Shown: positions 1 through 64,000 of the stretch, in pieces | How positions within the stretch are numbered: position 1 is the first letter of the stretch | How the letters are laid out: each line of letters begins with the position of its first letter | Origin: Polytrichum commune | Lineage: Eukaryota > Streptophyta > Polytrichopsida > Polytrichales > Polytrichaceae | DNA length: 64,000 nucleotides | NCBI GenBank assembly: GCA_950295325.1 | Contig: OX485803.1 | Location: 3,472,001-3,536,000 of the forward strand | Direction: 5' to 3' | Notes under the pieces: model-generated | What the model saw: only the letters and a program-made list of their open reading frames with translations | Databases searched by the model: none | Told to the model about the DNA's origin: nothing | Made by a program: the position numbers and the translations under genes

Positions 1-1520
1 GCGACGGACTCTCGAAGGAAGTTTGGGTCGGACATGAATGGAAACCCAAACTATGATCAAGAGGCCATCGATTTTATTCCATAAAAAATAAAAACCGACA
101 AGATCTTGGCCCTTCAATTGGAAAGGTTGTTTTGGATAGGGAATAACATGGAATGCTCCTTCGTCCTCTCTCCTTCTTGGACTTTGGGCTTGGCCTTTGG
201 AGGCTTCACACTTTGCCCGGCCGAAGGCTCCAATTCCTATATTTTATTGGTTGTTTTCAGCCCATTTCTTTGGACTCTCGACAAAGTTTGGCCATTCAAT
301 CTCACGGCCTTGCGACTTGGACAGCCATAACTTAAGTTAGTGTGAAGCGGCCCTAACAAGCCAACGCCAAATATGAGCACATGAGTTAACATAGTCCAAA
401 GAAATGCATGGTCCCAGATGGAGAAAAAAATGCTAGGATATTCTCCATCATAAGTAGAAAGATCCCAATCCTCTGACATTGCAATTGAGAAGTCCGGCTT
501 TGGGGCAATCATATGAGTGAATAGGTAAACTTGGATGTTTATTTCTAATGTGTACGATATACATCGTCAGAAGCACCCACTGAGCATGCAGCCAATGTTG
601 GCATCACTCTTTCTATGTAGAGACTCATGCAGCTTATTAATTCAGAGCCTATTAATTCCGAGCTTTCACAAATTTCTAGATATTGTCCACCCAAAAAAAT
701 GACAACAATGAAAAACAATTTGGTGCCCACTGCATCACGTGCCTGTCTCATTACACAAACTGCAGATGCATGTATGTACCTAATCATATAAGTTAGGGAA
801 AGCTGTTGAATACCAATCTGATCCTTCGCTAGAAGTCATTTTTATATTCAAGAACATTCCGTCACTATGGGCAGGAATCGCGGGGTTCCTTACCGGCGAT
901 TTTTTTTTCCGTTGGAGGGTTACATGATCTATTACACTAGTAGATTTCCAATCCATATTCATAGACTTTGATTCCTGATAGTGGATGAGAACCAGTGGTG
1001 AGGAAAGTTGGTTCTTGTAGGCTGTAGTGCATCCACCCCCCAACCATTTGCAGGGCCTTTGTGCACATATAAACAAACAAACAAGCTTGAGGGTAAGTAA
1101 TAAGACGCTCTCTACTTAGTGAGTACATGTTTTAGTGCTCATTAGACTTAATGTGTTTGGCACCATGTTTGTAATCTCAGTAAAATTTGATGAATTTAAA
1201 TACAATCATTTTGCTTTTCTTATGATTGGACACATGGAAATGAGCAGTTGATTGGCATGCCCTTGTTTTTTTATTTGGAGATGGAAGGTTCCTTGTGACC
1301 CTCATGCTAAGAATCCTTTGCAAGTTCCAACATGTCTATGCGAATCGTGTTTTATGGATTTTTTGTTTTTGTCTCCTACGAGAAGTGCTAAAAATGTCCG
1401 CGTTAGATCCATGTGCCTTATGAGCATTGGACGTGCAATGTTGGTGTCCAATCCATGCACTTGAGATAGTTAAATGATCAACATGAATAGTTGCAAAATT
1501 ATGTCATTATGATAGTAATA
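1..1520. other. No gene recognised
   Basis: No reading frame here is longer than about 100 codons or carries a motif I recognise. A short tail near 339-352 (GTGAAGCGGCCCTAA) resembles the end of the TAA-flanked inverted-repeat elements found at 31,660 and 43,953. It may be the right end of another such element, but no left end is visible. Confidence 0.4.
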
Positions 1521-1522
1521 AA

Positions 1523-1690
1523 GGGGGTCTTTGGACATAACCCATTTGACAATTACCATTTAGGACATCTCAAAATGGTGAATTCGACACAAGATGTGAA
1601 TATTTACTCATCGTATTATTGAAACCCATGTGATAAATGTCAAATGGGATGTTTGGGAGTACCATTTTTTCCCAGATGCCCAACCACACT
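1523..1690. repeat. Weak inverted-repeat element
   Basis: The stretch GGACATAACCCATTTGACA near 1533 recurs in imperfect inverse form near 1630-1665, around ATGTCAAATGGGATG. This gives a small foldback of roughly 150 bp. The arms are diverged and no target duplication could be fixed, so the boundaries are approximate. It may be an old MITE. Confidence 0.3.
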
Positions 1691-2019
1691 TGGTTACAAA
1701 CATGTATGCCATATTGGTGTGAGTCAAAAGTGGGAAAAGGAATTTTATTTGTGTTGTAGTCACCTAATGATCTCTTGAAAAAAAAAACTCTTTCAAGGAA
1801 GGATTAAACCCATGGTTCCGTCCCTCTTTAGAGACTTCACACATAACTCTATTGAACTTGGAACTTGTGAAAATTTCATCCACAATTTTCTTATATGTTT
1901 CATAAACCCCATTGCATGGTTGAATCCATGCTACTCATCAATGCACGACTTAGATTGTCATATTAAACTGAGTAAATGCCTCACAAGACCCCTAGTATAA
2001 TTGTGAAACTCTACCTTAA

Positions 2020-2510
2020 GATATGTGGGTGTTATTTGGTTTGTTTTCCTGTCCTCCAACTTCCACATATTTAGATTTACACACCAAAACTCGTGTTGCA
2101 ATGGGAAATCTACAATAAAACACTTGCAAAATTGGATTGAAAATCGGACCTCCCCTAATTCAGTCAAGGTTATCGGAAGTGCACATTTGATTGATCTTTT
2201 CGCTGGATATACAAATCCTTCGAACTATATTCACTATTGAGTGTAGAGTGGTCATTTACTACTCGAAAACATAGTCCAACCTCTATCATAACATTATTAA
2301 GATCCCATAACAATGTTCCGTGGGACTAACATCATTCTGCAAAGTATTCCCCGCATTCAGACTGAATGTGGGGAACATTCCGTAGAATATTGTCAGCCCC
2401 GCAGAACACCGTTATGGATCTTAATGATGTTATGATTAAACACGTGTCTTCACGATGTTTGCTGTTTGATCCTCACTGAACCACAATACCGATCAAATAG
2501 AGGGGTCCGC
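2020..2510 (+). repeat. Dispersed repeat R1, copy 1
   Basis: This stretch matches 10,780-11,155 in inverted orientation. Shared landmarks are GGGTGTTATTTGGTT, CTCCAACTTC, TATCGGAAG, GAGTGTAGAGT and the tail TTTGATCCTCACTGAACCAC. The pair lies about 8.5 kb apart. Neither copy encodes anything I recognise. Copy 1 is interrupted at 2286-2435 by a foldback that copy 2 lacks. Confidence 0.6.
2286..2435. mobile_element. 150-bp foldback MITE
   Basis: The element is almost entirely two complementary arms. It begins TCATAACATTATTAAGATCC and ends in the near-complement of that string, with the turn near 2361. The R1 copy at 10,780-11,155 lacks it and serves as a diverged empty site, which supports insertion as a unit. 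The TA/TTA bases at the edges suggest a short TA-containing target duplication, but divergence prevents certainty. Confidence 0.6.
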
Positions 2511-2549
2511 TTAGGAACTCATGAGTCAGCGACCTCATAACGTCTGTAC

Positions 2550-3735
2550 AGTTTTATAAACCCAATCGCATTGTGCGAATCCATGTGGCCCCCGGCAAGT
2601 GGGCGATTGAGGACAGATTGTAGAATAGCCAAGCCGGTGCTTTTTCATGCCCCCCCCCCCCCCCCTCCTCCTGCGTGTTGGGTCTTTTCTTCAGAGATTG
2701 ATGCAATATTTGTGCGCCTTGCTTTTCACATGGATTTGAGGGCCTTTTATATATAGACCCCGTATTCATCTTTCGTCCGGGTCCCGCCGCGTCCCCTTCC
2801 CTTCCCTTCCCTTCCCTTCCCCTCGCCTTGCTCATTGTGGAAATATGTGGCAGCAGAAAGGCAACAACTTTGCATACTGTACATGATCCAAGGAAGACCC
2901 GCATCCAGAAATAAACGGAAAAGGAGGGAGAGGGGGGGGGGACAACACACAAATATCTACAAAAATAGGAGGTTCCTGAAATTAAAGAAATGCATGAACC
3001 ACCATCCTAATAAGCCCACAACGGAAAGGGGGGGGGGTCAAAAGTGGGTTTGTGAGGGGTGGTGGGCCTGGAGTCAAGGCCATGGCCAAGAGAAGGCTAG
3101 GGCTGAGGGTTTAAGGTAGGGTAGGGTAGAGTAGGGTGGTGCTTATAGCCTACTGGCTTCGTATTAACTGGGCTTGGTTTTTTGAGGCTTCCCCAGAAAC
3201 CAGGGGCAGGCTAGGGGTAGGATTGTGCTTATTATATAGCATCCAAATATTAACTAGGTTTGTGTGTTTTTTAAGGCTGCCCCTGATGAGTCCCCTACAC
3301 TAGAGAGAGAGAGAGGGGGAGAGAGAGAGAGAGAGGGGCTTTTATAAGGGGTGAGTCACAGCTTTGGCCCATGTGACAGCCCCGCCTTTGGCCCATGGGC
3401 CTGCTAAACTTTTGCCTCTTGCACATGGGCACCACATATCACCCCTTGAATGCTCTAGATTCTCTACTACTTTCTGTCCTCCCTCCCCCTCCTTTTGGGT
3501 CTCAACCAATGCTTGTGGCCCTTCCCCTACCGCACCCTACCCTACCCTGCCCTACTCCCTCTCCTACTTATGCCCATGCCCATGCCCATGCGTATACATG
3601 ATTTGGGCGAACTCACCCATACACTCGTTCCTTTGTTTGGATGCCTAACCCCTTGCCTTCAAGGAACCAATGTACGGGTTGGTTCGCCCTAGCCCACATA
3701 CACTCTTCCCCTATCAGTGCCCGTGGCTTGAGGTT
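2550..3735. other. GC-rich low-complexity stretch without a recognised gene
   Basis: It contains a C run (2650-2665), a TTCCC repeat (about 2792-2822), G runs near 2932 and 3030, GA-rich repeats (3304-3336), a GTAGGGTAGGGTAG block (about 3115-3140) and CCTACCCTACC and GCCCAT repeats (3529-3592). Two TATA-like strings occur, TTTTATATATAG near 2746 and CTTTTATAAG near 3339, the second just after the GA tract. They could be promoter boxes, but no convincing coding frame follows, so I do not call a promoter. Confidence 0.45.
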
Positions 3736-3838
3736 TGTGGTGTCTACGTAAACTCATTCACTGGGAAGGGTGAAAACGCAATGACACTGAGGATCCATTC
3801 TCAACTCCAACCAATTACATCTTAAGCCATGGCCTTAT

Positions 3839-4018
3839 TTACTGGTGGGCATAGTCAGTGGACAACTCCCACTAGCATGGGTCTTTTTTTTTTGTCATTG
3901 TTCGCCAGGTATAAGATGTAATGTAGTTGGATTATGAGCGTTTGTTGGCTGAAGCAAACAACAACAAAAAAATGTCCCGTGTTGGTGAGAGTTGTCCACT
4001 AGCTATGCCCACCAGTAA
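3839..4018. mobile_element. 180-bp inverted-repeat element (MITE)
   Basis: The left end TTACTGGTGGGCATAGTCAG and the right end are complementary over about 30 bp, covering the CCACTAGCTATGCCCACCAG portion. The interior is simple and non-coding. The flanking 3720-3790 sequence (TAAACTCATTCA then GTGAAAACG) recurs near 12,870, next to another partial copy ending CCACCAGCAAGTGTGGGGAGG at 13,126-13,146. A small dispersed family is therefore likely. Superfamily unknown. Confidence 0.55.
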
Positions 4019-4742
4019 GTGTGGGTATGGCATTAAAGCATAGAGCAATATTATATGCACTGCTATGTATGGATCGTAAGAGTCACAGTACAAAAAACCT
4101 TGAGTTTAGAAGTGCAGATTATCAAGCAACACATTGGGTTGACTTTGTAGGGCCAATGTCTCTCAACTTCGTTGAAAACTGCACCTTTCTTTCCCCTTCC
4201 TCATTTTCTTCTTTTGCTACCAACAGAGGAGGTAGCCAATCTAGGGAAGTAGACTAAGTGATGTGGACCCTTTTTGGTTTTATGAATTCGCATTCATTTA
4301 TCCAAACAAAAAAAACAAATCAGTAGAAGTGCAATGACATATCATTATTTAGGCTCTTGCCCCTCTCTCTTTTTCTAAAAGCGGACAACACTAACATTCT
4401 AAATAGTGTGGTGGGAGTTTAAAGTAAAAAAATCAATGTGGGCTGCATTAATTGTCTATTTAGGGTGGAAACAATGTGGGTGAAGACACACATGTGGTTC
4501 CCTAAGTTTTCTTGAAGACTTTTGACCAACATGTAGAGTAATATAGTAAAAGTAACTTAAAATAAAAATAGTCACCTACATCAATTTTAATGTGCCACAC
4601 ACTAACTTTAAAGCAAAGATGTGGTGTAGGTTGAAAATTAATATGGGTTCTAGAAAGTTGACATACATGTTTTGAGTGTGAAACTAAAAATACTCAAAGA
4701 TTAGTTATTAACAAAGGACCGAAATTTGAACCTCTCCCAACT
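4019..4742. other. No gene recognised
   Basis: This is AT-rich sequence without a persuasive reading frame. The open frame at 4021-4257 has no recognisable domain and no neighbouring exon signals. I see no repeat structure beyond short A and T runs. Confidence 0.4.
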
Positions 4743-7215
4743 AGCAACCCACAACATGTCATCCACATTAACATGCCTCCAACCCAACCCAACTCAACCC
4801 AACCTCACAACCACACACATATAGCATAATTAACACACTACCCCCTATACATCTTATAACCTCCATAGGCTCCATCTACCGCATCACAAAAACCTACTTA
4901 CGAAACCCAAAGTTGAACCACACGCTATTACACATGGGACACCTATTTACTCGTCCTAAGATTTGACGACATAGCCCCAAAACTAGGCCCACTACCTTCA
5001 ATCCTCAAACACTTGCCCATGACCTTCAAACAAAGACAATGACAGTATTCCATCAAAAACATTACATCCCTCATACCCGAATATGCACACCTTGTTGACT
5101 CCTTCCTACCCATTATAAAAACACCCTTACACCCACCCCCACACACACCCAACAATTCCCACATATCATACCCCACCTACAAATCCTCCACCCACCATGA
5201 CACCTACTATATAACCTAATCATTTCCATAAGCCCCATTCCAACTTAACGTAAACCTTACACTTAGAAATGCCTTCCTAACTATAAGTCTCACCATCTTA
5301 AGATGTCTATCACCACTCCCACTCCCATTAGACACTATTAATGCTCCTTGCCAAATAACACTGACTCTCTTAGATACATAAAACATGGATCAACTCACTC
5401 AAGACCTATATGATCACATTACACGAGCCATCTTTGAAAACAACAAACCATCACTAGCCTCCATTCAACAACACCTACTAGCATATCAAATTCGCATAAT
5501 TGAAGAAGCCCTTGAAATACTAGAACCTATGGAGTTTTTCACATAAAACACTCAACCCCACAAACATGCCACCTCCCCCAGCACCAAAGACATGGAACTA
5601 TGCATTCATAGGCCCTATGACATGCCTCACATGAAATTACAAACACCTTATCACTAGCTTACAAGACATCCACTAACTCATAACCATCATGGAATCATCT
5701 CATACATAATATGCTTACAATAAACCTAAATTCCTAAAGATAAATCCACACAACACATAGGGGTCCAATTCACTTCACACAAATTCACATACAGCAAACA
5801 CATTGGATGCCGTAACATGCCTATGATGGCCATACATACAATATGCCCCTACAAGAGGTGGATTGATCACCATGATACACAAAGCATTGCCTTCCCTGAA
5901 AATATCATAAAAATAAACGCCAAAGTAGAACTAAACCCATACCTACAAATCATAAAGTTTACAAGCAAACCACCCGCCCCTACCATCTTGGATCACCCAC
6001 CCCTACCACCTTGATCCATATAAACATCCATCCCGTGAAGACGATCTACATCTAATACCTCTCATACAACTAACTATTGAACAAACCCTTGCTACATATC
6101 CCACACATTTCCCATTATTAGTTGGAGACTTCAACTAAAATATCCACTTGATAGGAAGACAAATCCAATAGTCTACAAACCCCCCCCCCCCCAAGATGAA
6201 GACAAGACTGGAATGCATCACCACCAAAATGCAATGCACACCAATACCATATTGCATCTTTCACAACACAAAGGCCCCCCAACTTGCACCCACACAAGCC
6301 TCATTGGTAGCTTCTACATTGCCAACTATTATCTAAACACCGACAATGTCACACAAACATCCACCTACAACTAAACTTTGATCACTTTCCAGTCTCCCTT
6401 CAACTTCCCCACAATTTATGGTCAAAAGGACCCCCCACAACACAAATGAACGGGAAAAATAAAAAAACAAAGTGCAAAATTCCTTATATCATTGGCCTCA
6501 CTACAACAATAAAAGCAAAATACTAAACACCGCCATTCACCTAGGCATAGAATATGCATATTATGCTCCCCCGCCCTTCTCAATCCTTGACATATATAGA
6601 ATGGACAAACTCCTCATAAAACTCAAAAATCCATTTGTAATCTCCATAACATTATTTAGCCATGTGGGTCAATTCCATGACCTTGGAATATGTCAATTAT
6701 ATTTCATGGGCCCCTTTGAACAAAGTGAGAATATTCATTTACTATATATACATTCATGTTGAACTTCGAAATTTGGGTGGAATTATACTCCCGACACTGT
6801 GTGTAGGGAATCATTGTTCATCACAATAATATTCCCTAAAATTATTGTTCATCCCAATATTATTCTTTGAAATTACTATTCATAGCACCACTATCATTGA
6901 AAACACCAACACTATTCATATTGGCACTATTCATCATTTGTATTGGTGTTGGTTTCTTCCTATTTTCTAAGTTTCTTCCTATGAAGGTAAGATAGTGAAT
7001 GCCCATGTCATATGCTAAATATAGAATGGAACACAACCATACAACTAAATAATGTTATGTTAACTCATAGCACCTCCACCATCTTCAACCCATTGCCCAA
7101 AGAAACATTTGGCATAGAACCCTTCTTCCTCCTTCCTAGATACCCTACAACTCTCTACACTCAACCCACAAAAACATCCCACACACCTCCCCACCCCCAC
7201 AAGACTTTGCCATAG
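4743..7215 (+). pseudogene. LINE-like non-LTR retroelement relic (endonuclease region)
   Basis: The plus strand is strikingly rich in A and C and poor in G for about 2.4 kb, unlike its surroundings. Around 5815-6010 an open frame reads as an endonuclease-like segment. Downstream, near 6120-6135, LVGDFN precedes a stop, which fits the conserved DFN of LINE (EEP-fold) endonucleases. Near 6378-6400 the DNA can encode DHFPVSL, like the SDH...V motif that closes that domain. The upstream half (about 4740-5540) may be ORF1. Stops and frameshifts are everywhere, and I found no reverse transcriptase. About 6780-7000 looks like unrelated inserted sequence. The relic is old and non-functional. The clade is undetermined, and the A/C bias is itself the strongest sign of the limits. 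Confidence 0.55.
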
Positions 7216-7802
7216 AAGCACTACTCCTCATCAACAAACACATTAAAACCCTACCATGCCACCATCTGCACACAACTCTGCACAAAAACAACCACCATGT
7301 CCTCCCATCAAACATTTTAGACAACCTTACCAATGGTTTATAATTGATGTTATATCCTTCAACTAAATTCAAGCTAATATGGATTTGTTATTTGTGGTAA
7401 GCATTTTAAGTTGAAGTTGTTGCCGTTGAACGCCATCTCCCTGGCATCCATTCCTACCACTTGTGCCTCATGGATTGAAAAATCTTTGGAACTTTGTGTT
7501 ACACCACGCACCATATGAAAATATGGGACTATCCCACATAGGTTTGTTATCACAAATTCATATCATAAATTCTCAACCAAACCAATTCCATTACAATCGC
7601 ATTGTGCATCTAGGTGGAGATACAACTCGGGCGTACTAGTACAAATGCCCTGGATGCTAATCATGTACTTCAAAATTCAAACATGGATCACTCATGGATT
7701 GTAAAGAAAAGAGTACAATTGCTCATCAATAAGACAATTGCAAGGTTTCACAAAGTCATAAGTTTTTATCAAAGTTTTTATATTGCTCAACGAGAAGCTC
7801 AC

Positions 7803-7804
<2 letters not shown>

Positions 7805-7845
<41 letters not shown>
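7805..7845. repeat. (GA)n microsatellite
   Basis: About 20 uninterrupted GA dinucleotides follow CACTGT. The open frame through it (7614-7880) is not credible as a gene because the repeat makes up much of it. Confidence 0.95.
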
Positions 7846-7848
<3 letters not shown>

Positions 7849-7899
7849 TAACCTATAAATCCCTCAATGAACACGTGTAGATTTCAACATACACATCTC

Positions 7900-8460
7900 T
7901 TTCTACCATACTACGGACCATCCAATCGCTACTTCCTAATATCTCAAGACAACAACCTATGTAGACTTACTCAATTACTATTCAATAGTTTAGTTGAGGT
8001 CATGTTCCCACTTGGATCTTAATTGAGCTAGGAAAAACAAAACTTTAACATGGCACAATATCTCTACACCCTAGGATCATAGATCCACATTAGTCCACTA
8101 CGATTAATGAAGAGTCCACTTTCCGGGGAATCCACCATGACAAATACAATTGTTCTACTCTATCCTTTGAAGGCCGTGGATTAAACTTCCACTCACTTAT
8201 AGTATTAATCTTTGGGCAATGGGAGAAGAGCACGGAACCAATGTCTTTCAAACTATCATCAAAAGCAATCAAGAAATTGCAAAACCAACTACATACCACA
8301 ACCATCCGTTCTTTGTTTGCCATTGTGTTTTTTTTGGGGGGGGGGGACAAAACAAAACATTGGAAGATAAATGAAAATAACCCCCGTTGAACATTCAACA
8401 CCTTCATTAGCACAAGTAGGGAATAGCGCTTTGAAGGTATGAACTACATTGATTACCCCA
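7900..8460. other. No gene recognised
   Basis: No coding signal is convincing. The stretch holds a T/G homopolymer pair (about 8328-8347, T run then G run). The minus-strand frame at 8090-8413 crosses this homopolymer and has no recognisable domain. Confidence 0.4.
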
Positions 8461-8463
8461 CAT

Positions 8464-8645
8464 AGTTTGTGTTACTATTCGGAGTTACGCAATGCCATAA
8501 CTATTTAATAAGAATGTAATATGTAACCAAACAAAGTTACTTATGTTCTAAAACGTCTGAACAACCTATTGATCTTTGTTAGTCAAAATTGAACTCCTAC
8601 GTAAGACGTTATTGCATTGCGTAACTTCGAATAATTACACACACT
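8464..8645. mobile_element. 182-bp MITE with 38-bp inverted ends
   Basis: The left arm contains CGGAGTTACGCAATGCCATAAC and the right arm contains its near-complement around GTTATTGCATTGCGTAAC, with outer AGTTTGTG and CACACACT. The same end sequence, split into two halves, flanks the 3.4-kb element at 33,744-37,174. This is therefore a family with at least two members in the window. The interior is non-coding and the superfamily was not determined. Confidence 0.6.
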
Positions 8646-8649
8646 AATT

Positions 8650-9364
8650 GGGATAAATAGTGTAGCTTGAAAGTTTGTCACTCATAGATATACATCTCAT
8701 CCGCCTTTTGCAACCAAATTACAGCCCAATTGCATCCAATTGTCAAGTTGTTTGTATAGTTGATATCGCCCACAATAGGGCCATATACCAAACCAAGGGC
8801 ACCCGCTTACATGGAGGTCAAATGCACTTTGTATGCAATATATGTCTATTTAATTCAATTTCAAAAGTCAATACAGTTTGAACTGCCTAATGTAGCCAAC
8901 CCATTCCCAACTAGTTGAAGCAATTTAGCATACATGTAGTTAGGTCTAATCAAAGAGGGAAAAAAAATCTCATGTAATTGTAGTAGATTTTCTTTTAATT
9001 CATTTTTTTTCAACAATGGTAGGTTTTTCGCAAGATGGAAGTGATTCCAAAATCCAACAATGGAGCCAACAATCCACCTCGGATGTCATAGAGTCAACCG
9101 CATTCAAGTTGCACAGACCCTCATAAGGAAGTAGGAATTTCAACAATTTTCAATCATTTAATGATGCACGTGTAGAAGTGATTGGATCAAAAATGCCGCA
9201 AAATGTGGAAGGTAGTAGAAACATGACCATTGAAGAGAGGCAAAAGAGACTATCAGGAAAGGTGACAGTGTTGGCAAGAATAAGAGAGGTAGGACATCGG
9301 TTTCGAAATTGACAGGATCACCAAAGAAGAAGGCAAAAATTGATGAAATGGAGTTGGGAGTTTC
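8650..9364. other. No gene recognised
   Basis: AT-rich sequence with T runs. The minus-strand frame at 9158-9418 runs into repeat A and has no recognisable domain. Confidence 0.4.
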
Positions 9365-9785
9365 GGAAGGTGGATTCCCATTCTCCATAAAATGCCAATG
9401 GTTGCATATCAAGCACATGTTGCATAATCATGTGCAAATACCAACATAAAGCCGATGCAACAAGAATCCTTCCTCTTCTCTCAAGATGATCCATCATGTT
9501 CTTCTTTCCTTCCTTACTGATGTAAAACTAAAAAAAAAAAGTGAAAAGAGAGAGAACGAAGATACATAACTAATGAGTTAGGGTTGCCCCTCTTTTCCCA
9601 CTAATAAATTATGCAATGGTCCCTCAACATGGTTCATTCTCACTTCACACTATGTTTGAGGGCATGTCACTACACACAATGGTTTTTCCAACACCCATTG
9701 TACGGCCTTTGCATGATAGTCAAGGGCCCTCACCATTTCATGGTCGTGACCCTTGGCTCGTATGTGAAGTGACCCTAAATGTTTT
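9365..9785 (+). repeat. Composite dispersed repeat A, copy 1
   Basis: It matches 30,705-31,110 in the same orientation. Shared strings include CCCATTCTCCAT, GCATATCAAGCA, CAACAAGAATCCTTCCTCTT, CAATGGTCCCTCAAC, ATTTCATGGTC and the closing GTGAAGTGACCCT. The last 170 bp form an element-like end (GGCTC..TGTGAAGTGACCCTAA) that faces a head-to-head partner starting at about 9808 (GGGCCACTTCACACACGAGCC). Confidence 0.6.
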
Positions 9786-9805
9786 AAGGAATTTGAGTAA
9801 AGGGC

Positions 9806-10385
9806 CTTTCAGGGCCACTTCACACACGAGCCAAGAACCATGACCATGAAATTGTGAGAGCCCAAAAGAAAATTTCCAAAGGCCGTCCCAAGACACCTCC
9901 AAAATCATGTACTGTGGTCACGAATCCTCAAGTGTAGTGTGAAGTCATATGTGACCAGGCCCTCAACCAAATGTTATTTCAATGAATTTCTATTCATGCA
10001 AGTCCTCACAAATAATAAAATAGACTAAACCAACAGTTGTGAGCGTTTGGAGTGCCATGATCTCCATATTTTGTGTTAGACTTGCTTCCAAAAGATGGTT
10101 TTTGAAAGTAGTCCAAGTGACCACGAAACATGATCCATTCGATGCCATGTAGGAATCCATGTAGGCTTTACATCCATCTTGCATTCACATACTCCGTTGG
10201 TCCCTCAAGTGCAGTGGGACGCGGACACGGACCGGCTCCGCCTTTTCCACCAATGAGAGTGCTTGAAGTGTAATGGTCATGGGCTCTCAGTCTCGTGTGC
10301 GAAGTGGCCCTCATACCCACCATAAGATGACTGAAATCCAGGCCAAGCGCTTTCAAAAAGCAGTAAGCTATCTTTTGTGGCATTA
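9806..10385 (-). repeat. Dispersed inverted-repeat element C, copy 1
   Basis: It starts GGGCCACTTCACACACGAGC and carries, in inverse order, the same blocks as 31,140-31,656 and 43,455-43,949. Landmarks are CATGACCATGAAATT, GGACTAC-type strings, ATGTAGGCTTTACATCCATCTTG and CACTTGAGGGACCAACGGAG-like sequence. The far end near 10,290-10,310 reads CGTGTGCGAAGTGGCCCT. The ends resemble PIF/Harbinger-type GGGCC termini. No transposase is present. Boundaries are approximate. Confidence 0.5.
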
Positions 10386-10779
10386 AAAAAGAACACTCTA
10401 ATAAGATTGTTCTCCGGTCACCAAAATCAAGGGCTCCTGAGCACTATTGCCAGGAATTGCTAGGTTGCCTCTTGCTATGTCAACGCATTCCGTATCTGAA
10501 AATGGTCCCATTTGGTGGACCTGCTGTCACTCGTAGCCAATTGTGGCTCAAGGCTATATATGTCCACCCAAAGGCCAATATCTAACATACTTTCCTTCGG
10601 GTGTATATAAGCAATATTACACAAATCATTGAAGAACTATAAAAATGAATATGATGTCAACTACACGACGTGATGCGATATAAGTTGGATGAAAGGCGTG
10701 AATCACTCTAAATAACTTTGGACAGAGGACACACATTTTCTTCCCATTGCAAAATACAGTATGCGGGTGTTATGCAATT

Positions 10780-11155
10780 ACTTTTCTTAATTGGACCTCT
10801 AGATTTGATTGGTAATGTGGTTCAATGAGGATCAAAGAGCAAACACCATAAAGACGCATGTTTGAAAAGAGAATGAACTGCGTCTTCAAATATTAATAAC
10901 TACTCTACACTCGGCAATGAACACAATTGGGAGGACATGTGTATCCAGTTAAGAAAATCAACAAACGTGCGCTTCCGATAGCCATAACCAAAGCAAAGGA
11001 TGTCTGATTTTCGATCCGGTTTTTGCATATGTTTCATCATCAATCTGTTAATGCAACACACGTTTCGTTCTATGAATCTAATGGTAGAAGTTGGAGAACG
11101 TGAAAAGGAACCAAATAACACCCACACACCTTCCATGCCACGTAGAATTCTAAAC
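10780..11155 (-). repeat. Dispersed repeat R1, copy 2
   Basis: Inverted homologue of 2020-2510. It lacks the 150-bp foldback that splits copy 1. In its place it carries a tiny hairpin-like AAGACGC...GCGTCTT. No coding domain recognised in either orientation. Confidence 0.6.
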
Positions 11156-11225
11156 CCGGTCCCCAACTTAAATAAAGTGTGCATGACTCATCGTTGGCGA
11201 TTCCTTGCTTTCTTCTCATGTGATA

Positions 11226-11525
11226 GGGGCAAGGGCTAGATGCCCACCTCTTTGAATTGAGCCTCCACCACTACCTATTATCAAGGTAAAGGACTCTAGA
11301 AGGAAAAAAATAAACCCCATCTCCATAGGTTTATGGTTAATTCATCTCAAGGTAGTGTTTTCAGCCTAATTTGAGACCTCTAATAATATTCCTGGGATCA
11401 TATCATCGAACAAGAAAATCTACATGCTACCACATATATGATTTGATTCACTTGGGTGTTTCACCTAGGGTGATAGGGGTGGGGCCCAACTCAAAGAGGT
11501 GGATGTCTACATACTAGCCTTGGCC
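11226..11525. mobile_element. About 300-bp MITE
   Basis: The left end GCAAGGGCTAGATGCCCACC continues with TCTTTGAATTGAG. The right end carries the inverse, CTCAAAGAGGTGGATGTC then CTAGCCTTGGCC. The imperfect arms span about 40 bp. The interior is AT-rich and non-coding. The target duplication was not resolved. Confidence 0.5.
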
Positions 11526-11529
11526 ATGT

Positions 11530-11920
11530 GATAGATGGTTACATATCCCACGAGAACCAATGAAACGTCTCGCTTTATTTGCCCCATACAATACTTATTC
11601 GAGTCGTGTGAAAAGGCCCTTATCAACATCACCTTTCCAATGAGTCCGCATAGCTCACGGGGGGCTAGTTGGGCTGAGGTGGACTTGTGCCAGAGTGGTA
11701 GGTGGCAAGTGGCGATGATAGTGCGAGGTCATCCTGCAAATTGGCGCCACTATGACCATCTTATGGTGTCAGCTAGAATGTCACTGAATGATGGAGGCTT
11801 TGTTGCTCATAGGCCGCCTATGCATACTGGTGGTGGCCAGCAGTGAACAAGCGAACTCCGTTCATTGCCACTAGTAAGTGTGGGCCTATGTCTGGGGAGA
11901 ATTGGTGGTTAGGTGCAGGC
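11530..11920. other. No gene recognised
   Basis: The open frame at 11,535-11,846 has no motif I recognise and no flanking exon signals. The stretch ends with CACTAGTAAGTGTGGGC, which resembles the terminal string of the 3839-4018 family. It may be part of an old element. Confidence 0.35.
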
Positions 11921-11924
11921 GACC

Positions 11925-12065
11925 TAGTTGAGTTTGAGAAATAATCAGGTTGAAGTTCGAGACTTCAGGAGAATTACCAATCATTTCCGAGGAGTCTATG
12001 GAAGGTATATGAAATAAATGAAGCAAACTTGGAAGACGTGAACATGTCAACCAACAATAGCAGAC
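11925..12065 (+). repeat. Remnant arm of the AACCGGTT foldback family
   Basis: The string GTTGAGTTTGAGAAATAA, followed by GGTTGAAGTTC, GACTTCAGGAGAATTACC and a GTATAT segment, matches one arm of the complete foldback at 51,458-51,850. Only one arm is present. Confidence 0.55.
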
Positions 12066-12579
12066 CAATAGTGAAATTATGCTTTTTGGAAATCCATGAT
12101 TGAAATATTTATATTTTATCATGAAAATGTTTCATGAATAGATGGAAAACGGTGAAAATAAGTTGATTCGGTTCGTAAATATTTACTTGCAAGTGTGCAA
12201 AAATATCAAAGATAGAGTGGAGGAAATGATGAGGAATGTAAGTTGTTTCGTAATTTTATTTCATGTCAATAATTAGTTACATGACCCCAAAGAGGTAAGT
12301 AAGTCAAACTCCCTACTTGTATGGCAGAGGCTCCTCAATTTGAGCATCGATGTATCTTACTATGCACACGAATGCACACAAGAAACGGTGAACTCAATGG
12401 CACCCAAAAGGATAGTAAGTGGTGTGAGATAGCACCTATTTGGCCAATCACTGCATCCTTTCTAGGCCACCACTTTTACAATATATCATTTTGGGTCCAC
12501 AAAAGCACCATTCTACCCCTACTTTACCGCATCAACAGTAAACATTCATCGTTTTTTATTTTTGTACCTTAAGTTACAA

Positions 12580-12750
12580 AGATGAATTGGTTGAGTTTGA
12601 GAAATAACCGGTTGAACAAGACCTCGTGAAATATATCAATTGTTCTAGCAGAATATAGAGAATATACCTCAAATTAATAAAGGAAAAACCGAAAGTTCAC
12701 GCAACATGTAACCAATTAGACTTGGAAATAATAGACTTTTAACCAATTTA
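12580..12750 (+). repeat. Second remnant arm of the AACCGGTT foldback family
   Basis: GTTGAGTTTGAGAAATAACC is followed by GGTTGAACAAG, GAATATACC, ACATGTAACCAATTAGACTTG and CAACC-type strings in the same order as the left arm of 51,458-51,850. The opposite arm is missing. Confidence 0.55.
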
Positions 12751-12849
12751 ACATTTGTTGGTAAAATATGAGATGTACAGTTATAAACATAGAATTGCGT
12801 AATTCTAAATAGTAAGCTTTGCCTAAATATCATATTTAGTGTAGTTATA

Positions 12850-13146
12850 GAGGGATAGGACTTCGTGGCCACTATGTAAACTCATTCATTATGAAGGTGA
12901 AAACGTAGTGAATGAACTATGCTCAAAATTATATAGTAGTGTGGAATTATCTCGCTCGAAATTGTCTAGTAGTACGGAATTATCTTGCGCAAAATTATTT
13001 GGCGTGCGAAATTAGCTCACGCAGCAGCGAACGAGCAAGTGTCAAAACCGATGCGACCAACCGTTGCCATTGTTGTAAAGCCACTTAAGTGTTAGACCAT
13101 GCTCATGGGAGTTGCCGACTGGCCTCACCACCAGCAAGTGTGGGGA
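12850..13146. repeat. Diverged relative of the 3720-4018 repeat
   Basis: GTAAACTCATTCATTATGAAGG followed by GTGAAAACG matches 3748-3778. The far end CACCAGCAAGTGTGGGGAGG resembles the right end of the 3839-4018 element. Between them is a triplet of diverged short repeats built on GAATTATCTCGC and CAAAATTAT (about 12,925-13,015). Confidence 0.4.
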
Positions 13147-13517
13147 GGCTATTATATAAGTTACATTTTTGTCAGTTTTTTTTAATTTAAAAAAATCACA
13201 CTTTGCCATTGAATGATGTGTGTCGAAGACATGGAGTAGCAGAGGCCAGAGGCCTGTTATGACGATTTCATTCATACGCAGTTGATTTGACTTGAATATC
13301 GTGCTTATGCTGGACTGGTTCCAAAATCCATCTCGTTAGGGTTTAGGGTTTAGGCCTTGAGTGTGCCATACATGCCTTGTCAAATAATCTTTTAAATTAC
13401 TCGTTGTTGATGTTCTCCATTTACCCGGTTCGGTTTCCTAACCCCAGATGAATGTTCACAACACCTATTGAGGGGGAGGGGGGACCAGGGGGAGAGGAGG
13501 GTGCAAACGTTGATTTA

Positions 13518-13932
13518 GAGCATGTTCACACGTCATCAATGTATGGTCCCACAACGGGACAATGTCAGGTTTAGCCTTGGAGTTGGACCCGCGTGTCAAG
13601 CCCAACCACTATTATAACGCTAGCGGGGTCCAAAAAGCTCTCTCAAATCATAATACCTTGGGTCTACAGTGGCCCAACTCCCAACTTCTTTATAAGAATC
13701 AACTATGAATACCTCGCAATCCTTGACCAAATATAATCTTAACTTCAATTATTTCTATGTACACCTTTGTGTATTGTAGGATATTAGTTTTGATCATGAG
13801 ACCCATAGTTTATGAAGCTCATATAAAGTGAACATGTGGGACATATAATGAAACTAATCCCCCTTAAAAGAATGATACCCGATTTAGCACCCCTTTGTGT
13901 TTGCATTTGGTGTACATCATATGAACATGCCC
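13518..13932. mobile_element. 415-bp Tourist-like MITE (TTA target duplication)
   Basis: The left end GAGCATGTTCACACGTCATC and the right end, read inversely as GGGCATGTTCATATGATG, are complementary. TTA lies directly outside each end (13,515-13,517 and 13,933-13,935). A 3-bp TTA/TAA duplication with GAG/GGG termini is the signature of PIF/Harbinger-derived MITEs. The interior is non-coding. Confidence 0.5.
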
Positions 13933-14201
13933 TTATGTTGTAGAGTCCTGAGTTGTTGATTTTAACTAAAATTGACTCCTTAATTGGGGTCAAAGACCAT
14001 AAAGTATTCTACACCATATATGGTATTTCATGTCATGTACACTATTTGTGAAGGACCTAAACTAGATGCCTACATGTCTCAAAGTATCACATCCGCTAAT
14101 TGCCAATATGATACTATTTATCAACAATATTCATTTTCAAGTGCAAGAAATATTTACATTAGGGCATTTGCATAGCACATTGGCATACTTGAGATAATAA
14201 T

Positions 14202-14325
14202 TTTGCATTTTAGTATGCAAGGGAAAGACGTTATCAAGCACACCAATGGCAAGTGTTATGTGTTTGCATTTGAGTATGCAAGAGGAAGATATTCTTGAGC
14301 ATACAAATGTCAAGTGTCATTTGTG
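14202..14325 (+). repeat. Two-copy 61-bp tandem repeat
   Basis: TTTGCATTT..AGTATGCAAG followed by a GACGTTAT/GATATTCT variant, CAAGTGT and ATTTGTG occurs twice, at 14,202 and 14,263. The copies have diverged by several substitutions. Non-coding. Confidence 0.6.
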
Positions 14326-14568
14326 AACAATTTAGAGTAGACGAACACTAACATAGCTTCCATCAGTGGTCTTGAATGCATGAGCTAAGTATGGCCATCT
14401 CGAGCTATTCACAAGTTGATGCCTAAGAAACCATGCATGGGTAGTTTATCCATTGTAATTTTCAATGCTTTAGTATTTCGGTGTTTCATTGTTACATGGT
14501 AGTAATGTTTTAGTGTTGGAGTATTATATTGCACAAATGTTTCATAATCATGATAGGTGTACTGAGTT

Positions 14569-14672
14569 GATGAGTGGCAGTTTTGCCTAGGTCTGCATCT
14601 GCATCCTGGAGGGAGGCCACTTTTCATTCCTGGATGCAGATGCAAATCCAGAAATGACTGGGCTTGCTCTTA
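14569..14672 (+). repeat. MITE terminal region, copy 1
   Basis: GATGAGTGGCAGTTTTGC followed by CTGCATC, GGCCACTTTTC, TTCCTGGATGCAGATGC and ACTGGGCTTGCTCTTA. The same string occurs inverted at 27,128-27,212. The end GCTCTTA suggests a TTA-flanked Tourist-like terminus. The other end was not found. Confidence 0.45.
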
Positions 14673-15039
14673 GAATGACAAAAACACAGTTTGCATGAGA
14701 GGTGGGCCGATGCCTGCTTGAACATGAGGGAAATCTGGAATGAATGATAGGCAATGGTGTGATAAGTTCCTTAATAAAGTATCCTATTTTTCAAGTAGTC
14801 CAATGGCCATACACAGGTTCAACAGTCATGCTCACTATCCCTCGATTTGGATCACATCAGCAAGAAATGACAGTAAATATTGGCAATGAATGTAGTGAAG
14901 TCATTGAAGACGATAGAGTCTTGGGGTGGAGGCTGTTGTAGAATTTTTGGAGCTTTGGCAGAGAAATTGAGCACAGATGAAGAGTCACTTGACTGATCAC
15001 AAAGTCTAGTTAAGTATACGCACAGAGGGTGGCCCAAGA

Positions 15040-15262
15040 TGACCCCATATTACCAGGTGATAGTGGAGAGGTACCCATCTCCAAATGGAGTGGTTGGCGG
15101 TTCAATTCCAGCTGTGAAATCTTCTTTCTATATGTCGGAGAAAAAAACAAGCGATGTAGTAGGAAGCCAAGAGCCCACGCACCGCAAGGTAGGCAGTAAA
15201 CCCCACCTTGCACCAAGAGGATTCTTGAGTAGGATAGGGCCGGTGGGCTAAAATTCACATCG
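15040..15262 (+). mobile_element. tRNA-derived SINE
   Basis: An RNA polymerase III A box (TAGTGGAGAGG, 15,061-15,071) and a B box (GGTTCAATTCC, 15,099-15,109, one change from consensus) lie 27 bp apart, as in a tRNA. Between them ATCTCCAAATGGAGT mimics an anticodon stem-loop. The tRNA-like head is followed by about 150 bp of unrelated sequence. This is the layout of plant SINEs, not of a functional tRNA gene. I saw no second copy in the window and no clear tail or target duplication, so the 3' limit is approximate. Confidence 0.5.
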
Positions 15263-15646
15263 GATTGACCGTTGTTGGTTATTTATTAAATTTTTATAAG
15301 TATAGAGGTTAAAAGGAAAATTGGAATTGTGATCTACTTGGGTTACCGAGTTGACCCGACTCTTTTCTAATCACAACTGATGACTATGAAATGAAGGAAC
15401 GCAAGAACAAAGGTTGAATTAAAGAATTCAAGACCATGGACTTTTGAAGCGGACTATGATTTGGTCTATTGTCATGTGCAGTGGATATATAAACACTTGC
15501 AAGTGGAGTAGAGGCACAAAAACTATTGTTTGACAACATAATTAGATTATAAATTGATTAAGGAAAATTGAAAACCCTGCAAGGGCGAATGCATTGCATT
15601 CTCAAGTTACATTGAAAAGGTCACTTAAAGGCGAGGCTATTGACTA
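15263..15646. other. No gene recognised; flank of the large MULE
   Basis: AT-rich DNA without a coding signal between the SINE and the left target duplication of the 10.6-kb element. Confidence 0.5.
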
Positions 15647-15656
15647 CACCATGGCT
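15647..15656 (+). repeat. Left target-site duplication
   Basis: CACCATGGCT, identical to 26,224-26,233. Outside these 10 bp the flanks differ (A versus C on the left side), which fixes the length at 10. Confidence 0.85.
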
Positions 15657-15740
15657 GAGGGAAGCTATCTTATGAGCGATGAGCGGTGAGCGGTGAGCAG
15701 TAACACATGAGCAATGAGCAGTAACATATGAGCAATGAAT
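15657..15740 (+). repeat. Left terminal inverted repeat with 7-bp array
   Basis: After the first 15 bases, the sequence from 15,672 falls into nine consecutive heptamers of the form ATGAGCG, GTGAGCG, ATGAGCA or GTAACAC/T, with no gaps. Strictly phased short repeats just inside the ends are plausible transposase-binding sites. The subterminal GGGTTTAGGGTTTA (15,761-15,774) follows. Confidence 0.8.
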
Positions 15741-15873
15741 CCAAATTTAGTAGAGACACACGGGTTTAGGGTTTACAACCAAATTTTTGACAAATTAATT
15801 GCATATTTTCAATTGTAAATTGCCAATATTTTAAATGAAGCACAAGTGAAAGGGCCCTATTTCCATAAATCAT

Positions 15874-16062
15874 TTAGAACACTTTCAATCCATTGCTGAT
15901 TTTTATTATAATAATTCAAACCAATACTTGTCATTTATTGACATCCTTATACATATAGCTACAACTAGCACTTGTACAACTACTCACATTCTACAACACC
16001 AACAAATTCAAGTAGGTGCATAACTGCATTATACATATATGTCGGTGCCATAATTGTGAGCC
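15874..16062 (-). repeat. Duplicated 3' tail of the transposase gene
   Basis: This stretch repeats 16,448-16,640, about 570 bp away in the same orientation. Shared blocks include ATTTTTATTATAATAAT, TGTCATTTATTGACAT, ACTACTCACATTCTACAA and TTCAAGTAG. The duplicated portion covers the last codons of the SWIM-transposase frame and its 3' flank, so a diverged second tail lies downstream of the stop codon. Confidence 0.7.
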
Positions 16063-16164
16063 ACTCAAACTGCCCACAGGTTGAATAAAGGCCCTGAATC
16101 TACAAAAGAAAGAAAATTAGATATTAGAAATAATGAATATGTAGGTAGCTACTAGGTTTTGAGA

Positions 16165-16300
16165 CATCTGCCTGTGAATGCGAGTTGTGTAAGAGACTGG
16201 TATTAGGTCTGGATCAACCCGGGTTCGAATCTGGTTGGTTACATTGACTGGTGCTATCCCAAATTGAGCTAGTGATAAAGTAGAAATAATCTATAGGCGG
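16165..16300 (+). mobile_element. Possible SINE-like insertion between the duplicated tails
   Basis: A B-box-like GGTTCGAATC (16,222-16,231) sits in GTCTGGATCAACCCGGGTTC, which looks tRNA-derived. I could not place a good A box, so only the B-box half supports the call. It lies between the two copies of the transposase 3' tail. Confidence 0.3.
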
Positions 16301-17862
16301 ATACCAAGAAGAAGTTACTACACGGATGTGCGTAGAATCTTCATAATTATTTTTTATTTTTAGAAACGTGTTATTATTTATCCGTGTGAATCAATCAAAC
16401 CACACATGGTTGGGTCGCAGTCAAAATAAAAATGAAGTTACTGAATCATTTGAAATACTTTCAGTCCACTGCTAATTTTTATTATAATAATCCAAACCAA
16501 AACATGTCATTTATTGACATTCAAATATATGTTACTTAATAGAACACTTGCAATACTACTCACATTCTACAATACCAGCAAGTTCAAGTAGTCGCATGAC
16601 CTCATTATAGGTATATGTAGGTGCATGAATGAACTTGTCACTCTCGTAATCCACCTTGCACAAAAATCTAAACACATAATAAAGATGTTTACAATACACC
16701 CATTTTCCTTTATTTCCCAATGCATGAGAGGACATTTTCGTGAAATCTGGACATGTGCAATGCGGGATATTGCCAATTGTGACATGGTAGGTGATATCTT
16801 GCTTGGAGACAATGTTGATTATCACTCCAAAGCCCGGATATGGAATGGCAGTGACCCCAACCACATAGTAACCTTCCATGAGTCCGGCGCTCTCCCATTT
16901 GTTTTTGTGATCCGCCAGAGGTGCTGTTGGATTACGACGCACTGTCTTTCCAAATCTGAATGTAGGGTGGGCGTCTGGGTTTGGTGGCATAGAAAAATGC
17001 GAGCGAGGGATGGGAAGAGTTGCGATTGTTGAAAGCCTACGACGAGGAGACAATGCCTCCCTCTGCTATAGTTGAAATCCAACATCTTCAAGTGCCAAAA
17101 CCTCCTCTCTCGATAGATTGGTACCTATCTTCATTGGCCACGTGTTGGGTACTATAGGCCAATCCAACACATATTTCTTCTTACTACCACTTACACAACG
17201 TTTGATGTCGTCAGGACAAAACCAAAATTCATACTCCACATTGTTGGGAGAGCGAAATTCCTTCCTGAGCCCTTTGTATGTTGGAGCAGGTGTGCCATGT
17301 TTCCCAGTCCCGACTTTGGCATTGCACATAGTCCCTGTAATGGCCTGCAGTGCCCAACAACGTTTGGCTGAGTTGGGTGGCAATCTTGCAATGTGCCACT
17401 TAGAAGCAAGACAATCAGTCTCTAACATGGATGTAGTATGAGCCACACCATGAATTGCAGAACTCAACGATTCCTCTATGCGTTGATGAGTTGCTCGGGT
17501 GTTGGGACGAGGAATGAAATAGTTCACTTTGTCGGGTCGATGAGAGTCACAATCAACACCCGGTGGTAGGTTGAATTTGCGTTTGGTGGAACCAAAGAGC
17601 TTTGATCCTTCCAATGCACAATCTCTCGTGTTGACATCTTCTGCCCCTGGATAAGACTTCATGGCATCGGCCAACATTTTTGGATCTCCACACTTGGCAA
17701 CTACTTTGAGTTTCAAGGAGGCCGAATCAGGACCTTTACCATCAGACCCCCCTTTCAACCATGTCCGGTAATTTGCAATTTGCATGAAGGCACGGATCAT
17801 GTCGTCCACTGTAGCTTCATATAAACAAGTCATTTTATTGCCGGACTGTTGGAGCCATTTAT

Positions 17863-18127
17863 TGTGTACAATCTCTGCAAGGTTGCATTTTGGCATTTCT
17901 GCACGCTCTTCTATTGTCATCTCCTATGAACAACATACAAATATAAGGATAAGACAAACATAAGATAAATTATATATCTAGGTTTGGGTCGAACGACCCA
18001 AACTGTTTGTTGTTTGTTGTGTACAGTCTCTGCAAGGTTGCATGTTGGCATTCCCGCACGCTCTTTTATTGTCATATCCTATGAACAACACAGAAATACA
18101 AAGATAAGAAAAACATAGGATATATTA
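17863..18127 (-). repeat. Duplicated intron/exon junction flanking a palindrome
   Basis: 17,863-17,975 and 18,016-18,127 are near-copies. Both contain GTGTACA..CTCTGCAAGGTTGCAT, CACGCTCTT.TATTGTCAT and CCTATGAACAACA. They reproduce the acceptor and the first codons of the last transposase exon. The upstream copy lies within the intron. The spacer between copies is the palindrome at 17,983-18,002. Confidence 0.7.
17983..18002. repeat. Isolated copy of the 32-bp-array palindrome
   Basis: TTTGGGTCGAACGACCCAAA, followed by CTGT, is identical to the core of the units arrayed at 22,206-22,505. It lies about 4 kb away inside the transposase intron. Confidence 0.9.
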
Positions 18128-20621
18128 CATTGACTAATGAAATTTTATATGTACTTACAAGTAGCATATGGCCACCCCATTGTCTGTAACGAAAGTGCCA
18201 AAATCCCAACCACTCTGAAAGGCCAAGGATGCCTTCATCGGAGGCAGCTCCAGATGACAACCACCAAGAACGAATCACATGGTACTTGGTCTGAGCGTCG
18301 TCTATTGTTTTCGCGTCTTTGTAATCCTTGCATATTTGTTTGTGTTGAAATTGCAAGGATGGTTTGATATACTTTTGGGTCACCTTATCCAAGCTTGCGG
18401 ACCAATGGAAAAGACATGTACGCTCACGTGCAACCATGGGTAGACTTGGATCACCATCCCCGTAAATCGCCCTCACCGCATTCCAATTAGCTTGAGCACT
18501 ATCACTCATAAACCTTTTGAAGTTTACGTTTGGTACACCATTTTCTGCCATGACAGCATTCAAATTTTCCCAAAAGATAATTTGTGCTGCACCATCTTCA
18601 GATTGCATGTCACAACACGCAATAGTCAATACTTTACAGTATCGACTGTCGTACACATGGCAAGCCATGGTCAAACATAATCCATGAATTCTCCATATCC
18701 CCACCGACTTGCATCCTCTTCACAAGCTCCACACCACTACCTGGAAGGTCTACAGACATCTTAAAAACAAACACTTTGTCCTTTGACTGCCCTGGGAACC
18801 GACTACTATGGACGAATTTAAAAGCAGAGTGGTTTTTGAGCGCCATAATACTATCCATAGTTCCCATTCCACTACGCAAAAAACGCTTTGATCCAGATAC
18901 AAAGTTACGACAATTTGGAGATGCAAGAGTGCTGAATTTGTCCATGACGACCTCTAGGGATGAACCAACCAAGTGATGGCCTTCGACATTTGCGGGAGAT
19001 TTGAGAAGGTAATCGGCCAAGAATTGTTTGCTCGCCGCCATAATTATGGCTGAATTTCTTGCTGTGGGTGTTTTCAATACTTCATTTGCAACGCATTGGT
19101 ATGCCATGTCCAATGATTCACGGCATGCGCCATTGGCCACATGGTGATCATGTACACCAAGATGAATGCAAGCCCTGGACATTCCAACGGATGTGGAGTG
19201 GATGTATATGATTCGAGCATTATACAAAGCAATGCACACAGGTGTGGAACGACATACCTTACACTTGACAGTGGACTTAGTAGGGGGAACAACACCCACA
19301 GCAAATGAGAAAGGAGTTGAACCGGCCCATTCAATGTTGTTCCGGAGGCCCCCATTGCGATTCATATAATCACAGTAGTCATTATGACATTGGAGATGAC
19401 CAACACAAGTAGAGCGCCGGAAGGACAGTCCAAAGTTATTTTGGATATTCGTGGTTTTGGTGGTGCACCAAGGGTGACCGTCGCACATCTTGTCCATGCC
19501 GTCCATTGAGCGACCATACGTATTTGGAGCTTTGAGTGCCACAGGAGCCAAGAGAAACAAAACATCACCGTTAAAAGAAGATGGTAAGTACTTGACTTCA
19601 CGAACATCTATACTGTCAAAATTAATGGATGCAAGATCGGACTTTCATCTTTTTCTTGACTTTGTCAGCTTCAAGGCATCAATCATAATCAACCCTGTAA
19701 ATGAAGGTGAAGGGTGTAGTGGAGGACGTTGAGAAGATGAGATTTGGGGAACCGCCTTCTTATACATAAGACCGCAAGGGTGCGATAGAGGGAATTTGAA
19801 CTGTGGATGTACCGGATTCGTTTGTCAAAATGACAGTTGAAGCTTGCATTTGAGACTCAGAAAGTCCTATCACCCTAAATGAACCAGGTCCTAAGATCCA
19901 CATAAAACCAACATCAGTTTTATTTTTTGGAACCAAAATCGTTTCATACACCTCTCCATCTGCAGAGTACATCTCATGCTCTAAATACATGGTTCCTATT
20001 TGGAGGTTGAATCTCAAACTAAGTAAAATCCTCTGAAACATTCACATGACCATCATCTTGGAGTGGCAAGATGAAGGGAACAAAAGATCCATGAGCTCTA
20101 ATGGTAGCCATAGAAAATCAAAAAAACATATGAACAACACATCACAAAAATATGGGGTGAATGTTGCTTTTGTATAGAGTTGTGTAAGGAAATGAAGACG
20201 TGTGATACAATAATGGATGGAGATGAAAGCGTGTGATACATAGCATCTAATAATACAGAAGTGGACATAATACAATAATAGTCAGAGAATATTTACGAGC
20301 AAGATATATACAAAATGGCGTCAAATACTAAAAATATTGGTAGAAATTTAAAATATATGTGTGGACTGACGCAGATATAGAAAGAATTAAAATTGGTTGC
20401 AAAAATAAATTATTGATCATTATGAATAGAACAAAGTAGGTGTCAAAAAAATTTGGCGGATATAATAAAAATAAACACATAATGACAAACACGTCGAAAT
20501 ATATCGTTCATTGAACGCCAATTACAACAAGTGATCGTAATATACGCCGGATTTTGTAAGATAGATACATTGGAAGAATAAATGATAGTACCTGACAGAA
20601 AACATATCATAGACACCAACG

Positions 20622-20933
20622 ATGGTGGACGATGTAGAGAGAACACCCGTGAGGCCGAAGAGAAGACGTAGGAAAGCTTTGTATTTCACTTCCGAGAAAA
20701 AAAAGTTCAGACTCAGTGTGGGAAAGAAGGATGCAAAAAAGGAAGGGAAAAGAAACTTGTTGAATACAGTAGAAGAAACTGTGAAGACACTGGATCTTGA
20801 TGCGATGGAGGATGATGAAGGTGCAAAGAACAAAGAAGATGTAGACGATCGTATATCAGAGGCCGAATTGAAGATAGGTTCAAAGAAGACGACAAACAAA
20901 AAGATAAGTCAGTTCAACGTTCACATAATTTGA
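20622..20933 (+). CDS. Small basic/acidic protein of unknown function (doubtful)
   Basis: A 103-codon frame starts ATGGTGGACGATG. Residues about 10-45 are strongly basic (PKRRRRK, then lysine-rich), and residues about 55-90 are acidic (EDDEGAKNKEDVDD), like a nuclear or histone-binding tail. It lies between the transposase start and the palindrome arrays, on the strand of the methyltransferase-like gene. The opposite strand is also open (20,522-20,899, Ser/Phe-rich), and a donor-like CAG/GTACT on that strand at about 20,593 could mark a 5' transposase exon. I prefer the plus-strand reading slightly, on composition only. Confidence 0.3.
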   Translation: MVDDVERTPVRPKRRRRKALYFTSEKKKFRLSVGKKDAKKEGKRNLLNTVEETVKTLDLDAMEDDEGAKNKEDVDDRISEAELKIGSKKTTNKKISQFNVHII

Positions 20934-20954
20934 TAGTACATAAGTTGTAAGTTA

Positions 20955-21560
20955 GGATGGAGAACCTTGTACGTTTACTCACATGTCATGTAGTAGCAAT
21001 TTATAGACGTTATAAATTGGAGAGGAGAAACCCTATACGTTAATGCACATGGTATATAACAGAAATTTAGGATGGCTAGAAGTCAGGAGGAGATCGCAAA
21101 GGGTTTATAAGAGCAACTTAGGAGGCGAGAAGTTGGGAGGTGAAACCCTGTACGTTAACGCACAAGATTTATAAGAACAACTTAGGAGGCAAAAAGTTGG
21201 GAGGCGAAACCCTGTGCGTTAACGCACAGGGTTTGTAAGAGCAACTTAGGAAGGCCAAAGTTGGGAGGAGAAACCCTGTGCGTTAGCGCACAGGGTTTAT
21301 AAGCGCAACTTAGGAAGGCCAAAGTTGGGAGGAGAAACCCTGTGTGTTAACGCACAGGGTTTGTAAGCGCAACTTAGGAAGGCCAAAGTTGGGAGGAGAA
21401 ACCCTGTGTGTTAACGCACAGGGTTTGTAAGCGCAATTTAAAAACCCAAAATTGGGAGGAGAAACCCTGTGCGTTAACTTAAGAAGGCCAAAGTTGGGAG
21501 GTAAAACCCTGTGCGTTAACGCACAGGGTTTGTAAGAGCAATTTAGGAAGGCCAAAAGTT
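20955..21560. repeat. P1 array: 64-bp units centred on a GTTAAC palindrome
   Basis: Units start AAACCC at 21,207, 21,271, 21,335, 21,399 and 21,462, with a truncated step to 21,504. Diverged units precede them back to about 20,960. Each central unit holds the palindrome CCTGTGCGTTAACGCACAGG, plus a second, wider inverted pair CAACTT...AAGTTG in the spacer. Substitutions such as TGTG/CGTG are shared by neighbours, as expected of tandem amplification. The minus-strand frame across it is only a read-through of the repeat. The position between two divergent genes suggests an operator, origin or centromere-like role, or simply satellite growth. Confidence 0.9.
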
Positions 21561-21966
21561 GGGATGTAAAACGACTAGGAGAGCCTAAAACTAAAACAAA
21601 TATCTATTGTATGAATTTAAATCGATGTTCAGAACCTAGGAGCAAAAAAAACTATTGAAAACGGAGTTAGAATGCAAGAAATGAGAAATATGACTATTCA
21701 AGTTCTCATGCAATACGTTATAGGAGCTAGAAAATGACACAAAATACCATAAATGTTTTTTTGCCCCGAAACCCAAAATCTACGAGGTGGCCCAAAACAA
21801 GGAAATAGATAGAAGAATGAGAAAAGAAAATCATTTCAAACCAACACAAAATATAAGAAGAATTTGTAGCTACGGAAATTTAGATAGTATAGCATATGTT
21901 TATTTTTTTTGGGACCCCATTACGGTCTACTTGCCTAGCTAGAGGCTTCGCAAAGTTGGGCAAGTA

Positions 21967-22152
21967 GACCCTGTGCGTTAACGCACAAGGTCTGCGCTGG
22001 CAACTTTCTAGCGAGTATGCGGGGCCACGAAGAGCCATGCTAAATATGGCTGCAGGGACAAGTAGTATAAATTGCCACACCCCAAAGCATTCAATATTTT
22101 TTCTCTCCTCCGTCCTACCTGAGCTCATCGCTGCAAGCTCTCTCATCTACAG
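21967..22152 (+). promoter_or_regulatory. Candidate upstream promoter and 5' exon of the methyltransferase-like gene
   Basis: A P1-type palindrome (GTGCGTTAACGCAC, inside 21,967-21,992) lies about 80 bp upstream of TATAAAT (22,066-22,072). A pyrimidine-rich start region follows near 22,097, then a donor-like ACAG/GTACAG at 22,153. The next good acceptor is TTTTAG at 22,776-22,781, just before the ATG at 22,791. If used, the 32-bp array would lie in a 5' UTR intron. Inferred from sequence only. Confidence 0.4.
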
Positions 22153-22205
22153 GTACAGTACAAGGTTTGTTTGCACTTTCGTGGTGACTGGGTAATTGCG
22201 CATAA

Positions 22206-22505
22206 TCAGGCGTAAATTGCGGACAGTTTTGGTCATTCGACCCAAACTGTGTGCCTAGTTTGGGTCGAACGACCCAAATTGTGAGCATGGTTTGGGTCGA
22301 ACGACCCAAACTGTCTACCTAGTTTGGGTCGAACCACCCAAACTGTGTGCCTAGTTTGGGTCGTTCGACCCAAACTGTGAGCATGGTTTGGGTCGTTCGA
22401 CCCAAACTGTGAGCATGGTTTGGGTCGTTCGACCCAAATTGTGAGCATGGTTTGGGTCGTTCGACCCAAACTGTCTACCTAGTTTGGGTCGAACGATCCA
22501 AACCT
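22206..22505. repeat. P2 array: nine 32-bp units with GGGTCG/CGACCC palindromes
   Basis: Each unit is a 20-bp palindrome-like core (TTTGGGTCG, two central bases, CGACCCAAA) plus a 12-bp spacer. The central pair is AA in some units and TT in others. Spacers come in three types: CTGTGAGCATGG, CTGTCTACCTAG and CTGTGTGCCTAG. Unit length is constant at 32 bp, about three helical turns, so all cores face the same side of the DNA. The first unit (GGTCATTCGACC) and the last (GATCC arm) are diverged. Confidence 0.95.
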
Positions 22506-22542
22506 TGCGTCCAACTTTGGTAGACTTGTAGTTGGACGCATA

Positions 22543-22625
22543 GACCCTGTGCGTTAACGCAGAGGGTCTGGCCTTGTAGTTTTTGGGGTGAGCGGCCACC
22601 CTAATCGTACAATATTTAAAGGTGC
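22543..22625 (+). promoter_or_regulatory. Candidate proximal promoter of the methyltransferase-like gene
   Basis: A third P1-type palindrome (GTGCGTTAACGC, in 22,543-22,568) is followed about 45 bp later by TATTTAAA (22,612-22,619). This repeats the palindrome-then-TATA layout of 21,967-22,072. It may be an alternative promoter driving a shorter 5' UTR before the ATG at 22,791. Confidence 0.4.
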
Positions 22626-22790
22626 AAATGGCTGTGTCTAGAATAATTTTTGTCATTCTTCGCTGTGTTCGTGGTATTCTGTTGTTATTGTTGTTACTAT
22701 TGCTGTTGTTTTTGTAATGTTATTGCTAATGTGTTGCTACTGGTTTTGAAATATTTATGAAATTTATTTCATTTGTTTTAGGACCAATCA

Positions 22791-25700
22791 ATGGATTTAG
22801 AAAGAACGACTCTTATTTTTACTGATGATTATTCTACAATGCATTCAATTCAAGATCGTCCATCTCAACAAGTTCATCATCATCAGGACATATCGTCAAA
22901 TCTTCATAATAAGAAAAAGAAGAAAATAAATGAATCTCTCGATGATTTTGACTCGGATGAAGATAATGATGGGGACAATAAAACTTATGAAGAGAAAGTG
23001 TGAGAGCTTATAAACAAACGAAAGGTCAATTCCATTTTCACAATTTCGTCAATCCGTGCTGGACCTAATGCTCGCTTGCATATACCCTTATGTCGCATGG
23101 TTCCTATGCCGATTGTGCGTCCTGCTTTGAAGGGTGACATTACTAAATTGGAGGCTGATTTTTTCAATGGTTATCGTGATGGTGACCGTGTATTTTATAT
23201 ATCGACCACCGATTCTAAGGGAAACTTTCAATTCGTGGATGATGAGGTTCGCACAGCTTGGAGCCCAAATCGGGCTAAAGCCAATGTCCTGTTTGAATCT
23301 CAATTGGATACAGATTTGTCATTGACGTCATACAAGAACAAGATGTTTTTTATATGGGATGGAAATCACAGATTTTTTGCTTGGAAAATTTATATTGACC
23401 GCGTATATACCGAAGATTTATGAACGTCATGTCTTTGTGGATTCTATCATTTTGACGCCCGAGCCTGACGACATTCCAAGTTTGTTGACTGCCCTGCATG
23501 ACATCAACAAGTAATGTTCTTTACCTATTTTTTTACACTTATTTCTAATTTATATTTTGTTTTCCAAATTATATCATCATGAATCTAATCAATTTAATGT
23601 TTCTTTTAGGTCAACCGAAAATTTTCACGTATCCACCAATTTGGTAATAGATTTGACAAAGATGCATTGCATTTCCCGAAATCGCCCCTCTCTGATTCTA
23701 CACTTGATGATTGGTAACAAAGTCTACATATTGGGCACAGTTGGAAAAAAAGGCTATCGAAGAGCTTCAATGTATTCTTTCATTTCCTCTTCAGTTACCT
23801 GCAGATGTGCGTACTCTCTCCGAGTATATCCAAACCTGGAAGTTTGCGGCTTTCAATTCAATCTTCTATCGTGAATTCCAAAGCGGAAAAGTTAAAAAAC
23901 ACAACGGTTGGGAAGAGCAACCTAATATCGATCTTGCTATAAAACGTGTATTATACAGGTACAACCTAATCTTTTTATTTTTTTTATTTTTTTTATTTCG
24001 TTTGTCAAATTGTCATGGAATATTAGAGTTACAATATTTTTGTATGTAGGTATTTTCGATATATTTTGATTCCACATAAATGCGTTATAGGGGAACCTCG
24101 TTTTTTCCCAAATTGGCGTGACACTGGTGCAAGAGATTCATGCATGTTCACTACTGAGATTTGTTTGGATTGGTCACTCCCACACTATGAGGATTGTGGT
24201 TGGTATCTTGATTGTCCTAAGGATGCATGTCCGTCAAGTGAGAAGACAATCCGTCAGATAAATGATGCTAAAAATGTGGATCCTCGTGATATTGCAATTT
24301 TGCAAGCACAAATTGTGTAGCTTAAATTAGAGAGCCAGAACCAAAAGAGACAAAACATCGTAAGAGGAAACATGTTCCTGAAACCAAAATAGAAGATCAA
24401 TCGGAAATTTCACAACATAAAGAATTGCTTGTTCTTTCCAATGATTTGGATAAGAATCCACTTGGAGGCGAAAGTTCAAAGTCTGGATGCGATGTATTGG
24501 AATTTCATTATTCCAGCATCTATGACGCTATTCATCGTGCACCAACGGATATTTTGAGAAAAAAATTATTCATACCGAAAAACTTTCTCACGCTCTCGTT
24601 TGCTCGATCTACTGCTGTCAAGATCAAGTCTGAAGGGGTGGATGTAGGCCCTCCTGAGTGGATCCAATGGCGGGAATTTATTGAAAACGTAAGTATTATT
24701 GTTTTGGTATTTTCTCTAATGTTCTTACTTTCATTTGGATTTTATTTTGTGTCTTATATTGTGATATGTTGTGGTATTTCAGTTCAATGACAATCGCGAA
24801 TTTCATGTCATGGGAAGTCCGACTCCCTTTGCCGTTGACTTGGTTTTTCTCCAATTTCCCGACGGTCTTGACTTCAACCTCTCCAATAGACCTGCTGAAA
24901 TTCCTCTTTGGAATAAATATGACAAAAACTGGATGGTTGCAACAATGTCCTTGTGCAAGTCCATCTTGTCTAATGATGGCGTCCTCATAGTATTTTCTGC
25001 TATCGATATGCAAACCAAAAAGGTTTTGAATTCAACCTTATACAACGGCAACATGAAAGTTCTTAGGAGTTTTATTTGCCTCAATTCGTACATGGTGTTC
25101 AAGGATCCGGAGTCTCCAACCTACACCGTAAGTATAATACATCACAATTGTTTCTATTTAATTATTTTGGTATTATTTGCATTGTATATAGTTTTAACAC
25201 AATTTACATTTTTTTTGTAGACTCCGGTATTTATGGCTCATGTCTTGGTAAGGGATTTTACTACCACAAAATTCACGAGACAACCAAACTCCACTTTTTT
25301 TGGCACTGGATTGAAAAGCAAAAACTTGCTTTTCAATTTTGTGGATGAAAAAAACATGCTTCTTCAAAAATCGGGAAGACCTTGGAGGGGGCCATATTAA
25401 AAATCGCCACGTTTTTTAACAAGATCTTATTGAATTGTTTACACCATCGAATGGACGCGTTGTTGATTTGACATGTTCCAATGGAGCTCCTATCCTAGCA
25501 ACACGCGCATGTGGCAGACATCTTCTTGCATTTGAGGGTGATAATGACATGTTTGAGCACATATTGAAACCGCTTTTGGAAAACGTTTTCAAAGAGGGGT
25601 CATCTAAGGAGAATATACAAGATCTCACAAAAGAAGATGATAACCTCTCCGATGAGGAGATGCTTGAATTTGAGTGTGAGTAAGTTTTAATACAATAAAT

Positions 25701-25980
25701 TTTTATTCAATTCATTCGTTTCATTCAATTCATTGGTTCATTTTTATTTCTTCACATTATTTACATGTTTCATCGATTCGATTTCAGGAATACGATTGGA
25801 AAGAGGACATGTCTCCCGTTTTGGGCACATAGACAATTCCTACGAAGTCCAAGCCGTAGCCCGCGTCTCCCATCATATGCCGAGAATGTTGCAATTGCAA
25901 TGTTGAATCTCGAAGATTCGGATCCAAATGAAGAATCTTGCTATAGTTCCAAAATCAATTCGCAATGCAAAGGTGCTTGA
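22791..25980 (+). pseudogene. ParB-like domain fused to beta-class amino-methyltransferase-like domain (six exons, broken)
   Basis: Exons 22791-23510, 23610-23958, 24050-24688, 24783-25127, 25221-25679 and 25788-25980 are bounded by GT-AG introns and keep phase, giving about 900 residues. Residues 1-75 are polar and acidic. About 95-240 resemble a ParB/sulfiredoxin fold, with FIWDGNHRFFAW matching the GxHR signature. Residues about 584-596 (FAVDLVFLQFPDG) sit where motif IV (DPPY) of N4/N6 DNA methyltransferases is expected, but lack it. SNDGVLIVF follows. About 762-775 (VVDLTCSNGAP) resembles the SAM-binding motif I. Motif IV before motif I is the beta-class order. Breaks seen are TGA at 23,001, a frameshift near 23,408, another near 23,740, TAG at 24,318, a shift near 24,350, and a shift plus stop near 25,396-25,419. 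ParB-methyltransferase fusions are known in phages and bacteria. The assignment here is by motif only. Confidence 0.6.
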
Positions 25981-26166
25981 ATATATATAGATGACGAGGC
26001 AAAAGATAGTTTCATGTCTAGTGCTACTACTGATGAATAAATTTTTGGACTTCATGTTGTTTATCCTTCTCAACCCTCTTATTACTAAACCCTAAAATCA
26101 TCATTTTTAAGGCCACAATTCCACGGTTATAGGATATTGGTGGCCCTATTACCAAAAATTTCATCT

Positions 26167-26223
26167 TCCTCACTGCTCATAAGTTACCGCTCATCGCTCA
26201 CCGCTCATAAGATAGCACTCCCC
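26167..26223 (-). repeat. Right terminal inverted repeat with 7-bp array
   Basis: Read on the minus strand from 26,208, the sequence gives ATGAGCG, GTGAGCG, ATGAGCG, GTAACTT, ATGAGCA and GTGAGGA. These are the same heptamer types as the left end, in a different order. The outer 15 bases match the left terminus at 11 positions. The array is shorter than on the left. Confidence 0.8.
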
Positions 26224-26233
26224 CACCATGGCT
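26224..26233 (+). repeat. Right target-site duplication
   Basis: CACCATGGCT, identical to 15,647-15,656 and directly abutting the right inverted terminus. Its perfection suggests the insertion is not ancient. Confidence 0.85.
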
Positions 26234-27127
26234 CCCTTGCCTTTGATAAAGAGACAAAAATGGGATATTTCATGCAAGAGTATTGACAATGATTATGCTT
26301 ATGCTTGCGCATTGCACAAGGTCCAAGTCGACTAAACTCATTGCCAAACTATTGCATGGGTAAGTAGTGTGAGATGTGTGACTCTCACAAGAGCATGTAC
26401 TATTGTTGAGAGATTTCAAAATCCCTCATTTTATAATCATTGTATGAGTTAGCAGTTCAAACCTCACATAGCTTAAAATAAACCCATGTTTGTCCTAATT
26501 CAACTTATATGAGACACCTAGATGATACAAAATCACATTTGAAGTCTTCCTTGAATGTTTCCCTAGGTTTTTTCTTATCCAAAATCTATACTACATAGAG
26601 AAACGATGCCAACCTCTAAGGCTGACGTGAAAGAGGAACGTTTCACCTCGATCATAGTTGTGAGCTTGTATGTGAAACCAAAGCGGATCGTCTACGATGC
26701 TAGGTACAACGTCTATGGAGTGAATAGAGAAAATGAAATTTCCTAGCAATAATTTTGACCAACATTTGTACCTCCAACTTACATGGCTTGGCTGCCACGA
26801 ATCCTTGGCCATGAAGTGGTCTTTTGCAGTTCAGCCCGATTGAGACACATGACCCACCTCGAGTGACTTTACATAGCCTACATTGTATACAAATGACACC
26901 TTTCATTGAAAGGTCTCAAAGCCAAAAGTTGGCGCCTCCCTTTCACATACAAAAGTAGTACCTAACCTATCTCACACTAAGTCGTCAACAACTTTCTGTT
27001 GTAGGCCGTAGTCTATTTGTCACGGCCTTATTGGGTCTAAGGTGATCTCGGTTCAGTTGCTTATCCACTCTGACATTCAACCGATTTCATTTTTCACAAG
27101 TTTCGGTGATCCTTTCCCATAGTATCT
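26234..27127. other. No gene recognised
   Basis: AT-rich flank of the large element. The overlapping minus-strand frames around 26,591-26,906 have no recognisable domain. I see no inverted-repeat unit with clear limits. Confidence 0.4.
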
Positions 27128-27212
27128 TAGAACAAGCCCAGTCATTCCCGGATCTGCATCCGGGAACGAAAAGCGGTCTCCGTCCCAAATGCAAAACTGC
27201 CACTCATCATGC
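27128..27212 (-). repeat. MITE terminal region, copy 2
   Basis: Inverted homologue of 14,569-14,672, with AAGCCCAGTCATTCCCGGAT, GCATCCGGGAACGAAAAGCGG and GCAAAACTGCCACTCATCA. Only this terminal block is shared. Confidence 0.45.
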
Positions 27213-27599
27213 ATTGCCTTCAATACTCACACTTTACTTATTTTAAAAAAAATAATCAATATTTTTTTTCAAAGTCATGAACTTCAACCAGTTAATTCTC
27301 AAACTCGTTTGGTTTAGATGTGATGGGTAAGTTTCTTGAAGTCTAAAACCTCATCCGGTTCATCTATGACTAGCTCTTACTAGAGAAAAGAAGTAGGTCA
27401 AAGGTTTATATAATTTTTGTCTTTTATATATATATATTCCTCCTTACATGTCTCTCATATATGCAAGGAGGTTCAGCAAGTTGTATGTACTTTTCATATG
27501 TCTTCATATACCAACATGAGTAAGAGCTTATCATGTATTGCATGGCATATGAGAAAAGTGCATATGCAGGATGAGTGGGCTCGCTCTTACTACACAAAT

Positions 27600-28690
27600 G
27601 TATTTAGAGTAGACATGCCCATTTCCAATACCCCCCAATCTTATTATATAGAGTCCCCCTACAGTTGTGAAGTTCCAAACATGTAGCCGTCAATTTCTAA
27701 CATGTTGGAAAAAGTCACGAAGAATCACACATTGGGCGCGATGTAAAAAGTAAGTTAAGGTCGAGGCATCTATAATTGATCAAATAAGAGAGTTTGCATC
27801 TATTTAGGAGGAGTAACAACAAGGAATTCTTTTTCTTGTGAAGAGGAACAAATTCTAAGGAGAAGGCAAAAAATACTTTTCTCTTTCATGAATAAAAAAA
27901 ATTGCTAAAAATTTCAAAGCGGTAAAGTTATGCTAACACGAAGTCAATCTATAGGTTAGCCCATTACCGCTTATCTAAATGCTAATGATTGGATATGACA
28001 GTTGCCAAAACTCTTATGAGGGTAATCAATCACATGCCACCATCACATATGCCTTAACTCCATTAGCCTAAAATATAGTTCTCGTCCATGTCGGCATTAC
28101 ATGACCCTAGTGAGCGGTTTAAGGGAACTTGTAAACTATGGATGCCTTGATGTCAAAAGGGCACGGATTTGGGTTCCCTTGAAAAGAGCACTAATTGTAC
28201 TCAAGTTTTTGTCTCCCGATTATCGGAAATAAGTTGACCTATGCTATGAATGTGGGTTGGGAGAGAATCTTGCCTTTGAAAATTTATGGTAATTTCAAAA
28301 CTTGGAAATAAATTGTGAATTTTCTTGTTAAACGTTATGATATTAATTTCCAAACTTGCAAAAATCCACCCCAATCTCACACATGTACTACACTTATGCA
28401 AAATTGCTTAAGGCATCAAAAAGAGGCCCGTCTACTCTAGTGTACCAATCCTATTTTTCTTGTTCAATACTGCTTGTAAACCACCTGTGTAGTGTCACCA
28501 ACACTAAATGTAATCCTAACATTATTTGTCATTCTTTGAAAAAAACAAATTGGGCATTATAGAGTTACAATGTTGTAAATACTTTCACTTACTAAGTGAT
28601 TCTTCATCTAAATTTTAATCATCCATCTCAATATTCCATTACAAGAATGCTAGGACGCAAAATTTACCAGACTTTGTTTCAATAATTGGC
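27600..28690 (+). repeat. Dispersed repeat R2, copy 1
   Basis: It matches 40,950-42,125 in inverted orientation in several blocks: CAATCTTA.TA.ATAGA.TCCCC, GTTGTGAAGTTC, GGATTTGGG..CCTTGAAAAGAG, CAAGTTTTTGT, GGGTTGGGAGAGAATCT, GTAGTGTCAC.AACAC and CTTACTAAGTG. Copy 2 has an extra block of about 600 bp. A 3' end of a frame at 27,417-27,686 is shared but has no recognisable domain. It may be a gene or retroelement fragment duplicated in inverse. Confidence 0.55.
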
Positions 28691-28826
28691 ATGGATTTCA
28701 ACCAATTTTCAATCATCCATGATAGTATTTGTAAAATTCTTCACAAGAAGTGTCATTAGAAAAGTTACCTCACTAACATAAAATATCATAGGACACTAAA
28801 TACTATATTTAGTATTGTCTGACGCA

Positions 28827-28960
28827 GAGGGAAACTAAGACACGAGCAATGAGCACTACGCACTAAGCAGTAACTTATGAGGGGTGAGTGGTATCTTGTG
28901 AGCGGTGAGCTCAAAATAATGGAATCCTCGTGGTTATAGGGTTTATAATTTAAAATATAC
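28827..28960 (+). mobile_element. Terminal fragment of a related MULE (element 3)
   Basis: It starts GAGGGAAACTAAGACACG and continues in heptamers (ACGAGCA, ATGAGCA, CTACGCA, CTAAGCA, GTAACTT, ATGAGGG, GTGAGTG, GTATCTT, GTGAGCG). It is followed by CGTGGTTATAGGGTTTATAA, which matches the subterminal GGGTTTAGGGTTTA of the large element. No transposase follows, so this is a solo or heavily deleted end. Confidence 0.7.
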
Positions 28961-30704
28961 ACTTGTTTTGACAATTATGTTATAAGATATGAACATCGGA
29001 GACACCATATCCCAACCCCATAAATAAAATTGCTTGAGCTTAAAATTACAAAAACAAAAAAATCGTGCACACAAAATTTTGCAAGCTTACACACAATGAC
29101 AATTATCAAACCATTTTGACAACAAATCCAACAACACAAACTCCATCCAAAAACAAGTTGCAAATCCTAGTCTACGATGAGGTGTTCCGCAATTCCCTAC
29201 AAACCCTGGGCATACTGGGCATGACCAACATCTAGCAAGATAGAATTAACTTAGCAGGAAAACAAACCAAACACAATAGTATGACGTCTCAAGTTTTCAC
29301 ACAAACTAGAGGATATTACATCTAGAACATTGTATTTATCCATTTCCATTCCATATTCAATGCTAAATTAGACTTAACAATTTCCCCAGTACCTCATCTT
29401 TTCACCCACCCTATCTTAATTATACCTACACATAACATAATTCTTCAACCCTTTCTTAGAACTAAGAATATTGTAAGTTTCAGCTCTAAGGAGTAAGAAT
29501 AACCCTACCTATTTTCCCAAGTGACTTCTAATATTAGAATCACCTAGCCCGAGTTGTTTGTTGTTGAACTCCACCTTGGATGAAATATAAATGATATTTC
29601 AAGTAGAACCACTTATTTTTCTACCTAGAGATATAAAGCACATATTGGCCGCATATTGGTGAATTTAGGGCATGTGTATTTTAGGATATTGGAAATGAAA
29701 ACATGGTAGGGCTTATCATACATTGAAACAATAACCATAATGGCTTCCTATTATGGGTACGAAATGGCTTTGACACCAACGACATACTACCCGTCCATGA
29801 TTCTTGTGTTGTCCAATGTATTATATGTGATTACCACAAGATTACATGAGGGCATCCCAACATGTTGATGTAATGTCAAGGCATGTGTTAGGAGGGCATG
29901 TCTGATATGGATCTTTTGTAAATTGGTAGATTAATGGAATAGGTACATACATTCATGATCAACCATTGGAACAATGGCTTCACCCTCACTGCAAGTCACC
30001 ATATTGCAAGAAGAAAAACAAAATTATGCTCATACAACATAAAAATGAAAAATGTTTAAATGAGATTTCAAGTCGTGATAGACATGAATGTCAATACTAT
30101 GAGCAGACGGGTATGTGGTATGGAGAGTGTGTAAGTATTGTCAATGAGAACAAATGCTTAAGAAGATGATAAACACCACAAGTATTCAAGTCACGTAACA
30201 TAATTCACCTCCAATCACTATAAAGGACAAAAAGAATAAAATACAAGACAAGATGGAAGGACTTATGGAACAAATAGTTAGCAATTCTTCCAGTTTAATT
30301 GCATCTTTCCAGACAATAACAAAATTAATGAAATATATGGTCCCTTACAAATGAACTCTTACCAATCTACATATTTACTCACTTTTTTTGAGATTACGCT
30401 TTCAACCACCCCATATACCTCTCCTATAGTACATAAGGTATTTCAAGTCCCAAGCCTTTGTAATGACATTGCAACTCTAGTCATATGTGTCTCTCTCATA
30501 TGTGTATTCCTTGTCTACAAATATGAACCTACCTCCCACAAAAAAATTAAATGTGTTATGACATACACGAGTTCTTTGCTTGACCATTTTTCCATGTAAG
30601 AACCTAATAATAACCTATCGGTGGATCCTACATTTCTCTCAAATGCCCACACTCTATGATCACTCATCTTCATATTTCAAAACAAATGCTCAAACTCATG
30701 GTAT
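28961..30704. other. No gene recognised
   Basis: AT-rich sequence with only short, motif-free frames (for example 28,975-29,163 minus, 29,966-30,169 plus). No repeat with clear borders was seen. Confidence 0.4.
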
Positions 30705-31110
30705 TTTCCCATTCTCCATTGAGTGCCATTGCTTGCATATCAAGCATATGTTACACAATCATGTGCAAACACCAATATAAATCCAATGCAACAAGAATCC
30801 TTCCTCTTCTCTCAAGATGATCCAGTATGCTCTCTTTTTCTTCCTCACCAATGTAAAACTCAAAAAGAGAGTGAAAAGACAGAGAATGAAGATATGTGAC
30901 TAGTGAGGTAGGTCTACCCCTCATATCCCACTGATAAAATTTGCAATGGTCCCTCAACGTGGTTCATTCTCACTTCACACTATGTTTGAGGGCCCGTCAC
31001 TGCCCACAATGGCTTTCCCCAACACCCATGGTACAGCCTTTGCATGATAGTCAATGGCCCTCACCATTTCATGGTCATGGCCCTTGGCTCATGTGTGAAG
31101 TGACCCTTAG
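30705..31110 (+). repeat. Composite dispersed repeat A, copy 2
   Basis: Direct homologue of 9365-9785, ending GTGAAGTGACCCTTAG. The order of blocks is the same. Immediately downstream, after about 30 bp, comes an element of family C, as in copy 1, but here in the opposite orientation. Confidence 0.6.
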
Positions 31111-31139
31111 TCTCCCCTAGTACCACCCATGTTAGGATC

Positions 31140-31656
31140 AAGTGGAGAGGGGGCTTAAGTGTCACCCCACACACGAGATTGAGAGCCCGTGACCATTGCA
31201 CTTCAAGCACTCTCATTGGTGGAAAAGGTGGAGCCAGTCCAAGTTCGCTTCACACCACGCTTGAGGGACCAACGGAGTAGTGAGTGCAAGAGGGATGTAA
31301 AGTCTACATGGATTCGTACATGGCATCAAATGGATCATGTTTCATGGTCACTTGGACTATTTTTTGAAAAGCACCTCTTGAAGGTAGGCCTAACACAAAA
31401 CTGGGAGCCCATGGCACTCCGAACGCTCACCACCATTGGTTTATTCCATTTTATCATGTGTGACGACCCGCATGAATAGGAATTCATTGAAATAACATTG
31501 GTTGAGGGCCCGGTCACATATGACTTCACACTACACTCGAGGATCTGTGACAACACTACATGATTTTGGAGGTGTCTTGGGACGGCCTTTGGACACTTTC
31601 TCTTGGGCTCTCACAATTTCATGGTCACGGCTCTTGGCTCGTCTGTGAAGTGGCCC
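31140..31656 (+). repeat. Dispersed inverted-repeat element C, copy 2
   Basis: It begins near CACCCCACACACGAGATTGAG and ends GGCTCGTCTGTGAAGTGGCCC, directly followed by TAA and the 538-bp element. Internal blocks (GCACTTCAAGCACTCTCATT, GGATGTAAAGTCTACATG, GGATCATGTTTCATGGTCAC) are shared with 43,455-43,949 and, inverted, with 9806-10,385. Non-coding. Confidence 0.55.
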
Positions 31657-31659
31657 TAA

Positions 31660-32197
31660 GGGCCGCTTTACACCTAGAGGCCAGGCCAATTCCCCTTGAG
31701 GCCGATTGCATGAAATTTCAGCCCCTTTTGAGTTGGAGGTTGGCCTCAACTACACATTATAATAAGATTATAATGGGGGCCAATTTTTCCATATGTAAAG
31801 GCCTTAGAGCCAAGAAGCTAGGCCAATTCAACAAATCTAACATAATCTGACGGATCTAGCATAATCTAGCATAGAGCCATTCATATTTCCACATAATCCA
31901 ATGAATATAGTTTGCTGAAAAAAATCATATTTTATTTAAAAAAAGGTTTTTTCTATTGAAATGTGACATTGGCCCCGAGGCCAAGAATTGACCCTCCATT
32001 TTGGCTGCACCCAATTCAACGAGCTTGGGCCATGTCATACCATGAATTTTTTGATTAAAAAATTCATACGACCAAACCGGCCCAGCCTCTAGATGTACAG
32101 GGGTTGGAGCCGATTTTAACCTTTTGGCCAATCACAAGTGAGGATTTTAAGCCTCTTACACAACGAATTGGCTTGGCCTCTAGGTGTAAAGCGGCCC
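31660..32197. mobile_element. 538-bp PIF/Harbinger-like MITE (TAA duplication), copy 1
   Basis: The inverted ends are GGGCCGCTTTACACCTAGAG and its complement, about 34 bp with two mismatches. TAA flanks both sides (31,657-31,659 and 32,198-32,200). A 3-bp TAA duplication and GGGCC-type ends fit PIF/Harbinger. The interior is non-coding and matches 43,953-44,468 in opposite orientation. Confidence 0.75.
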
Positions 32198-32224
32198 TAA
32201 GTCTGTGAAACATTCGCATGTGTG

Positions 32225-32780
32225 ATATATATATATATGATGATGATGATGCCGAGACGTGACTGGAAGAGACATGAGCAGTCATTGAAGGGACGGAAAG
32301 GAAAGGAAAGGAAAGGGGAGGGGAAGGGGAAGGGGAGCAAGGGGGGACTCATTTGCCCTACCACGAAATCGATCGAAGATTGCGATGCCAAGATTTTCTG
32401 TATCTCGTAAAGGCTTTTGTGCGACCTTTCCCATGTGACACGCCCACGATTTTGTAGAGGGAGCGAGGTAGAAAGGTCCATAAAGCGGGCAAAAAGACAA
32501 CCGGTACAAAGTGGGCAGGGCCACACTCCCCACCTAAAATAGACATCCTTGGAAACTTGGACTAATAAGTAAGTTATATAGAATAGCTAGCAGCAATATC
32601 GTTTTGAAAGGTTTTTTTTAAAAAAAATTCTATTCATTTTACTTTACTTTACTTTACTTTACTTTCAAAAATCAAGCTCGTCAGATGGTGGGCCGCATGA
32701 TAATATTCACCTTTTTTAATTTTTTTTTCTTCCCTTCCCTTCCCTTCCCGCAGAGGGCGGGCAGGTGGTCGGGCGGGCGG
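32225..32780. repeat. Low-complexity cluster
   Basis: It contains (AT)n and (GAT)n near 32,228-32,252, (GGAAA)n at about 32,296-32,318, a GGGGA-rich block to 32,345, (TTTAC)n at 32,638-32,665, (TTCCC)n near 32,731-32,750 and GGGCGGGC near 32,757-32,782. No credible coding frame crosses them. Confidence 0.8.
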
Positions 32781-32849
32781 GCTTATCGACCTATGACATT
32801 CCTTCCCCGTTAGGCCTCTTCCAGAACTGTTGACTTTGTGGGGCCTCAC

Positions 32850-33640
32850 AGCACAGGACCTCCAAAAAGCCCCTTTCCAAGTTTGGTTCCATTTTGTACG
32901 AGTATTTTAAACCTACAAAAAGTAAGGACGTGGTGATGAAGTAATCAAGTTGACGTTCATGATTGCATGTATAAGTTAAAGTACACTGCTGTATAATAAG
33001 ACTGCGAGACGGAGTGAGTACAACAATCAATGTTACTTTCCACTTGGAATTACGCAAACACTGTAATTGGTTTACTGCCTGTGCATCTCCATTTTCACCC
33101 CGGCAAAAAAGGGTCAAATGAGTTGTCTGCACAACATCGATCCTTAACATAGTTTTTTTTACTAGGTGAAAAAAATTCCATCAGTCATAAAAAGATGTAG
33201 GGAATGTGTCACTCCGAAATGTCATGTTCGTTGAAGTTAGTGCAGTGTTGTTTGGGGGACGATATATTGGCTGAGAAAAAGGAAGATTATGAGTCCAATC
33301 CAAGAGAGACTTTCCCTTGGATGGGGCTCAGAAAAATATCAAAGTACAGACACATCAACTTCCGGTGGCTGAAATTGCTCCAATCAAAACCGAGCCTGGC
33401 CGACGAGCTCATGACTCGACGAACTGCATGTGAATGCTCCCCTCCCATAAATAAATAAGATCTTTATTCTAAACTTAGACATATAGGAAGGAAGTTGTTG
33501 AAGTGGCAGGTCAAGTGGAGGTTGGGATGCATGGGACCGACCTTTATTGCACTGTAAATACTCAAGCAGGTAGAGTACACTATTTTGTGTAGTATCTGTA
33601 CTATTTGGACTAATTAGGGTACTATTCTGTCGAATTAGAG
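32850..33640. other. No gene recognised
   Basis: The plus frame at 33,204-33,458 and the minus frame at 32,791-33,150 have no motif I recognise and are probably chance. Confidence 0.35.
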
Positions 33641-34406
33641 TAGGTTACCATTCGGAGTTACTGTATGTGTTGTTATAACTTTTTACCGACATTAGCATTC
33701 TTCACCAACTAAGTTATATCATGTTCTTCGGTGTGCATACTAAGGGCCGGTTAACACTACGGTGGAGAAGTCCACCCGTCATGAAAAAAAGGGCGTTTCT
33801 CAATTGTGATTGGTCGAAAATGCAACTCTTGACCGGTGGGTGTTTACACCACAGGTAGGTCACTCTAAGGCATTTTTGTGCACCACGTGCGGCTGGGGTT
33901 TTTTTTGTTTTGGGGCTATTTACCTTCAAGGGTTGAATTAAAGCCTCCCTATAATTACTTATATTTCAAAAATGGCCCATTTGTTTGCACCCTTTCATTA
34001 CTTATATTGTCCAAGTCACTGCAATTTTTTGTACTCTATATTCCTTTTAAGTAATAAAAGCTAATCTACTTCCTAACGCAATTGACGAGTGTTGAGGGAA
34101 AGCATGAAAACAAAGAAGGGTACAAACAATAATACCATTACAAACAGAGTTATGAAGAAAACACATAGGAGACCATAGCAAAGTAATATCATTGCAAACA
34201 TTGTTATGATGAAAATACATAGGAGATGGCAACACAAATACCATAGCGGTCATTGCAATGCAAGTGACCAAAAACACAGAGCATAGTAAAGCGGGTTTAG
34301 AATTTATGATTTAGGGTGGAGTCACAATGTTACAGCGTGTACAAAATAACCCCAAGTACACCACAAATAAGGTAAGGGTGGAAACAGAGGAAAAATGTCC
34401 GTGTGT

Positions 34407-36530
34407 TCACAAACACAACATGCGGTTTACAAAATGCTGATCCAAACTCATCAAAAAACGGGAAGAATGGCAGTGGTTTAGTCGGAAAGCTACGAATTCC
34501 ACTATGCTCCCTACAAATTCTTTGGCAGAGTCGTGGATGACGGCCAAATGGGGAAGAAGCTTCATAAAACTAACGCGGTCCTCGTCTGTGGGATCTACGC
34601 GATCCCATTCCCGCTGGGCGTGGCAGCGACTCAACACCCAGTTGCCAAAGACATCAAGCGCATGATCTAGAAGGTGAGTGCTTATGAACATAATAATTCA
34701 TAAATTCACTCAAATGTTATAATTTACCACTAAAATGTAATGATTCATCATTGAAATGCAATAATTCACCACTAAAATGCAATAATTCCTTAATCCAATG
34801 TTTGGCATTTAGGGTTTAATGCATTGCAGTGAACATACAAAAACCTTGAATTCAAAATACCTAAACCCCCATTTTATATAGCATTTCATCAATCATAATT
34901 TTTTTCTTAAGAAATGACAATCTTTAAACTCTAACATGCTGTAAGGTTGAATACTTACATTGTGTGAAGCAGTCGAAGATGATCCAAGCTTGGTACTAAA
35001 TCCTATATACTTTGGTCTGTCACAAACTTGGACAGCTGCTCTGAATCATTCATGTCTAGAGTGTATACTTCGTTTGTAGAATTGTAGCTTATGGTCACAG
35101 TAGATATAACACAATCTATATCAATCCATTGGCTATATGTGTGATCATATTTAAACTTATCACGGCCATGATGTTTTCTATAATATTGCAACATTACTTC
35201 AATATGAGGATTGTTAGGATTTCTCCTCCCTGATTCCTTTGTTCAGGCAAGGAGGTCAACCGCCTGCCTCAATACTCCATATTGTTTCCCATTGCGACGC
35301 CGCATAGCTTGCACCCTGCCCACCCACCATGACCCCTCATCTACTCTGTTCAATATGTTAGTAGCATTTCCAGCTTTATTAACATTACCGTACGTTAAGG
35401 GCAGCTTCGGCACAAAATAAGTCTAAAAATAGACGCCAAAATTTTTGGAATATTATTGGCATTTTTTGCCGAATATAAAATTAATTATTTTTCAAAATTG
35501 CCGAAAAGTAAGAAATTTTTACTTCTCACTAGAGTTTTACTTACATCTCACCAGAATTTTACTTACAATGGAAGCATATGTGAATTTTGAAAGAGAGAAG
35601 GTGCTCCTTTTGTAATCAAGCTCACTTACATTAGTCCACAAAGAATATGGGTTAAGAAGTAGCAAAACTCTAGGTGAGGCTTTTCAAATGTGTTGTACAC
35701 AAATTTTTGGAGTCCAATTGAGCATAGAAGATGAAGTTTTATAGAATTTTGTCCAACTAACAAAAGTTGAGAAATCGATCCTTCTTCCACCTCCAATAAG
35801 TTTTGTGTCAAAATAAGTCTTTATGCAAAAGATATGGACAAAACATTGCAGCCGTGTAAAGATCAAAAAATTAAAATGCGTTCATAACAGTTTTTCGGAG
35901 CTCATTTGTGCATAGAAGATCAACTTTTTTGGAATTTTGTTGGTTTAAGAAAAGTTTACAAATCAAGTAATCTTTCACCTCCAACAAATTTTATGTCATT
36001 TGAAGACTCTATGCAAATGTTATGCGAGTTATAAAAATGAAGTCTAACTCGGTGCTTCACCTCAAAGTTTACATATCCCATATGCATTGTTGAACACAAC
36101 TCCACTCTACTTGCATAAAGCACAGAGCATTCTCTACTCTTCACTCACATCTTACTTGTCATTCAATGCAAGAGAGATGTACAAGTTATAAGCTTAAATA
36201 AAAAATGAATTTAAGCTGAATTTTAAAAATTAAAAGAGAAAATTGCTGAAAATATGAATATACTATTTTTAGGTGCTGAACACTATTTTTTTACTTTTAA
36301 TAATTATTCGGCAAGAGAGCACCGAAGCTGCCCTTAACGTACGGTACTTGAACGTCCCCTTTTTTGTTTGGCAGCGGATCTTACAGTTGACGATAGCCTT
36401 ATCGTGCTTCGTTGGACAAAATGCACCCCACAATTTGATCCTCTGCATAACAGACTTGACCCACATGAAGATCATGCTTGAAGACAATTATCATGGTTAT
36501 CCGGTGAGTGTGAGCACTTCATGATGAAAA
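34407..36530 (-). pseudogene. Unidentified multi-exon gene, interrupted by a transposon
   Basis: Reading right to left, a segment from about 36,500 to 36,338 (MWVKSVMQRIKLWGAF...) is cut by the TTAA element. It then continues in frame from 35,394 to about 34,990, with GSWWVGRVQAMRRRNGKQYG, FKYDHTYSQWIDIDC and SEQLSKFV. An in-frame TAG follows near 34,983, then more codons to a GTAAGT donor near 34,957. A last exon (about 34,677-34,407, DHALDVFGNWVLSRC...) follows a CTAG acceptor. I do not recognise the family. No catalytic motif or membrane segment is evident. It may be a captured host gene or an accessory transposon gene. The stop and the insertion make it non-functional. Confidence 0.45.
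35399..36333. mobile_element. 935-bp TTAA-flanked inverted-repeat element
   Basis: The ends GGGCAGCTTCGG and CCGAAGCTGCCC are perfect inverse repeats, with TTAA directly outside each (35,395-35,398 and 36,334-36,337). The AT-rich interior has no long frame. A 4-bp TTAA duplication is the hallmark of piggyBac-type insertion. Removing the element plus one TTAA leaves the surrounding gene in one frame, which confirms the borders. The target itself is a palindrome, ACCGTACGTTAACGTACGGT. Confidence 0.75.
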
Positions 36531-37005
36531 TGGACGAAAACGCAAAGCAAATTGAAACCCTAGCCATATGCAAACGGGTGTGGGGAAGACGACCCCAACG
36601 ACGGCCCGTTCCCTTTTCATTCATTTTTGGACAGAAGGAAATCCCAATTATCATCCATCCCCGTGAGTCCTAAACCCATTTACATATCATACTAAACATA
36701 CCTTCTAGGATCCTTATCTTCAGCCCCTATATTAATTTTACAAAAAAAATAATGGCCCACGTTTTATGTCCATCTAACTTACTTATAATGGGATTGTCTC
36801 AATTTAATGGCCCCTTCATTATTTGGAATTCCTTTATAATTTTTATTTCAAATGATTTTAATCCTCTCTATATTATGCCGCATGTCGTTTTTAAAATGCA
36901 CTAAGTGACCTACCCGTGGTTTACACTAGGCAAAGAAAACAATGGTGGTGAACTTTTCTCATGGATGATAAAATGACATGGCCGCCTACATGGTGGCACT
37001 TTTTG

Positions 37006-37049
37006 GAGTTGGGCTTCTCCGGCCTCAAGAGGCCGGAGAAGCCCAACTC
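37006..37049. repeat. Perfect 44-bp hairpin
   Basis: GAGTTGGGCTTCTCCGGCCT and its exact complement form 21-bp arms around AA, within the right subterminal part of the 3.4-kb element. Confidence 0.95.
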
Positions 37050-37177
37050 AATAAAAGTATTTTATTGCCTTTAATTCTTCTCCGGCACATCCACCATTTG
37101 CCCCATATAACCATGTCTTGGCCAAGCATTCTTGACCGACCGGAGGCCTTCTCCGCCGTAGTGTAAACCGGCCTTAA

Positions 37178-38515
37178 CTACTTATGTTATTTGTGCAAAA
37201 ACGATGCTTTCAGCAAAATGTTATAGCAATGGGTAACTCCAAATGTTATAGCTTGTGTTTACACCAATGTTGGATTGGCATCATCTTTTGTTTGGTACCA
37301 TTCGGGTAGTTGTAATGCAAATTTCATAAATTGTGATACATGTAGATAATTTTTTGGTATTTTTTTATCGTTTGGGTCTATATACCATGCAAGAGATTTC
37401 ATAAATAGGTACAATTGTCCTAATATCAATAGGGTTTGGAACGGTGTTAATCCAAATTGAAATTTGGGTGATACAATGACTCTCTCACTTTGATATACCC
37501 ACCAAATATCAAATCTTTGTTGTTATTACAAGTTTGAAATTCAAGACTGGGTTGTTTATGATAGAGGTTGATTGTCGATATGATGTATTCACCTATAAAT
37601 TGGCGTACATACAAGGTGTCATTGTGGTTGAAGAGTGGAATTTCAATCAATTGTTGTCTCTGTTAATGCTACAATATGTGGAGTGGAGACAAACAACCTA
37701 TGAATCCTAGTGCAAAGTCTATGTGAGAGGCAACTGCTTGTTACAAATCCTCCCCTGTGTGATAACCTTGAGAAATAGAATAATTTCTCAATGCCATACA
37801 ATAATTAGAAATAGATTAAAACCAAAGAAGGTAAGCTACAACCATCGTAACCACCATCACCTATGATTTGAATTGTAGTTGATGAAGTGGAGTTAATATT
37901 AGTTGTGGTCATTGTTGTCATCAAATCACTTCATCCCTCCTTGATCCTTTGAAGAGTTGAGTAAAACCTATATTACCACCGTCCACCATGGTCCTTCTCC
38001 TCAACAACCCATATCCAACTCATTGCTTTAGTCAAAATATGTGTGACTAATGTGGTCATTGTTACCGCCTCCTTGAAACCCGACACATACCACAAACATT
38101 GTCCACACACCCCACCACACGCATGGGACTCTTCTTTGAGAATCAGAGCCACATGGACTCCTTATAAACACCCCCTATGTACAAAGTTTCATGGAAAAAA
38201 AAAATATATATATACATATAAATCATTGACTACATACTTGTCTCATGTATGTATACAACGATTTTTAACACCTAGGGTACATTGCCTCAATCATGTATAC
38301 AAAACAAGTGTGATAAAAAATTAATACGTGCAAGTATTGTTTACATGCTCATAAATCGTCTTAAGTTGACAAGATCCTTGAAGCAGAGGATGGCACATAT
38401 TGCTTTGTGGATGGATACATATTTTTTGAGGCATATAAGGTACATCCGGATGAAACAAACTCCTTATGTGAGTAACTTTTGGGGGGGGGGGCTTAGTATA
38501 GACCTACCTCTAGAC
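37178..38515. other. No gene recognised
   Basis: The first 85 bp are the right half of the 8464-type MITE split by the 3.4-kb element (GTTATAGCAATGGGTAACTCC). The rest is AT-rich with no persuasive frame. A G run lies near 38,479-38,490. Confidence 0.4.
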
Positions 38516-38519
38516 TCTA

Positions 38520-40810
38520 GAGGGAAGCTAACATGTGAATGGTGAGCAAGGAGTAGAGATTTAGTAAAAAATGGAATTTTCAAATATGTTAAAGGTTTTG
38601 TGGTTGTATTATATACTCACAACATAAGATTGTGGGGATCACACAAAAACAATGAAGGACCCTATTACCACATATTTCATGTAGGTTGCCAGTCCACATG
38701 GTAGGCACCTTATTGAAATGACAAACACATCATTGAAATGTGAAATCCCTAATTGTGAAAGACAACCACAATGCACTATTAAAGTGCACAACATTTCCTA
38801 TAAACAAACATATATGTTTATGTATCTATAATTGGGTGGCCCTCTCCCTCCCTTTCAAGGCACTAAGTTTGTTCCGCCACACTTGCGAGCTCAAGACCTC
38901 ATTGTAGTTGGATGTGGGTGCACAAATAAACTTGTCAGTGTCATAGTCAACCTTGCACCAATACCTAAACACACAATACAAATGCTTGCATGATACCCAT
39001 TGATCCCTCTTCCCCAATGCCATCGGAGACATTCTTGCAAAGCTAGGGCAAGTGCGATGCATAATAATTGCAATGGAAACAGGGTATGTCTTCTCTTCTT
39101 TGGACACTATGGATATGATGCCTCATATCCAGGGTGGGATGGCCACACCCACCACATAATACCCATCCATGCATAATGCGCTCTCCCATGTTTTTTTGCG
39201 ATTTGGCAATGGCGCCACCATATTACGACGAACTACCTTTGACAACTATGTGTTCAGGTGAGCATTTGGGTTCGCAAGAACATGGAAGTGCGAGTGAAGG
39301 ATATGAAGGTTTGTCATTGTAACCAAACAATGACGTGGAACATGGCCTCGTGTTGTTGCAATTGAAATCTAGTGTCCTCCAATGCAAAAAACTCCTCCCA
39401 TGTAAGTGTAATGGCCTTCACTGGCCACACCTTTGGAAGATTTGGCCAATCAAACACCCAATTTTTCTTGCTCCCTTTCACGCATCAATTGATGTCATCT
39501 ATGCAAATCCATAAATGTTTAGGTACTTGGTTGTTGGAAGGGAACTCCTTCCATGTGTAAGTTGGTGTTGGTATTTCATGTATACCCTTCCCCACTTTAG
39601 CTTTACAAGGATGTCTAGTGTTGGTTTGCAACGCCTGACACTCTTTCTTTGCGGAGAAGGCAATTTAGAAATATGCCAATATGATTTAGGATGCTATGTT
39701 CCAACAAACAAGCGACGTGAGAGACCATATTCTCATTGTGATTGAAGGATTCTTCAATGCATGCCCTTGTAGACCTAGTGTTAGGAAGCAAGTCTAGTTT
39801 CCACTTTGTAGATCCAAATAATTCAAACCCCTCCAATGCACAGTTCGTTGTATTGAGATCCTTTGTGTTGGGGTATGACCTAATTACTTTAGCAATTTGT
39901 CTTGGGATCATTAGTGTATGTTGTAGCTTTGAGTTTCAATGATGCTTGGTTTGATCTTTCTCCCATAATGTCCCCTTTTAGTCATGCACGGTAATTACTA
40001 ATTACATGAATGCCTGGATCATGTTGTCCATTATTGCCTTGTAAAGGCATGTTATTGTGTTCCCATATTGCTGCAACCACTTTTTGTGCATTGTTTATGT
40101 GAGGCTGCAAGTATGTTGGAAAGGAATCATAGAAAAGAAAATTCAAATGAGTCTATCATTTAGTCATTGAAAGCATGACTTTTATATATGTGAGGACACT
40201 CACAATGAGCATATTACCTCCCGATTGTCTATAGTGCCAGAACCCCAACCATACAAACAAGTTATACATGCCCTCCTTTGTGGTTGCTCGTGACGACAAC
40301 CACCACGCACAAATTACATCATATTTGATATCGGCCTCTTCTATGCTCTTAGAGTCCTTGTGCTCTTTACATAGTTGTTTGTGTCGATGCCACAATGAAG
40401 GCCGGATGTGCTAGATCAACTTTCACGGGTTGCCTTCCTTCTCTTGCCTAAGGCAATGGAGGTCATTGTAATGGTGCCGCCACACGACAATAAGTAAAGT
40501 TATATTATTGCCGATCATCTCATGCCCTCCCATCCTTCCGTCATAATAGTGTTAATTGCTATGAACATCACAATGGGATGAATATGAAGGAAGCTTGCTC
40601 CGGTGCATGAGAACACGGTCTTGGAGTTGTATTTCATATCTTCCTCCAACGCCACCAATTTGGCCCTTCACAAATCACGAATTTGTGAATTGTGGGACCA
40701 CTAGCAATTGTAGGAACTATGTGGCTTTGTCCTCATGTACCAAGGTTATTGAGGATGATTGTATTACTCCTACCTTCGCCAATGTAGTTATGAAGCTACA
40801 CTAAATATTG
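38520..40810. mobile_element. Decayed MULE related to the 10.6-kb element (element 2)
   Basis: The left end starts GAGGGAAGCTAACATGTGAA with short heptamer traces (GTGAATG, GTGAGCA). The subterminal GACCCTATTACCACATATTTC corresponds to GGGCCCTATTTCCATAAAT in the large element. A minus-strand transposase relic follows at the same distance. No right end, palindrome array or ParB-like gene was found, so the element is truncated or deleted on the right. Confidence 0.65.
38826..40600 (-). pseudogene. Degenerate MULE transposase relic with damaged SWIM finger
   Basis: Blocks align by eye, in order, with the 16,556-18,600 transposase: the SWIM region (CPSFARMS...CKHLYCVF, FICAPTSNYNEV), the region around 39,370-39,480, the LEGFELFGSTKWK-like block near 39,820, and WLSSRATTKEG..NLFVWLGFWHYR near 40,240-40,320. 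The first cysteine of the SWIM CxC pair is replaced by arginine (HRTCP where the other copy has HCTCP). Many stops and indels are present. It is clearly older than the copy in the 10.6-kb element. Confidence 0.7.
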
Positions 40811-40949
40811 TGATAAGTGTCATAGGGTAATTCATGTCAGTGTGGTAACTTTCCAAATGAAGCTTCTCGTGAATAAGCTTAGCAACTACTATCATCCCAA
40901 CTTCTTTTTAATTCACGCAATTTTAGTTTGGTATATTATGCCTCCGAAC

Positions 40950-42125
40950 AATTTTGTGATGAAATGTTGTCATGGATGATTGAAATTTGGATTAAAATCC
41001 ACTTAGTAAGTGATAGTAATTACAACATTGTATGATGCCCAAATCTTATTACAAGGAATGACAAATTATATTACAATTACATTTGTGTTAGTGACACTAC
41101 ATGGACATGATACAATTAGTGTTGAGTAGGACATGTCAAAATGGTGACATTGAATACAATTTACCACGACCTCCGCAATATCACCCTCCGTAATGTCACT
41201 CCCTCTCTTATATTGTAAAACCCAAGGGAATAGATGTGCTTAGGTTTAATCTCCCTCTTTGTTATCACATAGCCCTGTCATATATCACAAGTTTTGACAC
41301 AATAAATAATCCACTAAAGAACTCAAACCACACGCTTGTATGCATCTGATTGTCATCATTGTCATTGAAGTGTTGACTTTGTGTTGTACCATAATGTCAC
41401 ATGCTACACCGATTCTCTATTATTACACACCCATGTTAACACTACTAGCCTCCTTGATTTCACATGCACTTTGGTTGCCACATGCATGATATTAGAGAGG
41501 TTAGAGTGTATTTAGTGTAATTTCCATAAGTCATTGTGTCGCCACACATACAAAGTGTTTGATATGTATCTCACATGGCTAGCCCTTACTAACTTTGTGC
41601 AACAAGTGTCCCACATTATTGCCGTTATTGCTCATTTGAGAATTTGTTGCATAAGCATTTAACACAATCCCAACCCAAACAAGCCCATAGACTACACTAA
41701 ATTGGTGGAGTTGATGATTACAAACAAGTGAAATTGTGATAGTGTGCTATATGTGTGATCATGAAATGATTTTTTAACGCATGGAAATTGATATCATGAC
41801 ATTCAACAAAAAGATCATAATTTTTTTTTTATATAATGAAATTACAATAAATTTTCAAAAGATGAGATTCTCTCCCAACCCATTATCACAACATGGTTCA
41901 ACCTTTTTTTGATAACTTGTGAAACAAAAACTTGGGTACAGCTAGTGCTCTTTTCAAGGTGCCCAAATCCGACAAACTCCTCAACGGCTATAACTCCTCT
42001 CTCACATAATCACTACCTAAATGCAACACTCCAAATTAGAGAATAACGACTACATGTGTGAACTTCACAACTTTAGGGGATTCTATGTATTAAGATTGGG
42101 GTGGTTGTCATGTTTCTCAACCATA
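40950..42125 (-). repeat. Dispersed repeat R2, copy 2
   Basis: Inverted homologue of 27,600-28,690, starting just beyond the decayed MULE. It contains about 600 bp (roughly 41,120-41,750) absent from copy 1. No coding domain recognised. Confidence 0.55.
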
Positions 42126-43450
42126 AGCAATGGGACCCAAAAGTGAATGTGTTGGATGGCTTCCTTCGAGGTAGCATAGAAATAAGGACTCAAAACTAGA
42201 TGAAACCTCAACTCCAATTATTACCCGTTACTCTAGCTTGTTTTTGTAGATATCATACGTGATCCACATTTTATATCTTTTGGACAATGGTAAAGGCTTC
42301 AATGTTGATTTGTAGTCAATTAGAAGTAATTGGCCGCATGTTATGACGTTTATGATTCATAAGTTCGATCCGCACTGATGTTGATGGTGATGGACCATAT
42401 TGCAATGGCTTGGAATCGTACTTATGTAGGATGTTCATTGTGACTAAGGACTAGATGTCGCGAAAATCTCATTTCTTCGGTTATGCATGTTAGTACATTT
42501 ATTTATATATTTGTTTTTTTTTCTCTTTGTAAGAGACAATTTGGACAACATGCATAGTTTAAAAAGTTCAATCATGGTTTCAACACCTTATATTGCTTAC
42601 TAGCATTTATATAAATTATATGTCCAACGAATGTTGAATCCCTCTTTTGATCTTTGTTGGTTTTGTAATTTGCAATCATAAAGATTTTCCTTGGTGATTA
42701 ATCAAGTTAGAGTTTTGTAGGTGATAAGCATGTTTGGTATTTTGATGTTGACATGATAATTGTTTCAAGTGACACATAAGATAGTATAAAAATTATGACT
42801 TATGGCCACACATCATAGCATTATTCACCTTGTCACAACCACTCCCTTTCTACATTGGGACTAAACAACGAGAGTGAACATTGAGAGCTTGTGAACATCC
42901 CTGATAACTTTATCATTTGTTCTTGTTATAGTGTTTTCCAAATTCGAGTGAAGGCAATTGTCATCCCCGGCCTAGTATTGGCCTGCACGTGGAGCCCAAT
43001 GACATATTCTTAAGTAGTGTGCCCCAACCTAGTGCAAGGAGACTCGTTTTAAATCTGAATTTGCACTAGGTTGGGACATCTCATGGTTATATTCTCAAGG
43101 CCCACATGAACAAACGTACACTGCTTAATATTGTTAGGGATTCAAGGCCAACAACACAATCATTTAAAAAATATATATATATATTACCAAACACATGTAG
43201 TTGGTGAGCTGGTGGAAGTTGGCGGTAAGTGCTTTATTGCGTGTGAACAACTATCATGCTGATGCAATCAAAAAGTGGGAGATGCTGGAAATAAATGGGA
43301 CACAATGCTTGTGGGAGTTCCGGACCCGAGTTGCATTGCGCCACAACTTAGTAATGTTATGATGACACTTTGCTCAAATTTGGATTAATTTGTGTTGAAC
43401 TTGTTTATCACTTACAATATGTTTTACATAATAGTTCATGAGGTTTTAGG
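42126..43450. other. No gene recognised
   Basis: AT-rich sequence. A short inverted pair surrounds 42,970-43,085 (GTGCCCCAACCTAGTGCAAG against TTTGCACTAGGTTGGGACA), suggesting a small relic foldback. No frame with a recognisable domain. Confidence 0.4.
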
Positions 43451-43454
43451 GACA

Positions 43455-43949
43455 CTCCACACACAACACTCAAGGCCCATGACCCATTGCACTTCAAGCA
43501 CTCTCATTGGTGGAAAAGGCAAAGCCAGTCCAAGTTCTCTTCACACTACACTTGAGGGACGAACTTAGTAAGTAAATGCAAGATGGATGTAAAGTCTACA
43601 TGAATACCTACATGGCATCGAATGGATCATGTTTCATAGTCACTTGGATTGTTTTTAATGACCACCTCTTGGAGGTAGACCTAACACAAAATCAAAAGAC
43701 CATGGCACTCCGAAATCTTACAACTGTTGGTTTACTCTATTTTATCATGTATGATGACCCGGCAAGAATACAAATTCATTGAAGTGGCATTTGGTTGAGG
43801 CCCCGGTCACATAAGGCTTCACACTACACTTGAGGGCCTGTCACCACACTACATGATTCTAGAAGTGTGTTGGGACGGCCTTGGGACCACTTTTTTGGAG
43901 CTCTCGCAGTTTCGTGGTCACGGCTCTTGGCTCATGTGTGAAGTGGCTC
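43455..43949 (+). repeat. Dispersed inverted-repeat element C, copy 3
   Basis: It carries the same blocks as 31,140-31,656 in the same order (CACTTCAAGCACTCTCATTG, GGATGTAAAGTCTACATG, CGGTCACATA..GCTTCACAC) and ends GTGTGAAGTGGCTC. The 516-bp element abuts it at TTA, the same joint as in copy 2. Confidence 0.55.
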
Positions 43950-43952
43950 TTA

Positions 43953-44468
43953 GGGCCGCTTTACACCTAGAGGCCGGGCCAATTCATTTTGTAAGAGGCT
44001 TGAAATCCTCACTTGTGATTGGCCAAAAGGTTGAAATTGGCCCCAACCCCTTCACACCTAGAGGCTGGGCTGATTTGGTGGTATGAAATTTTTAATAAAA
44101 AAATGCATGGTATGACACGGCCCGAGCTCGTTGAATCGGGTGCACCCAAAATGGAGGGCCAATGTCACATTTCAATAAAAATAAAAATTTAAAAATAAAA
44201 AATGATTTTTTAGCGAACTATATCCATTGGATTATGTGAAAATATGAACGGCTCTATGCAAGATTATGCTAGATCCGTTGGATTATGCTAGATTTATTGA
44301 ATCGGCCTAGCTTCTTGGCCCAAAGGCCTTCACATATGGGAAACTTGACCCCCATTATAATCTTATTATAATGTGTAGTTGAAGCCGGCCTCCAACCCAA
44401 AAGGGGCTTAAATTTCATGTAATCAGCCTCAAGGGGAATTGGCCCGGCCTCTAAATATAAAGCGGCCC
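43953..44468. mobile_element. 516-bp PIF/Harbinger-like MITE (TTA duplication), copy 2
   Basis: The ends are GGGCCGCTTTACACCTAGAG and the inverse of GGCCTCTAAATATAAAGCGGCCC. TTA flanks both sides (43,950-43,952 and 44,469-44,471). The interior is the reverse of the 31,660-32,197 copy (AAGAGGCTTGAAATCCTCAC on the left here, on the right there). Confidence 0.75.
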
Positions 44469-44471
44469 TTA

Positions 44472-45171
44472 CAATGAGCCTAGCTGATCCCATAACCTCA
44501 TAACATCACTCGACGCCTTCATGATGGGTATGTGGGCCATGGCTAAGATTCTAGAATATGTCGTGAGTTCAGATTGACACCCACAAAAATACTCCAAAAT
44601 CTTTGCCCATGGCCCACCCAACACCATGAAGGCGCTGAGCAATGTTATGCCACACATTCATTATGGGACAAGCAGCAGCTAGCTTAATTACGATCGTGCT
44701 GGATCTACAAGATTTCCCTCGAAGTGGCTTCATCTTTCAAGTCACAAAAAGAGAAAGAGAGAAAGAGAGAGGAAGAGATTGATCGATCTCCTTCCTGTAG
44801 ACAAGTGTCGTGTCTATTTGTGGAAAATGCAAACTCCTGAAATGGAGACAAGTGGCCAGTAAATACCACAAACAAAGCGTGTTTCCAATATCTAATAACC
44901 CTTGGAAGTCATTATACTGCCTGTGACTCATGTGTACTACATACGTACTACTGTAGTAGGAAAAGGGGGTTTGTGATTCAAGCCACCGTACAGCTAGCTA
45001 GCTAGCTAGCCACTCGGGTCCATGAGGGATGGGGCTGTATAAAACGACAAGCAAAAAATCCCTCCCAATCGATGCCAGCTTACACAAATTTCTGGGTGGG
45101 GTAGTCGTACGACTGTATCTCCAAAAGGTCTTTACAGGCCAATAGATTGTACTTCACTCAGTGATTTATGA

Positions 45172-45208
<37 letters not shown>

Positions 45209-45610
45209 CATGTATATATATATATATATATATGAATGAAGAAGGCCTTTGCAGTAGTAGTGGCCCCCAAGATGCTGGCAAGAGAGGGAATTAATCGTAC
45301 CTAGCTCGCTTGCTCACGTCCAACATGAAACACATTGACCCCCCTAGCTAGCTAGAGTACAGGGTTGTTGCCCGCTCACCGCAAACGACTTCATGTAGAG
45401 TAGGTCTCTTTGAAGCTATTCCGGTGTCAACTCCGCTAAAAATAGAAACACTCGGGGATACATGCTATTTCGGGGATGTAATGTCGAATGGATGGATGGA
45501 TGGATGTGGGGTACGCTTGTGTGCTATAACACGGGAGATTCTGTTCATCCAAAGGCAAGGCCGCAAAATGACACGTCTCACACAACTCTCCTGTTTGCCT
45601 CTCTAGGTAC
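44472..45610. other. No gene; microsatellites and promoter-like string
   Basis: The stretch holds a GAAA/GAGA tract (44,749-44,775), (AGCT)n at 44,992-45,010, (CA)n then (TA)n at 45,174-45,231 and (GGAT)n near 45,492-45,507. GCTGTATAAAACG near 45,032 resembles a TATA box, but no convincing gene follows. Confidence 0.5.
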
Positions 45611-45614
45611 TTAA

Positions 45615-45846
45615 CCCTTAAAGGACAATGCTGCCCCACGGGCTTGGTATTATTTTGGGAGAATCTTGTTCAAAACTTCTACTCCATTGCACCAAATGGG
45701 TTTTTAGAATGCCAAATTGAGCAACTTAGCAAGATCTATACTTCTTTAGAATAGAGCCTATGTAAATTAATTGGTTAATCATGCTTAAAATGAAATTTAA
45801 AAGATATTTTGGGTGTGGTATCGGGAAAGCATATGTCCTTTAAGGG
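45615..45846. mobile_element. 232-bp piggyBac-like MITE (TTAA duplication)
   Basis: The ends CCCTTAAAGGACA and TGTCCTTTAAGGG are perfect inverse repeats, with TTAA outside both (45,611-45,614 and 45,847-45,850). CCC-beginning ends with TTAA targets are characteristic of piggyBac-type elements. The interior is AT-rich and non-coding. Confidence 0.7.
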
Positions 45847-45850
45847 TTAA

Positions 45851-47105
45851 CTTAACTGGCCGGGACTTTGGTGGTGTCTTCATAAACCTCTCTCTCTCTC
45901 TCCATCGAGAAGGTGAAATTTGGGGTGACGTGTGTACTTTGTAGCCTGCACATGATTCTATTTAGGGATGGATTTGTTACGGAAATTTACATAGCAATGT
46001 GTGTCTCAAGTTAGTCGAATGGGGATGAAATGGCCCCAAGCGCAGAGGGAGTTCGTTTCCTCCAAGCGAAGGGCCTTCCGTCCTCATCAATGAGTTTATG
46101 TAGACATCATGGAGCTCAAATACCCAATAAATATGTACTCAAGCCCTTCATTTATTTTAGGGGTTTCTAATGTCGTAGTGGTCACAAACATTTTGACAAG
46201 GTGAAGTGAAAATGCAAGGGCCGATTTCGAATGCAACATTTCTTGTGGTAGTCGTAGTTTGTGAAACAAATCATCGAACTTTTTGATCGAATTTTGGTTA
46301 GACTTACTACTATTAGGTGTAGGTCAATGCCACATTTGCATAATAATAATGTTGCAAGCTTTGACATGAAATGTCAGGATCTAACATTTCAAATACCCTA
46401 GTGCAAATTGGTCTTATTACATGATACGGCCACAGTTTGAAGGGTTATTTACACACGGCCACAACCACAACCTTGGTGGTTGATGTTTAAAGTTTATATT
46501 CTTTGGCTTTGTTCTTGCGGGATACAAGGGGGGGGGGGGGAATAAGTTGCATTGATGACAACCACAAATTGTTGTGAGGCCAAATCCACCACCCTTAAGC
46601 GTCCTAGTCCGGGTGATGGCTTTGCGAGTCACATGTATCTCTTACAAACTTGAACCATGTGCAAAGTAATTTTTATGTCCAAAAGAACACATATTGTTTC
46701 CACTCATTGTACTTTATTAATGTTAGCCTCTTGGCTTGTGGTAGAGTTGGCTTTCTCAAGTGTCCAACCCGTGGCTTTAGCCACACATGCCCTTAAGGAC
46801 ATTCCCCTCGCTCGTTTAATCTTCACTTCCATTTTCTTGCCATTGCAAGAATCTTCCACATTCTCCATTAATAATGCAAGTGAGTTATTTTGACCAAGAG
46901 GTGCAAGTGTTGAAAAACACTTTTCTCAATGGTTAAACACACTCATACAAACCCACACGTGGCACCAACTAGCCTAAATGAATATAACTTCTTAGCTACC
47001 ACTAAAGATGGCCCAATGTGACATAGTTTTTTATGTGCTAATACTTACTACTTGAGCTAGCCTTGCTAACCCCTAGATAGTCTAAATGAATTGTTGCTAG
47101 GCAAC
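45851..47105. other. No gene recognised
   Basis: Contains a (CT)n tract near 45,891-45,902 and a G run near 46,530. The frames at 46,417-46,632 (minus) and 46,657-46,893 (plus) show no family motif. Confidence 0.4.
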
Positions 47106-47312
47106 CCAGATGCCTTCTGATTCCAGTCCCAGGTGTGGTCTAACCTCCAAGCCCAACTGCCTTTGATTCCAGTCCTGGGTGGTCTAACCTCCAAGCCCAG
47201 CTGCCTTCTGATTACAGTCGCGGTGTGGCCTAACTTACCAAGCCCAACTGCCTTCTGTTCCAGTCCCGGGTGGTCTAACCTCCAAGCCCAACTGCCTTCT
47301 GATTCCAGTATA
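47106..47312 (+). repeat. Minisatellite, about 50-bp unit, four to five copies
   Basis: GCCTTCTGATTCCAGTCC, GGTGGTCTAACCTCC and AAGCCCAACT recur at about 47,111, 47,159, 47,203, 47,250 and 47,297, with small indels between copies. Units have diverged by a few bases each. The frame through it is an artefact of the repeat. Confidence 0.9.
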
Positions 47313-48825
47313 TGAAGTTATAATACCCGAATGGGTATCCCAACCACTAGTTGCACCCTAATCCAAACTCTCTCCTTCCCTAATCACATGTTTTCTAAGT
47401 TTTTCTTCTTCTTTCTTTTTCCTTGCTCCTAAATAATAAACTAATCTAACACACTAATTCCACTAACTACTAACTAATCAATACGTGCAACTTTAAACTC
47501 TAAGAGCTCCCTCAATTGGGAGGCATTGAGAGAGAGAGCTTAACTAATTAACTTCACTAAGAACTAATGTCTCACACACGTGGCTCAAGCTCTTTAAGAG
47601 CTTGCTCTCTTGAGAGCGCTTGATGGAGAGAGAGGAAAATGAGAGAGAAACCACCTTAAGTAGCAAAGAGGGAGAGAGGGAGAGAGGGAGAGAGAGGTGA
47701 GGATAGGGTGAGAGGATTAGCACCTCCAATCACAATCCCTTAACCTTCACCTTCAAAGTAGGGACTAATCCCCTTCCACCAAGCTTCCTTCTTCCTAAAC
47801 TACCAAGGTGGATCCAAAAGTGGGCATTTAACCCGTGGAGCTCACCTTGCCTCACCTTACCCCCTACTCACATAATCAAGGCATTATCCTATTGAACTTA
47901 AACCTTGAAATAACCACCCAACACATTCTAAAGTCTAAACTTAAATCCAAACCACACTTCACTCTTTTTATGTTTTGTGAATAATCATAACACATCAAAG
48001 TCAAACTAAAATTGGTTTCGAAGAGTTAATCACCACATGTGGGCACCATTTTGGGCTCACAATTGTCTTGCTTCATCACCTACAATCTTTCTTCTATTTA
48101 GTGTAGGATTCATAATCTTGAATCTTTTGTCACTAATTTGGTTATCTTGGTTTATCGAGGTAACACTAATAAAAAACCACATTACTTTGCAAAATAGAGA
48201 AATTTATGTAGTGTGCAAAAGACTTCTATTTCAAAATCTATTGTGGGCTCAAACATGCAAGCATACACCCAACTATGAAAAAATATCTAAAATGCACTAT
48301 TCACGTCAAGCAGTGACAACACAAGGCATGCCAAACCGTCTTTAAAACTTTTGTTTAGTGCTTTTGAATATTTTTGAGATTACAAACTTTGATCACTTTA
48401 ACCACTACGCTCTTTGACCACTTGTAGTGGTGACTGTGTTCCAAAAGTTGTGCTAAGACAATGGTGGCAGACGCCCATACAATGACGCAAGTGAACAACA
48501 CTCATTTTAATGAGCCACTTTGTTTCACAAAACAACTTTCAATTAAAGTGAGCCTTCCTAAACGATGGCACATCTATGAAGCGCTCACATTGGATAGAAA
48601 AAAAGTGTCGTGACAAAAGGCATAGTTGAGGGTGGTTGTAATGGTTGTAATTTACTTTTACCAATTTCAATCCATTTACAGTCATTGTGTGGTACCATAA
48701 GGGGACTTCAAGGCTAAAAATGGGAGAGGGCTTGAAACTTTACACTCGAACCCAAGGTTATTCGTTCCCACTTTAGTATGTACCAACATGATGGACAATA
48801 ATGAAGGACAAATCCACTATTCAAT
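47313..48825. other. No gene recognised
   Basis: AT-rich sequence with a GAGAGAGG tract (47,664-47,697) and a CTCTTGAGAGC-type local palindrome near 47,590-47,625. The plus frame at 48,037-48,345 has no recognisable motif. Confidence 0.4.
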
Positions 48826-48827
48826 CT

Positions 48828-49153
48828 AGTAGAAAACTATGCCCAAAAACACCGCAGCCGAAATTGACTGCATTTCTTTAGACCAGCCTGATCTGCAGTC
48901 GCTAAACAATTATAAATTTTTCTTTTTCATTTAATAGCTGAAATTGTAAAAACAATTGGGCGTGTAATATACCGTTGGAAAGGTATTTTCAAGACGTTTC
49001 CAATGGTACATTACACGCCCCCAAATTCCTAAAATTTCAATCGCTAAACCAAAAAAACAAATCTGCAATCGTTTAGAGACTGTAGATCAGGCCGGTGAAA
49101 AGAACCGAAACCGATTTTGGCTGCGGTTCTTTTTGGAATAGTTTTCTACTAGT
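48828..49153. mobile_element. 326-bp foldback element with CTAGTAGAAAAC ends
   Basis: Long arms pair over about 150 bp: CTAGTAGAAAACTAT, CCGCAGCC, CCTGATCTGCAGTCGCTAAA and GGGCGTGTAAT in the left arm have inverse partners in the right arm. The terminus (ACTAGTAGAAAA) resembles ends of CACTA-related plant MITEs. That link is from memory of the motif, not a search. The duplication was not resolved. Confidence 0.7.
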
Positions 49154-50645
49154 GATGGCAACTAAACTATAATGCTTTTACTACATGACACAATATTCTT
49201 CAAGAGCCCATGCTACTCCTCATAATGGGAATTAATGTGGACCGCATTGATCTAAGTGTTCTAGAAACTTAATGTGAGTGTTTGATTTATTTTTGTGCTA
49301 CTTTTGATGTAAGGCGACTCTTTTGATTTATGTAAGGTGTTGGTCGAAAGTTTTCAAGGAAAAGAGAGGGAAGACATGGGGCCCTGGACCTACGCAAATT
49401 CCACCATGACTAAAAAATTAAAGTGGCCCATGCTAATTTTCCATCCACTATAAGAGGACTACTAAGTGTACAACTTGTGTGTAAAGGGGGGGGGGGGGGG
49501 GGTTAAGATGAAGGTGGCCCAAACCATAACCATCTAAGTGGTTGTTTGTGAATGGCCTTGGAGGTAAGGCATGTGGCCCCTTGTGGGCACTTCCAACTTC
49601 ACATTCGATTCTAGTTGTTGGATTAATTTAGGAATTGTCTTATAAATTTAGCAATTATAGGTCATGAAGATTGTTGTTTGAAGTTTTAAAATCAAAGCAC
49701 ATATACAATATGTTTAAGAGACCCAAAACCAAATGTTACTCTCCAAACAATCACATAATCACTCCCACTTGTTCAAGTATTGAACTTAATATGGATTTTT
49801 ATATTTTGAGTACATAATCCAATATTGTTGCAACCAAATTTCTTTTTGGTGTTTATTCAGAGCTACAAGCTATGCCATGCACCGATTAGGTATCTAGGTG
49901 TTTGCCATGTTTGATTAAGAAGAATGACCACGTAATGAAGCCTACATGCCACTAATAGAAAGGGGTTTGAAAGTTTTAAGCAACACAATTCAAAACAACT
50001 TGATTTCAATGTTCTCATGATTGCATGGTCCAAAACAACAATCATGATTTGCTTTGGAGCATGGTTGTGTCATTTTTAAGATTATGTTGTTGAGACCCTA
50101 TTTTGTCCTAAGGTAGATGATGCTAAAAAGTAACCCCGAAACCTTGCACAATAGGTCCACGTTGCTTATGAGATTGTTTATTGCCTTCACATCATGCTCC
50201 CATGTTGATTCTCTACCAATAAAACCTTGAACCATGTCTAACAATTGCATACAAAGTTCAAATAAGACGTATGTCGGTGAGTTGGAATCACCATGTCGAT
50301 TGCTCAAGTGGCGTTGTTAAATTTTAAATAAAATAGTAATATATATGCTCAATGCTTAAAATGTTAGGTTTAGTACCATCTACTTTAGTGTACATCAATT
50401 TGATATTTCCATAACACAACTTATTAGTCAAAGACATAGGGTGGCTTAAACCCATGGCCTTAACTCCAGATCCATGGGAACTTTGAGGTCAAGCGGTATA
50501 AGGCTGAAATAGTACTTGAATGGGTGACCTTCCTAGCACTTGATATTTGGTGCACCCTATCATCTATGGTCCACCCAATCATAGTGGGGGTATCCATATG
50601 AACCGGATATTTCTAACCAACCATGTGAGAACCTAGGGACATGCC
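49154..50645. other. No gene recognised
   Basis: AT-rich sequence with a G run (49,488-49,502). Only short motif-free frames. Confidence 0.4.
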
Positions 50646-50649
50646 CTTA

Positions 50650-51043
50650 GAGCATCCTCAGTCGGTCTAGGTAAAGCTCACTGCAAACCAAAACCTATCT
50701 TTTGACTGACCTAAAATTAGAAACTGAAATTACCATCATTAGAAGCACACCTAAATAAACGTGAGATATTTCTCAAGAAAAAAGAATTGTAAAAATTTGA
50801 CGTAGGTGAAATCCCTCATTGAAAACACCACATTTTCAAAATTTAGAGGGAGTGCACCAAATCTTGCTTTAAAATGGAAAGATCCTCCCACACTCCCTCC
50901 AAATTTTTGACATTTAGAGGGAGTGTGGGAGGATCTGTCCATTTTAAGCAAGATTTGGTGCACTCCCTCTAAATTTTGAGCAATTTTAAGCAAGATAGGT
51001 CTTGGTTTGCAGTGAGCTTTACCTAGACCGACTGAGGATGCTC
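50650..51043. mobile_element. 394-bp Tourist-like foldback (TTA duplication)
   Basis: The ends GAGCATCCTCAGTCGGTCTA and its inverse pair over about 50 bp. TTA flanks both sides (50,647-50,649 and 51,044-51,046). A second, inner pair of about 65 bp (TTAGAGGGAGTGCACCAAAT against its inverse, continuing through TCCTCCCACACTCCCTC) makes most of the element one long hairpin. About 140 bp in the left arm (50,700-50,838) are unpaired. Confidence 0.75.
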
Positions 51044-51457
51044 TTAGGAGGTAATAAGTGCCAGCCGATTGGTTCGTGACTCCATACCCGTTCAAGATGT
51101 TCACATGTGAAAAGAAATAGTATTGACCAACGGGACCCCTTAATTTCTCATAACGATTGTTCCAAGGTTACATTGAAACTTAGACGTACTTGAAAGTGAA
51201 GCAACACCATAATTCACACCAACGGCACCATTAGGGTTTGTCTTTTCCCTCCTTCCTTCTTGTCTTTCAAGATTATAGTGAAGGACGTATGCGTCGTCCT
51301 TGGCTTCAGTGTGTGGAAGGGGCAAATGCTGCATGGTGAGGCATATTCTATAGATTCCTCTAGAATGGTCAGCGACTTTCGCAAAGTCTTGAATGTGGAC
51401 CGGTTATTTCTCAATCTCAATCAATGATCAGGGAGAATCGGCAGTTAGTTACAAATG

Positions 51458-51850
51458 AACTGGTTGAGTTTGAGAAATAACCGGTTGAAGTTCAAGACTG
51501 CAGGCAAATTACCGATCATTTTAGAGGGATTTATAGAATATACCCAAATTTAATAAAAAATACCGGAGGATGTCAACATGTAACTAGTTGGACTTGCAAA
51601 CACTAGGATCTCAACCAATTATGCCCAACAATCTCCCGATCATTGATCTCAACCAGTGCCCGGGAAGTTTTTGGGCAAATATAGTCGGTCAAGATCCTAG
51701 TGATTCTAAATCCAACCGGTTACATGTTGACATGCTCCGGTTTTGCTATTATTCAGTTGCGGTATATTCCTCCGTAGATTCCTCCAAAACAACCGGTAAT
51801 TCTCCTGAAGTCTCCAACTTCAACCGGTTATTTCTCGAATTCAACCGGTT
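51458..51850. mobile_element. 393-bp foldback, AACCGGTT family (complete copy)
   Basis: The left arm (AACTGGTTGAGTTTGAGAAA, AACCGGTTGAAGTTC, CATGTAACTAGTTGGA) and the right arm (its inverse, with CAACCGGTTA repeated) are complementary over about 160 bp each. AACCGGTT or close variants recur about every 20-60 bp throughout. Single arms of the family occur at 11,925, 12,580 and 52,535. No coding capacity. Confidence 0.65.
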
Positions 51851-52534
51851 CATCTGGACCTGACCGCCGGTTCTTCCCGGACATGGATCGATCTTGACCG
51901 GTTCCTGTGTAACAAGCAGCCGGCTGTCCCCATGCATTGGTTAAGGAAACCCAAGATTCAGTCTGCGCGAGAGGTGATCCAAACCAATGCTTCAATCACT
52001 CAATTGCCCTACTAACTTAAATAAAGAGGGCAGAAGCCATGAGATCTAGTGGGACTGTGGCAGCTGGGGAGGGGAGGGGAAGGGGGCTGCCGGACTCATG
52101 AGCAATAAGTGAACACTTTTGCTGCATCGACACAGCAGGCTAGGACCACGGCGCAGAAAGCTACTTACATGCTCACTCGGAGTGAGACCCGTGCTGCAAC
52201 GAGGGACAGCAATTAAAGCCTAAAGCCTGGCACCAGGTATGTACCTGCTGCAGAGCATCGTACCACCTGGTAAAATTGTTGGTGCTGCTAAACAATCTAC
52301 TGTTGCTTGCTAGCTAGCTAGCTACGTTGGCAGATCAGATGCTCAAAGTTACTTGTTGGAGTATGTACTGAACGGCCCAACATAAATAATGGACCTAATT
52401 CATTCCTTTCGCAACTTGCCTCAATCTTGCTGACTCACCCCAGGCCCACCCGCTCGCCCGCCCGCCTGCACACGCATGTGGATAATGGATTGGTTGCCAA
52501 GGGGAGCGAGCGAGAAGTGGCCGCTATTAATAAG

Positions 52535-53002
52535 TTAGTTTGAGAAATAAGCAGTTGAGGTTCCTCGCGACTTCAGGAGAAGTACCCATCATGTAAGGAG
52601 AATCTGGAACGGGATATACAACCCACATTACGAAGGAAACCCAGAAGATGTCCTGGTTGGTCTTGGAGACACTAGGATCTGGACAATTGTAATACCACAA
52701 AGTAACACTCCCCGGACACTGGTTAATTACCAGGCTTCGAACTTTCTCTGGGACGATCTGTATCTGAAGACAGTAAAATATATGGGACTTCAGGAGAAGT
52801 ACCCATCATGTAAGGAGAATCTGGAACGGGATATACAACCCACATTACGAAGGAAACCCAGAAGATGTCCTGGTTGGTCTTGGAGACACTAGGATCTGGA
52901 CAATTGTAATACCACAAAGAAACACTCCCCGGACACTGGTTAATTACCAGGCTTCGAACTTTCTCTGGGACGATCTGTATGTGATGACAGTAAAGTATAA
53001 GT
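52535..53002 (+). repeat. AACCGGTT-family arm carrying a fresh 217-bp tandem duplication
   Basis: The arm begins AGTTTGAGAAATAAGCAGTT. The segment 52,569-52,785 is then repeated at 52,786-53,002, with only a handful of differences (for example CAAAGTAACAC versus CAAAGAAACAC, TATCTGAAGAC versus TATGTGATGAC). Such near-identity implies a recent event. Confidence 0.85.
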
Positions 53003-53612
53003 TATGGTGCGAGAGCCGTCACTTTTGAGCGCTAGCTGAGCAAAGATAGTTTTTACTAGGTTTTGAAAGTTCTAGATTACGATCATCGTTAGCGATTGAC
53101 AGGGGATTCCACTGTGGCACCAGAGTCGGATTCAATTGAATTCCATATGCAAAAGGGTTTCAAAGTTTATTGATAGATGCGCATCTCTCTCGATGTATAA
53201 GGTAAGTGCACCAATGACCGCACGAGCAATCTTCAAATCCTTGTAAGTACAAATTTACAAGCTTAAATTGTTTCAAATTTTGAAGGATTGTTAATTGTGA
53301 AGTGAGGATTCTCTTACAAAAAAATAAAAATGAAAGATATTTAGATTTGTGAAAGCTATCACAAATTGAATCCAAACATACACAGGTGGATCTCAAGAGC
53401 TTAGTGAGCCCTTCACCGCATAGTGTGCGGTACCTATACATTCACGTTCTCTCCGAAATTCCCTGAACGTTCCCGAAGTTCATGCGAGAGTTCTCAGGAT
53501 TGAAAACTGTGCGGTGGATGTGCGGTGGCTGTGCAGTCCGTGGGCCGCGTTCGGTCAATGGCGCACTTACCCTACATCTCTTTCTCAGGAAAAAAAAACG
53601 AGTAATATTCAG
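53003..53612. other. No gene recognised
   Basis: The minus-strand frames at 53,160-53,660 have no motif I recognise. No repeat with clear ends. Confidence 0.4.
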
Positions 53613-53614
53613 TA

Positions 53615-53928
53615 CGCTAAAAAGGATATTTAGTGCTTGATACACTAAATACGAACGCATACACTAAATGTCAACAACCTTATGATAGAAAGTAACATTA
53701 AATGTAAATTCGAACACTAAATATCAACTATGGTAATATGTGGAAGTAACATGTTTGAATTTAGTGTTAGTAAGGATATGAAAAAAAACAATGATACAAG
53801 GAGGATTCCATCATATCTTCTAGCATTTATGTCTAGCATTAATTGTCAAGGAATTGAAAATTAATGTTGAGCAGGGTAGGATGGTAACAACATTACATAT
53901 AATCAAACATTAAATATCCTTTTTAGTG
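53615..53928. mobile_element. 314-bp mariner/Stowaway-like MITE (TA duplication)
   Basis: The ends CGCTAAAAAGGATATTTAGT and the inverse of CATTAAATATCCTTTTTAGTG pair over 21 bp. TA flanks each side (53,613-53,614 and 53,929-53,930). A TA dinucleotide target is typical of Tc1/mariner relatives. The ends are not the classic Stowaway CTCCCTCC. Interior AT-rich. Confidence 0.6.
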
Positions 53929-53930
53929 TA

Positions 53931-56427
53931 TTGATAAGGTAGATAAGGAGTTACACTCAACATTTTATCATCAACAACATAATTTCAATTTTCAATGTTG
54001 AATGTAAAGAAGTTTTTTGGTTTGGGTTCAATTGAACAAAACTCACAGGGAAGGCTAAATAAGTGTTAGTTTGGGGTTCTAGGTGTCACTATTAGGTTAA
54101 GTGATAGGTCACAAATTTTTTAAAGTAAGAATTGGAGAACCAAACCTATAATAGACTTGGTTTTGGGAGATATTTTATGGGGTAATATGAGTTATAAAGG
54201 TCGATAACAAAGATCACTCAGTACAATACATACAATTGCATAGTCTCTCCCTTACAACCAACCATAATCCAGTAGTAACCACTTGATATACCCTTGATTT
54301 CAATGCAACGAGTCTTAGCTCATCAATTGTCTTTTGAATGCTATTAACGTCATATAATCAGGGCCAAAGGTACCCCAATATGTTACATGATCTTTAATGG
54401 ATCATAAAATATTGTATTAAAAACCATGTAGGTTACTGGGTTAATTTATTTATCTTGGATTTTATGAGTCTGTTCGGCCATTTTCCTAAACTGAACTGAC
54501 GAAAGGATATCCACCAGTAAGTTTCCGAAACTATGGTCCACGGCAATTGAGGGAGGTGCCAAAACAATGTAAGTTCCTTGATTTTTAGTTAATTCTAATT
54601 ATAATTCAAAAGTGCTCCCTATTTTATTTAGGTGATATTCAATTATAGCAATAATTTGAACTATAGTCTTTGATAGTAGTCTATAATGGTTACATTAGTA
54701 ATCAATTCAAGATTGTTTCACAATTTAGTTTGATAATTTAAATTTTGCATGCCTAATTAATTTATCTCCTTTTAGATTTTCAAAGTTCATTCAATTTAAA
54801 GTCATCTTATTATGGATTCAATAATTAGTTTCTAATTCTTTAATTAATCAAAAACCTCACAAGGCCATCGTCAACCCTTATAGATAGATTGTGCCCTTGG
54901 ATTGGTTAACCTTGTAATTTCTTTTGCTACTATTAGTGGCTGCCAAAAATTCCCCAATTTGCACATACACGTGGCCAATCATCCTTTCACCTACTTGATC
55001 ACTTGTACAAACAATCGTCAAGGGTCGAGTCCAATATTGTATCAACAACTCTTGATCTCCGAAAGGTCAATTCACACGCCCAAGGCAATATCTTCTAGTA
55101 GCAACGCCAACTCCAGGCTATGGTCTTCCCCAAATTCAAAATATGATAGGGAGATTAATAAACTAGACACCCCCATGGTGATAGATTATAATGCAAATCA
55201 TCTTCCACCAATTAACAAATCCCAATGATTTTGGGATTTATGAGTTCGATCCATAAACCTATGTTGTTGATCAGGACAGAATTCTTCACTCCAATTACCT
55301 ATGGGCAATCCCTACAATCTAGGAGGGATTAATTCTCACCTTATCTTCTTAAGGTTGGTTTTTTGCTTATCTCAAACAATTACGTTAGGGATGGATCAAC
55401 TTCTTCTTACTTCCTTATAGCCATGATATTTCATGTGGGAAGCCAAACAATTGATCCTCTCTCTTATCTTTCTCTTGCCCTTATGGTACAAAACTTCACA
55501 CTCTTGCCCATGGTCTTTGCAATGATGACATTGGTGAAGTCTACTACAATGCCCACATTTGAGGCGGTGATCTCTCTTCCAACACTAATAGATAAGACAA
55601 GGATTCATGCATGTTTTCTTCGAATTATTGACTTAGTCGGTTTTAACTCAAAAATGTTCAGCCACTCTTATACATGAGTGTGGACATATAGGTGCTTCGT
55701 AGGACAATTTATCATAATTGGCCCACAAATCTTACAAGACAAAATTCCATAAACCACTATGCTTCTAAATCTCCTCTTCATTCAACGAGGGTTTCTTAGT
55801 CAAAGATCTCAATAAGACTATGGCCTTTGGCTAAAATCGCATCAGTTGATAGCCACACTTCACTCACAATTCGAAAAACTAGTTTTACTTTAATAAAGCT
55901 TTACACCTTCAAAAATTTGCTTTAGACTATAGAGCATGAATAAATTCCCTTTTGAGATTCAACTTAATTGTTTATACATCTATGTTAAGCAAGCTATCAC
56001 AATCAATGGCCACTTTCAGAAAAACAATCTCACATTATACAAGGGCTTCAGACCACGTAGACTCAATCAAACTCTGGTAATAATCAAATATTTACTAGGA
56101 ATTGTCCTCTCTCCTCTTCAAAGCATGAGTATATAGCCAACCAATGACACAAGACTATTTTTGTCAAGCTTGAGAAGGGTTAAAATACTTTGATTTATCA
56201 ACCAAGAGTCACCTACCCTGGAAATCATTCATATAATGGTGTTAATTGAACTCTTGACCTAGTTGATATGCTCTCTATAACGCACTAGCCAAATGTTCAC
56301 ATGGAACAATCTTATCACAACCGACTACAATTCTTAGAAGATTATCTCACAACACCAAAGGGTGTCAAACTATGTGAGTTTATTATAGACTATATCATTC
56401 ACAACTTTCTCTACATATATTATCCTC
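53931..56427. other. No gene recognised
   Basis: AT-rich DNA. The plus frames at 54,902-55,228, 55,363-55,677 and 55,936-56,136 show no domain I know. They may be scattered relics of one older retroelement, but I cannot show it. Confidence 0.35.
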
Positions 56428-56429
56428 AT

Positions 56430-56938
56430 GCCCCCTCCCCACTTGACATTAGCAAATAACCAAAGACTTCCCTAAAACCCGGGTAAAGCTCCCTCGGTTA
56501 TAGCGGACACGTCCGGCTATCCCAATGCACCTACAAGAACTTGCTCTGGAGATTTTTGAGTAGGTTTTAGTCAAGTAGCTTTCACACATGTTCATTGTTT
56601 TATCTACCAACCAATGAATGTTGGATAGTTTTTGTCCCATCCCCAAATGCCTTAATACTTACCATCGGTTTTTGTTAATGGAGCTCCTTGTGCCCTCATA
56701 GCTAAGACTAAAAGCAACCAATCACAAGAGCGGGAGGCAACACTTTTAGAAGTCCTACATTCTTGCCTCATGTCTAGGTACCAATGGGAGGGTCGGTAGT
56801 TTTAGCTTAAAACCTCCACTTTTAAGCCATGCCACATCATTTGCCAACTAGGCTTGGCACTAGATAATGTCGATGGTGTGAACGCTCATTTTTAAGAACC
56901 CACTTTTAGGCTTAGCTAATGTCAAGTGGGGAGGGGGC
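56430..56938. mobile_element. 509-bp inverted-repeat element
   Basis: The left end GCCCCCTCCCCACTTGACAT is matched exactly by the inverse at the right end, with TTAGC following on both, giving 25 bp of perfect inverse match. The interior is non-coding. Flanks (CAT and ATC) do not show a clear duplication. Confidence 0.65.
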
Positions 56939-57504
56939 ATCACTCCTTCAAACAATCACACATAAGTCTTCCACTCATGAGCAAAGAACTTATCCTCACA
57001 AGCCGGGGCTTCACACCCTGATAACTTCATACTATAGAAAATGGTATTGGACAACCGGATAATTACAAAAGGACCACACTCTTCTTGAGAGAGGATAAAA
57101 AAATTGTCCATCTTCCTTTCTTTGTCCATGACTATACTTTGACTATGGCATATATTGTGATATATGGAAGAGGAGTCTGGTAGTCCGGCCACAAGGGGCA
57201 CATATATGTCCATAGACATATTTTTAAATTCACCTTCAGTTTTTCACAAGTCTATTGTCCTTGCACTAAATCCTCCCCTAGTCTCAACTAATAGTCATAA
57301 TTGTTTTGTTATGAAATTACTAACGTCCTTTCAATTAAGTGCAACTAAATTTCAAGATTGCTTATTATTTTCTAGTCTTGAAAGGATTTCTTAATTTAAA
57401 TAAACCCAAAATTTGAGAAGAGACCTCGTTGGCTGACAAGCAAAAATGACATAGCCCCGTCCTTTACGATTGGCGCCTCAACCAATCTTCATTCTCTTGG
57501 TTGA

Positions 57505-59470
57505 GTACTATGCTTCGTCTTCTTCATCCTTGTTAGCTTCTTGGTCTTCTTGATTCCTTTCCACTACTCGTAGCTTGGCCTCCTTGGTATCATGTTTGGC
57601 TATAGCTAGTTGCAGATCTTTGTCTTGTGCTGCTATTTGCAAATTGTTTTTATGTTGCCACTTCATATGTGCTCCAATGGCCCTACCCTTGCGAATGGAA
57701 ATTCTTTGATAAGAGTTGTATGAACCACCTCAATAAATTGTGAAATGGCCATCGCCTCCACTAGTTGCACTCACCTCGATTTGGGACACCGATTTGCAAG
57801 GGCTGCACAAAACACAATCGTCCTAGAACAAATGGGGTCCTTGTGGGTATAATGGTCCTTAAAACACTTCTAGTATGTTTCACGACATTTGGCTAGAGTA
57901 TTGAATCTTGATGCTCATTGAATTCGCGACCAATCGTCTTTCACCAAGGCAATTGTCGCATTTGAGGCCCAATTGTGGCACCTTGCACATTGGTATAACT
58001 GTGGATGAACTTGCACTGCGGGAGGTGGCTCAAAAGATCATGGTCCACTAACTTGTTTATAAATAAGATCGGTTTTTGTACATGATAAACCATAATCCTC
58101 CATAATTCAAGCAATCGCGGACCAAGTAGGTACCGGTTGCTCCACTTCAATGTTAAAAAGTTCTTGATAATAGCCAAGGTAGCGTTGGTTTGCAATTGAC
58201 CCCCTCATAGGTATATCAATTGTATTTAATTGTTTAGGAAAGTAATTTGGCATGATACTTAAGAATTGCACATGTCCTTACATTTAAAGAAGTGGTGCCC
58301 TTCTTATGTCAATGGCCTGCAAATATTTTTCAATCCTATCCACAACTCTATTTCTATTATAGATATAATGTGAGCCAGTGAATCCTCAACTCGTGAAAAA
58401 TTGTAGATCCTCTTCTAATTACAATTTAGAATGGTAGAAAGGTAGTCTTAGTCCCTAACCAATGACAATACACCCTCAAACTAGTCTTCCACTTTTTTAT
58501 AAGGTCACAACTCTGATTATAGAATTGTGGGCCGTTAGGGTGTCATAATCCATCTAGTCCACCTTCTCTCTTCAATTTGTCGTCCTTGAACACGTTCGTG
58601 TTGCAACTGTTCCTCGCAGATGGCATAATACAAGTAAATATGAGCTCCAACATATCTTATTACTACACAAGCTAAGAAAAAAATATAATAATTTCAAATG
58701 TTTTCATATCAAGATCGCAATGAAAGGGTTTTTTTTTATGATGAACCCCCAAAAAATGCCCAAAACGTTTGAAACTGCTCATGATCGAGCCAATCCTCCA
58801 AATCCAGCCTGACCATGGTAAAAAAAAAATAAAAAATTAAATCTCGGTATAAAGCTTAAAGTTGATGGAGTTTAAGGTTTGATAAAACCTTATTCTCTAG
58901 CTATCAAAAGTTGCCCATGTTGCTAAAGGCAAGGAGGTAGACACAACTTGGTAAGCTCGATGGTGACCTCAATTTAGTATTGATTGTGTTGTTGGATTTC
59001 GGGACCATGGACGTCTTGATCATGTTCCTTTTCTTCAACTCCATTTGCAATTGCTCATAACCTTGTTGCAATTCTTCTAGCTGCAGCTTCAAAGCGGCAT
59101 TTTGTATTTGTAGTTGTAGTTGTTCATATTGATGACAATCATTGAATATATTATGCAAGAGCTAATTGACTTGTTGTAGGTATTCGGCTTTGTTCTCTTG
59201 AACATGCTCCAACTTATTTTTCTTCACAGTTAATTGTCTTTCCAATTTGACAATCCTCGAGCTAGATGCAAGTCTCAATGCTTCGGCCTCATGTGGGGTG
59301 GGTGACAATAGTGATATAGGAAGTGGCGAAGTCAATTGTATGGTCACAAATAACTTAGCTCTTAGAGGAACACCTTGATACAAATATAAAAATGAAAAAG
59401 ATTGAATAAAAATGCAATACAATAGGGTGGTGTGCTCTTTGAGTATGGATCTCTTCATAAATTTTTTGTT
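57505..59470 (-). pseudogene. Broken coiled-coil gene of unknown function
   Basis: Read right to left, a first block (59,458-58,970) encodes EAEALRLASSSRIVKLERQL and, after an in-frame TAG near 59,159, a glutamine/leucine-rich coiled coil (QLQLQIQNAALKLQLEELQQ). A second block (58,195-57,780) contains FLTLKWSNRYLLGPRLLELW, then frame changes around KCFKDHYTHKD and CAALANRCPKSR. A third (57,725-57,508) contains KGRAIGAHMKWQHKNNLQIA and an acidic tail ending DEEDEA then TAG. The joins are inferred. The family is not recognised. It could be a transposon accessory protein or a host gene relic. It abuts the LTR element. Confidence 0.35.
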
Positions 59471-59510
59471 AGACTATCAAGGACTGTAATGGACTAATTG
59501 GGAAATGTAT

Positions 59511-59838
59511 TGTTGAGGATGGAAATAAATCGCAAGGATGAATGTCCAAGACTAAGAAGCGTGGATGAATAGGAAGTCGAGGTACGAGAAGTTGGATGAC
59601 TCTTATCCATGTAAAGCAAAGTGAGAGTGATATACACATATAGATTAGGAGACTTCAGTCTATGTATAGAAAGACTTGAGACTTCTAAAAGTGTCTTATG
59701 GATACTATGTATAGATAGAGATTGGGGGAAGGAGAACACATGTTATGTTTTCTGTGTGTCTCTAGGTTGGGAGGTGAGTTTTTTGTCAATAAATGTTTGT
59801 TAATTGTTTATGAACATTTTCACGAGGTACGTTATAAA
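59511..59838 (+). repeat. Candidate 5' LTR
   Basis: It begins TGTTGAGGATGG and ends a few bases before the primer-binding site. Length about 330 bp. Without the 3' LTR the borders are approximate. An alternative start is TGTAATGG at 59,485. Confidence 0.5.
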
Positions 59839-59840
59839 TT

Positions 59841-59852
59841 TGGTATCAGAGC
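59841..59852 (+). other. Primer-binding site for initiator tRNA-Met
   Basis: TGGTATCAGAGC is complementary to the 3' end of plant initiator tRNA-Met, the usual primer of plant LTR retroelements. Confidence 0.9.
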
Positions 59853-60049
59853 GAGGTTTTGTTGAATTATATTATTTTGAGTTGTAATCATTTTTTTTAA
59901 TTTTTTTTTATAATGTTGTGATTTTTTTTCCGGAGCACTATGGTTTCATTTGGTAGTGCCCCCCTTTAGAAATACCAACGTGTCGGGGTTCCCAACCCTA
60001 AGTTGTTGTCTAAACCAATTCTCAATGCAATCTCCCAAGCCATCATTAT

Positions 60050-61980
60050 GGCTATGGAGAAGGGACATACAATCGTGAAAAGACAAAAAGGAAAGCTAGA
60101 TCTCCTTCTTCCTCAAAAACTTCATCCTCTTCATCAAAACAAGAAATTGAAGGACACGCAATAAACAAAAAGAGGAAGAAATATATAGGTAAAAATAATA
60201 TCTTGCACAACATCCGTAAGAGCCTGCAACTACCTACTTTCTCTGGTGGAGTTAATCTCAAACCTGAGGCAATTCTATCATTTTCAGGAATGGTAGAACA
60301 CTTGTTTTAGGGAGAGCTCTCAAGAAAGATAATGCGAGGGCAATTTCTTTTCAATTGAGAGAACAAGCCCATCTTTGGTGGACTCGTGTTAAGGCTAACA
60401 AAGAGGATGCCAACAAGGGTCCTGTGGATACATGGTCTAAGTTCAAAAAGTTGTTCTTAGAATATTTTTTACCACGTAATCATATCTTTAGTTGAGATTT
60501 TTGTTTTTATTTTTATTTTTATTTTTATTGAGTGAACAAGCTCATCTTTGTTGGACTCATGTTAAGGCTAACAAAGAGGATGCCAACAAGGGTCCTGTGG
60601 ACACATAGTCTAAGTTCAAAAAGTTGTTCTTAGAATAATTTTTACCACGTAATCATATCTTTAGTTGAGATTTTTTTTTAATTTTTTTAATTTTTTTATT
60701 GAGTGAACAAGCTCATCTTTGTTGGACTCATGTTAAGGCTAACAAAGAGGATGCCAACAAGGGTCCTGTGGACACATAGTCTAAGTTCAAAAAGTTGTTC
60801 TTAGAATAATTTTTACCACGTAATCATATCTTTAGTTGAGATTTTATTTTTTATTTTTTTATTGAGTGAACAAGCTCATCTTTGTTGGACTCATGTTAAG
60901 GCTAACAAAGAGGATGCCAACAAGGGTCCTGTGGACACATAGTCTAAGTTCAAAAAGTTGTTCTTAGAATAATTTTTACCACGTAATCATATCTTTAGTT
61001 GAGATTTATTTTTTATTTTTTTTTATTTTTTTATTGAGTGAACAAGCTCATCTTTGTTGGACTCATGTTAAGGCTAACAAAGAGGATGCCAACAAGGGTC
61101 CTGTGGACACATAGTCTAAGTTCAAAAAGTTGTTCTTAGAATAATTTTTACCACGTAATCATATCTTTAGTTGAGATTTTTTTTAAAATTTTTTTAATTT
61201 TTTTATTGAGTGAACAAGCTCATCTTTGTTGGACTCATGTTAAGGCTAACAAAGAGGATGCCAACAAGGGTCCTGTGGACACATAGTCTAAGTTCAAAAA
61301 GTTGTTCTTAGAATAATTTTTACCACGTAATCATATCTTTAGTTGAGATTTTTTTTTAAAATTTTTTTATTGAGTGAACAAGCTCATCTTTGTTGGACTC
61401 ATGTTAAGGCTAACAAAGAGGATGCCAACAAGGGTCCTGTGGACACATAGTCTAAGTTCAAAAAGTTGTTCTTAGAATAATTTTTACCACATAATCATAT
61501 CTTGAATGAGCGGTTGACAAATTTGAGACATGAGACATTGTCATTTTGAGAATACAAAGATAGGTTCGACAAGTTAGTTGAATACTTTCCAGACTTATTT
61601 GACAAAGACAAACAAATATTCTTTGTTACGGGACTTTAAAGTTCAATAAAATATGATGTTAAAGCTTTGAAGCCTTATACGCTCGGAAAAACGTATATTA
61701 TGGCTTTAACATTCGAGACTAAGAATGTTGAACTAGCTAGAGAGAAGAAGATTTTGTTTGATGTATCTCGTAAGGATCATAGCAGTAGGAAAAAAAGTGG
61801 GAAGTGGAAGAAGCCCCAAAAGTTTCCACGTCTGGAGGGACTAGGCCAAACCCGACAAAGAAACAAACTCAACTACAAAAACCAAGCATAACACCGAAAG
61901 AAAGGGTTGTGCTAGAGCTGTCATGAGCCCGAAAATCTCACTAAGGATTGTTTGCAACCAGTGGAAAAACGGCCAAAACA
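60050..61980 (+). pseudogene. gag, broken and internally expanded
   Basis: The N-terminal part (60,050-60,470) has several stops. The capsid-like stretch with AHLWWTRVKANKEDANKGP is at about 60,364-60,420. After the tandem tract (to 61,500) the frame resumes with LNERLTNLRHETLSF, DLFDKDKQIFFVTGL, a basic KKSGKWKKPQK segment and a zinc-knuckle-like stretch near 61,905-61,955, where a stop separates the first Cys from SCHEPENLTKDC. The knuckle is therefore damaged. Confidence 0.7.
60359..61500 (+). repeat. Seven-copy tandem expansion inside gag
   Basis: Units start at about 60,355 and then, measured on AGTGAACAAG, at 60,531, 60,702, 60,865, 61,037, 61,209 and 61,373 (periods 163-172 bp). Each has about 120 bp of gag sequence plus a T-rich linker (TTTAGTTGAGATTTTT...TTTATTGAGTG). 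Copy 1 reads GATACATGG where copies 2-7 share GACACATAG (a stop), and copies 2-7 share GAATAATTT for GAATATTTT. Copies 2-7 therefore descend from one mutated unit. Variation is mostly in the T-rich linker. Confidence 0.95.
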
Positions 61981-62049
61981 GTCTGTAGCGTTGGCATTAG
62001 AAGTGGAAATATGAGTAGTGTCAAAGCATATAGAAATATTTCGTGTGTC

Positions 62050-62604
62050 AATTGCAGTATGTGAGGAGCGGGTAGAGATCGAACGTTCAGTGCTCCAAGT
62101 AATTAATCAACTTCTATGTTGATTGATTCAGGATCAACCCATAACTTGATGACGTCTAAGTTTGCATCAAAGTTAGGATTGCTAGTCTCTAAAACTGAAC
62201 CTTGTAAGGTTTTCTTACCCAATGGTGAGTCAAACATGATTGAGTGTCAATTGTTGTATGTCCCTGTGATATTACAAATCACTGCAAATTTTGAAGTTTG
62301 GACAGAGAGTCCGTACGACGTCATACTGGGAATGTTGTGGCTCGATGATGTGGGTGCATTGATTGCTTGCAAACATGGAGAGGTTTATGGCAGGCTTTTC
62401 AACAGCAAACCTTTCACAATCAAAGGTACGAGAGCTTTATCTAAAATACATTTACTTTCTACTACACAAATAAAAAGGTGTTTAAGAAAGAAACAAGAAG
62501 TCATTGCAATTGATATTCATAAGAATTCAAATGAGTTTGAACCAAGTTGCAAAGAACCAATAAATGTTGAGGATTTTCTCACAAATTATCAGGATATTTT
62601 TTAA
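62050..62604 (+). pseudogene. Retropepsin-like aspartic protease region
   Basis: LIDSGSTHNLM carries the catalytic DSG. VILGMLWL downstream matches the ILG motif of retroviral-type proteases. The frame is open from 62,116 to 62,604. It would process the polyprotein. Upstream of 62,116 the frame is broken, so it is unlikely to be made. Confidence 0.75.
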
Positions 62605-62619
62605 GATGAGTTGTCAGGG

Positions 62620-63240
62620 ATGCCACCTTAAAGATAAGTAGATCATGCTATAGAATTGGTACCTGGGTGGCATCGATAGCCAAGGCACCTTATAATTTTT
62701 TTAAAGAGAATGTTGACTTGAAAACTCAATTAAATTATTTGTTAAAGAAGGGATACATTAGACCTACCAAATTTCTATGGGGTGCTTCTGTATTATTTGA
62801 AGAAAAAAAATGGTAATTTGAAGCTATGTGTGAATTATAGAGGTCTAAGTAAGTCTACCATCAAGAACAAATATCCATTGCCCGTATTTGATGAATTGGT
62901 TGATCAATTCGTTGTGGCTAAGAAGTTTTCAAAGATTGATTTGAGGACTAGATATAATCAAATTAGAATAAAATAGGGTGACGTTGAAAAAACAACTTTT
63001 CGTAGTCGTTTTGGTCATTTTGAATATTCGGTAATGCCTTTTGGACTTACTAATGCGCCTGCCGCATTTATGAATTTCTTGAAACCTATATTCAAAGATA
63101 ATCTTCGAATTTCACCCTTGTTTTCATGGATGGCATATTAGTGTTTTCCAAAAATGAGAAGAAGCTTAAAGAACACCTTGAGAAAATTCTTGATATTTTG
63201 AAAAAACATAAATTATATGCTAAGTGAAGCGAATGTCAGT
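62620..63240 (+). pseudogene. Reverse transcriptase region, catalytic motif altered
   Basis: Recognisable blocks are GYIRPTKFLWGASVL, LKLCVNYRGL, FSKIDLRTRYNQIRI (first catalytic Asp) and [11 protein letters not shown]. In the block where Ty3/gypsy enzymes have YxDD, the local frame reads MDG followed by ILVFSK, so the second Asp is lost. Stops occur at about 62,974 and 63,226, with frame changes near 62,808 and 63,110. Confidence 0.8.
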
Positions 63241-63960
63241 TTTTCCACACCCATATTGAATACCTTGGACATATGTTGTCTGAAGAAGGTGTCACTATTG
63301 ATCCTAAAAAGATCGAGACTGTGGTTAGGTGGCCCGCGCCTAAGGATAAGATTGAGGTCAGACACTTTTTGGGGTTGGCAACTTACGTGAGGAAGTATGT
63401 AAGAAATTTTGCCAAGATTGTAGCTCCCATGACAAATTTTTTAAAAAACAAATTTGAAAAAATCACTTGGACTAGTAATTGTCATGCAAGCTTTGACGCT
63501 TTGAAGAAAGCTTTGACAGAGGCCCCAGTCTTGAGTATCATGGATCCCTTGCAAGGCGGGTTAGCCTTGTGCATAGATGCTAGTGATATGGCTATAGGTG
63601 TTATGTTGATGCAAGAAGGCAGGGTAATTGCTTATGAATCTTGAAAGCTAAGCAATACATAGTTGAATTATCCAATTCATAATAATAATAAAAATTAGCG
63701 ATAATTCATGCATTGAAAGTTTGGCATCACTATCTATTCGGTAGTGAATTTAAAATTGAGACTGATCATCATTGATTGCATATATTTGACTAGTCTATCT
63801 AATTTGAATCGTAGACAAAATCGTTGGATGGGATTGATGCAAGAATTTAATTTTGAGATCCAATATGTCAAGAGCAAAGAAAATGTTCTAGCCGACTCTT
63901 TGTCATGTAGATCATTTTTAAACACAATGTCTTTAGTGAAAAAAACTTTGCTTGACAACA
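63240..63960 (+). pseudogene. Reverse transcriptase connection and RNase H region
   Basis: The frame at 63,273-63,644 covers the tether (VRHFLGLATYVRKYVRNFAK) and the start of RNase H (LALCIDASDMAIGVML, with its Asp). After a stop at 63,642 the tail is frame-broken, but KSKENVLADSLS near 63,870-63,905 marks the usual end of the RNase H domain. Confidence 0.75.
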
Positions 63961-64000
63961 TCAAGGATTTTATAGGGGTGATACGTATTATTCTATTCCT

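Follow-up and report, generated by a model that had tools for sequence, protein, structure and literature searches.

The locus at 15657-26223 of the window, by which we mean the whole stretch of 64,000 nucleotides of Polytrichum commune DNA that was analysed, raises the question of what a second, divergent gene and two arrays of palindromes do inside a DNA transposon. The element itself is genuine. The two CACCATGGCT flanks (15647-15656 and 26224-26233) are identical and form a perfect 10-bp target duplication, and the inverted ends, 46 bp long and 83% complementary, have arms at 15649-15694 and 26186-26231 that lie partly inside this duplication. Both features had been proposed in an initial annotation and both were found again. 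The features are collected in Table 1; searches for tRNA genes and Rfam RNAs returned none.

Table 1. Features of the element and of palindrome clusters elsewhere in the host genome (window coordinates unless a contig is given).
Feature	Position	Strand	Length or unit	Remarks
Left target site duplication	15647-15656			CACCATGGCT
Whole element	15657-26223		10,567 bp	nine relatives with both ends read: 11.28-13.59 kb
Left terminal inverted repeat	15657-15694	+
SWIM-type transposase gene, decayed	16559-20111	-		intact form in copy C1:63.98
Transposase intron	17924-18159	-		one array-2 palindrome kept at 17982-18003
Array 1	21095-21545		64-bp unit	palindrome AAACCCTGTGCGTTAACGCACAGGGTTT
Array-1-type palindrome upstream of array 2	21966-21993
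Array 2	22226-22503		32-bp unit	palindrome GTTTGGGTCG-NN-CGACCCAAAC (P2)
Array-1-type palindrome beyond array 2	22542-22569
Gene 2, ParB-fold / N6_N4-methylase-like protein (predicted), decayed	22791-26040	+		exons by comparison with C1:63.98
Right terminal inverted repeat	26186-26223	-
Right target site duplication	26224-26233			CACCATGGCT
P2 clusters	G000 C1:616088-626110, 1180627-1190831, 2115505-2125786		units of many lengths

The host genome, a 408-Mb assembly of 64 contigs, was searched for further copies. Exon 1 of the second gene (gene 2) of a metagenomic relative, P0078, served as one query and yielded 153 matches, 150 of 1,245 candidates having been scored; with a second metagenomic query, P0080, the yield was 152 matches (150 of 1,258 candidates scored), mostly at the same places, and with the transposase it was 61 matches (61 of 2,784 candidates scored). 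Ten relatives, taken from among the best gene-2 places as stretches of 15 kb each, were aligned to the window element. In all ten, the transposase, both arrays and gene 2 lie between the same ends, as had been predicted of an element whose parts travel together, and copies with these ends that lack gene 2 or the arrays are absent among them. The nine relatives with both ends read (the stretch fetched for C7:18.71 is without the left end) carry perfect direct repeats of 10-11 bp and measure 11.28-13.59 kb, compared with 10,567 bp for the window copy. Target duplications of 8-11 bp, as seen in these nine and in the window copy, and terminal inverted repeats common to the copies are the marks of Mutator-like elements (MULEs), and the family is a two-gene Mutator-like DNA transposon.

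Seen from the transposase, the association is less uniform. A divergent gene-2 match occurs within 20 kb of 46 of the 61 scored transposase places (within 7 kb for 44 of them), whereas for the other 15 none is listed in divergent orientation over that distance; seven of these belong to a subfamily of 794 aa, three to one of 754-764 aa and five to neither. Since ten of the 15 fall into two subfamilies, related transposases may do without gene 2. As both lists are capped at the candidates scored, some of these 15 may nevertheless have a gene 2 nearby.

The transposase gene of the window copy starts with an ATG at 20111 and consists of exon 1, reaching to about 18160, and exon 2, which spans about 17923-16559, with frameshifts and at least one stop. 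The first catalytic D (in CDMQSED), the region of the second D and the E (in NLAEIVHNKW) can be recognised, and the protein belongs to the MULE/IS256 type of DDE/RNase H transposases, with a fold nearest to that of ISCth4. This minus-strand transposase has a putative C-terminal SWIM-like finger, in line with the SWIM transposase first annotated: the Pfam SWIM model matches it with an E-value of 0.009 and 16.0 bits, below the cut-off of 19.6, and the SWIM-type Cys/His pattern is preserved in the transposases of C1:63.98 and of contig L001. The Pfam MULE transposase model gave no match at E-values up to 10 for the window pieces, P0001, P0002 and P0020, the HMMER filters dropping weak matches. 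Four inspected copies carry a larger palindrome array at the position of the transposase intron. A small, highly charged ORF of 103 aa (20622-20933, plus strand) lies between the transposase and array 1 and is open in C1:63.98 too.

Gene 2 lies on the plus strand, and the description of a divergent, intron-bearing second gene proved accurate. Its exons in the window copy are 22791-23510, 23610-23958, 24050-24688, 24783-25127, 25221-25679 and 25788-26040, separated by GT-AG introns; 23610-23958 is the remnant of exons 2 and 3, the remainder of which is deleted. Intact gene 2 has seven exons encoding 1076 aa and is open in three of the ten fetched copies. Compared with these, the window gene has four in-frame stops, frameshifts and about 155 absent codons. 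As both of its genes are broken, the window copy is a decayed member of the family, and the initial wording of a complete two-gene MULE is right for its ends but not for its function.

The predicted structure of the gene-2 protein supports a ParB/sulfiredoxin fold, in line with the ParB reading proposed earlier; KorB is among the fold matches. The sequence DGNHR occupies the position of the GERR-type motif of ParB, to which we take it to be equivalent. The ParB/sulfiredoxin-type domain is followed by an uncharacterised middle part and then by a domain resembling N6/N4 methylases, the two domains lying about 450 residues apart. The second domain matches PF01555 with E-values of 1.4e-5 and 1.8e-4 (25.6 and 22.0 bits, below the cut-off of 26.7) and, in a PDB profile comparison, DpnA with an E-value of 3e-4. 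Its SAM-binding motif I is well preserved (DLTCSTGAS, DITASTGAS). Catalytic motif IV of N6/N4 methylases is of the DPPY type, (D/N/S)PP(Y/F/W); in gene 2 it reads QFPD in clade 1, the clade of the window copy, and DVPE in both L003 and L055. Active methylation appears doubtful, since motif IV is replaced in all three lineages read; the profile matches support the earlier methyltransferase reading as a probable relationship. A read-through of gene 2 had no match in a protein collection, the query being approximate (exons joined by eye, with a short stretch in the wrong frame), and gene-2 exon 1 matched nothing relevant in Pfam. Searches of viral contigs with both genes and with one exact palindrome found no relative, and comparison with phage DNA gave no match.

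In the window, 20-28-bp palindromes in which no more than one position is unpaired cluster in the array region, and two perfect palindromes with arms of at least 9 occur in 20930-22600 compared with none in 50 first-order shuffles. Each fetched stretch of clade 1 contains 7-19 palindromes of the array-1 type (P1, ACCCTGTGCGTTAACGCACAGGGT) and 7-26 P2; the 26 of C1:63.98 include 11 in its flank. P2 also fills the transposase intron of the inspected copies (48 units). When units were picked by their neighbours and not by their own match, conservation in array 2 was 0.982 for the arms, 0.513 for the centre and 0.782 for the spacer (n = 78, p = 0.0002), and the intron array has the same pattern (n = 28, p = 0.0013). 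Thus, the 10-bp arms of the array-2 palindrome are constrained and its 2-bp centre is free. For array 1, the constraint on the arms was not significant (0.848 vs 0.788, p = 0.064). In the reference copy, none of the 25 P1 and P2 sites within the element falls inside gene-2 exons. Other repeats in the window include a 44-bp palindrome (37006-37049; no more than one position unpaired), unrelated to the arrays, a 172-bp tandem repeat (60354-61503, 6.8 copies, 95% matches) and a tandem repeat GTAACTTATGAGCGGTGAGTG at 28870-28909, 2.6 kb past the right end of the element and like its terminal motif, which is perhaps a remnant of another copy.

Three further gene-2 lineages, one of them outside the host genome, have 40-43% identity, and each has different palindromes around the gene. 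L054 and L055 (43% identity) carry 18 copies each of GGTTTCGG-GA-CCGAAACC, L056 (41%) has 13 of GTGTCTCGG-NN-CCGAGACAC, and L003 (40%) has four of TTGGGTCTCGG-NN-CCGAGACCCAA. With up to three mismatches allowed, the cross-matches were three palindromes of the L056 type in L003, which has a similar motif, and one L054-type palindrome in C2:62.59. Both L054 and L056 have a divergent transposase upstream of gene 2; the 10 kb fetched for L055 and the 4.7-kb L003 contig, the latter inspected without tblastn, showed none. In L054-L056, palindromes are also found in introns and well downstream of gene-2 exon 1. Because these lineages differ throughout, unlike spacers alone would be expected, and it is the shared layout that carries the argument from lineages. 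L001, with an intron-bearing transposase, and L003, with a gene-2 relative, are contigs of a Synechococcales bin (AVDCRST_MAG81, G001); the L003 contig is eukaryote-like, and both are probably eukaryotic contamination of this cyanobacterial bin.

The gene-2 copies bear possible signs of silencing. Transitions at C amount to 0.0184 per site in CG, 0.0163 in CHG and 0.0139 in CHH, compared with 0.0014 at A/T, a spectrum suggestive of methylation in all contexts. The observed/expected CpG ratio is 0.76 within the element and 0.47 in the rest of the window. Palindrome CpGs are not specially preserved: TG/CA now stands at 8 of the 156 sites of array 2 and at 6 of the 56 sites of the intron array, the corresponding figure for the gene-2 region being 50 of 1,251. 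Against the GpC control, no excess CpG loss was seen in the gene-2 region (50/1,251 vs 66/1,486).

These observations can be read in several ways. Gene 2 could be an autoregulatory repressor or activator of both divergent promoters, similar to KorB, a ParB-family repressor, with the palindromes as its operators and no role against silencing. The position of the arrays between the divergent genes, upstream of gene 2, and the KorB fold match are consistent with such a regulator. However, each copy has dozens of sites, which in L054-L056 extend into introns and far downstream of gene-2 exon 1, probably beyond what promoter operators need, and we regard this explanation as unlikely.

The palindromes could also be sites of the transposase or a transposition complex, gene 2 having another role. 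The transposase does travel with the arrays, and TNPA of En/Spm, which binds repeated subterminal motifs, is a precedent. Here, however, the arrays are internal, at least 2 kb from either end of the element, and not subterminal; gene 2 and palindromes occur on L003 with no transposase seen, while L001 has a transposase and none of the five palindrome motifs in 4.1 kb. This makes a transposase function of the sites improbable.

About as improbable is that a host factor or another repeat family is the true owner of the palindromes, and that the element acquired or merely carries them, although the genomic distribution of P2 gives this some weight. The host genome contains 9,231 exact copies of P2 and none of a reversed control pattern. 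Among the 100 that were listed, by hand count, 22 have a listed gene-2 match no more than 20 kb away and one adjoins a transposase match, while 77 form three clusters, each spanning about 10 kb (Table 1), with neither gene listed nearby. Moreover, C1:63.98 is flanked by an array of 78-bp units in which the P2 core is kept and the spacer is unrelated. The clusters may represent a different element family that shares the recognition site, and the palindromes could be read by a host protein or by some other element, since 77 of the 100 listed are in such clusters. On the other hand, with 150 of 1,245 gene-2 and 61 of 2,784 transposase candidates scored, unlisted relatives may sit at the clusters, and the same layout recurs with other palindromes in other lineages. 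The proposed link between gene 2 and the arrays is thus strengthened by the diverged lineages and weakened by the many array-2 palindromes far from listed copies. Finally, gene 2 could encode an active DNA methyltransferase marking the element. The preserved motif I and the PF01555 similarity speak for this, but the motif IV replacements make it very improbable.

The reading we prefer, a two-gene MULE with its own recognition system in which the gene-2 protein acts at the palindromes against silencing, appears evenly poised between right and wrong. Against it count the 15 transposase places for which no divergent gene 2 is listed, the P2 clusters apart from listed genes, gene-2 locus L011, which has no array-2 palindrome within 1.5 kb, the arms of array 1, which are not clearly constrained, and the palindrome CpGs, which are not specially preserved. 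The proposed element resembles known systems in separate respects. VANDAL elements, which are Arabidopsis MULEs, encode an extra protein, VANC, and have short tandem-repeat motifs in non-coding parts and introns that differ between related elements (PMC5735166, PMC10398659). The present family likewise combines a MULE, an extra protein and repeated motifs in non-coding DNA and introns that change between lineages, and arrays of lineage-specific motifs in non-coding element DNA, as in a VANC-like system, were found. By contrast, its motifs are palindromes of about 20 bp, where that of VANC21 is a directional 9-mer, and gene 2 has a predicted ParB fold and a methylase-like part. The Pfam search of gene 2 gave no match to the families associated with VANC. 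Anti-silencing is known for VANC/VANDAL, and would be a feature of the gene-2 element by extension.

Phage and bacterial proteins of ParB-CTPase fold are fused to an N6_N4 methylase (PF01555) and tied to mobile elements (PMC12704722). Gene 2 likewise unites both domain types in a single protein and is tied to a mobile element, but it is intron-bearing, far diverged and carried by a eukaryotic DNA transposon, with the long interdomain stretch and the altered motif IV. VirB, the antisilencer of Shigella, has a ParB-type fold and a palindromic loading site, and counters silencing by H-NS; one site can suffice (PMC10770331). It is not known to carry a methylase-like part. The ParB-type fold and palindromes are common to VirB, ParB-parS and gene 2, anti-silencing being the feature of VirB. 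With the MULE/IS256 group, the element shares the 10-bp duplication, inverted ends, the DDE/RNase H fold nearest ISCth4 and a putative SWIM finger, and the MULE account, in the text available, has no ParB-type second gene (the string 'parb' is absent; PMC6446971). The ParB-methylase domain pair is already known in phages, and the literature searched, including that combining ParB, Mutator-like and plant, yielded neither a case on a eukaryotic transposon nor an element of the present kind.

A layout like that of VANC/VANDAL and a protein type like that of VirB together favour self-recognition and anti-silencing by gene 2. By this analogy, the element would have a self-recognition system, probably anti-silencing, that works like VANC with an apparently unrelated, ParB-type protein. 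The gene-2 product would be a large protein combining a nucleotide-binding domain of the ParB/sulfiredoxin type with a methylase-like domain of altered catalytic motif; that it binds DNA is rather likely. A dimer would recognise the palindromes, with their 10-bp arms and free 2-bp centre, between the divergent genes and in introns, and might form a ParB/VirB-like clamp that loads at a palindrome and then spreads. The bound protein would keep or free the element promoters from host silencing, such that the transposase and gene 2 are expressed, an outcome that is plausible but somewhat doubtful. As each lineage has its own palindrome, the action would fall mainly on its own kin. We propose only tentatively the fuller history, in which a prokaryote-type ParB/methylase fusion was turned into a sequence-specific, clamp-forming system of anti-silencing or self-recognition with parS-like arrays, lineages changing protein and palindrome together.

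If this reading is true, a ParB-type switch would be active in a eukaryotic mobile element, and self-recognition of the VANC kind would have had an independent origin. With many natural copies, lineages with distinct palindromes and a silencing host, the escape of a transposon from silencing would be testable with one protein and short DNA sites.
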